From an uncultured Eubacteriales bacterium (GTDB lineage: Bacteria > Bacillota > Clostridia > Christensenellales > Aristaeellaceae), in the NCBI GenBank assembly GCA_902765395.1, contig CACWZP010000012.1, positions 35,193-99,192 of the forward strand: DNA of 64,000 nucleotides. The letters are read 5' to 3'. Position numbers and translations under genes: made by a program. This document shows positions 1 to 64,000 of the stretch, in pieces. The notes under the pieces are model-generated. The model ran no database searches, was not told the DNA's origin, and worked only from the letters and a program-made list of their open reading frames with translations. Numbering within the stretch: the first letter of the stretch is position 1; each line of letters begins with the position of its first letter.

Positions 1-1
1 C

Positions 2-3000
2 GTGCTGACCGCGATCCCTGATTATATCGACAAACCGCTGGATCAGGGGACCTACGACCTGAAGGCCTCTGCTCCTGTGACAATCAAAGGCTACAAATAT
101 ATTGAAACCCGCAAGGTTGAAAGCGACGGCTCCGAGACCCGGCTGGACAAGCTGGCCTATTCGGCTGAGGACCGCGCCTGGCTCTGCACGATTGGCGACG
201 CGACCGCCCCGCTCACGGCGAACGCGCAGCTGGTTGTGGAGTACAAAGTCATCAACGACGAGCGTTTCTATGAGTACAAGGACGACCCCCGCATCAACGT
301 CAAGGTGACGCTGGCGCGGGGCAACGCCGTGCCCGACGCCGCGCGCCTGGTCGTGACGCCCATCACGAATGGCCGCAGCTACGACGCTTACATGGAGGCC
401 CTGAACACCCACACCGAGGAGGAGTACACCGGGGTCAACACCCTGCTGTACGACTTCGCCTTCATCATGGACGAGCTGGATCCCGATACCGGCGAGCCCA
501 ACGGCAAAACCTACGAAGTGCAGCCCGCCCCGAACACCATGAAGGTGGAGGTCACCTTCAAGGACAACCAGATCACCAACGTCGGCGCCGAGGACAAGGC
601 GGACGTGGGCGTGGTCCACATGCCCCTGAAGGATGGCGTCCTGGACGACGGCGGAATCACCGCCAAAGCGGTCGTCAACAAGGACGATATCCAGGTGGAC
701 ACCGGCGTGGACGTGAAGAAGGTCGACCTGGCCGGCGCCAATGAGGACAAGGTGACATTCAACACCGACAGCTTCTCCGTGTTCGCCTTCACGGTGGACT
801 TCACCCTGAACGAGGAAACCTACAGCTTCCCCGGCGCGGGCACCTACACCCTGCGCGAGGTCATGGACGCCCTGGGCATCGCGGACGCGTTGCTGGACGA
901 TCCCGCGCCCAGCCTCGAGTTCGTCTCCGGCGACGAGACCGACGTGGAGCGCAAGCTGTCCCTGGTCCAGGAGAACGGCGAGTGGGTCATCAAGAATGAG
1001 ATCGCCTTCACTGACACCTTCCGCCTCACCTTCTACGCGGGGCTGACGAAGTATGTCGTGATGGTGACGGATGCGCAGAGCTTTACTGTTGAGATCAATT
1101 TCTATGATGCGAATGGCACTACTCCGGTTTCCGTTAATATGAATGGTTATAGCTATCTGGCTGCTGTAAACTATAGTACTAGTACAGTCAATAGTGTAGA
1201 GTTTGTCATAAGTGATTCCAAAGCGACAGCAACTGTTGAAGGTGACGCAATTAGGCTGGCGAACTCTTTAATTTCAAATGCATCGCCCAATGAGGTAGGA
1301 TTTTATAACCTGCCCGAATTACCTAATAATGCCGGGGAAAGCAAAGAGCTTGGCTCCTTTGTAATAACCAAGCAGCAAGACGGCACATATAAAGCTGTCA
1401 AGCAGCCCTCCCGTACCGTCAGCGTGAATTTCTATGATGTTGACGGCATTGTGAATAATTATGAACCTCAGACCAATCCTGATGTTCCGGAAAACCTGTA
1501 TGTCATTGTACAAGATAACAGCAGCAGTTTCCTCTACTATGGCAGAGTTACAGGAAATGGTACTGTTACGCTGTATAATAGCAGTAATGAAGAAGTAAAC
1601 GAATTGCCGAGACTGGACAAGGTTTTGCTTGTGAAGTATACGGGCACTTCAGGTAATCCACAATTCGCCGATGTGTGCAACTATTCCAATTATTCGGAAT
1701 ACAACACAAGCAGTAAGTCTGATGTCGGTACGTATACACTAAAGAGCGTGCCCAATACGAGTGACACGACTACGACAGAGTATGTCTTCAAACTGGAGAA
1801 GAAGAACGTCTACACCATCAACCTGCAGTTCGTTGACGACGAGAACACCATGAATCCCGTCGTTCCCGGCTCGGTTGTCGGCGGGAAGCAGACCAAGCCG
1901 ATCACCGAGTACAGCTATGCCCTGGTGGAGATGATGAAGGACGGCGCGGATCCGGTCTATTCCGTGCTGCCCATTTCCACCAGTGACAGCGTCAACACCA
2001 TCCAGGTGGACAGCATGAACGGCATGGACTATCCCGCCGCGAAGGCCGCCGGATGGTATGTGAACTCGGTCAAGATCGGCCATACGACGGATCAGAACTA
2101 CAAGCCCCAGAATAAGGAGCAGTTTGAGGATACCTCCAAGATCTCCATCGGCGACTACGACGGCTACACCTTCGTGTCCAATCGCCGCGACAACTACGTC
2201 GATCAGGAGAACAAGGGCAATCCCAAGACCGCCAAGTCCAGCACGATCACCCTGAAGGTGGCCGATCCCACCGTGTACCAGGTGAAGATCGACTGCGGCG
2301 ACGAGCCCCTGGAGTTCCCCGAGGGCTACGACGTCTACGTGCGGGTGAAGATCACCTATTCCAACACCTCCGGTATCGGCTATGCCAAGGTGACGCCCGT
2401 GCCAGGCGGCGCGACGTCCTATCTGGTGGAGCCGGACAGCTTCAGCTGGTACCTCTATCAGAATGGAACGCCGGTGCTGGTTGCGGACCCCGAGATCCAG
2501 GGCCAGGAGCAGCGTATGGTCGCGGAGCTGCTGGCGTATCCCGCGGGGACCACGGTGACCACCGATGGCATGAACAACGCGACGGCCATCCCGCTGAACG
2601 GTCCCGTGCAGACCCATAAGGTCGTCGGCTATCCCGACATCCCCAAGGGCTACACGTCCGAAGGGGATTCCGACCCGAACCGCGTCTTCGACAAGACACA
2701 GAACCCGAACGTCATCACCGACATCATCCATCTGGAGAAGAATACCGACACCATCGACGTGTATTCCCTCGACACCCTGCTGAACCACTACAACATCGTC
2801 GCGGTGTGCCCGGACAACGATCCCGGCAAGGAGAAGACCGGCTACGGCGCCGGCGACTACTTGGACGGCAACCACACCATCGGCGGCATCCTGGTTCGCG
2901 GCGACCTGCTCAGCGTGAATTACAACATCGGCAGCGGCGTGGCGGCCACCATGCCCTCCGTCGTCGGCGGCTATGTGCAGGATTCGGCCATCCAGATCAT

Positions 3001-6000
3001 CGGCCAGGGCATCGAGCGTGAAGGCCGGAATCTCGACTTCTACATCGGCAGCGACAACTCGGTCCTCGGCGGCTACATCAATGGCGCGGAGCGCAGCTAC
3101 AACCACTACGGCAATACGGTCATCAACGACAACGTCGTCGATTGGGAGCGCCTGCGCAACTATATCGTCAGCCAGTCCAGGATGATGAAGTCCGTCGCGA
3201 AGACCAAGCAGATCGAGACGCTTTCTGAGGCGATGGTCTATGGCGACAGCACTTTCCTCGAGCGGGGCAGCAAGGTGATCAAAGTCGCCCCGGGCGAGCG
3301 CATCAAGATCGACGGCTCCGTGGACGGCGTTACCGTCATCATCCAGGGCACCGAGGGCATCACCTGGAGTGAGGCGGCAGGTACCGTTATCACTCTGCTG
3401 GGCAACAACACTGTCTATGTCCCCACGGTCTATCTGCAATCCGGCAACAAAAAGCCGATCACGCCCAAGGACGCCAACGCGGCGGAGGACGGCGACTACG
3501 AGAACGCCAAAGGCCTGTCCCTGGTCTACAACGCCCCGGACGCCTCGACGGTGGTCGTGGACGGCGGTACCTCCGGCCATGTCATCGCGCCGAACGCCGA
3601 GATCCAGATCGGCCTGCGCAAGAACGGTGAGTTCAACGGCACCATGATCGGCAACCAGGTCCATACGGGCGGCGACTCCGAGGCCCATATGTGGCCCTAC
3701 AAGGGCGGCGACCTGATCTCCGCCGACGTCACCTTCAACGGCGCCAAGACCGTTGAGGGCCAGCCTGCTGACGAGCAGTTTGCCTTCGTGATGCAGCAGT
3801 TTGATGAGAAGGATCCTGCCTCCGGCGACGGCTGGGAGGACGAGCCCAGCACAGCCTTCAACAAGACCGAAGAGGGCGAGAACAAGGGCCTGATCCAGTT
3901 CATCTCCCTGAACTTCGAAGAGGTGGGCACCTTCTATTACCGGGTCTTTGAGGACGGCGGCCAGAACAAGCCCGCCTACGACCTGGACGGCACCCGCTAT
4001 CTGGTGAAGATCGTCGTTAAGGCGGATGACGCCAACGGCAACACCCTGCTGACGCCTACGATCACCTATTATGAATTGACCGGCGATGAGGAGGGCCTGG
4101 TGACCTATGACTCCGACGCCGGCAAGTGGGTGTTCCACGCGGAGCTCCTGCCCGCCGACGACGGCGAGACGTCGAGCTCTGTCGCGACGCGCATCGGCGT
4201 ATCCACCACTGGGCACGCGTCCGTCAGCCGTGGACTGATCAAATTCAACAACACCGAGAAGAAGGTCGGCCTGACGGTCAAGAAGATCGTGGAGAGCCCG
4301 ATCGGTGCGGACAAGACCCAGAGCTACAGCATCACCATCACGCTGACCGGTATGCGCGGTGAGCCTGTCACCGGCACCTTTGACGGTGTTGAGTTCGACG
4401 AGCAGGGTAAGGCTACCATAGAGCTCAAGGACGGCCAGTCCAAGGAGATCACCGGCCTGACCTATGGCACGAGCTATAAGGTGGTCGAGGATACCACCGA
4501 CCTGGACGACTTCGTGGTGTCCTATACCCGCGAAGAGGGCACGATCGAAAACGATCCCGTGACCGCGGTCGTGACCAACGCCCGCAAGGTCGGCAAGATC
4601 AGTGTGACCAAAACGGTGGACGGCGTGCCGGAGGGGAGCATCCCTGCGGACGCGACGTTCACGTTCACCATCACCAATGTTGACGATGCCAGCATCAGCA
4701 AGACGCTGGAGGTGAAGGCCGGCGAGACTAAGACCGCCGAGAACCTGCCGCTGGGCACCTATACCGTGTCCGAGACGACGCAGGCCACCATTCCCGACTA
4801 TGTGTTTGACAGCGTGGAGATCGCGCCTATTTCTGTCACGCTCAACAGCAATGACCAGCTGGTGGCGGTCAGCGCGACGAACCATTATAAGGAAGGCCCG
4901 AAGGAAACCAGCCTGACGGTGGAGAAGGAGTGGCTGGATGCCGACGGCAAGGCTGCTACCTGGCCCGATGGCATTGAAAAGGTCACGGTCCAGCTGCAGC
5001 AGAGCACGGACGGTGGCGAGACCTACAATGATGTTACGGGCAAGTCCTATGACCTGAACGCAGAGAAGTCCAGCTATACCTTCGAGAATCTGCCCACGAA
5101 GACGACCGATGAAACGCCGGCGGATATTACGTACCGGGTGAAGGAGCTGGATGTGTCCGGCTATTCCACCACCTACGCGACCGCGGACGGCACCACCACT
5201 ATCACCAACAAGAAGGTGCGCGAGTCCACCTTCGAGAAGAAGATCAAGGACACCAACGATTCCACGGGCGAGACCAGCGACTGGCAGGACAGCGCCGACT
5301 ATGACATCGGCGATGACGTGCCCTACAAGCTGACCGCCACGCTGGCCAACAACGTGTCCGACTACTACAAGTATCACATCACCTTCGAGGACGTGATGGA
5401 GACCGGTCTGACCTTCAAGGAGATCACCTCCGTGAAGGTGGGGGACCAGACACTTGAGACGAACGAGTATACACTTGCTGTTGCCACCGACAAGCACTCC
5501 TTTACCCTGCGCATTGATTGGGGCAAGGAAAAGCCGGAAAGCGGGTATGCTGAGAGTGACAAGCTGAACACCGGCCTGGACGGCGCAGAAGTCGAGGTCC
5601 TGTTCACTGCGACCCTGAACGAGAAGGCCGTGCTGGGCAGCGAGGGCAACGTCAACCAGGCCAAGCTGTCCTACAGCGATACTTGGAAACTGAAGCAGGA
5701 TGGTACGGCCAACGAACACGAGAAGGATACCGAGTGGGACTATACCATCGCCTTCACCTACCAGGTGGAAGTGAACAAGCTGAAGAAGCTTGAGGGTGAC
5801 GCGACGGCAGCCCTGTCCGGCGCTGAGTTCAAGTTGGAGAAGGTGGGTGCGGACGGCAAGTCGCTGTCTCCTGCCCAGACCTATACCGCGACTGTGGCTG
5901 GGAACACCTTCACCTTCAAGGGCCTGGACGACGGCGACTACATCCTGACCGAGACGAAGGTGCCGAACGGCTACAAGCGTATCGAGCCGATCACGTTCAC

Positions 6001-9000
6001 CGTGACGGCGACGCATGAGGCCACTTGGGACGCACACAACACCAACGGCGTAATCCCCACCGGCGAAAGCCCCAACGCGAGGGAAACCATCCTGACCGGG
6101 CTGAACGGCACGGATGAAGATGGCGTGATCACAATGACCGCGGATGACGACAAGACTAAGTTGACGGCCAATGTGGTGAACGAAGAGGCGGAGAAGCCCA
6201 CCTTCGAGAAGAAGATCAAGGACATCAACGATTCCACCGACGAGGCTTACAGCAACTGGCAAGACAGCGCCGACCACGACATCGGCGACGACGTGCCCTA
6301 TCGGCTGACCGCCACGCTGGCGGACAACGTGTCCGACTACTACAAGTACCACATCACCTTCGAGGACGAGATGGAGACCGGACTGACCTTCAAGGCGATC
6401 ACCTCCGTGAAGGTGGGCGATACGGTGATCCCGGCGAAGTCCGCGGACCATCCGGAGGGCTATGAGCTGACCAGGAGCGGTGACCGGAAGTTCAGCCTGA
6501 AGCTGACCTGGGAAGGCGAGAAGGACGGCGACGAGTACACCAAGACGATCGGCGAGACCGATCTGGCGAAGACCCTGGACGGCGAGACAGTCGAGGTGCT
6601 GTTCACCGCGACCCTGAACGAGAATGCCGTGCTGGGCAGCCAGGGCAACGTGAACAAGGCCAAGCTGAAGTACAGCAACAACTGCAACCTGGACGAGAAC
6701 GGCCATGCCGAGGACGACAAGGAAGGCAACGAGGGCGAGACCGAGTGGGACTACACCATCGTGTTCACCTACAAGGTGGTCATCAACAAGAAGGACAAGG
6801 ACACCGACGAGGCTCTGGCCGGCGCTGAGTTCAAGCTGGAGAAGATCCTGGAGAACGGCAGCACTGTTGAGATCGCTGTGGCCAAGAGCAATGAAGGCAA
6901 GACCTTCACCTTCAAGGGCCTGGACGACGGCAACTACATCCTCACCGAGACCAGCGTGCCGAAGAACTACAAGGGCCTTGAGGCGCCCATCCTGTTCACC
7001 GTGGCAGCGGAGCATGGCCAGGACAATGCGGACAATACAGCCATCCGGGACAGCCGCATCACGATCCTGACCGATCTGACCGGCAATGTCACCTCCGGTG
7101 ATATCACGCTGACGCCCAGCGTGTCCGAGGGCAGCCTCACCGGCAGCGTGACCAACGAGAAGTTCGTGGGCGACCTGAAGATCAGCAAGGCTGTCATCGG
7201 CACCGAGGACGATACGCAGGTCTTCAACTTCATGGTCACCCTGACCCCGCCTGCCGGCGCGACGCTGGACGAGACGTATCCCGCGCGGTATTCTAACGCC
7301 GATGCCGATACCACCGTCACGGTTGCGGCCACCGGCGAAGGCGCCGACAAGGTATACACCGTCACCGGCATCCAGCTCACCAAGGGCCAGAACCTGGTCA
7401 TCAAGGATCTGCCCGTGGGCACCAAGTGCGTGGTGGAGGAAGTCGAAGTGCCGACTTACTACACCAACCAGAGCGGCTCGCCTGAAGTGACCATCTCCAA
7501 GGGAGTGGAGAGGGAAGCCGCGTTCACGAACGCCTATGAGGCCACCGGCAAGGTATCCTTCAAGGCGAAGAAGGTGTTCACCAACGGCAACCTGAGCGAG
7601 CATCCCTTCACCATCAAGCTGACTCAGGTGGAGGGCGAGGGCAGCACCGCGGCCGTCGCCAGCTTCACGCCCGTGACCAAGACTGTGAACGCTGATGGCA
7701 GCGAGCAGACGGTGGTGTTCACGGATATCATGACCTTCACCAAGAACAAGGACAAGGACGATACCAAGAATACATACTGGTTCCTGCTGGAGGAGGTCGT
7801 GCCGGATACGCTGACCGATTCCAATCGGGTGGACGAGAACATCAAGTATGATACAGCCGCCAACACCCAGAAGTGGATCAAGGTCACCCTGACCGACGAC
7901 AACGCCGGCAAACTGACCGTCACCAAGACCCTCGCCGCGGACGCGACCACCGATCTGGACGTCACGTTCACCAACGAGCAGCTGGGCGGCGTGAAGGTGA
8001 CCAAGACCTTCACCGGCATCAAGGAGTTGCCCGACAGCTTCGAGATATCCTACACCGTTGGCGATGTGGCGTCCACGGACAAGCTGACGACCGCCAACGC
8101 CACGAAGGGCGACGGCACCGCGAGCAACCCCTATGAATGGGTGATCGAGGGCCTGACCATCGGCACCAAGGTGGTCTTCACCGAGAGCGGCTATACCAAC
8201 GACAAGGTTTCTGCAACTTTCGATATCACGACCCAGTTTAACGGTACGGATGGCACCTCTGGCGAGGTGACCGCCGCGAAGACCGATAACGGCGCATACC
8301 CGACCGCGGCCGTCGGCGCGTTCACGAACACCTACGTTCGCAAGAAGGGCGACCTGGAGGTCACCAAGACGGTTCAGGACGCGACGAACAGCACGACCCC
8401 GTTCACCATCAAGGTGACCCTGACCGCGCCGGAAGGCGAGACGCTGGCCGAGAGCTATCAGGGCTCCGTGGCGGGCACGGAAAAAACGATCAATGTCGCC
8501 AGCCTTGCCAGAGAAGGCGTCGAGCTGAAGAATGGCGAAAAGCTGGTCGTCAATGGCCTGCCCGTGGGCACGACCTACACTATCACCGAGACGGATATTC
8601 CCGCTGGCTTTGCCCCGCAGAAGAACAACATCACCGGTACAGTGGCCACCGGCACGAACAGCAAGGAGATCGTCAACAAGTATTACGCTGAACCCACCAG
8701 CGTGACCTTCAGCGGCCACAAGGGCATCGCTGGTACGGACCAGACCGACAAGGTATTCACCTTCGAGTTGTATACCGTCGGCAGCGATTTCGCCATCCCT
8801 GAGGGCGCTACGCCGGACCAGAAGAAGACGGTGGGTGAGATCTCCTGCGACGTTGGACAGGACTACAGCTTCGATCTGATCGAGTATACCTACGATGCGT
8901 ATTTGGATGAAGACAGCCACGTACACTACTATGTGATCAAGGAGGAGGCGCTTAACGCCGACGGCTGGACCATCGACACGCAGGTATACAACGTGACGGT

Positions 9001-12000
9001 GACCATCACCGACGAAGGAGCCCAGCTGAAGAGCGCCGTCAAAGTACAGCCCGTCGACGGCACGGAGAAGGAATACCTCGCGAAGGATACCCAGAACATC
9101 ACCGGCTTCGACTTCGTCAACGAGTATGAAGCGAAGGGCAGCCTGAGCTTCAAGGCGGAGAAGGAAGTCAAGAACGGCACTGTCGCGGACGGCACCTACA
9201 CGGTCAAGCTCAAGCAGGTGGCCAACGCCAACGGCGATGCCCTGGCTGCCAGCGATACCGTCATACTGAACGGCGAGAAGACCGCGACGGTGAACGACGG
9301 CGTGGCGAGCTTCAGCTTCGATAATGTGTTCCTGAAGAACAAGACCCGCGACGATACGGCCACGACCTTCTACTTCAAGCTGGAAGAGCAGATTCCGACG
9401 GATGCTGTCAACAACATCAAGGACCACATCAAGTACGACACCAGCGCCACGATCATCAAGGTCACCCTGGAGGACAACGGGGATGGCGCCCTGAAGGTCA
9501 ACAAGGTGAATGCCGCGGACAACACCAACATCAACGCCGGCGCCGCTGACGCGAAGTTCGTCAACGAGCAGCTGGGCAGCGTGAAGGTGACCAAGGTGTT
9601 CACTGGCGCGGATATCACGATCCCGAGCAACTTCAAGATCACCGCGGCTTACACGGTCGATGGGGCAGAGAAGACCAAGGAGTTCACCACTGCCGGTAAT
9701 ACCGGCTCTGGCACGGCGGCCAGCCCCTACACCTGGACCATCGAGGACCTGCCCGTCGGCACGGACGTCACCTTCACCGAGGAAGGCATCACCGTGAACG
9801 GCTATGGCGTGACCACCACCGTCAACGGCACCGCCGTGGCTTCCGGCAGCGAGAAGGGCACCGTCCAGGCCGCAGCCGGCACGGACATTCCCACTGTGGC
9901 GTTTGTGAATACCTACGAGCGCGACAAGGGCTCCCTGCGGATCAAGAAGAGCGTTACCCTGAACGGCGTCAACACCAACACGAAGATGGTGGACGGCGAG
10001 TACAGCTTCACCGTGAAGGGCGCTGGCGAACTGAACAAGAATATCGAGAAGACCGTCAAGATCACCATTGAGAACGGTGGTACCAAGAGCGCGACGGTGG
10101 ACAACGTTGCTGCGACGATGGATGGCGACTATGTGGTCATCAGCGGCCTGGATATCGGCAAGTACACCGTCACCGAGAACCTGACCGCCGCTCAGAAGGA
10201 GAAGGGCATCGCGCTGGTTGAGACGAATGGCCAGAGGGTGGAGGTCGTGACCGGCACCACCGACATCGCCACCGCCGAGTTCACCAACAACCGGAACATC
10301 GGCAGCCTGGAGATCAAGAAGACCATCGAGCTTGCCGACGCGACTCTGACGCCCAACCCGGACGCCCAGTTCACCTTCAATGTGAAGCTGACGGCTCCGG
10401 ATGGCGTGACGCTGGAGAGCAGCTATCCCGCCACCAACAGCGGCGACGCCAACGTGACGAGCGTGACCGTGACGGATGGCCAGATCAATGGCCTCAAGCT
10501 GAAGGGCGACAATACCCTGACCATCGACAAGTTGCCCGCGGGCACGACGTACGAGGTCGAGGAAGTCCAGGACGACATGCCCGGCGGCTTTACCCTGGAG
10601 ACCCCGGCCAGCGGCAAGCAGGATGACACGGTTCCCACCGACGATACCGCCAAGGCGGAGTTCGTCAACACCTACACTGTGACCGAGATCACTGCCCAGG
10701 TGAGCGCCACCAAGGAGTTCACCGGCCGCGACTGGACGGATAAGGACAGCTTCGAGTTCACGCTGGCTGCCGACGCCTCCAACCCGGCGAACGGTGCGAC
10801 GCTGCCGACGAAGGTGGTCGACAACGCGACGAAGGATAATAAGACCGTCGAATTCGGCGCCATTACCTTCGCCAAGCCCGGCACCTACAAGTTCACCATC
10901 ACCGAGACTGTGCCGGACGGCGCGACGGGCACGAAGAAGGACGGCATCACCTACGACAACACGCCGAAGACCATCACCATCGTGGTGGAGGACAACGGCG
11001 AAGGCGCGCTGGTGATCAAGTCCAAGACGCCTGAAGACCTGACCGTGACGGCGAAGAACGTCTACGACGTGAATTCGACGAACGCCCAGGTGAGCGTCAC
11101 CAAGCAGTTCACCGGCCGCGACTGGACGGATGAGGACAGCTTCGAGTTCACGCTGGCCGCTGACGCCAGCAACCCGGTTGACGGCGCGACGCTGCCGGAG
11201 ATCAAGGTCGACTACGCGAAGAAGGGTAGCGAAACCGTGACCTTTGGTGCCATCAACTTCACCAAGAAGGGCACCTACAAGTTCACCATCACCGAGACCG
11301 TGCCGACCGATGCGGAGAATGGCAAGTACAAGGGCATCCAGTACGACGGCACGCCGAAGGAGATCACCATCGAGGTGAAGGACGACGGCAAGGGCGGCCT
11401 GTATGTGGATACTGCCGCTGAGGCTCTGGCCGTCACTGCCAGCAACACCTACTCCACCACTCCGGTGACGGCGAAGGTCAGCGTGACCAAGACCCTGACC
11501 GGCCGCGCTTGGACCACCAGCGACAGCTTCGAGTTCACGCTGGACGCCAAGACCAACCCGGAGGATGGCGCGACCCTGCCGGAAAAGAAGACGGTGACGG
11601 TCCGCAAGAACACTGAGAACCAGACCGCGACCTTCGACGAGATCACGTTCACCAAGCCTGGCACCTACGTGTTCACCATCACCGAGACCAAGGGCAACTT
11701 GGGCGGCGTCACCTACGTCACCGCGGCCAAGGAGATCACCATCGAGGTGAAGGACAACGGCGAAGGCGCGCTGGTGATCAAGTCCAAGACGCCTGAAGAC
11801 CTGACCGTGACGGCGAAGAACGAGTACAAGGCCAACGGCACCGCGACGCTGAAGGCCACCAAGGCGGCCGACGCGACGCTGGGCACCAAGACGTTCACCT
11901 TCGAGCTGTACGACGGCGAAACCATGATCGACAGGCAGGATGTGACGCAGGGCCAGACCGCTACCTTCAAGACGCTGGAGTACTCTCTGGCAGATATGAA

Positions 12001-14611
12001 CGGCCAGACCACCAAGGTCTTCACCTACACGATCAAGGAGAAGATCCCGGCCGATGCCGTGGAATACTTCAAGGATGGCGTGACCTATGACAACGACGTC
12101 CACAACGTGAAGGTGACCGTCACCGATGACGGCAAGGGTACGCTGAACACCGTGGTCAAGTACAGCGACGGCGACGACCTGCCCGTGTTCACGAACAGGT
12201 ATACCGCCGAGGGCAATGTGAAGCTGACCGCGATGAAGGAAATGGTTGGCAGGCCCCTGGAGGACGGCGAGTTCAGCTTCGTGCTGAAGGATGCCGACGG
12301 TAAGACGATCCAGAATGCCACCAACGACAAGGACGGCAACATCGAATTCGACGAGATCCACTACACGCTGGCGGATGTGGCCAACAGCCCGTTCACTTAC
12401 ACCATCAGCGAGGTGAAGGGCAACGACACCAAGGTGGTGTACGACACCCACACCGAGACCATCAAGGTGACCTTGAAGGACAACGGTGATGGCACCATCA
12501 CCGCGACGCCCGACAAGAACGGCGCAACCGTGAAGTTCGAGAACAAGCTGACTTCCGTGAAGATCAGCAAGGTGGACGTCAACGGCGGCGAGGAGCTGGA
12601 AGGCGCGCACATCCAGATTCTCGACGAGGACGGCGAGGTCGTGACCGAGTGGGATTCCACCGATGAAGCCCATGTGGTGACTGGCCTTGAGATCGGCAAG
12701 ACCTACACCCTGAAGGAGACCGTGGCCCCCGACGGCTACACCATCACCACCGACACCCAGTTCTCCATCAAGGAGGACGGTACCGTGGATCGCATCTCCG
12801 GCAACATGGAGGACGATGTCATTCTGGTGGAGGACACCCAGACCTCTGTGAAGGTCAGCAAGGTGGACATCGACGGCGGCAAGGAGCTGGAAGGCGCGAA
12901 GATCCAGATCCTGAACAAGGACGGCAAGGTCGTCGAGGAGTGGACGTCCGGGAAGGAAGCCCACGAGGTGAAGGGCCTGAAGACCGGCGAGGAGTACACG
13001 CTGCACGAGGAAGTGGCACCCGACGGCTACACCGTCGCGACGGACACGACCTTCAAGATCGACGAGAAGGGCAACGTGACCACCACCGGCAAGAAGACCG
13101 ACGGCGGCGTGCTGCTGATCGAAGATGCCCAGACCTCTGTGAAGGTCAGCAAGGTGGACGTCGACGGCGGCGAGGAGCTGGAAGGCGCAAAGATCCAGAT
13201 CCTGGACAAGGACGGCAAGGTCGTCGAGGAGTGGACGTCCGGGAAGGAAGCCCACGAAGTGAAGGGCCTGAAGACCGGCGAGGAATACACGCTGCACGAG
13301 GAAGTGGCACCCGACGGCTACACCGTCGCTACGGACACGACCTTCAAGATCGACGAGAAGGGCAACGTGACCACCACCGGCAAGAAGACCGACGGCGGCG
13401 TGCTGCTGATCGAAGATGCCCAGACGAGCGTGAAGATCAGCAAGGTGGACATCGCCGACGGCAAGGAGCTGGAAGGCGCGAAGATCCAGATTCTGGACAA
13501 GGACGGCAAGGTCGTCGAGGAGTGGACGTCCGGGAAGGAAGCCCACGAGGTGAAGGGCCTGAAGACGGGCGAGCAGTACACGCTGCGCGAGACCGTGGCG
13601 CCCGACGGCTATGACCTCACCGTGGATACCAAGTTCCAGTTGAAGGACGACGGAACGATCGACAACACCAAGACCACGACCACCGTGAAGGACGGCGTGC
13701 TGCTGGTGGAGGATTCCAAGACTGTGGTGGTCACGGCGACGCCCACGACCACTGCCAAAGTGACGCCCGCCCCGACGGCGACGCCTGCGGCTGGCCCGAC
13801 CAGCGTGAAGGGCAAGAAGATCTGGGTGGACGACGGCAACTACTACAAGACCAGGCCGGAGAGCATCACCGTGCAGCTGTACGCCAACGGCACGCTCGTG
13901 GAGGATGCAACGCCCACCTGGAAGAAGATCCGGAAGAATACCTGGACCTACACCTTCGCTGACCTGCCCTCTGTGAACAAGAACGGCGCGACGATCAACT
14001 ACACGGTGAAGGAACTGCCGGTGGAGAATTACGAGACCACCATCAACGGCACGACGATCACCAACACGCTGATTCCGAAGGAGTCCGGGGAGTTTACGGT
14101 TCTGTCCGGTGTGAAGACCTGGGACGACAACGACAACGCCAGCGGCAAGCGGCCCACCAGCATCAAGGTGCACCTGCTGCGCAACGGCGTGGAGGTCGCG
14201 TCCTGCACCGTGACCGCGGCGGATAACTGGCAGTACAGCTTCGAAAACCAGCCCGTGGACACCGGTTATGGCAACGACTATCAGTATGAGGTGCGCGAGG
14301 ACGCCGTGCCCGGCTACTTCAGCATCAGCGATGGTCTGAACCTGACCAACAAGCTGTTCGACAAGAGCAGGCCCTTCAGGGACGAGAATCCCGTGGAGAG
14401 CCGCAAGACCAAGACCCGCAGGCCGAATTTCAAGGGCATGACCGAAGAAGAGTTCGACGATCTGCTCGACATGTTCGACTACGCCACGCCTCTGTGGGGC
14501 ATGCTGGGCACCGGCGACGAGACGCCTGTCTACCCGTTCGTGTTCGGCGGAGTCGGCGTGATCGCGCTGATTGGCCTGCTGATCTCCCGCAGGAAGCGCA
14601 AGGCTTGCTGA
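2..14611 (+). CDS. Giant multidomain Cna-B/pilin-type surface adhesin (5' partial)
   Basis: The frame is open from the first base, so the true start and any signal peptide lie upstream. In order: N-terminal beta domains (residues 1-920), a choice-of-anchor-A-like domain (about 923-1240; a LNHYNIVAV start and a HVIAPNAEI motif), a Spy0128/FctA-type pilin domain (about 1240-1417), Cna-B domains, two large backbone-pilin-like isopeptide modules (about 1741-2065 and 2065-2388), many Cna-B/FctA repeats, five FctA-like repeats (about 3563-4182), four 97-residue SpaA-like repeats (4184-4571), a Thr/Pro linker, two more Cna-B domains, one membrane helix (about 4844-4862) and an RRKRKAC tail. The region before the helix has LGTGDETP rather than LPXTG. 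Role inferred: wall- or membrane-anchored adhesin stiffened by isopeptide bonds. A lower-GC segment lies at about 1075-1795. Confidence 0.93.
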   Translation: MLTAIPDYIDKPLDQGTYDLKASAPVTIKGYKYIETRKVESDGSETRLDKLAYSAEDRAWLCTIGDATAPLTANAQLVVEYKVINDERFYEYKDDPRINVKVTLARGNAVPDAARLVVTPITNGRSYDAYMEALNTHTEEEYTGVNTLLYDFAFIMDELDPDTGEPNGKTYEVQPAPNTMKVEVTFKDNQITNVGAEDKADVGVVHMPLKDGVLDDGGITAKAVVNKDDIQVDTGVDVKKVDLAGANEDKVTFNTDSFSVFAFTVDFTLNEETYSFPGAGTYTLREVMDALGIADALLDDPAPSLEFVSGDETDVERKLSLVQENGEWVIKNEIAFTDTFRLTFYAGLTKYVVMVTDAQSFTVEINFYDANGTTPVSVNMNGYSYLAAVNYSTSTVNSVEFVISDSKATATVEGDAIRLANSLISNASPNEVGFYNLPELPNNAGESKELGSFVITKQQDGTYKAVKQPSRTVSVNFYDVDGIVNNYEPQTNPDVPENLYVIVQDNSSSFLYYGRVTGNGTVTLYNSSNEEVNELPRLDKVLLVKYTGTSGNPQFADVCNYSNYSEYNTSSKSDVGTYTLKSVPNTSDTTTTEYVFKLEKKNVYTINLQFVDDENTMNPVVPGSVVGGKQTKPITEYSYALVEMMKDGADPVYSVLPISTSDSVNTIQVDSMNGMDYPAAKAAGWYVNSVKIGHTTDQNYKPQNKEQFEDTSKISIGDYDGYTFVSNRRDNYVDQENKGNPKTAKSSTITLKVADPTVYQVKIDCGDEPLEFPEGYDVYVRVKITYSNTSGIGYAKVTPVPGGATSYLVEPDSFSWYLYQNGTPVLVADPEIQGQEQRMVAELLAYPAGTTVTTDGMNNATAIPLNGPVQTHKVVGYPDIPKGYTSEGDSDPNRVFDKTQNPNVITDIIHLEKNTDTIDVYSLDTLLNHYNIVAVCPDNDPGKEKTGYGAGDYLDGNHTIGGILVRGDLLSVNYNIGSGVAATMPSVVGGYVQDSAIQIIGQGIEREGRNLDFYIGSDNSVLGGYINGAERSYNHYGNTVINDNVVDWERLRNYIVSQSRMMKSVAKTKQIETLSEAMVYGDSTFLERGSKVIKVAPGERIKIDGSVDGVTVIIQGTEGITWSEAAGTVITLLGNNTVYVPTVYLQSGNKKPITPKDANAAEDGDYENAKGLSLVYNAPDASTVVVDGGTSGHVIAPNAEIQIGLRKNGEFNGTMIGNQVHTGGDSEAHMWPYKGGDLISADVTFNGAKTVEGQPADEQFAFVMQQFDEKDPASGDGWEDEPSTAFNKTEEGENKGLIQFISLNFEEVGTFYYRVFEDGGQNKPAYDLDGTRYLVKIVVKADDANGNTLLTPTITYYELTGDEEGLVTYDSDAGKWVFHAELLPADDGETSSSVATRIGVSTTGHASVSRGLIKFNNTEKKVGLTVKKIVESPIGADKTQSYSITITLTGMRGEPVTGTFDGVEFDEQGKATIELKDGQSKEITGLTYGTSYKVVEDTTDLDDFVVSYTREEGTIENDPVTAVVTNARKVGKISVTKTVDGVPEGSIPADATFTFTITNVDDASISKTLEVKAGETKTAENLPLGTYTVSETTQATIPDYVFDSVEIAPISVTLNSNDQLVAVSATNHYKEGPKETSLTVEKEWLDADGKAATWPDGIEKVTVQLQQSTDGGETYNDVTGKSYDLNAEKSSYTFENLPTKTTDETPADITYRVKELDVSGYSTTYATADGTTTITNKKVRESTFEKKIKDTNDSTGETSDWQDSADYDIGDDVPYKLTATLANNVSDYYKYHITFEDVMETGLTFKEITSVKVGDQTLETNEYTLAVATDKHSFTLRIDWGKEKPESGYAESDKLNTGLDGAEVEVLFTATLNEKAVLGSEGNVNQAKLSYSDTWKLKQDGTANEHEKDTEWDYTIAFTYQVEVNKLKKLEGDATAALSGAEFKLEKVGADGKSLSPAQTYTATVAGNTFTFKGLDDGDYILTETKVPNGYKRIEPITFTVTATHEATWDAHNTNGVIPTGESPNARETILTGLNGTDEDGVITMTADDDKTKLTANVVNEEAEKPTFEKKIKDINDSTDEAYSNWQDSADHDIGDDVPYRLTATLADNVSDYYKYHITFEDEMETGLTFKAITSVKVGDTVIPAKSADHPEGYELTRSGDRKFSLKLTWEGEKDGDEYTKTIGETDLAKTLDGETVEVLFTATLNENAVLGSQGNVNKAKLKYSNNCNLDENGHAEDDKEGNEGETEWDYTIVFTYKVVINKKDKDTDEALAGAEFKLEKILENGSTVEIAVAKSNEGKTFTFKGLDDGNYILTETSVPKNYKGLEAPILFTVAAEHGQDNADNTAIRDSRITILTDLTGNVTSGDITLTPSVSEGSLTGSVTNEKFVGDLKISKAVIGTEDDTQVFNFMVTLTPPAGATLDETYPARYSNADADTTVTVAATGEGADKVYTVTGIQLTKGQNLVIKDLPVGTKCVVEEVEVPTYYTNQSGSPEVTISKGVEREAAFTNAYEATGKVSFKAKKVFTNGNLSEHPFTIKLTQVEGEGSTAAVASFTPVTKTVNADGSEQTVVFTDIMTFTKNKDKDDTKNTYWFLLEEVVPDTLTDSNRVDENIKYDTAANTQKWIKVTLTDDNAGKLTVTKTLAADATTDLDVTFTNEQLGGVKVTKTFTGIKELPDSFEISYTVGDVASTDKLTTANATKGDGTASNPYEWVIEGLTIGTKVVFTESGYTNDKVSATFDITTQFNGTDGTSGEVTAAKTDNGAYPTAAVGAFTNTYVRKKGDLEVTKTVQDATNSTTPFTIKVTLTAPEGETLAESYQGSVAGTEKTINVASLAREGVELKNGEKLVVNGLPVGTTYTITETDIPAGFAPQKNNITGTVATGTNSKEIVNKYYAEPTSVTFSGHKGIAGTDQTDKVFTFELYTVGSDFAIPEGATPDQKKTVGEISCDVGQDYSFDLIEYTYDAYLDEDSHVHYYVIKEEALNADGWTIDTQVYNVTVTITDEGAQLKSAVKVQPVDGTEKEYLAKDTQNITGFDFVNEYEAKGSLSFKAEKEVKNGTVADGTYTVKLKQVANANGDALAASDTVILNGEKTATVNDGVASFSFDNVFLKNKTRDDTATTFYFKLEEQIPTDAVNNIKDHIKYDTSATIIKVTLEDNGDGALKVNKVNAADNTNINAGAADAKFVNEQLGSVKVTKVFTGADITIPSNFKITAAYTVDGAEKTKEFTTAGNTGSGTAASPYTWTIEDLPVGTDVTFTEEGITVNGYGVTTTVNGTAVASGSEKGTVQAAAGTDIPTVAFVNTYERDKGSLRIKKSVTLNGVNTNTKMVDGEYSFTVKGAGELNKNIEKTVKITIENGGTKSATVDNVAATMDGDYVVISGLDIGKYTVTENLTAAQKEKGIALVETNGQRVEVVTGTTDIATAEFTNNRNIGSLEIKKTIELADATLTPNPDAQFTFNVKLTAPDGVTLESSYPATNSGDANVTSVTVTDGQINGLKLKGDNTLTIDKLPAGTTYEVEEVQDDMPGGFTLETPASGKQDDTVPTDDTAKAEFVNTYTVTEITAQVSATKEFTGRDWTDKDSFEFTLAADASNPANGATLPTKVVDNATKDNKTVEFGAITFAKPGTYKFTITETVPDGATGTKKDGITYDNTPKTITIVVEDNGEGALVIKSKTPEDLTVTAKNVYDVNSTNAQVSVTKQFTGRDWTDEDSFEFTLAADASNPVDGATLPEIKVDYAKKGSETVTFGAINFTKKGTYKFTITETVPTDAENGKYKGIQYDGTPKEITIEVKDDGKGGLYVDTAAEALAVTASNTYSTTPVTAKVSVTKTLTGRAWTTSDSFEFTLDAKTNPEDGATLPEKKTVTVRKNTENQTATFDEITFTKPGTYVFTITETKGNLGGVTYVTAAKEITIEVKDNGEGALVIKSKTPEDLTVTAKNEYKANGTATLKATKAADATLGTKTFTFELYDGETMIDRQDVTQGQTATFKTLEYSLADMNGQTTKVFTYTIKEKIPADAVEYFKDGVTYDNDVHNVKVTVTDDGKGTLNTVVKYSDGDDLPVFTNRYTAEGNVKLTAMKEMVGRPLEDGEFSFVLKDADGKTIQNATNDKDGNIEFDEIHYTLADVANSPFTYTISEVKGNDTKVVYDTHTETIKVTLKDNGDGTITATPDKNGATVKFENKLTSVKISKVDVNGGEELEGAHIQILDEDGEVVTEWDSTDEAHVVTGLEIGKTYTLKETVAPDGYTITTDTQFSIKEDGTVDRISGNMEDDVILVEDTQTSVKVSKVDIDGGKELEGAKIQILNKDGKVVEEWTSGKEAHEVKGLKTGEEYTLHEEVAPDGYTVATDTTFKIDEKGNVTTTGKKTDGGVLLIEDAQTSVKVSKVDVDGGEELEGAKIQILDKDGKVVEEWTSGKEAHEVKGLKTGEEYTLHEEVAPDGYTVATDTTFKIDEKGNVTTTGKKTDGGVLLIEDAQTSVKISKVDIADGKELEGAKIQILDKDGKVVEEWTSGKEAHEVKGLKTGEQYTLRETVAPDGYDLTVDTKFQLKDDGTIDNTKTTTTVKDGVLLVEDSKTVVVTATPTTTAKVTPAPTATPAAGPTSVKGKKIWVDDGNYYKTRPESITVQLYANGTLVEDATPTWKKIRKNTWTYTFADLPSVNKNGATINYTVKELPVENYETTINGTTITNTLIPKESGEFTVLSGVKTWDDNDNASGKRPTSIKVHLLRNGVEVASCTVTAADNWQYSFENQPVDTGYGNDYQYEVREDAVPGYFSISDGLNLTNKLFDKSRPFRDENPVESRKTKTRRPNFKGMTEEEFDDLLDMFDYATPLWGMLGTGDETPVYPFVFGGVGVIALIGLLISRRKRKAC
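12551..13714 (+). repeat. Four tandem 291-bp (97-residue) SpaA-like repeats in the adhesin
   Basis: Repeat units begin at 12551, 12842, 13133 and 13424, an exact 291-bp period. Each encodes a prealbumin-like domain with SKVD near the start, LEGA-I-IL in the middle and a YTL-E-VAPDGY motif. Units 2 and 3 are nearly identical at the DNA level, which suggests recent duplication or gene conversion; units 1 and 4 have diverged. Confidence 0.92.
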
Positions 14612-14645
14612 TGAAGCAGCCCGAGGCTGACTGAAGGGAAAAGGG

Positions 14646-14678
14646 AAGTGCTTGCAACCGATACGGTTGCAAGCACTT
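14646..14678 (+). terminator. Strong hairpin after the adhesin gene
   Basis: A perfect 15-bp inverted repeat (14646-14660 with 14664-14678, loop ATA) starts 34 bases after the adhesin stop codon. The following bases are only moderately T-rich. It lies between convergent genes and may act on both strands. A 16-bp GC palindrome at 14707-14722 follows, next to the stop codon of the minus-strand gene. Confidence 0.6.
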
Positions 14679-14729
14679 CTTGCGTTATGGGGGCTTCAAC
14701 GCGGATGCGCCTGCGCAGGCGCACTGCGG

Positions 14730-15356
14730 CTACCTTCCGCCATGGTCGTTGTAGTATTCCTCGGCCTCCTCGTAATCAAAGAAGTCATGGTAGTTGTCGT
14801 CGTAAAAGTCCTCAGGATTGCTGTACGAACGCGCGTCCAGCGGGTCGTCATCCTCCTTCGACGGAGCATCCGTGCGGCGCTTCCAGGTGGGAGCGTGGCT
14901 GCTTTTCGGAGCCTGCTTCGCCAGCCCGGATGTATTCGACTTCAGGGCCATCCGGGCCAGTTCTCTGCGGATCATCTCATCGGCGCATGCCTCGTAACCG
15001 GCCTCGATCTTCGCGATCAACGCTTCATTCAGCTTCTTCGGGTACTTGTCCGGCAAGAGGCGGCATCGCTTTCGGATCATATTCAGATAGATTTTCGCGT
15101 TCCAATAATCCTCCCGCTCCGCATACTGCAGCACGTTGCAGCAGTAGAAGTAAGCCAATGCGTCCCGGTAGTCGGTCATCCCAATAAAGCGATCTTTCGC
15201 CTCTGTAAGCTGGCCTCCGTTCATCAGGTCGATCGCCTCATTGTACCGCCTCACTTTCGGCGCTTCCCGCAGGATTTCGACAGGGATCATCAGCACGGCG
15301 AAGGCCGAGGCGGCAATGACGATCCTTTTCAGGGCCCTTCCGTTGCGTGCCTTCAT
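14730..15356 (-). CDS. Membrane-anchored protein with TPR-like helical region, function unknown
   Basis: 208 residues. One N-terminal hydrophobic helix (about residues 12-28) is followed by a helical region with a TPR-like pattern (YNEAIDLMNGGQLTEAKDRF, then DYRDALAYFYCCNVLQYA). It ends in a very acidic, Tyr/Asp-rich tail (residues 165-208, with YDDNYHDFFDYEEAEEYY). The pattern suggests a helix anchored in the membrane with a scaffold domain, but no enzyme motif is visible. The ATG at 15356 is preceded by GAGAGGGG on the coding strand. The gene converges with the adhesin and is separated from the flotillin group by about 225 bp. Confidence 0.72.
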   Translation of the reverse strand: MKARNGRALKRIVIAASAFAVLMIPVEILREAPKVRRYNEAIDLMNGGQLTEAKDRFIGMTDYRDALAYFYCCNVLQYAEREDYWNAKIYLNMIRKRCRLLPDKYPKKLNEALIAKIEAGYEACADEMIRRELARMALKSNTSGLAKQAPKSSHAPTWKRRTDAPSKEDDDPLDARSYSNPEDFYDDNYHDFFDYEEAEEYYNDHGGR

Positions 15357-15581
15357 TCCAACACCCCTCTCAGGGAACCGGTCGATTCTGCGACAGCCGC
15401 GCTCACAGCCGCCGCGGCTTTATCAGCCGAATATTGGGGCCTTTTCCGGACACGGCACTGGCGACATCGAACGCCAACCCGCCCCCGGAGAAAGGCCTCG
15501 CTCATTTCCTTGCGCCTTTGAGGCGCGTATCATGTTGCTATGGTCAATCCACCTCCTGTGGCGTGGGATGTGAGCAATATA

Positions 15582-15776
15582 TCATTTCTTCTTCCAAAAG
15601 GCCTGTTCGATGTTCCGCAGGTGCAGCTCTGTGGGGTCGAGGTCGGTCACGTCGTGATAGCGCTTCGGCGGCAGGCCGTTGGCGCGGCGCCGCTGCCTGT
15701 CCTTCTCTTCGCTGTAGAGCAAGACGATCATTCCCGCGACAAAGGCGACGACGATGATGGCGATGCCGGTAAACAT
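15582..15776 (-). CDS. Small single-pass membrane protein downstream of flotillin
   Basis: 64 residues: an N-terminal helix (about 3-22, FTGIAIIVVAFVAGMIVLLY) followed by a charged cytoplasmic part (EEKDRQRRR, then an acidic and an amphipathic segment). It lies 62 bp after the flotillin gene on the same strand and probably shares its transcript, so it may act in the same membrane domain. No family recognised. About 225 bp downstream of its stop (15357-15581) hold no gene I can support. Confidence 0.68.
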   Translation of the reverse strand: MFTGIAIIVVAFVAGMIVLLYSEEKDRQRRRANGLPPKRYHDVTDLDPTELHLRNIEQAFWKKK

Positions 15777-15838
15777 ATTATCACTTCCTGTTCAATCGGG
15801 AAGGCGCAGGCGGTTCGGCCACCTGCGCCGTTTATGGG

Positions 15839-17326
15839 TCATTCCTCGTCCGGTTCGGTTTCCTCCGCAGGAAGCTCGTCCGCCACATCGGACTCGACGG
15901 CCTCCTCAGCGGGAGCCACCTTTGCGGGGGCCTCGGCGGTTTCCAGCGCCGCCTTGCCCACCAGCCCGCCGGTGGAGACGTCCTTCAGCATCTTCGGGAT
16001 GTCCAGCCCCACGGCCTGCTTGATGGCCTCGAAGCTCTGCAGCATCGTGCCGGCAGTGTCGCGGGCCATGGAGGTCGCGCCGCCCTCACCGAAGAGGATG
16101 ATCTTCTCGGTCTTGCTCAGGGGCTCGGACACGGCCTGGGCGATCTCGGGCAGCTTGTTGACCACCATCTCCAGCATGGCCGCCTGGCCGTAGCGCTGCA
16201 TGGCTTCGGCCTTGCGCAGGATGGCTTCGGCTTCGGCCTCGCCGCGCATGCGGATGGCGTCGGCCTCCTTCTCCGCCTCATAGAGCTGGGCGTCGGCCTG
16301 GGCCTGGCGCTCGAACTTCTCGGCCTCGGCGGTGTACATGCGGGCGTCCTTCTCGGCGGCGGCCTTCTCGCGGATCTCCACGTTCAGGCGCTCGCGCTCG
16401 ATCTCGACCTCCTGCCGCTTCAGCTCGGTCTCCTTCTCCAGGCGGGTCATCTCGGCGGCAGCGCGCTCGGCCTCGTAGGTCTTGCGCACGCGCTCCTGCT
16501 CGATCCTGTAGGCCTCGTCGGCCTTCGCCTTCTCTTGGTCGGACTCGATCTTGTAGCCGGCCTGCAGCAGCGCCAGCTGCTTGTTCTGCTCGGCGATGGC
16601 GGCCTGGGCCTCCACTTCCGCCTTGTGGCCCTCCTGCTGCGCCCTGGCGCGGGCAATGGCCGCGTCGCGCTCCTTCTGCACCACGTTCTGGATGGCCATG
16701 GTCTCGATGACCTTGCCGTCCTTGTCGGAGAAGTTCTGGATGGTCAGGTTGATGATCTCAAGGCCCATGTTGCTCATGTCGCTCATGGCGGCCTTAATGG
16801 ATTCCTGGGCGAACTTGTCGCGGTTCTGCACCAGCTCCGCGATGGTCATCTGGCCGATGATCTCGCGCATGTTGCCCTCCAGCACGTCCTTGGCCAGGGC
16901 CTTGATCTGCTCCGCGTCGTAGTGGAGCAGCTGCTCGGCGGCGGTGGCGATGGACAGGTCGTCCGAGCCGATCTTGATGTTGGCCACGGCGTCCACCAGC
17001 ACGCTGATGTATTCCTTGGTGGGCACGGGCTGGGCCGTGCGGATGTCCACCTGCATCAGGCACATGTCCAGCTGGTCGATGCGCTCGATGGCGGGGATCC
17101 AGAAGGTGGCGCCGCCGCGGACGATGCGATAGCCGAACTTCTTGGTGGCCACGCTGCCATCCGGCGTGCGGACCTTGTAGCTTCGGCGCATCAGGCCGGA
17201 GATGATCAGCGCGGTGTCCGGCGGTGCGATCTTGTAGCGGGGCACCAGCTTGATCAGGGCGAAAACCGCGCCTATCGCGATCAATATGACCCACCACTTG
17301 GTGGCAAGAAACTGCAGAATGTCCAT
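15839..17326 (-). CDS. Flotillin/SPFH-domain membrane scaffold protein
   Basis: 495 residues. A hydrophobic N-terminal helix (about 9-28) inserts in the membrane; an SPFH/band-7 domain follows (about 30-200, with YISVLVDAVANIKIG and a LEGNMREIIGQMTI segment typical of flotillins). Then comes a long Ala/Glu-rich coiled coil (about 200-390) with AEAE repeats, and an acidic tail ending EETEPDEE. Flotillins organise membrane microdomains and influence signalling and secretion. AAAGGAGG stands 6 bases before the ATG at 17326, fixing the start. The small membrane protein at 15582-15776 is its likely operon partner. Confidence 0.92.
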   Translation of the reverse strand: MDILQFLATKWWVILIAIGAVFALIKLVPRYKIAPPDTALIISGLMRRSYKVRTPDGSVATKKFGYRIVRGGATFWIPAIERIDQLDMCLMQVDIRTAQPVPTKEYISVLVDAVANIKIGSDDLSIATAAEQLLHYDAEQIKALAKDVLEGNMREIIGQMTIAELVQNRDKFAQESIKAAMSDMSNMGLEIINLTIQNFSDKDGKVIETMAIQNVVQKERDAAIARARAQQEGHKAEVEAQAAIAEQNKQLALLQAGYKIESDQEKAKADEAYRIEQERVRKTYEAERAAAEMTRLEKETELKRQEVEIERERLNVEIREKAAAEKDARMYTAEAEKFERQAQADAQLYEAEKEADAIRMRGEAEAEAILRKAEAMQRYGQAAMLEMVVNKLPEIAQAVSEPLSKTEKIILFGEGGATSMARDTAGTMLQSFEAIKQAVGLDIPKMLKDVSTGGLVGKAALETAEAPAKVAPAEEAVESDVADELPAEETEPDEE

Positions 17327-17517
17327 GGCGTCCTCCTTTCGGTCGGTTGGGGAGCAGGCGGGATTGCCTGCCGTGAGAAAAGCGTATCAAACGACGGCCC
17401 GCCGCGCAATCGCAAACCGCCAAGTTGTCAGCGGGGGAATCCAAATTGTCGGGCGAAGGCGATGAAAGCGGAGCCGGAGCGCACAGGAGAAGGCTAAAAC
17501 GCAAGTCTGTCGTCGTT

Positions 17518-17680
17518 CTACACCGCAGGCGGCCACCGCGCCAGACCCTTCTGCCGCACGGCGCAGATGACGCCCTTGGCGTTGCGGCTTCACCTTGGCG
17601 ACGGCCTTTTCGCTGATCCGGTCATAGAGGCGGCCTGCGCTGAAGCACTCGCCGAATACGGCGTGGAGCTTCTTGCCCAT
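17518..17680 (-). pseudogene. Small basic protein gene with an apparent one-base frameshift
   Basis: A GGGAGG ribosome site precedes an ATG at 17680. The frame reads MGKKLHAVFGECFSAG and onward to about residue 31, then becomes Arg-rich nonsense. Dropping one C in a CC pair near 17587 restores a clean reading that ends KGVICAVRQKGLARWPPAV and stops with TAG at 17518-17520, giving a basic protein of about 53 residues. The coherence of the restored frame suggests a real small gene, broken or misread. Function unknown. The rest of 17327-17812 shows nothing else I can support. Confidence 0.35.
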
Positions 17681-17812
17681 ATAAATACCTCCCCTGGCTG
17701 ACTGCAGAAAAAGGTCTGTCCCTTTTCCATGGCTACAGTCTACCAGAGGAGGTGTCCAAAAATCCTCTCTTGCAATGAGGATGGCCGGCACGCGGCTTAT
17801 AAGTCCAAATAA

Positions 17813-18805
17813 TTACCCTTGCAGCACCGCGTACTGCCCGGCCAGGCGCCTGACCTCATCCCGCATCCGCTCCACCACGGCGTCCGGCGCGACGATGCGG
17901 ACGGCCTCTCCGAGGCCGGTGACCCAGCCGATGAACTGCTGGCTGACGAGCACGTTCACGGTGACCTGGAAGCGGCTGTCGTCCACCGGGGTGATGGGGA
18001 TGTCCTTGCCGAAGCGGTCGATCAGCACGCCGACCATGTGGTTCTCCGCCTCCAGCGTCACGGCGGTCTCCTCGCCGGTGAACATGCCGAACACGCTGCG
18101 GGCGTATTTGCCCATGTCAAAGGCCTTGAACGCCTCCTGGCCCAGCCTGGGTGCTTCCAGCGCCCGAATGCGCAGCATCTTGTCCACGCGGTAGTGCTTG
18201 ATCATGTCAGCCACGGCGTCGTAGGCCACCAGGTAGTAATTCTCATTGGACCAGGTGAGCGCCCAGGGGCTGGCCTGGTACCACGCGCCGCCGCGGCGCA
18301 GCTCGATCACCTTGTCCAGGTTCCACTGGCCATACTGGAAGCGGATCTGCACGCCGGAATTGATGGCCTCGTGCAGCCGGTCGATGCTATAGTAGATGGA
18401 CTCGTTCATCGACTTCACGCGCCCGGCGATGAACACTTGCCGGTGGAGTTGCTCGGCCTGGTAGCGGCTGACGTTCTTCTCCAGCTTGCGGATCAGCTCG
18501 CCGGACTTGCGCACCGTGATGAACTTTGCCGCCTGGACGGAGTCCACCAGCAGCTTCAGCTCCGGCAGTTCGAAATCCCTCTCGCCAAGGTGGTAGTAGG
18601 TGGTGTGGTTGCGCTGCTGGGCGATGATGTCAAAGCCGAACTGGCGCAGATCCTCGAAATCGGCGTAGAGGGTCTTGCGGTCGGCCCTGATGTTCACGGC
18701 GTCCAGCTTCGCGGCGATCTCCTGCAGCGTCAGCGCGTGCTCGTCATCGGTCTCCTGGGTGAATATGCGGATCAGGTGCAGCATCTTCATCTTGCCCTTC
18801 GCCAT
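17813..18805 (-). CDS. WYL-domain transcriptional regulator (DeoR/YafY-like HTH)
   Basis: 330 residues from the ATG at 18805, chosen because GGAGGG lies 6 bases before it; an upstream in-frame start at 18874 has no ribosome site. Residues 1-80 form a winged HTH (MLHLIRIFTQETDDEHALTL, then a DRKTLYADFEDLRQFGFDI recognition region). A central WYL domain follows (YQASPWALTWSNENYYLVAYD), then a C-terminal WCX-type region (FQVTVNVLVSQQFIGWVTGLG). WYL proteins bind small ligands or nucleic acid and act as repressors or activators. The divergent HTH gene at 19140 is a possible target. A TATACT-like minus-10 lies about 30 bp upstream of the ATG. Confidence 0.9.
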   Translation of the reverse strand: MAKGKMKMLHLIRIFTQETDDEHALTLQEIAAKLDAVNIRADRKTLYADFEDLRQFGFDIIAQQRNHTTYYHLGERDFELPELKLLVDSVQAAKFITVRKSGELIRKLEKNVSRYQAEQLHRQVFIAGRVKSMNESIYYSIDRLHEAINSGVQIRFQYGQWNLDKVIELRRGGAWYQASPWALTWSNENYYLVAYDAVADMIKHYRVDKMLRIRALEAPRLGQEAFKAFDMGKYARSVFGMFTGEETAVTLEAENHMVGVLIDRFGKDIPITPVDDSRFQVTVNVLVSQQFIGWVTGLGEAVRIVAPDAVVERMRDEVRRLAGQYAVLQG

Positions 18806-18927
18806 ATCGAACCCTCCTGCCTTCGTGATTTGCAGCCCCAGTATAGCATATGGCTCCGGGAAAATCCAGACCACGGAAACGACGAGGGAAGAAAATTGGA
18901 CTTAAAGCAGGGGTGAGGCGTCAAAAG

Positions 18928-18956
18928 TGGACTTTGGCGATGGAAAGTGGTACAAT
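18928..18956 (+). promoter_or_regulatory. Sigma-A promoter for the HTH gene at 19140
   Basis: TGGACT (18928-18933) and TACAAT (18951-18956) with a 17-bp spacer, giving a leader of about 175 nt before the ATG. The GC-rich leader (about 18965-19135) holds no gene. Confidence 0.5.
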
Positions 18957-19139
18957 GAAAGTGTGCTACTGAAATGCATCCCGGGGCGTTTTCGGGCCTG
19001 CGCTCGCGCAATGCTCAAGCGGAGCGATTGCCCGGCGCAGGCGCGGGATTGCGCTCAAGGGCACCCGCGACGGCCGGGGCATCAGCCCGCCAAATGCAGA
19101 AAACATGGAACAATTATCGCCGACACAGGAGGGTTATGG

Positions 19140-19538
19140 ATGAACAGCACGATAAAGATACGCTCGAAGCTCGCGACGCTTCTATACGAAAAGCGGGTGA
19201 CGGCGGAGGAGCTTTCGGAGATGACGAAGCTGCCGCTGCCCAGGATCATGGGCTATGTGGAAAACACGCTGGATGCCGTGTCTCTGGATGAAATGGGAAG
19301 GATGCTGTCCGCGCTGGGCTGCCATGAAATCTCGGACATACTGGAGGAGATCATCGTCACCGAAGGCGACGTCGACGCGGAGGACACCCCGCCCATGATG
19401 GAAGGGGAGTGGTACTCCCCGTGCCCCGTTTCCCCGGACGGAAAACACCGCTGGTACAAGGACCAGGCGGTTTCCGACACGATCTACCAGGAGTTTTGCT
19501 GCCAGGCCTGCAAGCGGAGGCTGTCCGTGATACTGTAA
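19140..19538 (+). CDS. Small HTH protein with a C-terminal zinc-knuckle-like motif
   Basis: 132 residues. The first 65 residues resemble an XRE-type helix-turn-helix (LATLLYEKRVTAEELSEMTK, then LDEMGRMLSALG). The C-terminal half has a C-x-VSPDGKHRW segment followed by CCQACKRRL, which could bind a metal. GGAGGG lies 6 bases before the ATG at 19140; an overlapping ATG at 19136 in another frame is less well placed. A regulator is likely, target unknown. A hairpin terminator follows. Confidence 0.72.
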   Translation: MNSTIKIRSKLATLLYEKRVTAEELSEMTKLPLPRIMGYVENTLDAVSLDEMGRMLSALGCHEISDILEEIIVTEGDVDAEDTPPMMEGEWYSPCPVSPDGKHRWYKDQAVSDTIYQEFCCQACKRRLSVIL

Positions 19539-19582
19539 TGGGGCGCGCCGCTCCGGCCGGGATCAAATCCTGGGCGGAAGGA

Positions 19583-19628
19583 ATCCCCGGGCCAACCGGC
19601 CATGCAGCCGGTCGGGGGACGCTTTTTT
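19583..19628 (+). terminator. Intrinsic terminator after the HTH gene
   Basis: GC-rich stem (TCCCC/GGGGG outer, ACCGGC/GCCGGT inner) followed by CTTTTTT. Confidence 0.75.
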
Positions 19629-19647
19629 GAGGGGACAACAGCGTTTT

Positions 19648-19675
19648 TTGATTGCCACAAGCGCTGCGATATGCT
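19648..19675 (+). promoter_or_regulatory. Promoter for the ABC exporter gene
   Basis: TTGATT and TATGCT with a 16-bp spacer, about 35 bp before the ATG. A second minus-10 candidate, TATCAT, overlaps it. Confidence 0.5.
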
Positions 19676-19713
19676 ATCATAGAACTGCGGAATTCGACCG
19701 AGGAGGCATGCTC

Positions 19714-21621
19714 ATGGCGCAGGGCAGGGGACCGGGCGGACACTTTTCCCGGGGTTACATGACGGAGGAAGAGAAGGCGAACCAGCCGAAGGTGACAGGC
19801 GCGCTGCTCAGGCGCGTGTTTTCCTATCTGACGCCCTACAAGGGCAGGCTCCTGCTGGTGCTGGTGTGCATCGCGGCGGCCTCTTTCTTCACGCTGCTTC
19901 CCTCCATCCTCACCGGCAAGATCATCGACGAGGGCTTGGTGAAGCTGGACTTCGGCGCGCTGGTGAAGTACATCGTGCTCTCCCTGGCGGTGACGCTGGG
20001 GGCGAACCTGATCGGCGTGGCGGAGAGCTACATCAACACCTGGATCGCCCAGCATATCACCTATGACATGCGCAACCAGATGTACGCCCACCTGCAGAAG
20101 ATGTCCCAGCGCTTCTTCACCACCAACAACCAGGGCGACATCATCACCCGCATGACCAGCGACATCGACGGCGTGCAGCAGGTGATCTCCGGCACCTTCA
20201 CCAGCATCCTCTCCAACGTCATCACGCTGGTCATCGCCGCGGTGGCCATGTTCCGCAAAAACTGGATCCTGGCGCTGATCGGCATCGTGGTGGTGCCGCT
20301 GTTCACGCTGCCCACCCGCCGCGCCGGCAAGACCCGCTGGAAGTTCGCCAACGAATCCCAGGCCTGCAACGACGAGATCAACGGCATACTGAACGAGACC
20401 CTGTCCGTCAGCGGCCAGCTGCTCAGCAAGCTGTTCGGCAAGGAGCAGTACGAATACCAGCGCTATGAAGAAGCCAACGGCCGCATGATCCGCCTGAACA
20501 TCCGCGAGAGCATGGCCGGGCGCTGGTTCCGGGTGGCGCTTTCCACGTTCACCAGCATCGGCCCCATGCTGATCTACCTGGTGGGCGGCCTCTTGATGAT
20601 CAAAAACGGCGCGGACCTGACCATCGGCGACATCACCGTGCTGGTGGCGCTGCTGGGCAGGATGTACATGCCGGTGAACAGCCTGTTGAACATCCAGGTG
20701 GACTGGATACGCTCCATGGCGCTGTTCACCCGCATCTTCGACTACTTCGACATCCCCGTGGAGATCGAAAACGCCCCGGACGCCATAACGCCCAGGGCCG
20801 CCGAGGGCAACCTGTCCTTTGAGCACGTGGGCTTCGGCTATGAGGTGGGCCGGCCTGTTTTGAAGGACGTGAATTTCGAGCTGAAGGCCGGGCACAGCGT
20901 GGCCATCGTGGGGCCCTCCGGCTCCGGCAAGAGCACCATCATCAACCTGATACCGCGCCTGTACGACGTGGACACGGGCCGGGTGACCTTCGACGGCACC
21001 GACGTGCGCCAGCTGGACCTGGGATTCTTGCGCAGCCAGGTGGGCGTGGTCAGCCAGGAGACCTACCTGTTCAACGGCTCCATCCGCCAGAACCTGCTCT
21101 ATGCCCGGCCCGACGCCACCGAGGCCGACATGGAAGCCGCGCTCAAAAAGGCCAACATCTGGGAGTTCGTGCAGAACCAGCCGGAGGGCCTGGACGCCAT
21201 GGTGGGCAACCGGGGGCTCAAGCTGTCCGGCGGCGAAAAGCAGCGGCTGTCCATCGCCCGAGTGCTGCTGAAGGACCCGACCATCTTCATATTCGACGAG
21301 GCCACCTCCGCGCTGGATTCCATATCGGAACAGAAGATCCAGGACGCCATCGACCCCATCATCAAGAGCCGCACCAGCATACTGATCGCCCACCGGTTGT
21401 CCACGATCCTGGCCGCGGACGAGATCCTGGTGGTGAAGGACGGCCAGATCGTGGAGCGGGGCCAGCACGCGAGCCTGGTGGCCCAGGACGGCGTGTATCG
21501 CGAGCTGTACGAGACCCAGTTCTCCAAGGCACTGCTGCCCCCGGAGGAGGGCGTCAGCGAGCTGGAACGGTACATCTGGGGCCAGCAGCCCGCGGACGAG
21601 CCCTTTGACGAGGAAGAGTGA
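19714..21621 (+). CDS. ABC exporter half-transporter (fused membrane and ATPase domains)
   Basis: 635 residues from the ATG at 19714, which is 7 bases after GAGGAGG; the ATG at 19708 is too close to it. A type I exporter membrane domain (about 30-330, six helices, with the usual NxxGDIITRMTSDIDGVQQ cytoplasmic segment) is followed by an ATPase domain with Walker A GPSGSGKST (400-408), signature LSGGEKQR (504-511) and Walker B FIFDEATSALD with Asp528-Glu529. It is an MsbA/LmrA-like half unit that must dimerise; substrate unknown (drug, lipid or peptide). No partner half-transporter is adjacent, so a homodimer is likely. Confidence 0.95.
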   Translation: MAQGRGPGGHFSRGYMTEEEKANQPKVTGALLRRVFSYLTPYKGRLLLVLVCIAAASFFTLLPSILTGKIIDEGLVKLDFGALVKYIVLSLAVTLGANLIGVAESYINTWIAQHITYDMRNQMYAHLQKMSQRFFTTNNQGDIITRMTSDIDGVQQVISGTFTSILSNVITLVIAAVAMFRKNWILALIGIVVVPLFTLPTRRAGKTRWKFANESQACNDEINGILNETLSVSGQLLSKLFGKEQYEYQRYEEANGRMIRLNIRESMAGRWFRVALSTFTSIGPMLIYLVGGLLMIKNGADLTIGDITVLVALLGRMYMPVNSLLNIQVDWIRSMALFTRIFDYFDIPVEIENAPDAITPRAAEGNLSFEHVGFGYEVGRPVLKDVNFELKAGHSVAIVGPSGSGKSTIINLIPRLYDVDTGRVTFDGTDVRQLDLGFLRSQVGVVSQETYLFNGSIRQNLLYARPDATEADMEAALKKANIWEFVQNQPEGLDAMVGNRGLKLSGGEKQRLSIARVLLKDPTIFIFDEATSALDSISEQKIQDAIDPIIKSRTSILIAHRLSTILAADEILVVKDGQIVERGQHASLVAQDGVYRELYETQFSKALLPPEEGVSELERYIWGQQPADEPFDEEE

Positions 21622-21631
21622 GGTGAAAGGT

Positions 21632-22198
21632 ATGACCGATGCGCCGCAGATTGCGCTGAAGCTGGTGGACGACCAGTGGCCCTTTACCTACACCGACCAC
21701 GACCGCACCATCGCCCGCGCCATCGTGGTGGACGACGCCGGGGATTTTTACTTCGTCCGCGCCGTCCGGGACGACGACTTCGGCGCGGCCACATTGATCG
21801 AGACCTCCGGCGGCGGCGTGGAACCGGGCGAGGCGCCGGAGGAGGCCATCCGGCGGGAGCTTCGGGAGGAGCTGGGCGCGGAGGTGGACATCCTCTGCAA
21901 GATCGGCGTCGTCAGCGATTACTACAACCTGATCCACCGCCACAACCTCAACCACTACTTCCTCTGCCGGGTGCGCTCGCTGGGCGAAAAGCACCTGACG
22001 GCGGACGAGATCGACAGCTTCCACCTGTCCACGCTGAAGCTGGGCTATGATGAAGCGGCGGCGGAGTACGAGAGGCGCTCGAACACCCGACTGGGCCGGC
22101 TCATCGCCAACCGGGAGCTGCCCATACTGCGCCGGGCGAAGGTGCTGCTGGATTCATGCCCCACAAACGCGGATACAGAAAGGAGTACGGGAAGATGA
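21632..22198 (+). CDS. Nudix hydrolase
   Basis: 188 residues. A canonical Nudix box is present (GGVEPGE, seven residues, then RELREELGA), so it should hydrolyse a nucleoside-diphosphate-linked substrate using a divalent metal. The start at 21632 follows GAGGTGAAAGG; it lies 10 bp after the ABC exporter, and its TGA overlaps the ATG of the next gene, so the three genes look co-transcribed. Substrate cannot be assigned. Confidence 0.9.
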   Translation: MTDAPQIALKLVDDQWPFTYTDHDRTIARAIVVDDAGDFYFVRAVRDDDFGAATLIETSGGGVEPGEAPEEAIRRELREELGAEVDILCKIGVVSDYYNLIHRHNLNHYFLCRVRSLGEKHLTADEIDSFHLSTLKLGYDEAAAEYERRSNTRLGRLIANRELPILRRAKVLLDSCPTNADTERSTGR

Positions 22199-24144
22199 GG
22201 GACCTGACCGCGATCCTGCCGGACGGCAGGGAGTTTGAATTCTGGGAGAGGGAGCCCGTGTTCAACCGGACGCTGCACGTGGACAGCGGCGCGCCAAACG
22301 CCTCGGACGACAATGACGGCAGCGCGGAAGCGCCGCTGAAGACCATCGACCGGGCGGCGCAGCTGGCCGAGGCGGGCACGCGGGTGCTGATCCACGCGGG
22401 GCTGTACCGGGAATGCGTGCGGCCCGTCCGCGGCGGCACGGACCCGGAGCACATCGTCAGCTTCGAGGCCTTCGGCGACGGCCCCGTGGTGATCCGCGCC
22501 TCCGAGCAGGTGCGCGATTTCAGGCCCAGTACCGGTTGGCGGCTGCGCTTCCCGGGTGAGCATACCGGGCCGGAAAACGTGAAGGTGTGGGCCCACGAGC
22601 TGGACCCGGACATGTTCCGTGGCTACAATCCCTTCTGCGCGGTGAACATACTGCACGACCGGCTGTTCATCGAGTACGACAAGACCGACATGACCACCTA
22701 CCTGAACCGCCGCGGCTGCGTGTTCTGCGACGGCAGGCCGCTGAAGCAGGTGGCCCTCTACCGGCAGCTCTCCGAGGCGGAGGGCACCTACTGGGTGGAG
22801 GCCAACGGCCAGACGGTCCACTTCCGCCTGCCCGGGGACGACAGCCCGGAGGGACACCTGATCGAGCTCACCGTGCGGGAGCAGTGCTTTGCCCCGAAGG
22901 TGCCCTTCCTGGCCTACATCCGGGTGAAGGGCCTGATCTGCGAGCACGCCGCCACCGGCGCGCCGGTGCCCCAGCGCGGGGCCATCTCCTGCGGTCGGGG
23001 GCACCACTGGGTGATCGAGGACTGCGAGGTGAACTGGTCCAACGCCCTGGCCATCGACGTGGGCAACGAGTGCTGGCACCACGAGATCGAGGCGGGCCAG
23101 CTGATCGGCTATAACGTCGTGCGCGGCTGCACCATCCGGGACGCGGGCGTCTGCGGCATCGCGGGGCTGTTTGCCGAGCGCATGCTGATTGAGGACAACG
23201 TGATCGACGGCACCGGCTGGCAGAGGATGGAGCTGTCCTGGGAGGCCGGGGCGGTGAAGCTGCACAACAGCGTGGACGGCCTGATCCGCCGCAACGTGTT
23301 CAAGAACACCCTGCGCGCCGACCACCTGTGGCTGGACTGCGGCAACGAGAACACCCGCATCACCTCCAACCTGTTCCTGAACGGCATCCAGCAGCGGGAG
23401 GCCATCTTCATCGAGTGCACCAAGGAAGGCGTCAACCTGATCGACAACAACGTCATCTGGAACGTGGAGGGCCGCTTCGATCCGGCGAAGATCCCCGTGG
23501 AGCCCGGTTCCAGCGGCTGGTACAAGCTGCGCGAGGGCGAGGAGATCAACGGCTACGGCGTCTACTGCGAGGGCACGGACCGGCTGATCGTGGCCCACAA
23601 CCTGATCGCCCTGTGCCGCCACAGCGGCTACTATGCCAAGCCCGTGGGCTTCCGCATGGGCGGCTGGCAGCGGGGCGGCACCTCCCGCAAGGCGAAGATC
23701 CTGAACAACATCTTCTACGACTGCGGCGAGGCGGCCATCGTGTTCCCCACGATGGACAACGAGTCCGAGGGCAACCTGTACCTGTGCATGCAGGGCGGCT
23801 ACCTGCGGGTGATGTACCCCGAGCCGGAGACCTGCCTGGATCTGCCCACCTGGCAGGAGTTCAACGGCTTCGACCGCACCGGCCAGCGCGCCTGGTTCGG
23901 CCTGTCCCTGGACGAGGCGTCCATGACGCTGCGCGCCACGCAGCGCTGCGATTCGCCCTACGACGTGCCGGGCATGCCGGGGCGGCTGAAGCTTCCCGGG
24001 AGCATGGGCGAGCTGAAGACCGCGCCCGCTCTGGCCTGCGTGCCGGGGGATTTCCACGGCGCACCGCGCGATGCGGAGCAGGCCGTGCCCGGCCCCTTCG
24101 CCGCCTGGGAGGATGTATATTCCCTGAAGCCCTCAAGGGATTGA
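22195..24144 (+). CDS. Right-handed beta-helix glycosidase, GH120-like (beta-xylosidase family)
   Basis: 649 residues without signal peptide, so cytoplasmic. The layout resembles GH120 beta-xylosidases: an N-terminal AGTRVLIHAGLYREC entry, a HAATGAPVP segment, then HWVIEDCEVNWSNALAIDVG and repeated beta-helix turns. From memory of the family, the nucleophile sits in LWLD and the acid/base in a following F-x-E; here these are Asp381 (LWLDCG) and Glu407 (FIECTKEG). A role in hydrolysing xylo-oligosaccharides or related sugars is inferred; a polysaccharide-lyase-like beta helix is the alternative. It overlaps the Nudix stop by 4 bp (ATGA). Confidence 0.75.
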   Translation: MRDLTAILPDGREFEFWEREPVFNRTLHVDSGAPNASDDNDGSAEAPLKTIDRAAQLAEAGTRVLIHAGLYRECVRPVRGGTDPEHIVSFEAFGDGPVVIRASEQVRDFRPSTGWRLRFPGEHTGPENVKVWAHELDPDMFRGYNPFCAVNILHDRLFIEYDKTDMTTYLNRRGCVFCDGRPLKQVALYRQLSEAEGTYWVEANGQTVHFRLPGDDSPEGHLIELTVREQCFAPKVPFLAYIRVKGLICEHAATGAPVPQRGAISCGRGHHWVIEDCEVNWSNALAIDVGNECWHHEIEAGQLIGYNVVRGCTIRDAGVCGIAGLFAERMLIEDNVIDGTGWQRMELSWEAGAVKLHNSVDGLIRRNVFKNTLRADHLWLDCGNENTRITSNLFLNGIQQREAIFIECTKEGVNLIDNNVIWNVEGRFDPAKIPVEPGSSGWYKLREGEEINGYGVYCEGTDRLIVAHNLIALCRHSGYYAKPVGFRMGGWQRGGTSRKAKILNNIFYDCGEAAIVFPTMDNESEGNLYLCMQGGYLRVMYPEPETCLDLPTWQEFNGFDRTGQRAWFGLSLDEASMTLRATQRCDSPYDVPGMPGRLKLPGSMGELKTAPALACVPGDFHGAPRDAEQAVPGPFAAWEDVYSLKPSRD

Positions 24145-24164
24145 GGCGCACGGCAATTGCCTTG

Positions 24165-24200
24165 CAGCGACCGGCCCGCACGGGTTCGGCCGCTGTTTTT
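24165..24200 (+). terminator. Intrinsic terminator after the GH120-like gene
   Basis: CAGCG-CCG pairs with CGG-CGCTG, followed by TTTTT. Confidence 0.7.
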
Positions 24201-24233
24201 GTGCCAGTATGACACTTCTCAACCACTGGTGGA

Positions 24234-24262
24234 TTGTAAGCCCGGCCGGGTTATGCTATTCT
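24234..24262 (+). promoter_or_regulatory. Promoter for the HTH/receiver fusion gene
   Basis: TTGTAA and TATTCT with a 17-bp spacer, about 20 bp before the ATG. Confidence 0.5.
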
Positions 24263-24281
24263 GGAGATGGAGGTGATACAC

Positions 24282-25127
24282 ATGACGCCCGTTCGTCTCG
24301 GCGCTGCCATACGGCGGCTCAGGACCCAAAAGGGAATGACCCAGCAGGCTCTGGCGGAAGAGCTTCATGTCACGGACAAGGCCGTGTCGAAGTGGGAGAG
24401 GGGGCTGTCCGTTCCCGACATCTGCCTGTTCCCGAACCTGGCCAGCGTCCTCGGGGTTTCCGTGGGCGACCTGCTGCTGGAGGGCTCGAATGACGACACG
24501 CCCTCGCACCTGTATAAGATCTACGAAAAATCTGCCGACGTGCGCACGCCCCTGCACATCATACTGGGCTGCGTGGACCTTGTGAGCCGGTACCGGGACA
24601 ACCCGGAGCTGTTCAACCGCTATCTGGACAGCATCCGCATCTCCGGGGAATACCTGCTCTCCGTGCTGGAAAAGGCCAAGGACGCCGGCGAGCTGCACCA
24701 CCTGCTGCGGGAAAAGGTGTCCTGCCGGGATCGGGCCGGCGCGGCGGCAGACTATTCCGGCAGGCGGTTTCTGGTGGTGGAGGACATCGAGGTGAACCGG
24801 GAGATCGCGGCCGAGCTGCTGCGGGACACCGGCGCGGCGGTGGAGTTCGCCGAGGACGGGCATATGTGCGTCGAGAAGGTGTCGTCCGCACCGGCGGGAT
24901 ATTACGACCTGATCCTGATGGACATCGCCATGCCCAGAATGGATGGCCTGGAGGCGACCCAGGAGCTGCGCCGGCGGGGAGTCGACACCCCGATCATCGC
25001 CATGACGGCCAACGTCGGCGAAAAGGATCGGCGGGCCGCGCTGGAGGCCGGTATGAACGCCTTCGCGGAGAAGCCCATATTCGTCGAAAAGCTGTTCTCC
25101 GCGATCAGCGATTGCCTGGAAGGGTGA
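24282..25127 (+). CDS. XRE HTH fused to a degenerate HisKA dimerisation helix pair and a receiver domain
   Basis: 281 residues; GGAGGTGA stands 5 bases before the ATG at 24282. Residues 5-68 form an XRE HTH (MTQQALAEELHVTDKAVSKW). Residues 83-135 match the two-helix dimerisation domain of hybrid histidine kinases, including DVRTPLHIILG and YLDSIRISGEYLLSVLEKA, but the phospho-acceptor histidine is Ala85 (SADVRTP where kinases have SHDVRTP). No ATPase domain follows. Residues 161-280 form a receiver domain with acidic E167/D168, phospho-acceptor Asp214 (LMDIAMP), Thr242 and Lys264. It looks like a DNA-binding regulator built from a hybrid kinase, phosphorylated by another kinase. It stands alone between terminators. 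Confidence 0.85.
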   Translation: MTPVRLGAAIRRLRTQKGMTQQALAEELHVTDKAVSKWERGLSVPDICLFPNLASVLGVSVGDLLLEGSNDDTPSHLYKIYEKSADVRTPLHIILGCVDLVSRYRDNPELFNRYLDSIRISGEYLLSVLEKAKDAGELHHLLREKVSCRDRAGAAADYSGRRFLVVEDIEVNREIAAELLRDTGAAVEFAEDGHMCVEKVSSAPAGYYDLILMDIAMPRMDGLEATQELRRRGVDTPIIAMTANVGEKDRRAALEAGMNAFAEKPIFVEKLFSAISDCLEG

Positions 25128-25155
25128 GAGGAAAGTCCAATACAGCTCATGGGCC

Positions 25156-25198
25156 CGGCTGGCCGATCCATACATGGAAGGCCGGCCGAACGCTTTTC
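25156..25198 (+). terminator. Intrinsic terminator after the HTH/receiver gene
   Basis: A 9-bp stem with one G-U pair (25156-25164 with 25180-25188), then CGCTTTT. From here to 25507 I see only a second terminator and a weak trace of the CAGATCCTTCGCT repeat at about 25247; no gene. Confidence 0.65.
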
Positions 25199-25365
25199 GG
25201 CTTCATCACGGAGTGTTGAGGGATCATCAATACGTTGTCTGGATGCGTTATATACAGATCCTTCGCTGCGTTTACGAACATCACTGAATAGAAGCGTTAT
25301 TATCGGGTATTCGGAATTCCACAACCATCCGTCAAGAGCCTTTTGAGTGCCTTTCAACGCATTGA

Positions 25366-25387
25366 AGGCGCCGGCCGGGCGCTTTTT
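25366..25387 (+). terminator. Second hairpin terminator in the same gap
   Basis: GCGCC-GGCCG-GGCGC stem-loop followed by TTTTT (25383-25387). It may back up the previous one. Confidence 0.6.
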
Positions 25388-25507
25388 CCGAGGCCCATCA
25401 GGCGCCGCGTGCGGCGCAAAGAACCGCGGGTTACACTTTCCTAACCCACTAAACGCCGATATAGCTTAAAATCCCATTAGAATTTGCGTATAAAGCCCCC
25501 GCTTTGC

Positions 25508-25537
25508 TTGACGAACGGCTCCAAAATCAGGTATACT
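25508..25537 (+). promoter_or_regulatory. Sigma-A promoter for the glycosyltransferase operon
   Basis: TTGACG and TATACT with an 18-bp spacer; the start codon is at 25574. Confidence 0.7.
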
Positions 25538-25573
25538 ACCTTATGGGTCACTATCAAATTTTGGAGACAGTCG

Positions 25574-26794
25574 ATGACGATATTTGTGACGATATGCAGC
25601 GTCATCTGTACGCTGTATACGATTTACTTTCTGTTCACGTCCTTTGGCGGGCTGCTGCGCAAGCGCAGGCCGACGCCCCACTGCGAGGCGAAGTATCGCC
25701 TGGCGGCGGTGATCCCTGCCCGGAACGAGGCGGCGGTGATCGGGAAGCTGGTGGAGTCGCTGCTGGCGCAGGACTATCCCAGGGAGCTGTTTGACATCTA
25801 CGTGGTGCCCAACAATTGCGACGACGACACCGGCGCGGTGGCCGAGGCCGCGGGGGCGAAGCTGCTGAACGTGGAGGGCCCCATCCACACCAAGGGCGAG
25901 GTGCTCCGGCAGGTGTTCGCCCAGCTTTCCGCCACCGGAAAGTATGACGCCTACTGCGTGTTCGACGCCGACAACCTGGTGGACAAGGGCTTCCTCCAGG
26001 CGGTGAACAACGCGCTGGCGGCGGGCTGGCAGGTGGGCCAGGGCTATCGCGACACCAAGAACCCCTTCGACAGCTGGGTGGCCGCGGGCCTGACCGTGTG
26101 GTACTGGTTCCTGAGCCGCTTCTACAACGAAAGCCGCTCCCGCCTGGGCATGTCCTGTCAGATGAACGGCACGGGCACCATGGTGTCCGACGCCGTCATC
26201 CGAAAGATCGGCTGGAACACCCAAACCTTGGTGGAGGACCAGGAGTTCACGGCCCTGTGCGCCCTGAACGACATCAAGGTGGGCTGGATGCCGGACGCCC
26301 GCATCTACGACGAGCAGACCAACGACTTCTGGACCTCCTGCGTGCAGCGCCGCCGCTGGACGGCGGGCTCCATGCAGTGCATGCGCCGGTATACCCTGAA
26401 GCTGCTGAAGAAGCACACCATGGCCTGCATCGACATGGCGATGATGTTCACGGGCAACATGCTGTGCATCCTCAGCCTGATCCCCGCCACGGGCACCGTG
26501 CTGGGCCTGATGCCCTTCTTCATCTCCCATCCCTGGCGGATCCTGGCGCTGGTGCTGGTGCTGGGGGTGTATTACCTGGCCTGCTGCGGCGCGGCAGCCG
26601 CGCTGTACCACATCGAGGGCAAGCTGAACATGCGCGGCTTCGAGGGCGTGATGTGCTTCCCGCTGTTCATGCTCACCTGGATGCCGGTGAACATCGTGGC
26701 CTGCGTGACGCCGCCGCCCAAATGGCGGGAAATCCGCCACACCCGCGGCATCGACCGCCCGGACAACGACGCCCAGGGACACAAATCCATATGA
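25574..26794 (+). CDS. Processive family 2 glycosyltransferase, membrane-bound
   Basis: 406 residues from the ATG at 25574, after GGAG and downstream of the promoter; a longer in-frame start would lie before the transcription start. One N-terminal helix (4-24), a GT2 catalytic domain with VIPARNEAAVIGKLVESLL, the DAD-type metal site at Asp131/Asp133 (FDADN) and the processive-synthase motif QRRRW at 258-262, then three C-terminal helices. Such enzymes polymerise or extend surface glycans from UDP-sugars at the inner membrane. It heads an operon with a metallo-hydrolase (4-bp overlap) and a secreted GH13 enzyme, suggesting a surface or extracellular glycan role. Confidence 0.9.
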   Translation: MTIFVTICSVICTLYTIYFLFTSFGGLLRKRRPTPHCEAKYRLAAVIPARNEAAVIGKLVESLLAQDYPRELFDIYVVPNNCDDDTGAVAEAAGAKLLNVEGPIHTKGEVLRQVFAQLSATGKYDAYCVFDADNLVDKGFLQAVNNALAAGWQVGQGYRDTKNPFDSWVAAGLTVWYWFLSRFYNESRSRLGMSCQMNGTGTMVSDAVIRKIGWNTQTLVEDQEFTALCALNDIKVGWMPDARIYDEQTNDFWTSCVQRRRWTAGSMQCMRRYTLKLLKKHTMACIDMAMMFTGNMLCILSLIPATGTVLGLMPFFISHPWRILALVLVLGVYYLACCGAAAALYHIEGKLNMRGFEGVMCFPLFMLTWMPVNIVACVTPPPKWREIRHTRGIDRPDNDAQGHKSI

Positions 26795-27555
26795 GAATCA
26801 CTTGGTTTGGCACGGCCTCTCTGGCCGTTCAGACGCAACGGGGCCGACTGCTGATCGACCCCTTTTTTCCATTCCCAGGAAGCCCCACGCGAGTGCCTGC
26901 GGACGCCTACGACGGGTATGTCCATATCCTGGTCACCCACGGCCACTTCGACCACATCCTGTCCCTGCCCCGGCTGTGCCAGGGGGAGAGGCGGCGCGTC
27001 CACTGCACCCAAACGCCCTTTGACACGTTGAAAAGGCGGGGCGTGGCGGATGATGATCTGGTCAGGATCGCGCCGGGAGACGTATTTGAAATCGACGACA
27101 TGCGCGTGACGGCCTGCCAGTCCCGGCACGTGCGCTTCGACAGCACCATCCTGCGCCGCACGCTGCTGAGCCCGCGGATGCTGCGCCACGCGCGCAACCT
27201 GCCCCGGGTGGCCGGCGGCTTCCTGAAGTACCCCGAGAACGGCGAGACGCTGGGCTTTCTGATCGAGGGCGACGGCGCGCAGGTGTTCGTGCTGGGCAGC
27301 CTGAACCTGGCGGCGGATGTGGACTATCCCACGGGGATGGACCTGCTCGTGCTGCCGTACCAGGGCACGAGCGACCTGCTCACCCCGGCCATTCAGATCA
27401 TCGACCGCCTGAAGCCCCGGGCCGTGCTGTTGGATCACTTCGACGACGCCTTCCCGCCCATCAGCAACACCGTGGACACGAGCGACATTCAGGAATACTA
27501 TGCAGAGAAGCTGCCGGTAAACAGACTCGAACCGGGCCAGAGTTTCACATTGTAG
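26791..27555 (+). CDS. MBL-fold metallo-hydrolase (UlaG-like)
   Basis: 254 residues. The metal motif HxHxDH appears as THGHFDH at about residues 49-55; later ligands may be the His of CQSRHVRFD and the His of LLDHFDD. The N-terminal start (MRITWFGTASL) is typical of UlaG-type phosphodiesterase/lactonase proteins. Its ATG overlaps the stop of the glycosyltransferase gene by 4 bp, and the GH13 gene starts 9 bp later, so the three are co-translated. The substrate is not evident from the sequence. Confidence 0.85.
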   Translation: MRITWFGTASLAVQTQRGRLLIDPFFPFPGSPTRVPADAYDGYVHILVTHGHFDHILSLPRLCQGERRRVHCTQTPFDTLKRRGVADDDLVRIAPGDVFEIDDMRVTACQSRHVRFDSTILRRTLLSPRMLRHARNLPRVAGGFLKYPENGETLGFLIEGDGAQVFVLGSLNLAADVDYPTGMDLLVLPYQGTSDLLTPAIQIIDRLKPRAVLLDHFDDAFPPISNTVDTSDIQEYYAEKLPVNRLEPGQSFTL

Positions 27556-27564
27556 GTGATTGAT

Positions 27565-29052
27565 ATGAAGCGATTGACAGTCATTTCCATACTGCTTGCC
27601 CTTTTCTGCACCGCTGCCCTCGCCGAGCCCGCGGACAACTGGTACGAGGTGTTCGTGCGCTCCTTTCAGGACAGTGACGGCGACGGCCTGGGCGACCTTC
27701 GGGGCCTGACCGACCGCTTGGACTACATTGCGGACATGGGCTGGCGCGGCATGTGGCTGATGCCCGTCATGCCCAGCCCGTCCTATCACAAGTACGACGT
27801 GACGGACTACATGGCCGTCGACGGCGAGTACGGCACGCTGGAGGACATGCGCGCGCTGATCGACGCCGCCCATGCGCGGGGCATCCAGGTCATCCTCGAC
27901 ATGCCCTTCAACCACACCTCCACTCGACACCCCTGGTTCATCGAGGCTGCGGAGGCATTGGAGAGCGGCGGCGAATCCCCTTATATCGAATGGTACAACT
28001 TCCGCCAGGAGGGTGGCAGCGGCTTTGCGCCCCTGGGCGAAACCGGCTGGTTCTACGAGGAGCAGTTCGTGGGCGGCGGCATGCCCGATCTGAACCTGGA
28101 CAACCCTGACGTCCGCGAGGAGATCGAAGCCATCATGGCCTTCTGGCTCAACGACGTGGGCTGCGACGGCTTCCGGCTGGACGCCGTGACCAGCTTCTAC
28201 ACCGGCGACGCCCAGGCCAATATCGCCTTCCTGGGCTGGCTCAAGCGGACGGCGGAGGAATTGAAGCCGAGTTCTTACCTGGTCGGCGAGTGCTGGGCGA
28301 ACCTGAACACAATCGCGGACTACTATCAAAGCGGCGTGGACAGCTTCTTCCTCTTCCCGGCAGCCCAGGGCGAGGGCTTCCTGAACGCCAGCCTGAGCGC
28401 CCGCAAGGCCCCCGCGGAGAAGTTCGCCCGGGAATACCAGAAGGCGCTGGACGCCATCGGCGACGGCCGTCTCGCGCCGTTTTTCTGCAACCACGACACC
28501 GGCCGCACCGTGGGCCTGGTCCGCGGGCGGAGCGACCTGCCCAGGTGCAAGTTCGCCGAGGGCCTGCTGGGCATGCTGGGCGGCAGCGTGTTCACCTACT
28601 ATGGCGAGGAGATCGGCATGGCCGGCAGCGGCGACGACCCCAACAAGCGCCTGGCCATGTACTGGTCGGAGGATGACATGACCGAACAGCCGCCGGGGGT
28701 CACGGCGGTGGAATACCCCTATCCCTCGGTGGAAGAGCAGCTGGCCGATGCGGATTCCCTGCTCAACTACGTGAAGGCCGTCAATCAGGCCCGGCTCGAT
28801 TATCCCGCCATCGCCGATGGCAAAAATACCTTCCTGCTGGCCGAGGGCAGCCTGTGCCTGATGCGGCGGGAGACGGATGGAGATGCCTGCCTGATCGCCA
28901 TGAACTTCTCCAAAGACGCGGCGGGCGAGATCCCCCTGGACGGCGAATATGCCATCGCCTGTGACCTGGAGACGGGGGAGGACGCGGCATCCGTTAGCGA
29001 CGACATCCTCACCGTCCCCGCGTATGGTATTGTGGTGTTGCGCGACAAGTAG
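27565..29052 (+). CDS. Secreted GH13 alpha-amylase-family enzyme
   Basis: 495 residues. The N terminus has a signal peptide ending ALA-EP (about residue 20) without lipobox Cys, so it is exported. GH13 regions are complete: DMPFNHTS (region I), GFRLDAV with nucleophile Asp206, VGECWAN with acid/base Glu242, and FFCNHDTGR with Asp311. A full (beta/alpha)8 barrel and C-terminal beta domain fit the length. It should hydrolyse or transfer alpha-glucosyl linkages outside the cell. ATG at 27565 chosen over the GTG at 27556 because AGGTGAT precedes it. Exact specificity cannot be told. Confidence 0.92.
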   Translation: MKRLTVISILLALFCTAALAEPADNWYEVFVRSFQDSDGDGLGDLRGLTDRLDYIADMGWRGMWLMPVMPSPSYHKYDVTDYMAVDGEYGTLEDMRALIDAAHARGIQVILDMPFNHTSTRHPWFIEAAEALESGGESPYIEWYNFRQEGGSGFAPLGETGWFYEEQFVGGGMPDLNLDNPDVREEIEAIMAFWLNDVGCDGFRLDAVTSFYTGDAQANIAFLGWLKRTAEELKPSSYLVGECWANLNTIADYYQSGVDSFFLFPAAQGEGFLNASLSARKAPAEKFAREYQKALDAIGDGRLAPFFCNHDTGRTVGLVRGRSDLPRCKFAEGLLGMLGGSVFTYYGEEIGMAGSGDDPNKRLAMYWSEDDMTEQPPGVTAVEYPYPSVEEQLADADSLLNYVKAVNQARLDYPAIADGKNTFLLAEGSLCLMRRETDGDACLIAMNFSKDAAGEIPLDGEYAIACDLETGEDAASVSDDILTVPAYGIVVLRDK

Positions 29053-29163
29053 CGCATCGACCCGGGGCGCCCCACCGCGGCACGGAGGCCTGGCCAGCGG
29101 CGGCGCGAACACAGAGCATCCCCACCGCAGCGGGGAAGCGGCCCGCAGGGCAGACGGGGCCCC

Positions 29164-29193
29164 TTGCGCAATTTGCCGGATTTATTGTATAAT
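29164..29193 (+). promoter_or_regulatory. Sigma-A promoter for the membrane protein/Hsp70-like operon
   Basis: TTGCGC and a consensus TATAAT with an 18-bp spacer, about 37 bp before the ATG at 29230. Confidence 0.65.
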
Positions 29194-29229
29194 ATATGTG
29201 TACCATTATCCCCACGGGAGGCTACGATC

Positions 29230-30120
29230 ATGGACAAGCTCAGCCTTGCGGCGCTGCTGGACGACGACCGCGAGATGATCCTTTCAAACCTGGCGCGGGA
29301 CCGCTCGCTGCCGGCGGCGCAGGCGTCGCTGGAGAAGGCCGTCGATCGGGTGATGTACCGCTATACCGAAGCCGCCGACAGCGAGGCGCTGCGCGACGGC
29401 GCACAGTACATCCTGCAGAGCATGAAGAACACCCTGCCGCTGATCGACGCGGTGGGCGAGGCCCGGAGCTGGAAGAAGGAGCTGCCGAAGCCCTCGAAGA
29501 CCGGGCTGCGCTTCGGGGCGATGCAGGCGATCCTGGTGACGCTGGGCACGCTGCTGATCCTGGCCTCGGTGCTGGGCGTGATGTTCGCCGGGCACATGGG
29601 CGGGGCGCTGGCCTTCGTGAAGGCGCTGGTGCCCACCGTCCTGGGCGGCGGCGCGCTGCTCTGGGCAGGCATTTCCATGGCCAGGCCGAAGAAGCAGAAG
29701 AAAAAGGCCGCGGAGGCGGAGCCGGACACCCGCACGGAGTTCCTGGTGGACTGCGAGAAGGCGTATCACATGCTGCACGGCGCGATGCTCCAGGCGGACG
29801 GCCAGCTGGACCGCATGCGCGAAGAACTGGCCCTGGACAGGCAGAACCGCGCCGATGCCGCGCCGGGTGGCGGGCTCTCCGGCGAGACGCTGGAGCTGCT
29901 CGCCCAGCTGCTGGAGGCCGCCTATGCCTCCCACGACGACGCGGCCCGGGAATCCGCCTCGGCCATCCGCTTCTACCTGCACAACGCCGGCGTGGACGTG
30001 GTGGACTACGAGAAGGGCCGGGAGAGCTGGTTTGAATTCCTGCCCGCCGAGCCCGGGACGCTGCGCCCGGCGCTGGTCTGTGGCGGCAAACTGCTGAAAA
30101 AGGGCATGGCGGCGCGCTGA
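29230..30120 (+). CDS. Two-helix membrane protein with a possible GrpE-like C-terminal domain
   Basis: 296 residues; GGGAGG precedes the ATG at 29230. N-terminal helical cytoplasmic region (1-90), two membrane helices (about 98-150), a Lys-rich stretch (PKKQKKKAA) and a C-terminal helical domain. The last part (NAGVDVVDYEKG, then PGTLRPALVCGGKLLKKG) is reminiscent of the head of GrpE nucleotide-exchange factors, where LRPALV and a KG motif occur. This is an inference from short motifs only. The next gene, 21 bp downstream, encodes an Hsp70-like ATPase, which is what such a factor would serve. Otherwise function unknown. Confidence 0.75.
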   Translation: MDKLSLAALLDDDREMILSNLARDRSLPAAQASLEKAVDRVMYRYTEAADSEALRDGAQYILQSMKNTLPLIDAVGEARSWKKELPKPSKTGLRFGAMQAILVTLGTLLILASVLGVMFAGHMGGALAFVKALVPTVLGGGALLWAGISMARPKKQKKKAAEAEPDTRTEFLVDCEKAYHMLHGAMLQADGQLDRMREELALDRQNRADAAPGGGLSGETLELLAQLLEAAYASHDDAARESASAIRFYLHNAGVDVVDYEKGRESWFEFLPAEPGTLRPALVCGGKLLKKGMAAR

Positions 30121-30141
30121 CGCCGCGATGTAGGTGATACT

Positions 30142-32049
30142 ATGAACAGATACTATGGCTTTGACCTGGGCGACGCCGAGAGCGCGGTCTGCCGCCTGAA
30201 CAAGCGGGACGCCGGCGTGCCGGAGGTGCTGCCGGTGCGCGAGGCCAGGAGCTTCATCACGGCCTATGCCCAGCTGCCCACCGGCGAGCTGCTGATCGGC
30301 GAAAGCGCCTGCTACGACACCAGCGCCGTGCGCCGCAGCATCCGCTTCAAGAGCAACTTCCTCACCGACCCGGAGAGCGAGAAGGACGTGAAGCGCTTCG
30401 CGGCGGGGGTGCTGGGCGAGCTGTACGCCGATGGCAACCTGGTCAAGGACGACGACTGCTGCTTCTACATCGGCTGCCCCGCCGGCTGGGACCGGGCCGC
30501 GCGGGAGCGCTATCGCCGCATCTTCGAGGACACCGGCTATCCGCCCGCACGCATCGTCTCCGAATCCCGGGCGGCGCTGATCTCTGCCTGCCAGTCCAAG
30601 CACTTCCAGGTGGGCTACGACATCATGTCCAAGCCGGTGCTGGTGGTGGACATCGGCTCCTCCACCACCGACTTTGCCTTCATCCTCGGGGGCAAGGAGG
30701 TGGAGCTGCAGACCGCGGGCGAGGTGCGCCTGGGCGGCGGCATCATGGACGAGCTGCTGCTGGAGGAATCCATCCGAAGGAGCGACGACGAGGCTGCCGT
30801 GCGCAGCGCGCTCCAGGCCAGCCCGCCCTGGCGCAGCTACTGCGAATTCGCCGCCCGTCGCCTGAAGGAGCAATACTTCTCCGACGAGGACTACTGGCGG
30901 GACAACGCCTGTCAAAAGACCATCCTCATCCGCGTGGGCGCCGGGGCGAAGCTGACGCTGCGCATCGACGAAAGGATCGCCGACCGGGTGCTGAACAAGG
31001 GCGCGGCGCAGCTGGAGGGCAGGTCGTTCCGGGAGGCCTTCATCGGCAGCCTGAAGGAGCTGCGCGCGAAGCTGAAGGACCAGCTGCCGGAGCTGCTGTT
31101 CCTCACCGGCGGCGTGTCCCGCCTGCCCGCTATCCGGGACTGGTGCGAGAAGGTCTATCCCGAGGCGGTCATCATCACCGGCGCGGAGCCGGAGTTCTCC
31201 GTGTCCCGGGGCCTGGCCTGGAGCGGCCGCATCGACGAGGAGCTGCGCGAGTTCCGAAAAGAAGTGGAGGAGCTGATCGACTCCAGCGCCGTGGAGCGCA
31301 TCGTGGAGGGCCGCATCGACGACCTGTACCATCGCATCGTGGACGCCATGGTGGAGCCGATCCTGCGCCGCGTGGCGCTGCCGGTGTTCGACCGCTGGCG
31401 CAACGACGACATCCGCAAGCTCTCCGACATCGACCAGATCGTGCAGAAGGAGATCGAGGCCTGGCTGCACTCCGACGAGGCCCAGCAGCTGCTGGTGAAG
31501 CCCATCGCGGAGTGGCTGAAGCCCGTGGCCTACGACGTGGAGGAGAAGACCATGCCCATCTGCGTGCGGCACAACGTGCCCTACAAGGCCATGAGCCTGA
31601 ATTCCTACTTCTCCCTGTCCGACATCGACATCCGCATCGACGCCAAGGAGGTCTTCGCCGTGGAGGGCCTCACCTGGCTGATCAACACCATCATTTCCAT
31701 CATCGTGGGCCTGGTCTGCGGCGGCAGCGGCCTGGCCATCATCTCCAGCGGCATTTCCGGCATCGTGGCGGGGGCGATCCTCTCGCTGCTGATCCTGTTC
31801 CTGGGCAAGGAGAAGATGCAGGAGGTGTTCATGAACGCCGACATTCCGCGGCCCATGCGCAAGCTGGTGCCCCGGGGACACTTCGAGGCCCGCATCGACC
31901 GGATGACCGAGGAGGTCAAGAGCAGCTTCTACAGCAACCTGGAGAACGAGAAGAACGCGGAGATCACCGAGCGCATGGCTGCGGAGATCTCCCAGCAGAT
32001 CGAACAGTGCCTGGCCAAGATGGCCGAGGTGGTGGAAATCCCGCTGTGA
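30142..32049 (+). CDS. Hsp70-like ATPase with a C-terminal membrane anchor
   Basis: 635 residues. The actin/Hsp70 fold is shown by a modified phosphate-1 loop (YYGFDLGDAESAV), phosphate-2 (VLVVDIGSSTTDF, about 172-184) and the adenosine motif (LFLTGGVSRLP, about 316-326). The canonical substrate-binding beta domain is absent; instead a helical region (about 370-500), a hydrophobic hairpin (about 509-556, GLTWLINTIISIIVGLVCGG and a second helix) and a C-terminal helical tail follow. It is therefore probably membrane-tethered. Such Hsp70-like proteins are known in Firmicutes but are poorly characterised. It sits in an operon between the membrane protein above and a GH30 enzyme. Confidence 0.85.
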   Translation: MNRYYGFDLGDAESAVCRLNKRDAGVPEVLPVREARSFITAYAQLPTGELLIGESACYDTSAVRRSIRFKSNFLTDPESEKDVKRFAAGVLGELYADGNLVKDDDCCFYIGCPAGWDRAARERYRRIFEDTGYPPARIVSESRAALISACQSKHFQVGYDIMSKPVLVVDIGSSTTDFAFILGGKEVELQTAGEVRLGGGIMDELLLEESIRRSDDEAAVRSALQASPPWRSYCEFAARRLKEQYFSDEDYWRDNACQKTILIRVGAGAKLTLRIDERIADRVLNKGAAQLEGRSFREAFIGSLKELRAKLKDQLPELLFLTGGVSRLPAIRDWCEKVYPEAVIITGAEPEFSVSRGLAWSGRIDEELREFRKEVEELIDSSAVERIVEGRIDDLYHRIVDAMVEPILRRVALPVFDRWRNDDIRKLSDIDQIVQKEIEAWLHSDEAQQLLVKPIAEWLKPVAYDVEEKTMPICVRHNVPYKAMSLNSYFSLSDIDIRIDAKEVFAVEGLTWLINTIISIIVGLVCGGSGLAIISSGISGIVAGAILSLLILFLGKEKMQEVFMNADIPRPMRKLVPRGHFEARIDRMTEEVKSSFYSNLENEKNAEITERMAAEISQQIEQCLAKMAEVVEIPL

Positions 32050-32063
32050 CGGAGGGCAAAAGC

Positions 32064-33563
32064 ATGGAAGCGACCAGGACGACCATTCAGTTTGACACAA
32101 AGACCGGTGAAATCGCCCATGACAGCGCGGTGCTGACCTGGGTGGACGAGGCGACGCTGCCCAAGGCTGTGGAGGCCGGCGTGGTGGGCCTCTACCCGGA
32201 TTATGCCTTCCAGACGCTGGAGGGCTGGGGCTGCGCCATGACGGAGACGGCCTGCTACCTGCTGTCCCGCATGTTGCCGGAGAACCGCCGCGCGGCGCTG
32301 TCCCGCTGGTTCGGCCCGGAGGGCATGGACGCCCGGTTCATCCGCATCCACATCGACTCCTGCGACTACTCCCTCACGGAGTACCAGGCCGTGGCCGATC
32401 CCATCGCCGACCCGGAGCTCAACACCTTCTCCATCGAACGGGACCGCCAGTACATCCTGCCCGTGGTGAAGGAGGCCCTTGCCATGGCCGCTGGGCCGGT
32501 GAAGGTGCTGCTGTCGCCCTGGTCGCCGCCGTGGCAGTGGAAGACCCCGCCGGAGTTCAGCCAGAACGACGCTGCGGTCTATGGCGGCGCGGATTTCGCG
32601 GTGGACACCACCAGGCCCGGCCGCTGCTTCGGCGGGCGGCTGAAGCGGGAATACTACGGCGCCTGGGCGAAGTACCTGGTGAAGTTCATCCAGGCCTACC
32701 TTGACGAGGGCATCCCGGTGGGCATGCTGTCCATCCAGAACGAGGCCTCCGCCGCCACGCCCTGGGACAGCTGCCTCTGGAGCGGCGAGCAGGAGCGGGA
32801 CTTCCTCAAGAACTTCCTCTATCCTGAGATGGAAAAGGCTGGCCTGGCCGGGAAGATCGAGATCTTCATCTGGGATCACAACAAGGAGCGGGCCATCGAG
32901 CACATCGACGCCTTCATGGCCGATCCCGAGGCTGCCGGGAAGGTGGACGGCTTCGCCTATCACTGGTACTCCGGCGACCACTTCGAGACGCTGGAACTGC
33001 TCCACGGCCGCTATCCCGACCGGGTGCTGATGCACTCGGAGAGCTGCCCGCTGCACAAGCCGGGGGACCCCCTATCCGGCAGCGCCAGCGAGGACGGCGT
33101 GCTGAACAAGGGCGGCGACGACCGCACGCCCGAGGAGTGCGACTACGGCGACGCCATCGACTACGCCCATGACATCATCGGCGACATCAACTGCGGCATG
33201 CAGCGCTGGATCGACTGGAACATGATCGTCGACCGCACGGGCGGCCCGCGGCACGTGGGCGGCGGCTTTGCCGCGCCGCTGATCTGCGAGGACGATTTCA
33301 CCTTCAGCGAGACGCTGTGCTTCAATTATCTGCGCGAAATTGCGAAGACCGTCAAACCCGGCGCGGTGCGCATCGGCAAGTCGGTGTTTTCAAGGGACGT
33401 GGAGGCGGCGGCCTGCCGCAACCCGGACGGCTCCATCGGCGTGCTGCTCTTGAACCGGGCGGGGGAGGACCAGGCGGTCAACCTGCGCATGGGCGGCAGG
33501 ATCCTGCGGGACGTGGCACTGCCCACGGGGACGTTGACGACGGTCGTGATCGACGGCGACTGA
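32064..33563 (+). CDS. GH30 family glycoside hydrolase
   Basis: 499 residues, no signal peptide, so probably cytoplasmic. GH30 landmarks: FQTLEGWGCAMTETACYL near the N terminus, LLSPWSPPWQWK, acid/base Glu227 in SIQNEAS, nucleophile Glu326 in LMHSESCP, and a C-terminal beta-sandwich (RNPDGSIGVLLLN). Candidate activities are beta-glucosidase, glucosylceramidase or beta-1,6-glucanase. It starts 14 bp after the Hsp70-like gene with GGAGGG before the ATG. It may process sugars brought in by the ABC importer on the other side of the convergent gap. Confidence 0.9.
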   Translation: MEATRTTIQFDTKTGEIAHDSAVLTWVDEATLPKAVEAGVVGLYPDYAFQTLEGWGCAMTETACYLLSRMLPENRRAALSRWFGPEGMDARFIRIHIDSCDYSLTEYQAVADPIADPELNTFSIERDRQYILPVVKEALAMAAGPVKVLLSPWSPPWQWKTPPEFSQNDAAVYGGADFAVDTTRPGRCFGGRLKREYYGAWAKYLVKFIQAYLDEGIPVGMLSIQNEASAATPWDSCLWSGEQERDFLKNFLYPEMEKAGLAGKIEIFIWDHNKERAIEHIDAFMADPEAAGKVDGFAYHWYSGDHFETLELLHGRYPDRVLMHSESCPLHKPGDPLSGSASEDGVLNKGGDDRTPEECDYGDAIDYAHDIIGDINCGMQRWIDWNMIVDRTGGPRHVGGGFAAPLICEDDFTFSETLCFNYLREIAKTVKPGAVRIGKSVFSRDVEAAACRNPDGSIGVLLLNRAGEDQAVNLRMGGRILRDVALPTGTLTTVVIDGD

Positions 33564-33566
33564 TTG

Positions 33567-33650
33567 CCCCTCTCACGGCGGCCCCGCCACCAAAGCCTCC
33601 CTCCCCGAGGGAGGGGAGTCTGAAGGGCTGACGGGAGGGAATTGACATCC
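33567..33650 (+). repeat. GC-rich intergenic repeat-like element (CCTCCCTCC/GGGAGG type)
   Basis: Contains CCTCCCTCCCCGAGGGAGG and a terminal CTGACGGGAGGGA, resembling the dispersed intergenic repeats of gut Clostridia. A related ending (CTGACGGAAGAGG) occurs in the parE-parC gap near 49895. Seen in sequence; family membership is inferred. Confidence 0.4.
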
Positions 33651-33680
33651 CCCGACATCCCTGAAGAACCCAAACAAAAA

Positions 33681-33933
33681 GGGGCTGTCTCAGAATGAGA
33701 CAGCCCTGAATGGTTGTCATGCGAAGGGTATACTCTCATAGGCAAATGAATTGGCGCTGCACGCCATGAATTGACTGCTGCGCAGTCATGATTTGCACCT
33801 GCGGTGCATGATTTGAATTGCGCCTTCCCATGCCCGGAGGGCAAATCACGCACGAAGTGCAATTCATGCCCGAAGGGCAATTCACGCACCGAAGGCGCAA
33901 TTCATTGGGGCTGTCTCAGAATGAGACAGCCCC
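33681..33933. repeat. Octamer-punctuated hairpin array, copy 1
   Basis: A perfect hairpin (GGGCTGTCTCA, loop GAA, TGAGACAGCCC) at 33682-33706 and its 12-bp twin at 33907-33933 bracket a symmetrical array. Left half: ATGAATTG/ATGATTTG octamers at 33746, 33766, 33788 and 33808 separated by mini-hairpins (GGCG/CGCC, ACTGC/GCAGT, GCACC/GGTGC). Right half: reverse-complement octamers at 33842, 33860, 33878 and 33898 separated by GCCC/GGGC-type hairpins. AATTGCGCCTTC (33816-33827) pairs with GAAGGCGCAATT (33891-33902). On the minus strand the 33681 hairpin is followed by TTTTT, so it probably ends the ABC operon transcript. A second copy lies at 41151-41362. Confidence 0.85.
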
Positions 33934-33958
33934 TTAATCATGTCCTCAATGCCTTCGC

Positions 33959-34840
33959 TTATCCCTTCACAGCGCCGGCGATGAAGCTGTCCTGAATCTG
34001 CTTGCTCAGGAACACATACACCAGCAGCGTGGGGATGGTGGCGATGGACAGCGCCGCGCCGATGGGGCCCCAGTCGGTGGTGTACTGGCCGGAGAGGGCC
34101 TGCACGCCGACAGGCAGCGTCTTGAGGGAATCCTTGCTGATGAACACGTTGGCGAACATCAGCTCGTTCCAGCACTGCAGGAACGTGTAGATGCCGACCG
34201 TCGCCACGGCGGGCATCATCAGCGGCGCGATGATGCGGATGAACGTGCCCCACACGCCGCAGCCGTCGATGAAGCAGGCCTCGTCCAGGTCATAGGGGAT
34301 GTCGCCCATGAAGCCCACGGAGATCAGTATGCCCATGGCCAGTGAGAACGCGGAGTAGGGGATGATCAGCGCCCAGTAGCTGTTCAGCATATGCACTCTG
34401 GCCAGCGTGGTGTACAGCGGCACGATGGACGCATGGATCGGGATCGTAAGGCCCAGCATGAAGAACTTGTGGGTGGTCTTACTCAGCTTCCAGTCCAGGC
34501 GCGTCATGGCGTAGGTGGCCATGATGGAGGCCACCAGCGTGATCAGGATGGTGGACACCGCCACGATGACGCTGTTCAGGAAGTACTGGGGCATGTTGCC
34601 CGTGTTCATGGCCCGGGTGTAGTTCTCCCAGACCCAGTACTTGGGCAGGCCGATGACGTTTTCGCCGAAGATTTCAGCGTTGTTTTTCAGCGAGAAGGTC
34701 AGCATCCAGTAGACCGGGAACAGGCTGATGAAAGCCCAGATGACCAGCACGACATAGGACGCGATCTGGCCCGCGGTTTTCTTGGGTTTCTTGTTCGACC
34801 TCACAGGAGGATACTTTTTATCAAGAGTCGCTGTATTCAT
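33959..34840 (-). CDS. Carbohydrate ABC transporter permease (MalG type, CUT1)
   Basis: 293 residues, six membrane helices. The EAA loop, which couples to the ATPase, is seen as DLDEACFIDGCGVWGTFIRI (about residues 192-211). Third gene of a binding protein, MalF-type, MalG-type operon; its ATG overlaps the MalF-type stop by 4 bp. No ATPase gene follows, so a shared MsmX-type ATPase encoded elsewhere is likely, as is known for CUT1 systems in Firmicutes. The transcript appears to run into the hairpin array before terminating. Confidence 0.95.
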   Translation of the reverse strand: MNTATLDKKYPPVRSNKKPKKTAGQIASYVVLVIWAFISLFPVYWMLTFSLKNNAEIFGENVIGLPKYWVWENYTRAMNTGNMPQYFLNSVIVAVSTILITLVASIMATYAMTRLDWKLSKTTHKFFMLGLTIPIHASIVPLYTTLARVHMLNSYWALIIPYSAFSLAMGILISVGFMGDIPYDLDEACFIDGCGVWGTFIRIIAPLMMPAVATVGIYTFLQCWNELMFANVFISKDSLKTLPVGVQALSGQYTTDWGPIGAALSIATIPTLLVYVFLSKQIQDSFIAGAVKG

Positions 34841-35721
34841 CGTCCCTTATCCTCCTTGAAAACCATATTGATGATGATGGCAAACACGAAGCACAGCACG
34901 ATCAGCATCACGGCGATGGTGCTGCCCATGCCGTAGCGGTTGCGCAGGAACAGCAGGTTGATCATCAATGTGCTGGGCACCTCGGTGGCGTGGTTCGGGC
35001 CGCCGTTGGTCAGCACGTAGATCAGGTCGAAGGATTTCAGCGAGCCGGTCACCGCGAAGATGACGCTGACGCGCAGGATCGGCTTGATGTAGGGGATGAT
35101 GATGTAGCGGTTCACCTGGCCCTCGGTGCAGCCGTCGATCATGGCGGCCTCGTTCAGCTCCGGCGGCACGCCCTTGATGCCGGCATACATCAGCAGCATG
35201 TGATAGCCCACGTACTGCCAAAGTATGGGCACGAACGCAGCCCAAAGCGCCGTGGTCTTGTCGCCCAGCCAGACGTGTGTCCAGCTGTCAAGGCCCAGCG
35301 ACTTCAGGAAAAGGTTCAGCACGCCGTAGTCGGGGTTGTAGATCTTGATCCACAACTGGCCGATAACCACGGTGGAAATCAGTACGGGCATGAAGTAAAC
35401 GGAAAGGTAAAACCGATCGCCGAGGGGCTTCCGGCTCAGTTTAAGAGCCAGCCACAGCGCGAAGGGCAGCTGAATACAGGTGGAAAAAACGGCCAGCAGC
35501 ATCGCGTTCTTCAATGCACGCATGATGTTGATGGACTTGCTGGTGAACAGCTCCTGATAGTTGGCCAGGCCGATGAACTTGGGGGTGAGCAGGCCGTTCC
35601 ACTCCGTCAGGCTGTAGTAGCCCGAAAGAATGATCGGTGCGATCAGCACCCCGACGAACAGGATCAGCGCGGGCAACAGAAACAGGAAAATATTCAGCTT
35701 GTAGCTAAACGGTCTTCTCAT
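34837..35721 (-). CDS. Carbohydrate ABC transporter permease (MalF type, CUT1)
   Basis: 294 residues from the ATG at 35721 (AAAGGAG nearby; the longer frame begins with TTG). Six helices with an EAA loop (ELNEAAMIDGCTEGQVNRYI, around residue 190). It forms a heterodimer with the MalG-type permease downstream. The binding-protein gene is 106 bp upstream on the same strand. Confidence 0.95.
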   Translation of the reverse strand: MRRPFSYKLNIFLFLLPALILFVGVLIAPIILSGYYSLTEWNGLLTPKFIGLANYQELFTSKSINIMRALKNAMLLAVFSTCIQLPFALWLALKLSRKPLGDRFYLSVYFMPVLISTVVIGQLWIKIYNPDYGVLNLFLKSLGLDSWTHVWLGDKTTALWAAFVPILWQYVGYHMLLMYAGIKGVPPELNEAAMIDGCTEGQVNRYIIIPYIKPILRVSVIFAVTGSLKSFDLIYVLTNGGPNHATEVPSTLMINLLFLRNRYGMGSTIAVMLIVLCFVFAIIINMVFKEDKGR

Positions 35722-35827
35722 GGTCTGTGCTCCTTTACTCAAAAGAGAGGAGACGGCCCTTGCGGGTGAACCCCGTATAGGGCCATCTCCTCATCAATCC
35801 AAGCTAAATCGGATGTTTGACCTTGAA

Positions 35828-37063
35828 TTAGTGCAGGTCAGCATCCAGACCCTCGGCGTACTCCTCGGGAGTGATGTCGCCGGCCCAGGCCTGGCCGATG
35901 TAGTCCAGGTAGGTGTTGGCGGCGTCAGCAGACAGGAAGTTGTCGCCGAACAGCACCATGCTGTCAGCCTTGGAAGCCATGTCGGCAGCGGACTTCACCA
36001 GGTCGGAAACCTCGGCGTTCGGGTCGGCCGCCCAGCAGGGCAGGTTCGCGCCGGACTTGTAGTCGGCGTCGGAGAAGAACTTGGCCAGATAGAAGGCAGC
36101 CTCAATGGCTTCTTCCTTGTGCTCGCAGGACTCGGTCACGGCCAGGGTGTTGTTGGGGCCACCGATCATCTGATACAGGGTGACGTCGGGGTTCAGCACC
36201 GGGAAGGTACCGGCCTGCACCGCGAACTCAGCCTTGGAGCCGATGTCAGCATTGTTCCAGGAACCATTCTGATAGAAGGCATAGTTGCCAGCGATGAAGT
36301 TGTTCTTGACTTCGTCGTTGCCCAGACCGTCGGCGCTGGGATCGAAGTAGCCCTTGGCCTTCATCTCCTGGAAAGCGGCGATGGCGGCGATGACGCCTTC
36401 GTTGTTCCAGGATTCCTCGCCATTGTACATGGCCTTCAGAGCTTCGCCGCCCACGGACTTGATCACCAGGGGCTCGACGTACTCAGACAGGCACCACAGC
36501 TCCTTGCCGGACACGCCGAAGGGGATCTTGCCAGCGGCAACCAGCTTGTCGCAGCAATCCATCATCTCTTCGTAGGTGGCGGGGATGTGATCGTAGCCAA
36601 CCTCGGCCAGGATGTCCATGTTGGCATACAGGGTGACCAGGGACATGGTGTAGGGCACGCCGAACATCTTGCCATCGTAGGTCACGTTGGTGGCCATAGC
36701 CTGGGGCAGCTCATCAGCATAGGCACCATAGTAGTCGTCCAGGCAAACCACGCGGCCGGCATCCACGAAATCCTTCAGGAAGCCCATGCCCCAGGTGAAG
36801 AAGATGTCGGGCAGCTCTTCGCCAGAGCTCATAGCGGCCTTGATCTTGGTCTTGTAAGCTTCGTTCTCGGTGGGGGTGTGCTCGATCTTGATGTTGGGAT
36901 GATCGGCTTCGAAAGCGGCGATGGCGTCGACGTACGCCTGATGGCTGGAGTCGCTCTCGGTGGCGATGGACCACAGTTGCAGGGTGATCTGCTCCTCGGC
37001 CAGCGCGGAAACCGCGGTCAGCACGAACAGAGCGGTCAGCAGGATAGCCAACAGTTTCTTCAT
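35828..37063 (-). CDS. Extracellular sugar-binding protein of an ABC transporter (SBP family 1)
   Basis: 411 residues. N-terminal signal sequence with a SALAEE cleavage region and, unusually for a Gram-positive binding protein, no lipobox Cys. The mature part has typical family 1 features (ITLQLWS, IKIEHTPTENEAYKTKIKAA, GNYAFYQNGSW, GGPNNTLAVTESC). It delivers a sugar or oligosaccharide to the two permeases downstream. AAAGGAGGA lies before the ATG at 37063. How it is retained at the cell surface is unclear. The substrate is unknown; the nearby sugar kinase and GH30 are hints only. Confidence 0.93.
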   Translation of the reverse strand: MKKLLAILLTALFVLTAVSALAEEQITLQLWSIATESDSSHQAYVDAIAAFEADHPNIKIEHTPTENEAYKTKIKAAMSSGEELPDIFFTWGMGFLKDFVDAGRVVCLDDYYGAYADELPQAMATNVTYDGKMFGVPYTMSLVTLYANMDILAEVGYDHIPATYEEMMDCCDKLVAAGKIPFGVSGKELWCLSEYVEPLVIKSVGGEALKAMYNGEESWNNEGVIAAIAAFQEMKAKGYFDPSADGLGNDEVKNNFIAGNYAFYQNGSWNNADIGSKAEFAVQAGTFPVLNPDVTLYQMIGGPNNTLAVTESCEHKEEAIEAAFYLAKFFSDADYKSGANLPCWAADPNAEVSDLVKSAADMASKADSMVLFGDNFLSADAANTYLDYIGQAWAGDITPEEYAEGLDADLH

Positions 37064-37139
37064 GGGTACTTCCTCCTTTAATTACTTTAACGCGGGTGTG
37101 CCGGCGGAGCGGTTCGCCGCGCTAATAGTCGTGCATTGT

Positions 37140-37170
37140 GTGTGAAACATTGAGACCATGTAATTCACAC
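37140..37170 (-). promoter_or_regulatory. Inverted repeat in the ABC operon leader (possible operator)
   Basis: GTGTGAA (37140-37146) and TTCACAC (37164-37170) separated by 17 bp, just downstream of the expected transcription start. It could be two half-sites for a regulator or an RNA stem. Confidence 0.4.
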
Positions 37171-37181
37171 CGACTAAACCA

Positions 37182-37210
37182 ATCATAGCACATTATGACA
37201 GATTTGTAAA
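37182..37210 (-). promoter_or_regulatory. Sigma-A promoter of the sugar ABC operon
   Basis: On the minus strand TTTACA and TATGAT with a 17-bp spacer, about 110 bp upstream of the ATG at 37063. Confidence 0.7.
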
Positions 37211-37316
37211 GCCCGTAAAAAACGATTTCTGCTCGAATTTTGCTTTACAACGTTAAATTAATTGCAGAGATTGTCATGCAGCCCTAAAATCTATCAGCGG
37301 TTGTCATTCACGGGTA

Positions 37317-37344
37317 GCGCCCCCTCCGCAAATGGAGGGGGCGC
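37317..37344. terminator. GC-rich hairpin between the ABC promoter and the PfkB kinase gene
   Basis: Perfect 11-bp stem (GCGCCCCCTCC with GGAGGGGGCGC). It lies downstream of the kinase gene on the minus strand but has no clear T-run. A second small hairpin (ACAGAC/GTCTGT plus TTTT) is at 37351-37370. The rest of 37211-37438 shows no gene. Confidence 0.4.
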
Positions 37345-37438
37345 TTCAACACAGACCCTGGTCTGTTTTTGAACGAGAAAAACGGACGACGGTCTGCTTT
37401 ATTGAGTATTACAGCATATCGCATAACAGCGGCGCCAT

Positions 37439-38383
37439 CTACGCCTCCGCTGCCAGGTATGCCTCGATCTGCACGCGGGTGGGGATGGAGGCGATGGCCC
37501 CCTTGGTCTGCACGCAGATGCAGCCGGAGACATTGCCGTACTCCAGCGCCTCGCGGATGACGGCCTCGGTCAGGTCGGCGGCGGTGTTCACGCCCAGTAT
37601 GCGCAGCTTCGACAGGAACGCGCCCCAGAAGGCGTCTCCCGCGCCGGTGGCGTCCACGGCCTTCGCCTTGCGGCCGGGCACGTCGAAGCAGCCGCCGCCG
37701 AAGTACGCCCGCGCGCCCCTGGAGCCCAGCGTCTGCACCACCAGGGCGATGCAGTTCTCCGCCATCAGGGCGGGAATGGCCGCCTCGCCGCCCATCATGT
37801 CCACCTCTTCCTCCGAGATCTTCAGAAGGTCGACATAGGGGAGGATGGCCCGCACGGCATCCGCACAGGCGGCCGCGTCGTCGTTCCACATCAGGTTGCG
37901 GTAGTTCACGTCGAAGCTCACCAGCCGGCCCTTCTCGTGGCCCAGGCGCATGGCCTTCACGGTGGCGTCCGCCTCCGGCTGGGCCGACAGCGAGCATGAG
38001 CCCGCGTGCACGATGGCGGAATCGGCGATGTCCGCCTCCTTCACGTCCGCCTCAGAAAGCAGCGTGTCCGCGCCCGGCTTGCGGGCGAAGGTGAACTTGC
38101 GCTCGCCGTCCTCGGCCAGGGTGACGAAGGCCATGGTGGTGACGGCCTCGTCGCACAGCTCCGGGCAGGCGGGGGTCACGCCGTACTCCTTCAGCGTGTC
38201 CAGCAGGAAGCGGCCGAAGTCGTCGTCGCCCAGCTTGCAGCACATGGCGGCGTCCAGCCCGTTCTTGCTGGCGGCGATGGCCACGTTTGCCGGCGCGCCG
38301 CCGGCCTTGCGGATGTAGCTGGCGGGCTCGATGCCCGGGATGAAGTCGATCAGCATTTCGCCGATGCTGTAAAGATCGCGCAT
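37439..38383 (-). CDS. PfkB-family sugar kinase (fructokinase-like)
   Basis: 314 residues from the ATG at 38383 (AAGGAAGG 8 bases before). PfkB signatures: GGAPANVAIAASKNGLDA with the following glycine-rich region near the N terminus, and the catalytic DATGAGDAFWGAFL near residue 250. It phosphorylates a monosaccharide with ATP; fructose is the most likely substrate by overall resemblance. It has its own promoter and lies upstream of the ABC operon on the same strand, which suggests it handles the imported sugar. Confidence 0.9.
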   Translation of the reverse strand: MRDLYSIGEMLIDFIPGIEPASYIRKAGGAPANVAIAASKNGLDAAMCCKLGDDDFGRFLLDTLKEYGVTPACPELCDEAVTTMAFVTLAEDGERKFTFARKPGADTLLSEADVKEADIADSAIVHAGSCSLSAQPEADATVKAMRLGHEKGRLVSFDVNYRNLMWNDDAAACADAVRAILPYVDLLKISEEEVDMMGGEAAIPALMAENCIALVVQTLGSRGARAYFGGGCFDVPGRKAKAVDATGAGDAFWGAFLSKLRILGVNTAADLTEAVIREALEYGNVSGCICVQTKGAIASIPTRVQIEAYLAAEA

Positions 38384-38424
38384 GGTAAAACCTTCCTTCT
38401 TATAGAATGATACCTGCTGCCTCC

Positions 38425-38453
38425 ATTTTACCAGAAACGCGGCGGTTGCGCAA
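38425..38453 (-). promoter_or_regulatory. Promoter for the PfkB kinase gene
   Basis: Minus-strand TTGCGC and TAAAAT with a 17-bp spacer. Confidence 0.5.
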
Positions 38454-38512
38454 CGCGCAATTGCCCTTTCCGGCGGGAAAAACCGAAACGAAAATTTCAC
38501 CCGCCCAGGGCC

Positions 38513-38541
38513 TTGACAAACCCGGAGCGTTATTGTATAAT
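38513..38541 (+). promoter_or_regulatory. Consensus promoter for tRNA-Val
   Basis: TTGACA and TATAAT, both perfect, 17-bp spacer, 14 bp before the tRNA. Confidence 0.9.
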
Positions 38542-38555
38542 ACCATATGTTGCTC

Positions 38556-38632
38556 GGGGTTATAGCTCAGTTGGTTAGAGCGTTACGTTGACATCGTAAA
38601 GGTCGATGGTTCGAGCCCATTTAACCCCACCA
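38556..38632 (+). tRNA. tRNA-Val (anticodon GAC)
   Basis: 77 nt including an encoded CCA. Acceptor GGGGTTA pairs with TAACCCC; D-arm AGCTCAGTTGGTTAGAGC; anticodon loop TTGACAT gives GAC; T-loop region GGTTCGAGCCC. Confidence 0.92.
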
Positions 38633-38636
38633 CAAA

Positions 38637-38663
38637 GGCCACTCGGTTTCGAGTGGCTTTTTT
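38637..38663 (+). terminator. Terminator after tRNA-Val, shared with the peroxiredoxin gene
   Basis: GCCACTCG-GTTT-CGAGTGGC followed by TTTTTT. On the other strand it ends 8 bases from the peroxiredoxin stop codon. Confidence 0.9.
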
Positions 38664-38670
38664 CTTGCGC

Positions 38671-39126
38671 CTATTCCAGCTCGCCCAGCATCTGCGCGGG
38701 GTTGCCCGCGGCCTTCACCTTGTCGAACGCCCGGACGATCACGCCGTTCTCGTCGATCAGGTAGGTGGTGCGCACCACGCCCATGCTCACCTTGCCGTAG
38801 TTCACCTTTTCCTTCCACACGTCGTAGGCCTGGATCGCCGTCCTGTCCTCGTCGGCAAGCAGCGTGAACGGCAGGCCGAACTTCTCCTCGAAGCGCTTGT
38901 GGGAGGCGACGGAGTCCTTGCTCACGCCCAGCACCACCGCGCCCTTCTCCTTAAACTGGGGCAGCAGGTCCCGGAAGTTGCAGGCCTGCTTGGTGCAGCC
39001 GGCGGTGTTGTCCTTGGGATAGAAGTAGAGGATCACCTTCTGCCCGCGATAGTCCGACAGGCGGCGGGTCTCACCGTTCTGGTCCGGCAGTGTGAAATCC
39101 GGGGCGAGGGTTCCGATATTCAGCAT
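38671..39126 (-). CDS. bcp: Thioredoxin-dependent thiol peroxidase (BCP/PrxQ peroxiredoxin)
   Basis: 151 residues. The peroxidatic Cys is in NTAGCTKQACNFRD (about residue 44) with the resolving Cys five residues later, the arrangement of E. coli BCP. ILYFYPKDNT and VLGVSKDSVASHKRFEEKF are typical. It reduces hydroperoxides with electrons from thioredoxin in the cytoplasm. AGGAGGT lies before the ATG at 39126. Its promoter overlaps that of the divergent exonuclease gene. Confidence 0.93.
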   Translation of the reverse strand: MLNIGTLAPDFTLPDQNGETRRLSDYRGQKVILYFYPKDNTAGCTKQACNFRDLLPQFKEKGAVVLGVSKDSVASHKRFEEKFGLPFTLLADEDRTAIQAYDVWKEKVNYGKVSMGVVRTTYLIDENGVIVRAFDKVKAAGNPAQMLGELE

Positions 39127-39155
39127 GGCAATGACCTCCTGTATATTATATGTTC

Positions 39156-39206
39156 ATTATACAGCCTTTGCCGCCGCTTGACAATCTCCCCGCTGGTATT
39201 TACAAT
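39156..39206. promoter_or_regulatory. Divergent promoter pair with overlapping minus-35 boxes
   Basis: Plus strand: TTGACA (39178-39183), 17 bp, TACAAT (39201-39206) for the exonuclease gene. Minus strand: TTGTCA (39184-39179), 17 bp, TATAAT (39161-39156) for the peroxiredoxin gene. The two minus-35 boxes share five bases. Confidence 0.75.
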
Positions 39207-39222
39207 AGGTATGGTGATTGCG

Positions 39223-40380
39223 ATGGCTTCCGGCCTGCGGGCAAAGCTGAACATGATGAAGACCGCGGCCCCCGCCGCAACCCAGAGGCGGCCGGGCGGC
39301 CTGATTTGCCATGTCAGCCGGCTGCCGCTGGACGGGGCCATCTACGACCTGCCGCCCTCGGGCCTGCGCCGCATCGGCTGGACGGGCCCGCGGTTCGACG
39401 TGCGCCGCTGCCTGTTCCTGGACACCGAGACCACCGGCCTTTCCCACGGGGCGGGCACGGTGGCGTTCCTGGTGGGCGTGGGATTCGTGGAGGGCGAGGC
39501 ATTCGTCGTCGAGCAGTACATGCTGCGGGAGTATGTCGACGAACCGGAGCTGATCGACCGCCTGGCCAGGCGCATGGAGGCCTTCGACTGCGTGTGCACC
39601 TTCAACGGCAAGACCTTCGACATGCCGCTGCTCCAGGCCCGCTTCACCATGTGCCGCATGCGGGACCGCTGGCGGGACGTGCCCAACCTGGACCTGATCA
39701 CCCCGGCCCGCCGCGCCTGGAAGCTGCGGCTGGGGTCCTGCCGCCTCTCAAACCTGGAGGCGCAGATCCTGGGCAAGCCCCGGCAGGACGACCTGCCCGG
39801 CAGCGAGGTGCCCGCCCGGTTCTTCGAGTTCCTCAAGACCGGGGACGAGGGGCTGCTCACCGACATCGTGGACCACAACCGCCAGGACATCGCAACGCTG
39901 GCCACGCTGCTGGTCCGGCTGTGCGAGATCAACGCCGCGCCGCAGAACCTCACCGACCAGCGCGACCAGTTCAGCATGGGCCGGTCGCTGGAGCGGCAGG
40001 GGGAGCTGGGCCCGGCGAAGGAGATGTACCGTGTCTCCGCCATCCCCAGGCCCGCGGGGACGCTGGCGTCGCTCAGCGGCGAGCGCGTGGCGGGCATGGC
40101 CAACTGGCGGCTCTACCTGATCGCCCGGCGCAGCCGCGACTGGGACGGCGCGCGGGACGTGCTCTTGCAGATGTTGAACCGCCGCCAGATGCCGGGGATG
40201 GCCTGCACGGCGCTGTCAAAGCTGTATGAGCATCATTTCAGGGACTTGAAGCGGGCGCTGGAATACGCGCTGAGATCCGGGAATTACCCGGACGGCGAGC
40301 CGCCGGAGGCGCTGCAGAAGCGGGCGGAGCGGCTGCGCCGAAAGATGAGCGAAGGAGAGAGCGAGCATGGGATTCTTTGA
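39223..40380 (+). CDS. YprB-like DEDDh exonuclease (RNase H-like) with a C-terminal helical repeat region
   Basis: 385 residues from the ATG at 39223, chosen because it lies just after the expected transcription start and GGTGATT; ATG 39211 would sit at the start site itself. DEDDh residues are visible: D and E in LFLDTETTGL, D in FNGKTFDMPLL, and H and D in DHNRQDIATL. The C-terminal 130 residues are TPR-like. Related proteins are annotated as ribonuclease H-like domain proteins near helicases. It overlaps the next gene by 14 bp, so the two are co-translated. Confidence 0.85.
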   Translation: MASGLRAKLNMMKTAAPAATQRRPGGLICHVSRLPLDGAIYDLPPSGLRRIGWTGPRFDVRRCLFLDTETTGLSHGAGTVAFLVGVGFVEGEAFVVEQYMLREYVDEPELIDRLARRMEAFDCVCTFNGKTFDMPLLQARFTMCRMRDRWRDVPNLDLITPARRAWKLRLGSCRLSNLEAQILGKPRQDDLPGSEVPARFFEFLKTGDEGLLTDIVDHNRQDIATLATLLVRLCEINAAPQNLTDQRDQFSMGRSLERQGELGPAKEMYRVSAIPRPAGTLASLSGERVAGMANWRLYLIARRSRDWDGARDVLLQMLNRRQMPGMACTALSKLYEHHFRDLKRALEYALRSGNYPDGEPPEALQKRAERLRRKMSEGESEHGIL

Positions 40381-41146
40381 CACCGCGAAGGCCGCCGTGA
40401 TGGGCAACAAGGCCTATCGCATGCAGGTGGACGCCAACAAGATCGCCGGCGAGGGCAAGCCGGCGGAGGCCAAGGCCAAGTATCAGGAGGCCCTGCGGAT
40501 GTACGACGAGGCCGCGAAGCTGGGCCGGTTCGCGCCGAACATCAACTCGGCCTACGCGCTGCTTCTGCTGCGGGAGGGCCGCTTTGACGACGCCAAGGCG
40601 CTGATGCAGGCCATGGCCAAGGACAAGGCCATGTCCAAGGACGACTGGTTCCAGCTGCGCATCCAGTACGCCATCTGCCACTGGTGCGCCGGGGAGCTGG
40701 ACGAGGCCATGGAGACCATGGGCCGCGCCGCCGCCTACAAGATGAACGGCAGCGTCTACAGCACCATGGGCATGTTCTGGGTGGACAAGGCCCGGCAGAC
40801 CGGCGATTTCGACGCGGCGCTGAAGTTCAACCTGGAGGCGCTGGACTACGACGACGAGGACGCCGCCACGCTGGACAACCTGGGCCAGCTCTACGAGCTC
40901 ATGGCCGAGCGCGACGCCGAGAAGGCGGGGGAGTACCGCGCCAAGGCGCTGGACTTCTACAAAAAGGCCCACGCGGAAAAGCCCAGGCAGATCACCACGC
41001 TCTACTACCTGGCCCGGATGTTCCACCAGGACGGCGACGACGAAAAGGCCCGGAAGCTGCTTTCCGTGAAGGATTCCTTCTATTTCAGCGCGATCTGCCC
41101 GGTGCAAAAGGAACAGATCGACGCGCTGGCGAAGGAGATCGGTTGA
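40367..41146 (+). CDS. TPR-repeat protein
   Basis: 259 residues, almost entirely TPR-type helix pairs (AKYQEALRMYDEAAKLG, FDAALKFNLEALDYDDEDAATLDNLGQLY and others), with no signal peptide or membrane helix, so cytoplasmic. Likely a protein-interaction scaffold. Its start overlaps the exonuclease gene and it follows AAGGAGAG; it probably works with that enzyme. Copy 2 of the hairpin array begins 4 bp after its stop. Confidence 0.8.
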   Translation: MGFFDTAKAAVMGNKAYRMQVDANKIAGEGKPAEAKAKYQEALRMYDEAAKLGRFAPNINSAYALLLLREGRFDDAKALMQAMAKDKAMSKDDWFQLRIQYAICHWCAGELDEAMETMGRAAAYKMNGSVYSTMGMFWVDKARQTGDFDAALKFNLEALDYDDEDAATLDNLGQLYELMAERDAEKAGEYRAKALDFYKKAHAEKPRQITTLYYLARMFHQDGDDEKARKLLSVKDSFYFSAICPVQKEQIDALAKEIG

Positions 41147-41150
41147 AGAG

Positions 41151-41362
41151 ACTATCTCAAATGAGATAGTTCCCATGAGTTGTGCCTTTGGCGCATGAAT
41201 TGGCCTTGCGGCCATGATTTGCCCTCCGGGCATGAATTGCGCTGTGACGCATGGGATAAGGCGCAATTCCAATCATGCACCAAGGCGACAAATCCAAATG
41301 GTTTGTTGCCTTGGCGCAAATCATGTGCAAAGCACAATTCATGGCGCGAAGCGCCAATTCAT
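41151..41362. repeat. Octamer-punctuated hairpin array, copy 2
   Basis: Starts with ACTATCTCA-AA-TGAGATAGT (41151-41170), related to the TCTCA/TGAGA hairpins of copy 1. Left octamers: ATGAGTTG 41175, ATGAATTG 41195, ATGATTTG 41214, ATGAATTG 41232, separated by mini-hairpins such as GGCC-TTGC-GGCC and GCCC-TCC-GGGC. Right octamers: CAATTCCA 41264, CAAATCAT 41317, CAATTCAT 41335, CAATTCAT 41355, separated by GTGC/GCAC- and GGCGC/GCGCC-type hairpins. The gap between convergent genes (TPR and TIGR04086) is filled by it. Confidence 0.82.
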
Positions 41363-41384
41363 TTATAAAGATATCCACTTCTCT

Positions 41385-41774
41385 TCACCGCCGCTTCGGC
41401 TTCATATTCGCCAGCACCGCCCCGGCGATGGCTCCCAGCGCAGCGCCGATCAGTATCTCGCCCAACATCTCCTGCGCGGAAAAGGCGTTGCCGCCCAGGG
41501 CCGCGTACAGCCCGTAGCCGAGAGCCATGTAGAGCATCGCCAGCGCCATGCCGGTGACGAAGCCCCGCTCGCCGCCCCTTCCCACGGCTGCCAGCGCGCC
41601 CAGAGATATGGCGCAGAGCTTCAGCACCTGGTTCAGCGCCATGATCGCCCCGTCCGATACCTTTGCCAGCAGCGCCAGCGCCGCGATGACCGCCATGCCG
41701 ACCAGCGTCACGCCTACCGCCGCCAGCAGCCCGCGCGCCAGGCTCAGCGCCGTGCTCCTTCGATTGATCGCCAT
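41385..41774 (-). CDS. TIGR04086-like membrane protein (YrzE type)
   Basis: 129 residues, four predicted membrane helices (about 10-35, 43-63, 70-92, 101-124) and a basic C terminus (KPKRR). Helix spacing and small size fit the TIGR04086/YrzE family, whose function is unknown. GGGAGGGG lies 6 bases before the ATG at 41774. Its 3' region on the transcript is the hairpin array. Confidence 0.78.
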   Translation of the reverse strand: MAINRRSTALSLARGLLAAVGVTLVGMAVIAALALLAKVSDGAIMALNQVLKLCAISLGALAAVGRGGERGFVTGMALAMLYMALGYGLYAALGGNAFSAQEMLGEILIGAALGAIAGAVLANMKPKRR

Positions 41775-41902
41775 TTGAACCCCTCCCGATTCCGTTTTTC
41801 CAATCCTATGCGGCGATCAGCCGGCCCCATGCAAACCCCTCTGGCCTTTTCCATTTGACCTCATATTTAATCGAAAATTTACCCTGCTAAACCGATAAAG
41901 CG

Positions 41903-41930
41903 TTGACGGAACGTCGTAAAAAAGTATAAT
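41903..41930 (+). promoter_or_regulatory. Sigma-A promoter for putP
   Basis: TTGACG and TATAAT with a 16-bp spacer, 31 bp before the ATG. Confidence 0.75.
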
Positions 41931-41961
41931 GAATATATTAATGTTGAAACGAGGCGATTGA

Positions 41962-43407
41962 ATGAACACAGCGGAACTGGTCGTGTTTATCATCTACCTG
42001 GTATTTATGATCGGCATCGGCGTCTATTTCTTCCTGCGCTCCAAGGGTGCCAATGAAAAGGACTACTTCCTGGGCGGCCGCCAGATGGGCGCGTGGGTGT
42101 CTGCGCTGTCCGCCGGCGCTTCCGACATGAGCGCCTGGGTGCTGATGGGCCTGCCGGCTTCGATCTACGCCGCCGGCATGGGGCAGTCCTGGATCGCCAT
42201 CGGCCTGGCCATCGGCTATGCGCTGAGCTGGATCTTCGAGGCCCCGCGGCTGCGCAAGTTCTCCATCGAGGCCAACGACTCCATCACCATCCCGCAGTAC
42301 CTGACCAACCGCTTCCTCTCCAAGAGCAAGGCGCTGCAGATCATCTGCGCGGTGATCTTCGTGTTCGCCTACACCATCTACGCGGCCAGCAGCATCAAGG
42401 CCTGCGGCACGCTGTTCAACACCGTCATCGGCATGGACGCCACGCTGGCCATGTACATCGCGGCGGCCATCATCATCGGCTACACCTTCCTGGGCGGCTT
42501 CTCCGCCGTGTGCTGGACCGACTTCTTCCAGGGCCTGCTCATGCTGGCGGCGCTGCTGATCGCGCCCATCTTCGCGCTGAGCCTGGTCAAGGGCGGCAGC
42601 ACGGCCACGGCCGAGTTCCCGGCGAACTACTGGAGCTTCGCGGAGAACTGGAAGGACATCGCCTCCGGCCTGGGCTGGGGCCTGGGTTACTTCGGCATGC
42701 CCCACATCATCATCCGCTTCATGTCCGTCAAGTCCGACAAGGAGCTGCGCAAGTCCAGCGTCATCGGCATCACCTGGACGGTCATCATACTGGTCATGTC
42801 CGTCATGGCCGGCGCGGTGGGCCGCATGTTCATGGGCGAGATCGCTGATTCCTCCACCGTGTTCATCCAGATGACCCGGCGCATCTTCCCGCCGATCATC
42901 TCCGGCGTGCTGCTGTCCGCCATCCTGGCGGCTTCCATGAGCACCGCCGACTCCCAGCTGCTGGCCTCGGCCTCCGCCTTCGCCAGCGACGTGTACAAGC
43001 CCGTGTTCCGCAAGAACGCCTCCGACAAGGAGATGCTCTGGGCGGGCCGCCTGGTGGTGATGGCCATCGCCATCATCGCGCTGCTGATCGCCGCCAATCC
43101 CGGCAGCGGCACCATCATGGGCCTGGTATCCAACGCCTGGGGCGTGTTCGGCGCGGCCTTCGGCCCGGTCATCCTGCTCAGCCTGTTCTGGAGGCGGCTC
43201 ACCTTCTCCGGCGCGGCGGCGGGCATCGTGGTCGGCGCGGCGGTGGACATCCTCTGGCTGGCCTTCCTGGGCAGCACCGGCCTGTACGAGATCATTCCCG
43301 GCTTCTTCTGCGGCCTGATCACCTCCGTGCTGGTGTCCATGGCGTCGCCCGAACCCGGCAAGGACGTGGAAGCGCTGTTCGACAGGGCGGTCAACTCCAA
43401 GAAGTAA
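41962..43407 (+). CDS. putP: Sodium/proline symporter (SSS family)
   Basis: 481 residues with about 13 helices. The N terminus (DYFLGGRQMGAWVSALSAGA, SDMSAWVLMGLP) and the later ILAASMSTADSQLLASAS segment are characteristic of PutP, including Ser residues that line the sodium and proline sites in the family. It imports proline with Na+. Single-gene unit: own promoter and a strong terminator. PutP fits osmoprotection or amino-acid scavenging. Confidence 0.94.
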   Translation: MNTAELVVFIIYLVFMIGIGVYFFLRSKGANEKDYFLGGRQMGAWVSALSAGASDMSAWVLMGLPASIYAAGMGQSWIAIGLAIGYALSWIFEAPRLRKFSIEANDSITIPQYLTNRFLSKSKALQIICAVIFVFAYTIYAASSIKACGTLFNTVIGMDATLAMYIAAAIIIGYTFLGGFSAVCWTDFFQGLLMLAALLIAPIFALSLVKGGSTATAEFPANYWSFAENWKDIASGLGWGLGYFGMPHIIIRFMSVKSDKELRKSSVIGITWTVIILVMSVMAGAVGRMFMGEIADSSTVFIQMTRRIFPPIISGVLLSAILAASMSTADSQLLASASAFASDVYKPVFRKNASDKEMLWAGRLVVMAIAIIALLIAANPGSGTIMGLVSNAWGVFGAAFGPVILLSLFWRRLTFSGAAAGIVVGAAVDILWLAFLGSTGLYEIIPGFFCGLITSVLVSMASPEPGKDVEALFDRAVNSKK

Positions 43408-43422
43408 ATCCAACTGCGATGC

Positions 43423-43456
43423 AAAGGGCCTTCCCCAAACGGGGAAGGCCCTTTTG
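43423..43456. terminator. Bidirectional terminator between putP and the threonine aldolase gene
   Basis: AAAGGGCCTTCCCC pairs with GGGGAAGGCCCTTTT (loop AAAC). T-run on the plus strand, A-run on the other side. Confidence 0.9.
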
Positions 43457-43466
43457 TATCGCCTCG

Positions 43467-44507
43467 TCACCGGAGCAGCTTGTTCAGGTCCTCGATCAGC
43501 CGTTCCACGTCCATCTCACGAGTGGCCCAGCTGGTGCAGAAGCGCACGGCGGTGTGCCTGCCGTCCACTTGCTCGATGGTGGCCCAGCTGTACTTTTCCC
43601 GCAGCATGGGCAGCACCACGTTGGGCAGTATGGGGAACTGCTGGTTGGTGGGGCTGTCCACCAGCATGGGCACGTTCAGCGCCCGCAGCGCGTCGCGCAG
43701 CCGCATGGCCAGATCCACCGCGTGGCGCGACAACTCAAAGTACAGCCCGTCCTTCAGGATCTCCTCGAACTGCACGCCCAGCAGCCGCCCCTTGGCCAGC
43801 ATGCCGCCCCGCTGCTTGATGAGATAGCGGAAGTTCTTCTTGATGGCGGCGTTTCGGATGACCACGGCCTCGCCGAACAGCAGCCCCTGCTTGGTGCCGC
43901 CGATGTAGAACACGTCGCAGGTGCGGGCGATGTAGGGCAGGTCCAGCGTGTTTTCCGGCGACGCCAGCCCATAGCCCAGCCGCGCGCCGTCCATGAACAG
44001 CATCAGGTGCCACTGGTCGCACACGGCCCGCAGGGCGTTCAACTCGTCCCGGCTGTAGATCGTGCCCACCTCGGTGGGGTTGGAGATGTACACCGCCGCG
44101 GGCATTACCATGTGCTCGTGGCTCTCGTCGGAGAAGTGCAGCCGGCAGCACTCCGACACCTGCCCGGCGTTCAGCTTGCCGTCGGTGTTCTTCAGCGCGA
44201 TCACCTTGTGGCCGCCGGCCTCGATGGCCCCGGTCTCGTGCACGGCGATGTGGCCGGTGTCGGCGCTGATCACGCCCTGGTAGGGCAGCAGCATGGCCGC
44301 CAGCACCGTGGCGTTGGTCTGGGTGCCGCCCACCAGGAAGTGCACGTCCGCGTCCGGCGCGTCGCACAGGCGGCGGATGGTGTCCCGTGCCTTGTCGCAG
44401 AACATGTCCTCGCCGTAGCCGGGCGTCTGGGCCATGTTCGTGCTGGCCAGCTGTTCCAGGATGCGGGGATGGGCCCCCTCCAGATAATCGCTGTTGAATC
44501 GGATCAT
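43467..44507 (-). CDS. ltaE: Low-specificity threonine aldolase (PLP-dependent)
   Basis: 346 residues. Typical start (IRFNSDYLEGAHPRILEQL), GGTQTNATVLAAM for PLP phosphate binding, DGARLGYGLAS, and the PLP lysine in GGTKQGLLFGEA (about residue 202). It cleaves threonine or allo-threonine to glycine and acetaldehyde. It starts 1 bp after the stop of the DUF523 gene, so the two share a transcript. A short beta-eliminating lyase-like family is the alternative label. Confidence 0.9.
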   Translation of the reverse strand: MIRFNSDYLEGAHPRILEQLASTNMAQTPGYGEDMFCDKARDTIRRLCDAPDADVHFLVGGTQTNATVLAAMLLPYQGVISADTGHIAVHETGAIEAGGHKVIALKNTDGKLNAGQVSECCRLHFSDESHEHMVMPAAVYISNPTEVGTIYSRDELNALRAVCDQWHLMLFMDGARLGYGLASPENTLDLPYIARTCDVFYIGGTKQGLLFGEAVVIRNAAIKKNFRYLIKQRGGMLAKGRLLGVQFEEILKDGLYFELSRHAVDLAMRLRDALRALNVPMLVDSPTNQQFPILPNVVLPMLREKYSWATIEQVDGRHTAVRFCTSWATREMDVERLIEDLNKLLR

Positions 44508-44508
44508 A

Positions 44509-44967
44509 TCATATTCCTTTCAGCGCTTCGAGGAAATCCTCCAGCGCGCTTTCGTCGTACACGGCGATCCCGGCGGCCATCAGCGCCTCCGCGGTCACGC
44601 CCCGGCCCGGGATCGTGCGGCCGGCGAAGCTGCCGTCGTAGATCTCCCGGCTGCCGCAGGAGGGGCTCCGGGCCTTGAGCAGCGCGACCTTCACGTCCAG
44701 CAGCCTTGACAGCCGCAGGGCCTCCTCCGCGCCGCGGGTGAAGGCTTCGGACACGTCCGCGCCGTCCCGGCTGATCACGCGCCCGCCCCGGCGCTCCGAG
44801 GGCGTCCTGGGCGTGGGCAGGCCGCCCAGCTGCTCCGGGCACAGGGGAATGGGCTCGCAGCGCTCCAGCAGCGCTTGAAGCCCCTCCAGCGCCTGGCTCT
44901 TGCCGTCGTAGCGGCAGGCCGCGCCCAGCAGGCACGCGCTCACCAGCACCCTCGGCTTATGCTCCAT
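44509..44967 (-). CDS. DUF523 / TudS-like desulfidase
   Basis: 152 residues from the ATG at 44967 (AAAGGAGG before it). Conserved cysteines appear in VSACLLGAACRYDG, PLCPEQLGGLPTPR and ARSPSCGSREIYDG, the three positions that hold an iron-sulfur cluster in 2-thiouracil desulfidase TudS, to whose family DUF523 belongs. Likely role: removing sulfur from thiolated bases. Operon with threonine aldolase. Confidence 0.85.
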   Translation of the reverse strand: MEHKPRVLVSACLLGAACRYDGKSQALEGLQALLERCEPIPLCPEQLGGLPTPRTPSERRGGRVISRDGADVSEAFTRGAEEALRLSRLLDVKVALLKARSPSCGSREIYDGSFAGRTIPGRGVTAEALMAAGIAVYDESALEDFLEALKGI

Positions 44968-44999
44968 GTCCCGCGCCTCCTTTGCGATCGTTCCTGTAT

Positions 45000-45028
45000 A
45001 GTTTAGCATGAAAACCGCGATCTGTAAA
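45000..45028 (-). promoter_or_regulatory. Promoter of the DUF523/ltaE operon
   Basis: Minus-strand TTTACA and TAAACT with a 17-bp spacer. Confidence 0.55.
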
Positions 45029-45114
45029 TTGGATTTGGCCGGGCGGAGCAACTTTTCATTATGACTCGATAAGAAATCTTTCGTTAAAAACTATAATTTT
45101 GGGTAAAAAATATG

Positions 45115-45143
45115 TTGACAAACGCGGCCTGGGATGCTATAAT
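45115..45143 (+). promoter_or_regulatory. Perfect consensus promoter of an orphan RNA
   Basis: TTGACA and TATAAT, both perfect, 17-bp spacer; expected start at about 45150. AT-rich sequence lies just upstream (45060-45110), which may act as an UP element. Confidence 0.9.
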
Positions 45144-45149
45144 GTTCCC

Positions 45150-45460
45150 AGAAAGAGGGAGAACTAAGAAACCTCTTGGGAGATAGCAGATCTCCGATAA
45201 ATCCGAAAGGGAGGCGATGCCATTGTACTATAACGAAACCCAGTTCATGGCCTGCATTTCCCGAAGGAACGCGATGTGACAATCCGAAAGGGCCAGATTC
45301 CAGGATATGACCGAATGGCCATCATGTGAAGCGATAGCGATTGCTCACCGGGAATGCAGGCGCCCTACGATACTCCAGGGTTAGGGAGTTTCAAATAGAA
45401 AAACTCAATACATGAACGCAATCAATTCCCGCCGGCAGCAGATGTCGGCGGGTTCCTTTT
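45150..45460 (+). ncRNA. Orphan structured RNA (about 310 nt), family not identified
   Basis: Bounded by a perfect promoter and an intrinsic terminator, with no long frame inside. Strong pairings: GGAGAT/ATCTCC (about 45179-45195), CCTGCATTTCCCG (45251-45263) with CGGGAATGCAGG (45349-45360), GGCCA/TGGCC (about 45291-45320), CCCTA/TAGGG (about 45363-45386). ATCCGAAAGGG occurs twice (45201 and 45282). A 20-codon frame starts at 45217 just after GGGAGG but overlaps the paired regions. It is not tmRNA, RNase P, SRP RNA or a T-box by their usual motifs. A large raiA-type RNA is one candidate family that I cannot test. Confidence 0.7.
45428..45460 (+). terminator. Terminator of the orphan RNA
   Basis: CCCGCCG pairs with CGGCGGG, followed by TTCCTTTT. 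The following stretch to 45653 shows no gene. Confidence 0.85.
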
Positions 45461-45653
45461 GCGCAGGGCCGGGAGGCGAGGAAGCAAGGCTGTGGGAGAG
45501 TGCGGGGCATGGAAGCGCGCGAGCGATTCGCCAGACGCAGACCATCTGGTTCCATGACAGGTCTCCCTTGCACATGCGGCTCCCGGCGCGGTCAGCCGTT
45601 CTCCGGGATTGTGACGCGTTTGGTTCGGAATTGGACCGTTTGCGGGCGGGGTA

Positions 45654-45682
45654 TGGACTTTTCGGCCTTCGCGCCTTATAAT
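45654..45682 (+). promoter_or_regulatory. Promoter of the secreted acidic protein gene
   Basis: TGGACT and TATAAT with a 17-bp spacer. Confidence 0.55.
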
Positions 45683-45745
45683 GTAAACCAAACGGCGCTC
45701 TCATGCGTCTTAATAATAAAATGAACCCGGAAGGGAGCGATTTGT

Positions 45746-46285
45746 GTGGATATCCGTCACCTGATCTGCGCGCTGCTGGCGCTTTTGATGATGACCCTGC
45801 CCGCCCTGGCGGAGGACGAGGGAGACTTTGGCTTCGAGTTTGCCGACGACGAGGGCTATACCGGCGACTGGCTGGAGCTGGACGCGCTGGGCGTCGAGCT
45901 GTGCCTGCCCGACGGCTGGACCATCACCGAGCCAGGGGAGGGCGAGGCCTTCGCCGCCGCGAAGGAGGACGGCTCCGCGGCCATGGCCATCCGCGTGGAG
46001 GCGGAGGGCGTGGGGGATATCGGCGACTGGGCCGAGGAGAACCTGGCGGGCTATGAGGTGGACGACGGGGACATCTTCGACACGGTCTACGCGGAGGAGG
46101 AGAACGGCATCACCGCCTACCGCCTCTACGGCGATCAGCTGCTGGCCTTTGACTTCATCCGCGACGGCGAGGACGGACTTTCCCTGGACTTTGCGCTGCA
46201 GATCGTGGGCAGCGCCAACGAGCTTTGGATCGACGATTTCGGCTTCTACGAGGACGGCGACGAAGCCGACCCCTTTGCCGGGTAA
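45746..46285 (+). CDS. Secreted acidic protein, function unknown
   Basis: 179 residues from a GTG start, with AAGGGAG 7 bases before it. Signal peptide (about 1-22, ending ALA-ED) without lipobox Cys. The mature part is very acidic and looks like a compact alpha/beta domain (LDALGVELCLPDGWTITEP, FAAAKEDGSAAMAIRVEAEG, LAFDFIRDGEDG), similar in style to small secreted proteins of gut Clostridia. No catalytic motif. Own promoter; the tRNA cluster promoter follows 35 bp after its stop. Confidence 0.75.
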   Translation: MDIRHLICALLALLMMTLPALAEDEGDFGFEFADDEGYTGDWLELDALGVELCLPDGWTITEPGEGEAFAAAKEDGSAAMAIRVEAEGVGDIGDWAEENLAGYEVDDGDIFDTVYAEEENGITAYRLYGDQLLAFDFIRDGEDGLSLDFALQIVGSANELWIDDFGFYEDGDEADPFAG

Positions 46286-46319
46286 CAAGACATTAATGCA
46301 AAAATCCGCCCTCAGGGTA

Positions 46320-46348
46320 TTGACAAACCGGGCGAATTGTTGTATTAT
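46320..46348 (+). promoter_or_regulatory. Promoter of the tRNA cluster
   Basis: TTGACA and TATTAT with a 17-bp spacer. Confidence 0.85.
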
Positions 46349-46365
46349 ATTTCATGTCGCCGCGA

Positions 46366-46441
46366 GAAAGCGGCTGTGGCCCTGCGCCCGACGCTCCTGT
46401 CACGCTGGAGGTCGAGGGTTCGAGCCCCTTCCGCATCGCCA
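46366..46441 (+). tRNA. tRNA-Asp (GTC)-like gene with an abnormal 5' half
   Basis: The 3' half is canonical: loop CTGTCAC (anticodon GTC), AGGTC, T-arm GAGGG-TTCGAGC-CCCTT, acceptor CCGCATC, discriminator G, CCA (ending at 46441). The 5' half does not fit: the expected GATGCGG acceptor strand and CCAGC anticodon strand are missing, and a different hairpin (GCCGC/GCGGC, 46359-46374) lies there. The 5' boundary given is nominal. Either a decayed or recombined gene or a sequence join. Confidence 0.35.
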
Positions 46442-46444
46442 TTC

Positions 46445-46520
46445 GCCCAGGTAGCTCAGTCGGTAGAGCAGTAGACTGAAAATCTACGTGTCGATGGTTC
46501 GATTCCGTCCCTGGGCACCA
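46445..46520 (+). tRNA. tRNA-Phe (anticodon GAA)
   Basis: 76 nt with CCA. Acceptor GCCCAGG/CCTGGGC, anticodon arm GTAGA-CTGAAAA-TCTAC, T-loop GGTTCGATTCC. Three bases separate it from the Asp-like gene. Confidence 0.95.
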
Positions 46521-46523
46521 TTT

Positions 46524-46599
46524 GCGGTAGTAGCTCAGTTGGTAGAGCGCCACCTTGCCAAGGTGGAGGTCGCGAGTCCGAGTCTCGTCTACCGCTCCA
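46524..46599 (+). tRNA. tRNA-Gly (anticodon GCC)
   Basis: 76 nt with CCA. Acceptor GCGGTAG/CTACCGC, anticodon arm CCACC-TTGCCAA-GGTGG. Confidence 0.95.
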
Positions 46600-46631
46600 A
46601 CATTACGGCGCACCTGCGTGCGCCGCAATTT

Positions 46632-46706
46632 GGTGCCATAGCCAAGTGGTAAGGCAAAGGTCTGCAAAACCTTCATTCCCCGGTCCGAATCCGGGTGGCA
46701 CCTCCA
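46632..46706 (+). tRNA. tRNA-Cys (anticodon GCA)
   Basis: 75 nt with CCA. Acceptor GGTGCCA/TGGCACC, anticodon arm AAGGT-CTGCAAA-ACCTT. A GGCGCAC/GTGCGCC hairpin lies between it and tRNA-Gly, probably for processing or partial termination. Confidence 0.94.
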
Positions 46707-46733
46707 AAGCGCTCCGCAAGCGGAGCGCTTTTC
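46706..46733 (+). terminator. Terminator of the tRNA cluster
   Basis: AAAGCGCTCCGC-AA-GCGGAGCGCTTTT, directly after tRNA-Cys. Confidence 0.9.
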
Positions 46734-46749
46734 TCATGCCGTGTTCAGT

Positions 46750-46815
46750 ATAACAGACCGAAGTCTTTAAAAGACTTCGGTCTGTTATTGGATCCTTCGC
46801 CGTGCTCAGGATGAC
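46750..46815. repeat. 18-bp hairpin plus a GATCCTTCG-type dispersed repeat
   Basis: Perfect 18-bp inverted repeat (46750-46767 with 46771-46788), then GGATCCTTCGCCGTGCTCAGGATGACA (spread over 46789-46815), the same type as the 56915-56986 element. Confidence 0.6.
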
Positions 46816-46843
46816 ATTATCGTGCAAGTCAGATACAATGATT

Positions 46844-47104
46844 TCAATCCGTCCACTGATCGTCGCCCCACTTGTCGGGGGAGGGATCCTTTTCCGGGCC
46901 CTCGTCGGGATCGTCGAAGGACGTGAAGATATCCCGCATCAGCGTGTCGTTGAACACCAGGTCCTTCAGGCCCTCGCGGCTCACCACGCTGTCGGTGCCC
47001 AGGCAGGCCTTGCAGCGATAGCCGCATTCCGGGCACACGCAGCCCAGCTCCAGCCCCTCGGACTGGTTCATGTAGGTGCCGCATTCATGGCAGCTGCAAC
47101 GCAT
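46844..47104 (-). CDS. Small zinc-ribbon protein
   Basis: 86 residues. The N-terminal half has CSCHECGTYM and CVCPECGYRCKAC, enough cysteines for one or two zinc sites; the C-terminal half is acidic (FDDPDEGPEKDPSPDKWGDD). A nucleic-acid or protein adaptor is possible; function unknown. GTAAGGAGG lies before the ATG, 12 bp after the Nudix gene, so the two share a transcript. Confidence 0.72.
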   Translation of the reverse strand: MRCSCHECGTYMNQSEGLELGCVCPECGYRCKACLGTDSVVSREGLKDLVFNDTLMRDIFTSFDDPDEGPEKDPSPDKWGDDQWTD

Positions 47105-47116
47105 GACGACGCCTCC

Positions 47117-47590
47117 TTACCAGTTTTCCATCGGCTGGCCGTCCAGCGAAACGCCCACCAGCGTCTCGCCGTGGTACTTCAGCGTCAGGTCGAAGAAGTC
47201 CTGCCGGGTGTCCAGCAGCTTCAGGAACACCTTGTCGCCCTCCCACAGGGTCAGCCGCAGCAGGTCGCCCTTGTCGATCCAGGCCAGGTCGCCCTCGTCG
47301 CAGTCGATGATCTCACCGCTGAAGGACTTGGCGCTGAACAGGTGCATGTCCTCGTCCTCGTAATCGTCGGAGCGGAAGCGCACGATGCCCCTGTAGGCGC
47401 AGTCGTTCAGGGTCAGGCCCGTCTCCTCCCACACCTCCCTGAGGGCGGCGTCCATGGGCGTTTCGTCGTCCTCGATGTGGCCCCCGATGCCGATCCACTT
47501 GTCGTGGTTGTAATCGTCCGCCTTTTTGGTGCGGTGCAGCATCAGGTACTGGTTGTCTCGCTCGATGTAGCAGAGCGTGGTTTGTTTCAT
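47117..47590 (-). CDS. Nudix hydrolase, MutT/8-oxo-dGTP diphosphatase-like
   Basis: 157 residues from the ATG at 47590, after GAGGGATC. Canonical Nudix box GGHIEDDE, then TPMDAAL and REVWEETGL. The N terminus (TLCYIERDNQYLMLHRTKK) and the later WIDKGDLLRLTLWEGDKVFL match the MutT-type proteins annotated as 8-oxo-dGTP diphosphatases. It probably cleans oxidised nucleotides. First gene of a two-gene unit with the zinc-ribbon protein. Confidence 0.9.
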   Translation of the reverse strand: MKQTTLCYIERDNQYLMLHRTKKADDYNHDKWIGIGGHIEDDETPMDAALREVWEETGLTLNDCAYRGIVRFRSDDYEDEDMHLFSAKSFSGEIIDCDEGDLAWIDKGDLLRLTLWEGDKVFLKLLDTRQDFFDLTLKYHGETLVGVSLDGQPMENW

Positions 47591-47623
47591 AGATTGATCC
47601 CTCACTTGGATGTGTCAGATTGC

Positions 47624-47652
47624 ATTATAACATATTGGGCGAAATTTTGCAA
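47624..47652 (-). promoter_or_regulatory. Promoter of the Nudix/zinc-ribbon operon
   Basis: Minus-strand TTGCAA and TATAAT with a 17-bp spacer. Confidence 0.65.
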
Positions 47653-47773
47653 ATCATCTTTCAAATCAGTTACAAAACGACTACAAAAGCCGTACAGTGC
47701 CCCGGTTATGGGAAAAAATTAACGTTTCAGAGGTATAATTACATTAGATTTTTATGCGATTCCGGAGGCAAAT

Positions 47774-49735
47774 ATGGCTAAGACATATACGGCGCAGGAC
47801 ATACAGGTGCTGGAGGGTCTGGACGCGGTGCGCATGCGACCGGGCATGTACATCGGCTCCACCGGCTCCCGCGGCCTGCATCACATGATCTGGGAGATTG
47901 TGGACAACGCCATCGACGAGGCTGCCAACGGCTACGCCACGGAGATCGCCGTCACGCTGAAGAAGGACGGCTCCTGCGAGGTGTCCGACAACGGCCGCGG
48001 CGTGCCGGTGGACATCCACCCGAAGCTGGGCGTCAGCGCCGTGGAGGTGGTCTATACCCAGCTGCACGCCGGCGGCAAGTTCTCCGACAAGAACTACGCC
48101 TATTCCGGCGGCCTGCACGGCGTGGGCGCGTCCGTGGTCAACGCCCTGTCCGAGTGGATGACCGTGGACGTGTACAAGGACTACAGCCACTACTTCATCC
48201 GCTTTGAGTCCATCCTGGACCGCAAGACGGGCAAGATCATCTCCGGCCACACCATGGCCCCGCTGGAGAAGGTGGGGAACACCCGCAAGCGCGGCACGGT
48301 GGTGTGCTTCAAGCCGGACGCCCGGGTTTTCGAGGACGTGCGCTTCCAGTCCGACCTGGTGCGCCGCCGCGTGCGAGAGCTGGCCTACCTGAACAAGGGC
48401 GTGCACTTCGTGTTCACCGACGAGCGCATCAAGGAGCCGGAAAAGCGGGTACACGAGTACTGCTACGAGGGCGGCATCTCCGACTTTGTCAAGTACCTGA
48501 ACACCGACAAGACCACCATCACCGACCCCATCGTGTTCGAGGCCATGCGGGAGGGCACGCTGGTGCGCGTGGCCATCCAGTACACCGACAGCTATACCGA
48601 GAACATCTATTCCTTCGTGAACAACGTGCCCACGGCGGAGGGCGGCAGCCACGAGACCGGCTTCAAGGCCGCCGTGACCAAGGCTTTCAACGACTATGCC
48701 CGCCGCGCCGGCATCCTGAAGGAAAAGGACAACAACCTGGCCGGCGACGACTTCCGCGAGGGCATGACCGCCGTGGTCTATGCCGGCGTGAAGAACCCCC
48801 AGTTCGAGGGCCAGACCAAGGGCCGCCTGGGCAACACCGAGGTGCGCCCCATCTTCGAGGCCGTCTGCCAGGAGCAGCTTTCCATCTACCTGGACGATTT
48901 GAAGAACCAGGATTTCGCCAATGCCATCGTGGCCAAGGCCGTGAAGGCCGCCAAGGTGCGCGAGGCCGCCCGCAAGGCCCGGGACATCGCCCGCCAGGCC
49001 AACCAGCTGGAGGCCGCGCCCCTGGTGGGCAAGCTGTCCAGCTGCACCGGCAAGAAGGCGGAGCTGAACGAGCTGTTCATCGTGGAGGGCGATTCCGCAG
49101 GCGGCAGCGCCAAGCAGGGCCGCGACCGCCGTTTCCAGGCGATCCTGCCGCTGCGCGGCAAGCCCCTGAACGTGGAAAAGAAGCGCCTGGACCAGGTGCT
49201 GGCCAACGAGGAGTTCCGCAGCATCATCACCGCGCTGGGCACCGGCATCGGCGAGGACTTCGACATCACCCGGCTGAAGTACAACAAGGTCATCATCCTC
49301 TCGGACGCCGACCAGGACGGCGCGCACATCCGGGCCATTCTGCTCACGTTCTTCTTCCGCTACATGCGCCAGCTGATCACCGAGGGCCATGTCTACATCG
49401 GCATGCCGCCGCTCTATAAAGTGGCCAAGGGCGACAAGGTGATCTACTGCTACGACGACAATGCCCTGCCGGCGGCGCTGCAGAAGATCGGCAAGGGCTA
49501 CACCCTCCAGCGCTACAAGGGACTGGGTGAGATGAACCCGGAGCAGCTGTGGGAGACCACCATGAACCCCGACGGCAGAAAGCTCATGCAGGTGGGCATC
49601 GAGGACTTCGTGGAGGTGGAGCGCCGGGTGACCATCCTGATGGGCGACAAGGTGGAGCCCCGCCGGGAGTACATCAGCACCTATGCCAACTTCAATAAGG
49701 AAGACAATTTCGTGCCTGTGACGGAAGGGGCTTAA
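47774..49735 (+). CDS. parE: Type IIA topoisomerase B subunit (topoisomerase IV ParE / GyrB-like)
   Basis: 653 residues. GHKL ATPase: EIVDNAIDEA, DNGRGVPVDIHP and SGGLHGVGASVVNALSEW; transducer domain; TOPRIM with VEGDSAGGSAKQGRDR and the metal site LSDADQDGAHI; C-terminal KGLGEMNPEQLWETTM. The resemblance to Bacillus ParE (RAFNDYAR and LKEKDNNLAGDDFREG positions) and the parC-like gene downstream, with no dnaN or recF nearby, favour topoisomerase IV over gyrase. GGAGG lies before the ATG. A TATAAT at 47734 is the likely minus-10. Confidence 0.9.
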   Translation: MAKTYTAQDIQVLEGLDAVRMRPGMYIGSTGSRGLHHMIWEIVDNAIDEAANGYATEIAVTLKKDGSCEVSDNGRGVPVDIHPKLGVSAVEVVYTQLHAGGKFSDKNYAYSGGLHGVGASVVNALSEWMTVDVYKDYSHYFIRFESILDRKTGKIISGHTMAPLEKVGNTRKRGTVVCFKPDARVFEDVRFQSDLVRRRVRELAYLNKGVHFVFTDERIKEPEKRVHEYCYEGGISDFVKYLNTDKTTITDPIVFEAMREGTLVRVAIQYTDSYTENIYSFVNNVPTAEGGSHETGFKAAVTKAFNDYARRAGILKEKDNNLAGDDFREGMTAVVYAGVKNPQFEGQTKGRLGNTEVRPIFEAVCQEQLSIYLDDLKNQDFANAIVAKAVKAAKVREAARKARDIARQANQLEAAPLVGKLSSCTGKKAELNELFIVEGDSAGGSAKQGRDRRFQAILPLRGKPLNVEKKRLDQVLANEEFRSIITALGTGIGEDFDITRLKYNKVIILSDADQDGAHIRAILLTFFFRYMRQLITEGHVYIGMPPLYKVAKGDKVIYCYDDNALPAALQKIGKGYTLQRYKGLGEMNPEQLWETTMNPDGRKLMQVGIEDFVEVERRVTILMGDKVEPRREYISTYANFNKEDNFVPVTEGA

Positions 49736-49738
49736 ACA

Positions 49739-49905
49739 AGGGAATAGGGAATAGGCAACAGGAATGGTGACCGCGAGCCCACAGGGGCGGCATGGCCTTC
49801 CCCTTCAGGAGGGCCGTAGCGCCTGTAAAACAGTCCGGTGGACTGTTTTCAGCGAAGGCCGGGCCGGCAGGCCCCCGTTAGTGGCAGCGCCAAAGGCGCT
49901 GACGG
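49739..49905 (+). repeat. Intergenic hairpin-rich element between parE and parC
   Basis: Contains GGGAATAGGGAATAGG, the hairpin AAAACAGTCCGGTGGACTGT (and following T's), GCCGGGCCGGCAGGC and CAGCGCCAAAGGCGCTG, ending CTGACGGAAGAGG. Several stable stems and no frame; it resembles dispersed gut-Clostridia repeats. The operon continues across it or parC has an unrecognised promoter here. Confidence 0.5.
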
Positions 49906-49947
49906 AAGAGGACGCCACCCGTCCATATAAACAATAAGGAGTAACCC

Positions 49948-52380
49948 ATGGCCAGAAAGAAGAAGGAAGAACCGGTCGTTCGCAAGCCGGAGGAGATCAT
50001 CCAGCGCACCATGGAGGACGTGATGCACGAATCCATGATGCCCTATTCGGAGCACGTCATACTGGAGCGCGCGCTGCCGAGGGTGGAGGACGGCCTGAAG
50101 CCCGTGCAGCGGCGCATACTGTTCACGATGCACGAGCTGGGCAACACCCCCGACAAGCCCCACCGCAAGTGCGCCCGCATCGTGGGCGACTGCCTGGGCA
50201 AATACCATCCCCACGGCGACAGCTCCGTCTACGACGCGCTGGCCCGCATGGCCCAGCCCTTCGTGATGCGCGCCATGCTGGTGGACGGCCACGGCAACTT
50301 CGGCTCCATCGACGGCGACAGCCCCGCCGCCATGCGTTATACCGAGGCACGCATGACCGAGGCCGCCATGGCCATGCTCAAGGACATCGAGAAGGACACG
50401 GTGGGCTTCCACCTGAACTTTGACGACACCCAGAAGGAGCCGGACCTGCTGCCCGCCCGCTTCCCGAATCTGCTGGTGAACGGCGCCAACGGCATCGCCG
50501 TGGGCCTGGCCACGTCCATCCCGCCCCACAACCTGGGGGAGGCCATCGACGCCACCATTGCCCAGATCGACAAGCCGAAGATCACCACCGAGGAATTGAT
50601 GCAGATCATGCCCGCCCCGGATTTTCCCACCGGCGGCGTGCTGGCCCGGGACGGCGAGCTCGTCCAGGCCTATGAGACGGGCCGGGGCAAGCTGAAGGTG
50701 CGCGCCAAGGTGCACATCGAGGACGGCAGCGCCGGCCGCCGGCTGATCGTGGTGGACGAGGTGCCCTACCAGGTGAACAAGGCCGCGATGCTGGAAAAGG
50801 TGCTGCGCGTCAGCGAGGAGAAGAAGGGCATCTTCTCCGGCATCTACGACATCCGCGACGAATCCGACCGCATGGGCATGCGCGCCGTGGTGGAGGTCCG
50901 CAAGGACGCCGACCCGGAGAAGATCCTGAACGCGCTGTACAAGTACACCGATTTCCAGGTCACCTTCGGCGTGAACATGGTGGCCATCGCCGAGGGCAAG
51001 CCCCGGCAGATGGGCATCAAACAGATGATCGGCTACTACATCAACCACCAGAAGGACGTGGTCACCCGGCGCACGAAGTACGACCTGCAGCAGGCCGAGG
51101 CCCGCGCCCACATCCTGGAGGGCCTGATCATCGCCGTGGACAACCTGGACGAGGTCATTCGTCTTATCCGCGGCAGCAAGACCCCGAAGGAGGCCAGGGA
51201 CAAGCTGATGGAGCGCTTCGCGCTCACCCAGATCCAGGCCCAGGCCATACTGGACATGCGCCTGCAGCGGCTGACCAACCTGGAGGTGCTGTCCCTCAAA
51301 AACGAGTATGCCGAGCTGGAAAAGCTGATCGCCAACCTGAAGGCCATCCTTGGCAGCGAGCGCAAGCTGATGAGCGTCATCAAGAAGGAGCTCATGGAGG
51401 TTCGCGCGAAGTTCGCCGACGAGCGCCGCACCCAGCTGGTGGATTCCTTCGAGGAGATCGTCATCGAGGAAGAGAAGCCCGTGGCCGACGAGACCGTGGT
51501 GATCCTCACCCAGGCGGGCTTCGTCAAGCGCATGGCCCCCAAGGCCTTCGACAAGGCCGTCGCCGCCGGCGAGTTCACCGACCTGCCGCGCCAGGCCATC
51601 CGCACCATGACGGATTCCAAGCTGCTGTTCTTCACCGACGTGGGCAACTGCTACAGCCTGATGGCCGAGAAGGTGGCCGAGGCCAGCCGCGCCAAGGAGC
51701 GCGGGCTGCCGCTGGGCGGTGTGCTGGCAGGGCTGGAGAACGACGAGAGCCTGGTGGCGCTGATCGACTCCGGTGACTGGTCCGGCGAATTGATGTTCGT
51801 GACCCGCAAGGGCCTCATCAAGCGCACAGCCCTGGAGGAGTACAACGTGCGCAAGTCGAGGTTCGCCTGCCTGAACCTGAAAAACGGCGACCGGCTGCTG
51901 GACGTGAAGCGGCCGGAGGGCTGCGCCAGCGTGCTGCTGCTCACCAAGGGCGGCATGGCCATCCACTTCGCCGTGGAGGACGTCTCGCTGATCGGCCGCA
52001 CCGCCGCGGGCGTGAAGGCCATGAGCCTGGCCGCGGACGACGAGATCGCCTTCTGCTTCGCGCACAACAGCGAGGGCGAGGTCATCATGGTGTCCGACAT
52101 GGGCTACATGAAGCGCTGCTTCCTGTTCGATTTCGAGCGCCAGGCCCGCGGCGGCAAGGGCGTCAAGGCCTTCAACTTCCTGAAGAACGGCTCCAATGGC
52201 AACTATCTGGCCGGGGCGCTGGACGTGCGGGAGGCCTACAACTTCTCCATCGTCCAGAAGAACGGCACGCGCACCACCTTCAACACCGAGGACGTGGCCA
52301 TCGAGCCGCGCTCCGGCCGCGGCCAGCCCTATGCCGTGGTGGTGATGGACGACGTGGTGGTGGACCTGGTGAAGGCATGA
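49948..52380 (+). CDS. parC: Type IIA topoisomerase A subunit (topoisomerase IV ParC / GyrA-like)
   Basis: 810 residues. Catalytic Tyr131 in MRYTEARM; the quinolone region is [17 protein letters not shown], with Ser92 and Asp96 equivalent to E. coli GyrA Ser83 and Asp87, so a sensitive type. The coiled coil with [17 protein letters not shown] and the [16 protein letters not shown] gate are present. The C-terminal pinwheel holds [11 protein letters not shown], one residue off the gyrase QRRGGKG box, so GyrA-like activity cannot be excluded. AAGGAG lies before the ATG at 49948. Confidence 0.9.
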
Positions 52381-52394
52381 CGATGTGAAAAAAC

Positions 52395-52425
52395 AACCCC
52401 GGAAGCGCTTGCTTCCGGGGTTTTC
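52395..52425. terminator. Bidirectional terminator between parC and the SH3 protein gene
   Basis: AACCCCGGAAGC-GCTT-GCTTCCGGGGTT followed by TT. Confidence 0.9.
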
Positions 52426-52435
52426 CGTATGCAGC

Positions 52436-52960
52436 TCACTTCACCTTTTTCAGGTACTTGGCGGAGACCCAGCCGGAGCCGCCCTTGTAGGTGATGAACA
52501 CCCAGCTGCCCTTCTGCTTCATGACGGCCACCTTCGTGCCGGCCTTCAGCTTCGTGCGGATATAGCCCTTTTCCACGGAGGGTTGCGAGCGCACGCGCAG
52601 GTTGACGGTGGTCTTGTAGTGGTTGGAGACCGATATGGAGGACTTTCTGCCGCTGTTGGTGGAGTTGGAGACGGAGCTGAGGTACTTGCGATAGACGTAG
52701 CCGGTGACCACCTTGTCGGTGCTCTTCTTGTAGTACTTCACCTTGTACCAGCCGTTGGACTGGGACACATAGGTCACCACGGCACCCTTGCTCAGCTTCG
52801 CCAGGCTCTTGTAGCTGCTGCTGGGGCCTTCGCGCAGGTTCACCCGGTTCGCGTTGCAGTAATAATTACCGGCAGCCTGCGCCGCCAGGGGCAGACCGGC
52901 CAACAGCGCCACGACCAGCGCCAGAACGACCCACCGCTTGATTGCCTTTGCAAAGCTCAT
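52436..52960 (-). CDS. Secreted protein with two bacterial SH3 domains
   Basis: 174 residues from the ATG at 52960, 6 bases after AAGGAGG. Signal peptide (about 1-30, ending AQA-AG), then two SH3b domains: NRVNLREGPSSSYKSLAKL to KYL (about 38-98) and TVNLRVRSQPSVEKGYIRTK to KYLKKVK (about 117-173), joined by a Ser-rich linker. SH3b domains bind peptidoglycan, so it probably sits in the wall. No catalytic domain is attached; a targeting or structural role is inferred. Own consensus promoter. Confidence 0.88.
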   Translation of the reverse strand: MSFAKAIKRWVVLALVVALLAGLPLAAQAAGNYYCNANRVNLREGPSSSYKSLAKLSKGAVVTYVSQSNGWYKVKYYKKSTDKVVTGYVYRKYLSSVSNSTNSGRKSSISVSNHYKTTVNLRVRSQPSVEKGYIRTKLKAGTKVAVMKQKGSWVFITYKGGSGWVSAKYLKKVK

Positions 52961-53016
52961 ATCCAATCCTCCTTATGAGCGGGGCATACTTCACCCCGCA
53001 TGAATCGCTTAATATT

Positions 53017-53045
53017 ATTATAATGCTATGACACATTCTTGTCAA
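53017..53045 (-). promoter_or_regulatory. Consensus promoter of the SH3 protein gene
   Basis: Minus-strand TTGACA and TATAAT, both perfect, 17-bp spacer. A GCGGGG/CCCCGC hairpin lies in the 5' leader before the ribosome site. Confidence 0.88.
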
Positions 53046-53086
53046 GATGTCCTGCGAATTCTGTCATAATTTTACGGATGAACGCG

Positions 53087-53114
53087 AAAAATGCGCGGGA
53101 CGCTCTCGTCCCGC
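53087..53114 (-). terminator. Terminator of cysS
   Basis: Minus-strand GCGGGACG-AGAG-CGTCCCGC followed by GCATTTTT. Confidence 0.8.
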
Positions 53115-53130
53115 ACCGTATTTGTTTCAA

Positions 53131-54549
53131 TCAGGCCTTCTTCACCTTCGGGCCCTTGGGGGTGTCCTCGATCACATAGCCCTTTTCCAGCACCTCCGCG
53201 CGGATGCGGTCGGCCTCGGCGAAGTCCCTGGCCTTCTTGGCGTCCACGCGGGCCTGCACAAGCGCCTTGATCTCCTCGGGCACGGTGTCGGCCTCCTTCA
53301 TCAGAAGCCCCAGCACCTCGTGGGCCATCACGTTCAGCGTGTCCAGGCCCGCCTGGATGGCGGCGGCGCAGGGCTGCTTGGCGTCGGCGAGGGAGGTGTT
53401 CATGTCGCGCACGTACTCGAACAGCACGCCCATGGCCTCGCTGGTGTTCAGGTCGTCGCACATGGCGTTGTCAAACTGGTCGATGAAGCCCTTGCCGCGC
53501 TCGATAAAGGCCTTCTCCTCGTCGTTCAGCTCGCGCTGGGCCGCGTGCTCCAGGGCGAAGGCGGCGTTGTCACGGGCGGTGTACAGCCGCTCCAGCCCGG
53601 CCTTGGCCTGCTCCATCAGGTCGCGGGAGAAGTTGATGGGGCTGCGGTACTGGGCCGACAGCATGAACATGCGCACGACCTCGGGGTCGAACTCCTTTGA
53701 GATGTCCCGCACGGTGAAGAAGTTGCCGGCAGACTTGCTCATCTTCTTGTTGTCCACGTTGATGTGGCCGTTATGCATCCAATACTTGGCAAACGGCTTG
53801 CCCGTGGCGCCCTCGGACTGAGCGATCTCGTTTTCGTGGTGAGGGAAGATCAGATCCACGCCGCCGCAGTGGATGTCGAAGGTCTCACCCAAGTACTTCA
53901 TGCTCATGGCCGAGCACTCGATGTGCCAGCCGGGACGGCCCTCGCCCCAGGGGCTCTTCCAGAAGGGCTCGCCGGGCTTCCTGGCCTTCCACAGGGCAAA
54001 GTCCATGGGATGCTGCTTGTTTTCGTCGATGTCGATGCGCGCGCCGGACTCCAGGTCGTCCAGGTCCTGGCCGATCAGGCGGCCGTAGTTGCTGCGCCAG
54101 GCCTGGGTGTCGAAGTACACGTCGCCATTGTCGGCTTTGTAGGCCAGACCCTTGGACTCCAGCTTCTTGATGAGACCGATGATCTCGCCGATGTGCTTCG
54201 TGGCCCGGGGATGCACGTCCGCCTTTTCCACGCCGATGGCCGCCGCGTCCTTGAAATACTCGGCGATGTACTTTTCCGCGATGGCCTCCACGGTGGTGCC
54301 TTCCTCGTTGGCCCGCTTGATCATCTTGTCGTCGATGTCGGTGAAGTTCTGCACGAAGGTGACCTCATAGCCCAGGTGCTTCATGAACCGGCGCAGGGTG
54401 TCGAAGATGATGAAGGGGCGGGCGTTGCCGATGTGGAAATAGTTGTACACGGTGGGTCCGCAGGCGTAGATGCCGCACTTGCCCTCGTGCACCGGCACAA
54501 AGGGCTCCTTTTTCCGGGACAGGGTGTTGTAGATCATCATCTGTTTCAT
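53131..54549 (-). CDS. cysS: Cysteinyl-tRNA synthetase
   Basis: 472 residues. Class I signatures: the HIGH motif as YFHIGNARP (about 38-46), zinc-ligand cysteines in GIYACGPTVYN and the ECSAMS segment with the HCGGVDLIFPHHENE motif, and KMSKS (KKMSKSAGNF, about 268-277). It charges tRNA-Cys with cysteine; a tRNA-Cys gene lies at 46632. GGAGGT is 7 bases before the ATG at 54549. Length and motifs are normal for the family. Confidence 0.97.
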   Translation of the reverse strand: MKQMMIYNTLSRKKEPFVPVHEGKCGIYACGPTVYNYFHIGNARPFIIFDTLRRFMKHLGYEVTFVQNFTDIDDKMIKRANEEGTTVEAIAEKYIAEYFKDAAAIGVEKADVHPRATKHIGEIIGLIKKLESKGLAYKADNGDVYFDTQAWRSNYGRLIGQDLDDLESGARIDIDENKQHPMDFALWKARKPGEPFWKSPWGEGRPGWHIECSAMSMKYLGETFDIHCGGVDLIFPHHENEIAQSEGATGKPFAKYWMHNGHINVDNKKMSKSAGNFFTVRDISKEFDPEVVRMFMLSAQYRSPINFSRDLMEQAKAGLERLYTARDNAAFALEHAAQRELNDEEKAFIERGKGFIDQFDNAMCDDLNTSEAMGVLFEYVRDMNTSLADAKQPCAAAIQAGLDTLNVMAHEVLGLLMKEADTVPEEIKALVQARVDAKKARDFAEADRIRAEVLEKGYVIEDTPKGPKVKKA

Positions 54550-54649
54550 GGCTCATACCTCCGATACAAAGCGGGCAGTTTCAAATACAGATATTATAGT
54601 GATTCCGCCGCCCAGCGTCAAGATGAAGCGGGTAAATTCTGCCGGGGCG

Positions 54650-54678
54650 TTGCGGGAAGAATTGTTTTCGTGTATACT
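54650..54678 (+). promoter_or_regulatory. Promoter of the WYL/DUF3795/GyrI-like operon
   Basis: TTGCGG and TATACT with a 17-bp spacer, 56 bp before the ATG. Confidence 0.55.
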
Positions 54679-54733
54679 GAACATGACATACAGATGTCTT
54701 GTTTGATGTTGTACAATCGGGGCGTGATGGAAG

Positions 54734-55648
54734 ATGAAGCTTGGCAGGATGATCGGCATACTCGCGATGCTGCTCCAGCGGGACAGCGTCACCGCGCCGG
54801 AGCTGGCGCGGCGCTTCGAGGTCTCCCGCCGGACCATCCAGCGGGACGTGGACGCCTTGTGCCGCGCGGGCATTCCCATCGCCTCCCGGCAGGGCTCTGG
54901 CGGCGGCTTCTCCGTCATGGAGGGCTACCGGGTGGACCGGGCGCTGCTCACCAGCCCGGACATGCGGGCGATCCTGGCGGGCCTTCGGAGCCTGGACAGC
55001 GTCAGCGGCACCCGGCGCTACGCCCAGCTGATGGAAAAGCTGTCCCCGGGCTCGTCCCGGCTGGTTCCCGGGAGCGACAGCATCCTCATCAACCTGGCGG
55101 GCTGGTACAGGGAGCCGCTGTCGGAGAAGATCGCCCTGCTGGAGACCGCCATCGACGCAGGCCTCCTGGCACGGTTCCACTACTACGCCCCCTCCGGCGA
55201 GAGCGAGCGAGAGATCGAACCCTATTACATCCTGTTCCAGTGGGGCAGCTGGTACGTCCACGGCTGGTGCCGCGACCGGCGGGACTGGCGGCTCTTCAAG
55301 CTGAACCGGCTGGCTGAACTGCGGCTGGGGGAGGCGTTTGAGAAGCGGGACGCGCCCTGGCCGGATCTGTCCGCCAACCGCGTGTTCCCGGAGCGCTTCC
55401 GGGTGAAGGCGCTGATCGAACCGCGCCTGCGCTGGCGGCTGGTGGAGGAATACGGCCCGGAGTGCTATGCGGTGCAGCCGGATGGGCGGCTGCTGTTCGA
55501 GGGCGGCTTTGCCGACCGGGACAACGCCGTCACGTGGCTTCTGTCCTTTGAGGACGGCGCCCAGCTACTGGAGCCGGAGGAGCTGCGGACGGAGATGGGA
55601 AGGATTGCGGGGCGGCTCATGGAGATATACAACGGGAGAGGGGAATGA
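54734..55648 (+). CDS. WYL-domain transcriptional regulator (YafY-like)
   Basis: 304 residues. N-terminal HTH (MIGILAMLLQRDSVTAPELA, then FEVSRRTIQRDVDALCRAGI), WYL domain (LLARFHYYAPSGESEREIEPYYILFQWGSWYVHGWC, read in two parts) and C-terminal WCX-type region. Heads a three-gene unit: its stop overlaps the next ATG by 4 bp. YafY-type regulators beside GyrI-like proteins are a common arrangement, so it may respond to the same small molecule. Its own promoter region is shared with divergent cysS. Confidence 0.92.
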   Translation: MKLGRMIGILAMLLQRDSVTAPELARRFEVSRRTIQRDVDALCRAGIPIASRQGSGGGFSVMEGYRVDRALLTSPDMRAILAGLRSLDSVSGTRRYAQLMEKLSPGSSRLVPGSDSILINLAGWYREPLSEKIALLETAIDAGLLARFHYYAPSGESEREIEPYYILFQWGSWYVHGWCRDRRDWRLFKLNRLAELRLGEAFEKRDAPWPDLSANRVFPERFRVKALIEPRLRWRLVEEYGPECYAVQPDGRLLFEGGFADRDNAVTWLLSFEDGAQLLEPEELRTEMGRIAGRLMEIYNGRGE

Positions 55649-56277
55649 CCATGCGATACGATTGGATGGATGAATACCTGATGGGCAAGCGGGCCGTGAC
55701 CAAGGACCTGCAGGCGGAGTGGAACTGGATCCGATACAAGATCGGGGACAGGATGTTCGCGGCGATCCTGCTGGACGACAATGACAATAAGCCGGTCTAC
55801 ATCAACCTGAAGCTGGAGCCGGCGGAGGGGGAGTTCCTGCGCGGCCAGTATGCCGACATCATCCCCGGCTACTACTCCGACAAGCGCTGCTGGAATTCGG
55901 TGATGCCGGACGGAGAGGTGCCGGACGAGCTGCTCAGGGGGCTGCTGGACAAGTCCTACAGCCTGGTGCTGAAGGGCTTTCCCAAGAAGAAACAGCGGGA
56001 GATCCTGGGGCTTTCCGCGTGCGGGGCGGACTGTTCGACCTGCTACTGCAAGGACCTGTGCGCGGGCTGCAACGAGGCCTGCGGGAAGGTGTTTCACATG
56101 CGGGACGGCGCGACATGCCCGATCTACGCCTGCTGCGTGGGCAAACGCCGCTTCGCCACCTGCGGCGACTGCCCGGATGCGCCTTGCGGCCTCTGGCGGT
56201 CGGAGCGCGACCCCAGCTATTCCGACGAGCAATTTGAGGACAGCATCCGCGAGCGGCTGCGCAATTTGAAGGGGTGA
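55645..56277 (+). CDS. MmcQ/YjbR-like domain fused to a Cys-rich DUF3795 domain
   Basis: 210 residues. Residues 1-118 match the MmcQ/YjbR (CyaY-like fold) family (YDWMDEYLMGKRAVTKDL, RCWNSVMPDGEVPDELLRGL). Residues 125-190 are Cys-rich (CGADCSTCYCKDLCAGC, CPIYACCVGK, CGDCPDAPCG), like DUF3795, probably zinc or iron binding. Function unknown; a stress or metal role is only a guess. It overlaps the WYL regulator by 4 bp and precedes the GyrI-like gene by 4 bp. Confidence 0.82.
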   Translation: MTMRYDWMDEYLMGKRAVTKDLQAEWNWIRYKIGDRMFAAILLDDNDNKPVYINLKLEPAEGEFLRGQYADIIPGYYSDKRCWNSVMPDGEVPDELLRGLLDKSYSLVLKGFPKKKQREILGLSACGADCSTCYCKDLCAGCNEACGKVFHMRDGATCPIYACCVGKRRFATCGDCPDAPCGLWRSERDPSYSDEQFEDSIRERLRNLKG

Positions 56278-56281
56278 GCTT

Positions 56282-56941
56282 GTGGCGTTCGACTTCAAGA
56301 GGGCTTATAAACAGTTGTATCAGCCCGGGCGGGAGCCAGCTCTGGTCTACGTGCCCGGGATGAATTATGTGGCCGTCGAGGGCCGGGGCGATCCCAACGA
56401 TCCCGCGGGGGAATACGCCCGGGCGCTGGCGGTGCTGTATGCCGTGTCCTACACGATCAAGATGAGCAAGACGGGAACGCGTCGCATCGACGGCTATTTC
56501 GACTACGTGGTGCCGCCGCTGGAGGGCTTCTGGTGGCAGGACGGCGCCGCCGGCGTGGACTATTCCCGCAAGGCGGACTTTCGCTGGGTTTCCGCGATCC
56601 GCCTGCCGGATTTTGTGAAACAGGCGGATTTCGACTGGGCGGTGGGGAAAGCGTCCCGCAAGAAGGGGCTGGACTGCTCGGGGGCGAAGCTGATGACCGT
56701 CGAGGAGGGCCTGTGCGCCCAGGTGATGCACATGGGCCTCTATGACGACGAGCCGGCCACCATCAAAAGGCTCCACGACTTCATCGAAAAAAGCGGCTGC
56801 GCCGAGGACTTCACGCCCAAAGCTGAAAACCGTGATCCGCTTGCCGGTGAGGCGGGTATGAAAGCTCATCACGGAAGCCTGCGGGACGTACGCAACGATG
56901 CCAATAAACAGCGTACAGATCCTTGGCTTCGCTCAGGATGA
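56282..56941 (+). CDS. GyrI-like small-molecule-binding protein, C-terminal deletion and frameshift
   Basis: 219 codons from a GTG start. The first about 175 residues are a normal GyrI-like domain (YVPGMNYVAVEGRGDPND, YAVSYTIKMSK, WQDGAAGVDYSRKADFRWVS, then IKRLHDFIEKSGCAEDFTP). After FTP the frame reads KAENRDPLAGE and runs through a repeat. In the neighbouring frame the same DNA reads PKLKTVIRLPVRRV and stops at 56859-56861, which is how these proteins normally end. The segment usually lying between (HHEIYLSDPRR-like) is missing, so a non-multiple-of-3 deletion joined the two parts. Function of the truncated product doubtful. Confidence 0.8.
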   Translation: MAFDFKRAYKQLYQPGREPALVYVPGMNYVAVEGRGDPNDPAGEYARALAVLYAVSYTIKMSKTGTRRIDGYFDYVVPPLEGFWWQDGAAGVDYSRKADFRWVSAIRLPDFVKQADFDWAVGKASRKKGLDCSGAKLMTVEEGLCAQVMHMGLYDDEPATIKRLHDFIEKSGCAEDFTPKAENRDPLAGEAGMKAHHGSLRDVRNDANKQRTDPWLRSG

Positions 56942-56986
56942 CACCGTTACGCGTCGTTGTCATCCTGAGCGGAGCGAAGGATCTGT
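56915..56986. repeat. Inverted pair of CAGATCCTTCGCTCAGGATGACA-type repeats
   Basis: Two oppositely oriented copies, ACAGATCCTTGGCTTCGC on the left and GCGAAGGATCTGT on the right, can fold into a long stem with the loop ACCGTTACGCGTCGT. Related single copies occur near 46791 and, weakly, 25247. Widespread intergenic repeat type in gut Clostridia (from general knowledge). Confidence 0.7.
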
Positions 56987-57055
56987 CTGTTTCATTGACC
57001 CACTGCATGCAAGAGAAGCCTTTGGATCATTCCTTTCCAACGTTTTCTGTGAAGT

Positions 57056-57091
57056 GTAAAAAACGACCCGCCGCGACTTGATCGCGGCGGG
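57056..57091 (-). terminator. Terminator of the degenerate Nudix gene
   Basis: CCCGCCGCGA pairs with TCGCGGCGGG (loop of 5); on the minus strand followed by TCGTTTTTT. Confidence 0.85.
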
Positions 57092-57096
57092 CTTTC

Positions 57097-57522
57097 TCAT
57101 GCCGTCAGGCTCTTCTTGTAGATCTTGTACGCCTCGTCCAGCAGGGGCTTGTCGCCCTCGTAGGTCAGCATCTCCCGGGCCTTGTCCACGGGATAGTAGC
57201 TGCCGTTCAGGAAGCCCTGGTCGTAGGACACGTGGAAACTCTTGTCCAGCGCCCGCATGGCGAACCACTGGATGCGGTTGCTGATATCCCGCCCGCGGCT
57301 CTCGGAGAAGAAGTCGTAGCGGGTGTTGCCCGCGATGCCGATGATCTCGGCGTGGATGCCGGCCTCGTCCTCCACGCGCCAGAGCGCCACGTCGTTGGAA
57401 CGGTTGCAGCTGCGAATGACGCCCTTGGGCATCACCCACTCGCCCCGGTCGCTCATCAGCAGGAAAACCTCATCCTCATAGAACACAATGCCGCCCGCAC
57501 AATTGCGAATCGCACCAGCCAT
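57097..57522 (-). CDS. Nudix-fold protein with a degenerate Nudix box
   Basis: 141 residues. N terminus AGGIVFYEDEVFLLMSDRGEW and MPKGVIRSCNRSNDVALWRV fit a Nudix fold, but where the box needs G-x5-E-x7-REUxEExGU it reads GVIRSCN, RSNDVAL, WRVEDEAGI. The Glu after G-x5 is Asn and the RE pair is WR, so metal-binding residues are missing. It may be a binding rather than hydrolytic protein. Promoter at 57552-57580; divergent from the sirtuin gene. Confidence 0.82.
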   Translation of the reverse strand: MAGAIRNCAGGIVFYEDEVFLLMSDRGEWVMPKGVIRSCNRSNDVALWRVEDEAGIHAEIIGIAGNTRYDFFSESRGRDISNRIQWFAMRALDKSFHVSYDQGFLNGSYYPVDKAREMLTYEGDKPLLDEAYKIYKKSLTA

Positions 57523-57551
57523 AGCGAATCACCTTCCTTTATGACTACGCT

Positions 57552-57580
57552 ATGATAGCACAAACCGGCCAAAAATGCAA
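57552..57580 (-). promoter_or_regulatory. Promoter of the degenerate Nudix gene
   Basis: Minus-strand TTGCAT and TATCAT with a 17-bp spacer. Confidence 0.5.
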
Positions 57581-57631
57581 ATGCCAATATGCGACAGGGC
57601 CAAAAACCGCCCCATTTGCGCGCTTTTTGGG

Positions 57632-57660
57632 TGGACAAAGGGCGGGAATAATGCTAATAT
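57632..57660 (+). promoter_or_regulatory. Promoter of the sirtuin operon
   Basis: TGGACA and TAATAT with a 17-bp spacer. Confidence 0.4.
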
Positions 57661-57721
57661 TATGTAGGGGCGGCGCTGCGTCGCGCGCCCCAAATGAACT
57701 ATCACAAAGGAGGCCACCCCT

Positions 57722-58432
57722 ATGAACGAGACCCTGGCGAAGTGGATCGGCGAGAGCGAGCGCATCGTGTTCTTTGGCGGCGCGGGCGTCTCCACCGAGA
57801 GCGGCATCCCCGACTTCCGGAGCGTGGACGGCCTCTACAACCAACAGTACGACTACCCGCCGGAGACCATATTGAGCCACACCTTCTTCATGCGCAGGCC
57901 CGAGGAGTTCTTCCGGTTCTACCGCAACAAGATGCTCTTTCCCAACGCCCAGCCCAACGCGGCCCATAAAAAGCTGGCCCAGTGGGAGGCGGAGGGCCGA
58001 CTGTCCGCCGTGGTGACCCAGAACATCGACGGTCTGCACCAAAAGGCCGGGTCGAAGACGGTCTACGAGCTGCACGGTTCGGTGCTGCGCAACCACTGCA
58101 TGCGCTGCGGCCGTCCTTACAGCATGGAGGACGTGATGAACTCCACAGGCGTGCCCCGGTGCGCATGCGGCGGCATCATCAAGCCGGACGTGGTGCTGTA
58201 CGAGGAATCGCTGGACGACGAGACCGTGACCCGCGCCTGCATGGCCATCGAGCAGGCCGACATGCTCATCATCGGCGGCACGTCGCTGAGCGTCTATCCC
58301 GCGGCGGGGTTCATCGACCTGTACCGCGGCCACAGGCTGGTGCTGGTGAACATGAGCGCCACGCCCAGGGACGCACGGGCGGACCTGATCGTGCGCGACC
58401 CCATCGGCAAGGCCTTCTCGGAGCTTCCGTAG
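57722..58432 (+). CDS. NAD-dependent protein deacylase (sirtuin, Sir2 family)
   Basis: 236 residues. Sirtuin motifs: GGAGVSTESGIPDFRS (18-34), TQNIDGLHQKAG, catalytic His in YELHGSVLRN, zinc cysteines CMRC and CAC, then GIIKPDVVLYEESLDD and GGTSLSVYPAAGF. It removes acyl groups from lysines using NAD+. AAAGGAGG lies before the ATG. Head of a compact run (sirtuin, deoxyinosine glycosylase, pyrimidine phosphorylase, CPBP-like) with junctions of 1 bp, a 4-bp overlap and 3 bp. Confidence 0.95.
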   Translation: MNETLAKWIGESERIVFFGGAGVSTESGIPDFRSVDGLYNQQYDYPPETILSHTFFMRRPEEFFRFYRNKMLFPNAQPNAAHKKLAQWEAEGRLSAVVTQNIDGLHQKAGSKTVYELHGSVLRNHCMRCGRPYSMEDVMNSTGVPRCACGGIIKPDVVLYEESLDDETVTRACMAIEQADMLIIGGTSLSVYPAAGFIDLYRGHRLVLVNMSATPRDARADLIVRDPIGKAFSELP

Positions 58433-58433
58433 C

Positions 58434-58922
58434 ATGGCGGAGCGCATCATCGCCTTCCCTCCGGTGGCCCCGCCCGGGGCGCGGCTGCTGATTCTGGGAA
58501 GCATGCCCAGCGTGGAGTCCCTGAACCAGGGCTTTTACTACGCCCACCCGCGAAACGCCTTCTGGCGCATCCTGGCGGAGGTGTACGCAGAACCCTTCCC
58601 GGAGGACATCCCCGGCAGGATCGCGCTGCTGGAAAGGCACGGCATCGCCCTGTGGGACGTGCTGCACAGCTGCCAGCGACAGGGCTCGCTGGACAGCGCC
58701 ATCCGCGAGGCGGAGATCAACGATTTCGCGGGCCTGTTTGACAGGTGCCCCGGCATCGAAAGGGTCCTGTTCAACGGCGCGACGGCGCACGATCTGTTTG
58801 TGAAGCACGCCGCCCGATACCTTGACGGTCGGCAGTGGGCGCGCATGCCCTCCACCAGTCCGGCGTATACACTATCCTATGAAAGGAAACTCGCGCAATG
58901 GCGCGATGGGCTGACACTATGA
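58434..58922 (+). CDS. DNA-deoxyinosine glycosylase (uracil-DNA glycosylase superfamily)
   Basis: 162 residues. LLILGSMPSVESLNQGFYYAHPRNAFW resembles the N-terminal active-site region of the deoxyinosine glycosylase family (read here in two motifs, GSMPS and YYAHPRNAFW), with IALWDVLHSCQRQGSLDSAI next and FNGATAHDLF and PSTSPAYT at the C terminus, where uracil-DNA glycosylases bind DNA. It removes hypoxanthine from deaminated DNA. 1 bp after the sirtuin stop; its stop overlaps the next ATG. Confidence 0.88.
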   Translation: MAERIIAFPPVAPPGARLLILGSMPSVESLNQGFYYAHPRNAFWRILAEVYAEPFPEDIPGRIALLERHGIALWDVLHSCQRQGSLDSAIREAEINDFAGLFDRCPGIERVLFNGATAHDLFVKHAARYLDGRQWARMPSTSPAYTLSYERKLAQWRDGLTL

Positions 58923-60229
58923 GCATCAATCCCTGCGACATCATCCGCAAGAAGCGCTTCGGCGGCGAATTGAACGAACAGGAGATCCGCGCCTTCGTGA
59001 ACGGCGTGGTGGACGGGAGCTTCGCCGACTACCAGGCCTCGGCGCTGCTGATGGCCATTTGCATCAACGGCATGACCGACCGGGAGACCCTGGCGCTGAC
59101 GCTGGCCATGGAAAAGTCCGGCGACACGCTGGACCTCTCCGACATCCCCGGCGTGAAGGCCGACAAGCACTCCACCGGCGGCGTGGGCGACACCACGTCG
59201 CTGATCCTGGTGCCCCTGGTGGCGGCCTGCGGCGTGAAGATGGCGAAGATGTCCGGCCGCGGCCTGGGCTTCACCGGCGGCACGCTGGACAAGCTGGAGT
59301 CCATCGCCGGGCTGAGCATCTCCAAGGACATCGACGGCTTCAAGCGGCAGGTGCGCGACGTGGGCTGCGCCATCATCGGCCAGACCGCGGAGCTGGCCCC
59401 GGCGGACAAGGTGCTGTACGCCCTTCGGGACGTGACCGCCACGGTGGACTGCCTGCCGCTGGTGGTGTCCAGCATACTGTCCAAGAAGCTGGCCGCCGGG
59501 TGCGACGTGGTGGTGCTGGACGTGAAGAGCGGCAGCGGCGCCATCATGGACACGCCGGAAAAATCCCGCCAGCTGGCAGAGACCATGGTGCGCATCGGCA
59601 ACATGAGCGGCAAGCGCTTCTCCGCGCTGATCACCGACATGGACCAGCCCCTGGGCAATTACATCGGCAACGCCCTGGAGGTGGAGGAGGCCATCGACGT
59701 GCTGGCCGGGCGCACGAAGGGCGAGCTGAAGGACGTGGCGCTCACGCTGGGCGCGCACATTCTCAGGAACGCCGGGGCGGCGGCGACCGTCGAGGCGGGC
59801 ATCAAAATGCTGGAGGAGAAGATCGAAAGCGGCGAGGGCCTCAGGAAGCTGGGCGACATGATCGAGGCCCAGGGCGGCGACAGGCGGGTCGTGGAGGACA
59901 CATCGCTCCTGCCCAAGGCCCCGAAGCAGATCGAGCTGCGCGCCGACCGGGCCGGGTACATCACCCGCATGGTCACCAGCGACATCGGCAATGCAGCCAA
60001 GCTCCTCGGCGCGGGCCGGGAGCGCAAGACGGACGAGCTGGACCTGTCCGTGGGCATCGTGATGCACAAGCGCCTGGGCGAGGCGGTGAAGCGGGACGAG
60101 CCGCTGGCCACGCTGCATGTGGGCGAGAAATCCGACCGGGTGGGGGCCTACAACCTTCTGAAGAAGTCCATCGTTATCGGCGACGAAAAGCCGGAGGTCA
60201 AGCCGCTGATCCAGGCGGTCATCGAGTGA
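58919..60229 (+). CDS. pdp: Pyrimidine-nucleoside phosphorylase
   Basis: 436 residues from the ATG at 58919 (4-bp overlap with the previous stop; the longer frame from 58898 lies inside the glycosylase gene). Conserved phosphate-binding KADKHSTGGVGDTTSL, GRGLGFTGGTLDKLESI, VVLDVKSGSGAIMDT, and MDQPLGNYIGNALEVEEAI. It cleaves pyrimidine nucleosides with phosphate to base and (deoxy)ribose-1-phosphate in nucleoside salvage. Uridine versus thymidine preference cannot be told; deoA is the closest alternative name. Confidence 0.95.
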   Translation: MSINPCDIIRKKRFGGELNEQEIRAFVNGVVDGSFADYQASALLMAICINGMTDRETLALTLAMEKSGDTLDLSDIPGVKADKHSTGGVGDTTSLILVPLVAACGVKMAKMSGRGLGFTGGTLDKLESIAGLSISKDIDGFKRQVRDVGCAIIGQTAELAPADKVLYALRDVTATVDCLPLVVSSILSKKLAAGCDVVVLDVKSGSGAIMDTPEKSRQLAETMVRIGNMSGKRFSALITDMDQPLGNYIGNALEVEEAIDVLAGRTKGELKDVALTLGAHILRNAGAAATVEAGIKMLEEKIESGEGLRKLGDMIEAQGGDRRVVEDTSLLPKAPKQIELRADRAGYITRMVTSDIGNAAKLLGAGRERKTDELDLSVGIVMHKRLGEAVKRDEPLATLHVGEKSDRVGAYNLLKKSIVIGDEKPEVKPLIQAVIE

Positions 60230-60232
60230 TCT

Positions 60233-61153
60233 ATGAGCAAGAGCAAGCGCGCAGCGGGGGAGAACACCGCTCCCGCGCCGCGTGAAAGTGTGAAGTGGTA
60301 TCGGCAAACGGGCTGGCTGCTGGCGGTCAGCCTGGTTTGCTGTGCGCTGGTGTTTGTCGGGCTGCGGCTGGCGCTGGGGGCGGCCTTCACCGCGCTGTTC
60401 CGCGCCTGGGGCGTGGACGCGGTTACCGTGCATCGCGCGCCTGTATGGGCGCAGCTGGTCTACCGCTGGCACGGGAGCGCCGTTACGCTGGCCTCGGCGA
60501 TCGGGCTGATCGGCCTGTCGCTGTGGCTGCGGGGGCTGTGGGCGGGGAATGGGGCCCCGCCCCTCACGCGTCGCGGGGAAGGAAACCGGCGCTCCGCGAC
60601 GGGGCGATTCGCCCTCTTCGCCCTCGTCGGCCTGGCCGCCGCGGCATTGCTGCTGCTGATCGGCCTCATCCCGGACAGCCTTCGGGCGGAGTGGGCCGCG
60701 CCGCGCCTGACCTGGGCGCTGCCGGTGCTGCTCGTCGTGGCCTTCATCTCCACCCTGGCGGAGGAGCTGTTCACCAAGCGGGTGCTGTACGACGGCATCG
60801 CCGGCCGCTGGGGGACGCTCTGGGCGACGGTCGTCTCCGCGGCCGCGTTCTTCCTGCTGGCGGGCGGCTATGCCGGCAATATCTTGAGTGCCGTGAACGT
60901 GGCGCTGCTGGGCGCTGTGTGCTGCCAGGTCTACGGGCGGCACGGCCTGTGGGCCGGCGTGGGCCTGCGCTTCGGCTGGACCGCCGCCACGGTGTTCCTG
61001 ATGGGCTTCGGCGGCGGCGAGGCCTCCGTCTGGCGGTTCTACGGCGTCAGCGAGGGCCTGCTCACCGGCGGCGACGCGGGGCCTGTGTACGGGCTGTACC
61101 TGACGATCCTGCTGATTATCGGAATTGTCTGCCTTGCGTGGAAGAAGAAATAA
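60233..61153 (+). CDS. CPBP-family-like membrane protein lacking catalytic histidines
   Basis: 306 residues, seven or eight predicted helices. The only recognisable CPBP (CAAX-protease-like) motif is AEELFTKRVLYDG (about 178-190), where the family has EExxxR; here four residues separate EE and Arg. The later FxxxH and HxxxN motifs, which hold catalytic histidines, are not present (FFLLAGGYAGN; WAGVGLRFGWTAA). It is thus likely inactive as a protease or functions otherwise. Follows the phosphorylase gene by 3 bp; its stop codon forms part of the terminator stem. Confidence 0.75.
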   Translation: MSKSKRAAGENTAPAPRESVKWYRQTGWLLAVSLVCCALVFVGLRLALGAAFTALFRAWGVDAVTVHRAPVWAQLVYRWHGSAVTLASAIGLIGLSLWLRGLWAGNGAPPLTRRGEGNRRSATGRFALFALVGLAAAALLLLIGLIPDSLRAEWAAPRLTWALPVLLVVAFISTLAEELFTKRVLYDGIAGRWGTLWATVVSAAAFFLLAGGYAGNILSAVNVALLGAVCCQVYGRHGLWAGVGLRFGWTAATVFLMGFGGGEASVWRFYGVSEGLLTGGDAGPVYGLYLTILLIIGIVCLAWKKK

Positions 61154-61179
61154 AAACAGGGGCATCGCCCCTGTTTTTA
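61151..61179. terminator. Bidirectional terminator containing both stop codons
   Basis: TAAAAACAGGGGC-ATC-GCCCCTGTTTTTA, a perfect 13-bp stem. Its first three bases are the TAA of the CPBP-like gene and its last three, on the other strand, are the TAA of the lipid-kinase gene. Confidence 0.92.
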
Positions 61180-62052
61180 TGGCCTGTATACCCTCAATTC
61201 TCCGTGAATCACCCGCACGTCAAAGGGCAAATCCTCGTAGATCTCCCCGTCGATCTGGATCGGCATGGGCCCGTCGGCCTGCACGCAGAGCCTTGAATCC
61301 CGCCGGAAGGTGGTAGTGGGCAGGGTCAGTATCCTGCGCCGCATCAGCTTCACCAGCGCCCCGGGGATGCCGAATTTGGAGATGTCGTCCACGATCACGA
61401 TGTCCAGCAGCCCGTCGTCGATCGCCGCCTCCGGGCAGATGGGGATGCCGCCGCCGATGCGCTGGCCGTTGCCGGCGCAGGCGATGAACGCCCGGTGCTC
61501 CCGGCTGCCGCCTTCCGTGACCTCCCGGAACCGCTTCAGCTTGTAGCCGAACAGGGTGATGATCAGCGAGGCCAGGTAGGCCGCCGAGCCCTTCAGCAGC
61601 TTCATGCGGTTGTAGCGGCGCAGTATGTCCACGTCGATGCCCGTGCCGATGGCGTTGATGCCCCGCACGCCGCCGCACTCCATGTAATCCGTGGGCTTCG
61701 CCTCGCCGTTCAGTATCAGCTCCAGCGCCCCCTCCGGCGTCTGGGGGATGCCCGCCACGGCGGCGAAGTCGTTGCCGCTGCCGCAGGGGACGATCCCCAG
61801 CCGCACCCTTGCCGGGTCCGTCAGCCCGTTCAGCACCTCGTTCAGCGTGCCGTCGCCGCCCATGGCCACGATGTCCTGCGTCTCGCTGTTCTGCCCGGTC
61901 AGCTGGCGGGCGATGCCCACGGCCTCGTGGCGGCTGTGGGTCTCGTGAAAGGCGTGGGCCGCGCCGAGGGCGTTGAGCCGCGCCTCGATCGCCGATTTGA
62001 ACCGGGCGGTCCTGCCGACTCCGGCGGTGGGGTTGTAGATGAAGTGGTACAT
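61177..62052 (-). CDS. Diacylglycerol/lipid kinase (DagK/YegS-BmrU family)
   Basis: 291 residues from the ATG at 62052, where GAGGCGACC precedes it; an in-frame extension to 62220 has no ribosome site and overlaps the terminator-like stem. Nucleotide motif AMGGDGTLNEVLNG (about 63-76), phosphate-binding GIVPCGSGNDFAA, and a C-terminal DGEIYEDLPF region typical of the family. It phosphorylates diacylglycerol or a related lipid with ATP at the membrane. An unusual structured leader of about 265 nt precedes it. Confidence 0.92.
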   Translation of the reverse strand: MYHFIYNPTAGVGRTARFKSAIEARLNALGAAHAFHETHSRHEAVGIARQLTGQNSETQDIVAMGGDGTLNEVLNGLTDPARVRLGIVPCGSGNDFAAVAGIPQTPEGALELILNGEAKPTDYMECGGVRGINAIGTGIDVDILRRYNRMKLLKGSAAYLASLIITLFGYKLKRFREVTEGGSREHRAFIACAGNGQRIGGGIPICPEAAIDDGLLDIVIVDDISKFGIPGALVKLMRRRILTLPTTTFRRDSRLCVQADGPMPIQIDGEIYEDLPFDVRVIHGELRVYRP

Positions 62053-62093
62053 GCAAGGTCGCCTCTTCGCTTGAATTGCGGTGCTTTTTGGCA

Positions 62094-62198
62094 ACAGAAA
62101 AGCAGACCGCGCTTTCCGGCAGCCGCCTGGGGAAGCGGCGCCGGCTGATTGGATTGGGGGAGAAATCAGAGGGGAGATCGAAGGAATGCGCGGTCTGC
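62094..62198 (-). terminator. Possible leader terminator upstream of the lipid kinase
   Basis: On the minus strand GCAGACCGCGC (62198-62188) pairs with GCGCGGTCTGC (62112-62102), followed by TTTTCTGT. The stem encloses about 75 nt with an internal CAGCCG/CGGCTG pair. Because it lies between promoter and gene, it looks like an attenuator. Confidence 0.45.
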
Positions 62199-62257
62199 CC
62201 TGTGATTTCATGATACCCATGTTTTATCAACTGAATATAAACAATTAACTATGATTT

Positions 62258-62315
62258 GTCGGCTTCATACCCTTCGGGTCCTGCCGACCCGGCCATCCGC
62301 GCTTCGCACCGGCTG
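62258..62315 (-). ncRNA. Compact two-hairpin leader element upstream of the lipid kinase
   Basis: GTCGGC pairs with GCCGAC (62258-62263 with 62283-62288) and encloses ACCC/GGGT; next to it CCGG/CCGG encloses GCG/CGC. It lies just after the expected transcription start. I do not recognise a riboswitch class. Confidence 0.35.
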
Positions 62316-62322
62316 CTTGAAT

Positions 62323-62352
62323 ATTATACCATGTGACAGGTACAATAATCAA
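62323..62352 (-). promoter_or_regulatory. Promoter of the lipid kinase leader
   Basis: Minus-strand TTGATT and TATAAT with an 18-bp spacer, about 270 bp upstream of the kinase start. Confidence 0.6.
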
Positions 62353-62374
62353 CAGGGATTTTCCACGGGCCTAC

Positions 62375-62403
62375 TTGAATAAAACCGGCATAAGCGGTAT
62401 AAT
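62375..62403 (+). promoter_or_regulatory. Promoter of the aminotransferase gene
   Basis: TTGAAT and TATAAT with a 17-bp spacer, 38 bp before the ATG. Confidence 0.65.
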
Positions 62404-62441
62404 ACACACGTTATGCGTCAAAACGCGGGGGAGATGAGACC

Positions 62442-63479
62442 ATGAATGAAGCCATGCGGGCGTATCTGGATGCGCCGATGGATCGACGGGGCACCCATTG
62501 CGAGAAGTGGGATTATCTCGGCAGGTACTTTGGCCGGGACGACCTGATCGCCATGTGGGTGGCCGACATGGACTTTCCTACCGTACCCCAGGTGACCGAG
62601 GCGCTCGTCGAGCGGGCGAAGCACCCCGTCTACGGCTACACCGACAACGGCGAGGCGGACCGCGGCGCCGAGGCGGATTGGCTGCTCAGGCGGCACGGCC
62701 TAGCGGTGGACACGGACTGGATCCTCTACAGCCCCGGCGTGGTGGACAGCATCTTCTTCTGCGTGTCGGCGTTTACCGCGCCCGGCGATGGAATACTGGT
62801 GCAGCCCCCGGTGTACGGCCCCTTCTACCAGGCCGTGAAGCTGCATGGGCGCAGGCTTGTGACCAGCCCGCTGGTGAACGACCCGGACGGCTGGCGAATG
62901 GACTTTGACGACCTTGAGGCCAAATTCAAATCCGGCGTCAAAATGATGCTGCTGTGCAGCCCCCACAACCCGGTGGGCCGCGTCTGGACACGGGAGGAGC
63001 TTCAAAGGCTCGTGGACCTGGCCAACGCGAACGGCGTGAAGATCGTCTCGGACGAGATCCACGCGGACTTTGCCCTGGACGGCCGCGGGCAGGTGCGGCT
63101 CTTGTCGCTGGAGGGCGCAAAGGAGCACGTGCTGCTCACCTCCGCCACCAAGTCCTTCAACCTGGCGGGGCTGAGGCAGTCCAGCGTCATCGCGCCGGAC
63201 GAAGGCGTGCGCGGGGCGATCGAAAAGCAGATCGAGCTGGCCCACGCCGGCACGCCCAACATCTTCGGCGCCGTCGCCCAGACCGCCGCCTACACCCACG
63301 GCGACGAGTGGATGGACGCGGTGGTGGAGTACGTCACCGAGAACCGGGACTTTGCCGTGGATTACATGCGCAGCAACCTGCCGCAGATCATCTGCCGCCC
63401 CCAGGAGGGCACCTACCTGATGTGGCTGGATTTCAACGGCCTGGCTGGATTTCAACGGCCTGGGCCTTTCCCACGATGA
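62442..63479 (+). CDS. PLP-dependent aminotransferase/C-S lyase (MalY/PatB type), frameshifted near the end
   Basis: 345 codons as read. MalY/PatB features: IAMWVADMDFPTVPQVTEAL, HPVYGYTD, SPGVVDSIFFCVSAFT, SPHNPVGRVW, DEIHADFAL and the PLP lysine Lys237 in TSATKSFNLAGL. The C terminus is broken by a 19-bp tandem duplication (63423-63441 and 63442-63460), which shifts the frame and ends the protein at TGA 63477. Removing one copy restores about 392 residues ending ENIHNAIRRL at 63639. Likely beta-C-S lyase on cystathionine or cysteine. GGGGAGATG precedes the ATG. Confidence 0.9.
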   Translation: MNEAMRAYLDAPMDRRGTHCEKWDYLGRYFGRDDLIAMWVADMDFPTVPQVTEALVERAKHPVYGYTDNGEADRGAEADWLLRRHGLAVDTDWILYSPGVVDSIFFCVSAFTAPGDGILVQPPVYGPFYQAVKLHGRRLVTSPLVNDPDGWRMDFDDLEAKFKSGVKMMLLCSPHNPVGRVWTREELQRLVDLANANGVKIVSDEIHADFALDGRGQVRLLSLEGAKEHVLLTSATKSFNLAGLRQSSVIAPDEGVRGAIEKQIELAHAGTPNIFGAVAQTAAYTHGDEWMDAVVEYVTENRDFAVDYMRSNLPQIICRPQEGTYLMWLDFNGLAGFQRPGPFPR

Positions 63480-63639
63480 GATCAGGCGCCTGCTGACCGA
63501 CGAGGCCCGGGTAGCCCTGAACGAGGGCACCTTCTTCGGCCCCGAGGGCAAGGGCTGGTTCCGCATGAACCTGGCCACCCAGCGCCGCAACGTGGATCGC
63601 ACCCTTGAGAACATACACAACGCGATACGGAGACTGTGA
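63480..63639 (+). pseudogene. Displaced C-terminal part of the MalY/PatB-type gene
   Basis: In the +1 frame the DNA encodes DEIRRLLTDEARVALNEGTF, FGPEGKGWFRMNLATQRRN and a stop at 63637-63639, the expected end of the aminotransferase. It is cut off by the duplication described above and has no start of its own. Confidence 0.8.
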
Positions 63640-63645
63640 TTCGTG

Positions 63646-64000
63646 ATGAACTTCTTTAGAAACTTGTTCAAAAAGCCGGACAAGCATATCGCCATGGACG
63701 TGGAGCTGGACGGCATGCACCCCAGCCGGATCATCCAGCTGTCCTACCTGATCATCGAGGGCAAGCGGGTGCGGGGCAAGAACTTCTACTTCGCCGCCAA
63801 GGCCATCAACCGCTACGCCCGCCAGGTGCATGGGTTGAGTGTCTACCAGCTGCGCAAGCTGTCCGGCGGCAAGGGCTTTATCGACCACGCGGACGAGATC
63901 TACCGGGACTTTGCCGTGGATTACATGCGCAGCAACCTGCCGCAGATCATCTGCCGCCCCCAGGAGGGCACCTACCTGATGTGGCTGGATTTCAACGGCC
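63646..64000 (+). CDS. DEDD-type 3'-5' exonuclease N terminus joined to a copy of the aminotransferase C terminus (partial)
   Basis: Starts at 63646, 6 bp after the restored aminotransferase end. Residues 1-85 look like a DnaQ-type exonuclease (IAMDVELDGMHPSRIIQLSY, and RQVHGLSVYQLRKLS). From residue 86 the DNA is identical to the aminotransferase gene (63343-63441) and continues in frame as RDFAVDYMRSNLPQIICRP, with the DxE of the nuclease in MDVELDG present but the later motifs absent. The seam is at a shared CCGGGACTTTGCCG. Probably an assembly or recombination chimera; the frame runs off the edge. Confidence 0.6.
   Translation, partial: MNFFRNLFKKPDKHIAMDVELDGMHPSRIIQLSYLIIEGKRVRGKNFYFAAKAINRYARQVHGLSVYQLRKLSGGKGFIDHADEIYRDFAVDYMRSNLPQIICRPQEGTYLMWLDFNG
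63902..64000 (+). repeat. 99-bp direct repeat of 63343-63441
   Basis: Identical to 63343-63441 at an offset of 559 bp, and ends exactly at the last base of the first 19-bp duplicate copy. The final base of the window is the end of this repeat. Confidence 0.95.

Follow-up and report, generated by a model that had tools for sequence, protein, structure and literature searches.

A mirrored octamer array from an uncultured Eubacteriales bacterium belongs to a repeat family linked to S23/IVP proteins and is probably an orphan mobile element

The window analyzed here, a stretch of 64,000 nucleotides from an uncultured Eubacteriales bacterium, contains a mirrored array of an octamer word (ATGAATTG and variants) with small hairpins filling the gaps, and arrays of ATGAATTG go together with a single clade of the S23/IVP four-helix-bundle proteins (PF05635), a family also encoded in the intervening sequences of 23S rRNA genes. 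Membership of the window array in this IVP-linked family is well supported by its word and its design. We interpret it, with a probability of roughly 0.6, as an orphan, non-autonomous copy of an S23/IVP-linked mobile element that was inserted beside a terminator.

The array spans positions 33746-33905 of the window and lies between protein-coding ORFs; an Rfam scan of the window returned four tRNAs only. Its parts, its surroundings and the second copy in the window are as follows:

33681..33706, minus strand: 26-nt perfect hairpin GGGGCTGTCTCA-GAA-TGAGACAGCCC with a T-run on the minus strand, intrinsic-terminator-like, for the ABC operon
33707..33745: 39-nt stretch from the first hairpin to the first word
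33746..33815, plus strand: half-array of four words and three small hairpins
33746 and 33766 (ATGAATTG), 33788 and 33808 (ATGATTTG), plus strand: left words
33814-33827 with 33891-33904: 14-nt long-range inverted repeat TGAATTGCGCCTTC / GAAGGCGCAATTCA, closing the centre
33832..33842, plus strand: central small hairpin GCCC-GGA-GGGC
33842..33905, minus strand: mirrored half-array of four reverse-complement words, two with a variant base, and three small hairpins
33842 (CAAATCAC), 33860 (CAATTCAT), 33878 (CAATTCAC) and 33898 (CAATTCAT), minus strand: right words
33907..33933, minus strand: second copy of the 26-nt hairpin, adjoining the outer word
33959..34840, minus strand: ORF with its 3' end toward the array, presumably an ABC-transporter permease (named from sequence features)
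about 41147..41362, plus strand: second array copy with an outer hairpin and words at 41176 (ATGAGTTG), 41195, 41214 and 41232, and at 41317, 41335 and 41355

The initial annotation had described four octamers on one side and their four reverse complements on the other; the words are all in place, but on the right only two match a left word exactly in reverse complement, the other two being off by one base (GTGA- for ATGA-). Its statement that the stems are always complementary applies to six of the seven small hairpins, which are perfect by reading, whereas the hairpin at 33886-33898 contains an A.C mismatch. With the two variants and the A/T variant counted the array holds eight words, and thus a 7-8-nt word at least five times in mirrored arms; when it is oriented as in IVP-bearing relatives, the half-array at 33746..33815 is the 3' arm (by reading). 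The bracketing hairpin is indeed duplicated, with 26 identical nucleotides (GGGGCTGTCTCAGAATGAGACAGCCC) at 33681 and 33907, i.e. on either side of the array, and the T-run reported for the left copy is seen on the minus strand. The GC-rich hairpin with T-run of an intrinsic terminator is accordingly found at 33706-33682 of that strand, in the bracketing hairpin only and not in the array. Hairpin GGCTGTCTCA-TGAGACAGCC (window 33681 and 33907) occurs at 12 places in the genome, several of them without an array.

The expectation that the octamer exceeds its random frequency and recurs in the genome was borne out. ATGAATTG occurs nine times in the window against 1.2 expected, a number reached in 0 of 100 shuffles, and words paired at a distance of 8-18 nt gave 39 matches at 15 loci of the own genome, against none for the reversed pattern; partial copies at about six further places (C1:2518, C2:102143, C2:187019, C4:21148, C4:127111 and C11:37804) were recognized in DNA comparisons. 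The copies stand beside unrelated genes (by reading). Arrays are present in three of 27 relatives of the same genus (G013, G014 and G018), and in a fourth, G022, a single pair was seen that looks like chance. When one genome was scanned per species, at least 117 stretches showed the word pattern, many from uncultured gut or rumen Clostridia; among the 117 listed, several come from other phyla and reflect chance or tandem repeats. Of 391 genomes of the class, 28 contain three consecutive words, and one contains the reversed pattern.

The stems of the arrays covary strongly. At least three Watson-Crick end pairs are formed in 62% of 384 distinct gaps from outside the own genome, compared with 12% after shuffling of letters and 15% after swapping of 3' halves; the same measure gives 87% for the 30 gaps of the own genome, with 16% and 43% for the two controls, the latter value arising because the own stems resemble one another. 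The outermost pair is Watson-Crick in 92 of 99 distinct 12-nt gaps, and all four types occur (AT 32, CG 31, GC 17, TA 12, next to a single G-U), in agreement with the earlier reading that structure rather than stem sequence is kept; word sequence and unit spacing are constant across copies while the stems vary. Gaps of 8, 10, 12 or 14 nt together comprise 1059 pair cells, of which 908 hold Watson-Crick pairs and 31 hold G-U. An end-anchored stem is present in 341 of 454 gaps, with three-nucleotide loops in 195 and four-nucleotide loops in 73. Most of the three-nucleotide loops are closed by C-G (174 of 195), and 87 read TNC on the word strand, which is GNA on the other strand; C-GNA-G is an unusually stable DNA mini-hairpin. 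A difference in wobble pairs between the strands (17 vs 33, p 0.03) is too weak to build on and comes only from gaps with at most one non-Watson-Crick pair, a selection that lowers G-U. The pattern of loops and pairs points more to single-stranded DNA than to RNA but does not settle the choice. Since the design is strand-symmetric and the stems are mostly Watson-Crick, recognition as single-stranded DNA would be favoured.

The link to IVP genes emerged from the arrays themselves. In two of the stretches fetched by the word pattern (L059 and L115) an ORF between separate half-arrays was found by eye, and a profile built from these two ORFs matched five more in the same 117 listed stretches, plus a distant one in L092. 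Seven of the 117 listed stretches, all fetched by the word pattern alone, thus carry an IVP gene at the array; the proteins belong to one subfamily of PF05635, and three of the seven were also assigned to TIGR02436 in the scan. The structural model of the IVP protein (pLDDT 91) matches the S23 proteins PDB 2rld and 2gsc and, more weakly, Avd, the accessory protein of diversity-generating retroelements (DGR; 4dwl/8ub7). In the reverse direction the profile matched 54 of the 391 class genomes at E ≤1e-30, covering several IVP clades. The best five of 30 loci fetched by the profile all have ATGAATTG words around the gene; among the other 25, L204 has a few degenerate words, an octamer array stands at some distance from the gene in L220 and L225, and no more than one word was seen in any of the rest. 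Altogether an IVP gene stands within or beside an array of ATGAATTG words at 12 loci of relatives, whereas the window array, which shares this word, has no cognate IVP gene. Across the 391 class genomes arrays occur in 28 and IVP in 54, and both occur together in 20 against 3.9 expected (Fisher p 2.7e-13, kinship uncorrected). The top-scoring octamer-clade IVP was found in five of the class genomes sampled, all five with arrays.

The reverse does not hold for the arrays: eight of the 28 array-bearing class genomes have no IVP at 1e-30, and octamer-clade IVP is present in five of the 28 and absent from 23. Most arrays seen are therefore orphans, standing in genomes without octamer-clade IVP. 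The own genome, which is 95.9% complete, gave no match to PF05635, and none of the same-genus IVP loci that were read stands on ATGAATTG words, so that continued mobility of these copies is doubtful. The same-genus IVP genes (L169, L173, L190, L192, L194 and others) are instead bracketed by inverted tandem heptamers of other sequence, such as GGGATTA, GGGAACA, GGGAGTA and AATGAGG.

Other IVP clades have words of their own (AGCTAAAT, ATGAAAT, AGTGATAT, CGATAT and more), and their loci, where read by eye, display the mirrored, hairpin-spaced layout too. Of 143 IVP genes, 108 are flanked by a 7-mer present in five or more copies, compared with 1.5% of 715 shuffles, and in a paired control such a repeated 7-mer was present in 45 of 57 near flanks and 5 of 57 distant flanks; the IVP sample favours proteins related to the octamer clade (E ≤1e-30; 80 of the 88 remaining places were fetched). 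When the word labels are placed on a tree of 141 IVPs, 40 changes are needed, compared with 106.9 when shuffled, and 0 of 200 shuffles were as low; the word classes were named after the top words had been seen, and of the 147 IVP loci 22 have no repeated word and 15 have another word. AGCTAAAT corresponds to one IVP clade, and the 11 entries with ATGAATTG fall into one supported clade, of which L203 with ATGATATG is a member as well. Arrays of AGCTAAAT were found in 12 of 12 genomes chosen for the IVP of that clade (two with only one or two matches) and in 6 of 14 chosen without it. Where the flanks were complete and the word occurred five times or more (105 IVP loci), the words lie mainly upstream of the gene in 66, on both sides in 37 and mainly downstream in 2. 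IVP genes are also found on plasmids and phages (26 records matched), and nine of 11 such loci that were read carry a word in five or more copies. Seven of the nine belong to other phyla, namely cyanobacteria, Bacteroidota (Bernardetia) and a spirochaete (Treponema), and the remaining two are gut phage clones; L420 (Monoglobus) and L427 (Nostoc) have fewer than five copies. The correlation of word and IVP would equally arise if a single DNA unit had simply been inherited by common descent.

It is likely that the array is a mobile element. At the window site the relative G018 has flanks that are 96.2 and 99.7% identical (L379), with one ordinary terminator hairpin in place of the succession of hairpin, array and hairpin. 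Eight of 20 loci fetched for this site, the own one included, could be aligned on both sides, and none of the seven others has an octamer array; G009 has a TTTTAGG-type array there. The site of the second copy is without an array in G018, is occupied by a degenerate array of opposite orientation in G014, and carries arrays of other words in G022 and G027. The spacer between two genes that we take to be dapA and dapB (L338-L357) carries the octamer array in the own genome and in G013, GGGAGCA-type heptamers in G018 and G026, GGGAGTA in G010, GGGATTA in G016, further words in others and none in some, i.e. about seven different words, counted by eye, among species of one genus; this spacer is therefore a repeated target, or the words were replaced in place. 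A script applied to 31 copies from four genomes detected a hairpin adjoining the array, opposite to the IVP position, in 26 of them, and these hairpins differ in sequence. Two of the 26 (L037 and L410) proved on inspection to be internal artefacts, the script overlooked the outer word in L041, L042 and W2, and L402, L407, L411 and L416 (4 of 20 loci) are outside the count. Clear target duplications, the mark of MITEs and insertion sequences, did not emerge: an automatic test found 9 nt or more of the outer hairpin repeated across the array in three of 31 copies, and several more look by eye like decayed flanking repeats. At the second-copy site of G014 (L372) a MITE-like insert with the ends ATACTAAACTCAA / TTGAGTTTAGTAT lies inside the degenerate array.

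A full element would then consist of mirrored half-arrays of one family-specific 7-8-nt word, with small hairpins as spacers, and of a gene for an IVP four-helix bundle directly downstream of the array or between the halves; in the window copy the IVP gene would have been lost or never present. We infer that an IVP oligomer recognizes the word repeats on a folded single strand, in which the hairpins would keep the words unpaired or at helix junctions. Through such putative binding IVP may read its word, and thereby mark the two ends of the element for copying or regulate the IVP gene, and nucleic acid would be cut or copied by a putative partner. Insertion may prefer a terminator hairpin behind a stop codon, so that the host transcript would now carry a structured 3' UTR.

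Some of these observations could be accommodated by an array that acts as RNA: lying in a 3' UTR or leader, its structure would protect or regulate transcripts, and IVP would bind it as RNA in the manner of Avd. The strong predicted RNA folding of the array (z = -9.3 and -10.8 for the two strands) and the position of the words mostly 5' of IVP genes would fit this, as would the listing of the similar Gut-1 motif as certainly RNA ('Y'), with 'n' for cis-regulatory, in the table of the 2010 paper, as far as its accessible part goes (PMC2864571). The fold of IVP matches Avd of the DGR ribonucleoprotein (4dwl, TM-score 0.79, Foldseek E 0.029), with only 13% identity between the two, and this Avd-like fold would be compatible with recognition of RNA. 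The scarcity of G-U (31 of 1059 pair cells vs 908 Watson-Crick), the preference for three- over four-nucleotide loops (195 vs 73) and the placement of copies beside unrelated genes argue against it, however, and we regard this account as unlikely though worth serious consideration. The initial annotation had proposed a 3' UTR element, and the array does lie 3' of the ABC permease ORF, beside a terminator-like site; as a full account, the stand-alone 3' UTR RNA was dropped on the evidence of the IVP link and the empty sites.

It is more doubtful still that an unrelated transposase moves the array in trans, as for MITEs or REPINs, with IVP being a passenger or a co-user of target sites. This would suit the own genome, which has arrays and no IVP, the 23 of 28 array-bearing class genomes without octamer-clade IVP, the terminator-like appearance of the hairpins beside the outer word, and the arrays of different words side by side at G112:C59, G112:C61 and G436:C9. 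Yet the IVP clade predicts the word, and a passenger would not need matching words. For Y1, the transposase family covered, the own genome has two matches to Y1_Tnp (C9:8015 and C4:4714); no array lies near either by coordinates, the nearest seen being about 16 kb off (C4:21148), and Y1 transposase was therefore rejected as the partner. Finally, perfect stems could stem from mutation, through template-switch correction of quasi-palindromes, without selection, the arrays being decaying junk. All four pair types and few G-U are also expected from frequent palindrome repair; nevertheless the words and unit spacing stay constant while the stems change, and repair leaves both the clade-specific words and the IVP link unexplained, which renders this account very improbable.

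The reading as an orphan IVP-linked element can be compared with several known systems. The initial annotation knew no named element of this design, a statement that was not supported: Gut-1 RNA (Rfam RF01706) is made up of three small hairpins with copies of the word GUGAAAU between them (PMC2864571, accessible part) and has the half-array design of the window array with another word. The Gut-1 model scores 32.0 bits (33838-33907, minus strand) and 24.3 bits against the window array, below the gathering cut-off of 50, and the alignment places AUGAAUUG/AUGAUUUG of the window opposite GUGAAAU. It exceeds the cut-off at an IVP-flanking ATGAAAT array (L206, 59.6 bits; one of 20 loci scanned). Gut-1 RNA is a half-array of a sister word family. 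The original description presents it as a noncoding RNA of the human gut, known there from human gut data alone, and in its accessible part refers to no mirrored second half and no IVP gene (PMC2864571); in the open-access literature, that part included, we found nothing linking Gut-1 to IVP.

The intervening sequences of 23S rRNA genes resemble the IVP-linked arrays in combining an IVP gene, terminal inverted repeats and heptamers, namely tandem GACAGAT just upstream of the S23 ORF, and mobility is one hypothesis offered for them, with their function left open, in the accessible part of PMC4990558. They lie inside 23S rRNA genes and are excised by RNase III, whereas the window array is intergenic and outside any 23S rRNA gene, has hairpin-spaced words and contains no gene. 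REP/REPIN sequences with their RAYT proteins are likewise short intergenic inverted-repeat units that are proposed to fold as single-stranded DNA or mRNA and, being non-autonomous, depend on a protein in trans (PMC3116915, accessible part). The linked protein is here an IVP four-helix bundle and not a tyrosine transposase, each element carries many words, the word is fixed and the stem sequence free, and no REP-associated Y1 transposase stands next to the window array. CRISPR arrays have identical direct repeats of about 23 nt or more and unique spacers; with words of 8 nt in mirrored order and palindromes as spacers, the array is not one of them. Apart from the heptamers in the accessible part of PMC4990558, no paper linking IVP genes with heptamer or octamer arrays and no account matching the octamer itself was found in the open-access literature; the accessible part of MacGregor 2015 on TAACTGA heptamers (PMC4679880) has no mention of IVP or four-helix proteins.

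Together, word arrays and IVP suggest a widespread, little understood kind of mobile element. We tentatively go further, at somewhat less than even odds, and propose that S23/IVP proteins and word arrays make up a single class of elements, mobile or gene-regulating, that extends across phyla. Each IVP clade would read a 7-8-nt word of its own, which is presented in tandem heptamers or else between mini-hairpins. If true, this would unite 23S rRNA intervening sequences, Gut-1 RNA, the window array and the heptamers beside cyanobacterial IVP genes, and would represent a mobility system without a recognized transposase. The function of S23/IVP and the spread of the 23S intervening sequences are an old open question (PMC4990558, accessible part), and with a short cognate word for IVP clades it becomes one of testing binding and mobility. 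Gut-1, so far filed as a stand-alone noncoding RNA, would gain a linked protein gene and an evolutionary context, and many short intergenic repeats in Clostridia and beside IVP genes of other phyla might be explained.

Individual loci vary in architecture. L034, L035, L040, L041, L403 and L413 have a common central module, in part of about 80-90 nt, with more hairpins (CCCAATCCGCAGGATTG and on). Arrays of two word families lie side by side at G112:C59, G112:C61 and G436:C9, and in the last of these an IVP gene with ATGAAAT words comes after the paired arrays. In L063 (1219-2914) an ORF that we take to be serine-acetyltransferase-like is bracketed by half-arrays, and the right part is duplicated. 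L096 (692-3852) contains four half-arrays in the same orientation, about 1 kb apart and alternating with minus-strand ORFs, much like a cassette array; integron-like cassettes, which this locus suggested, were rejected as a general account since many arrays are mirrored and alone. On the Nostoc plasmid pTCL26-01_B (L426) a four-helix-bundle gene with GTAAAAA repeats lies between annotated cas2 and cas1.
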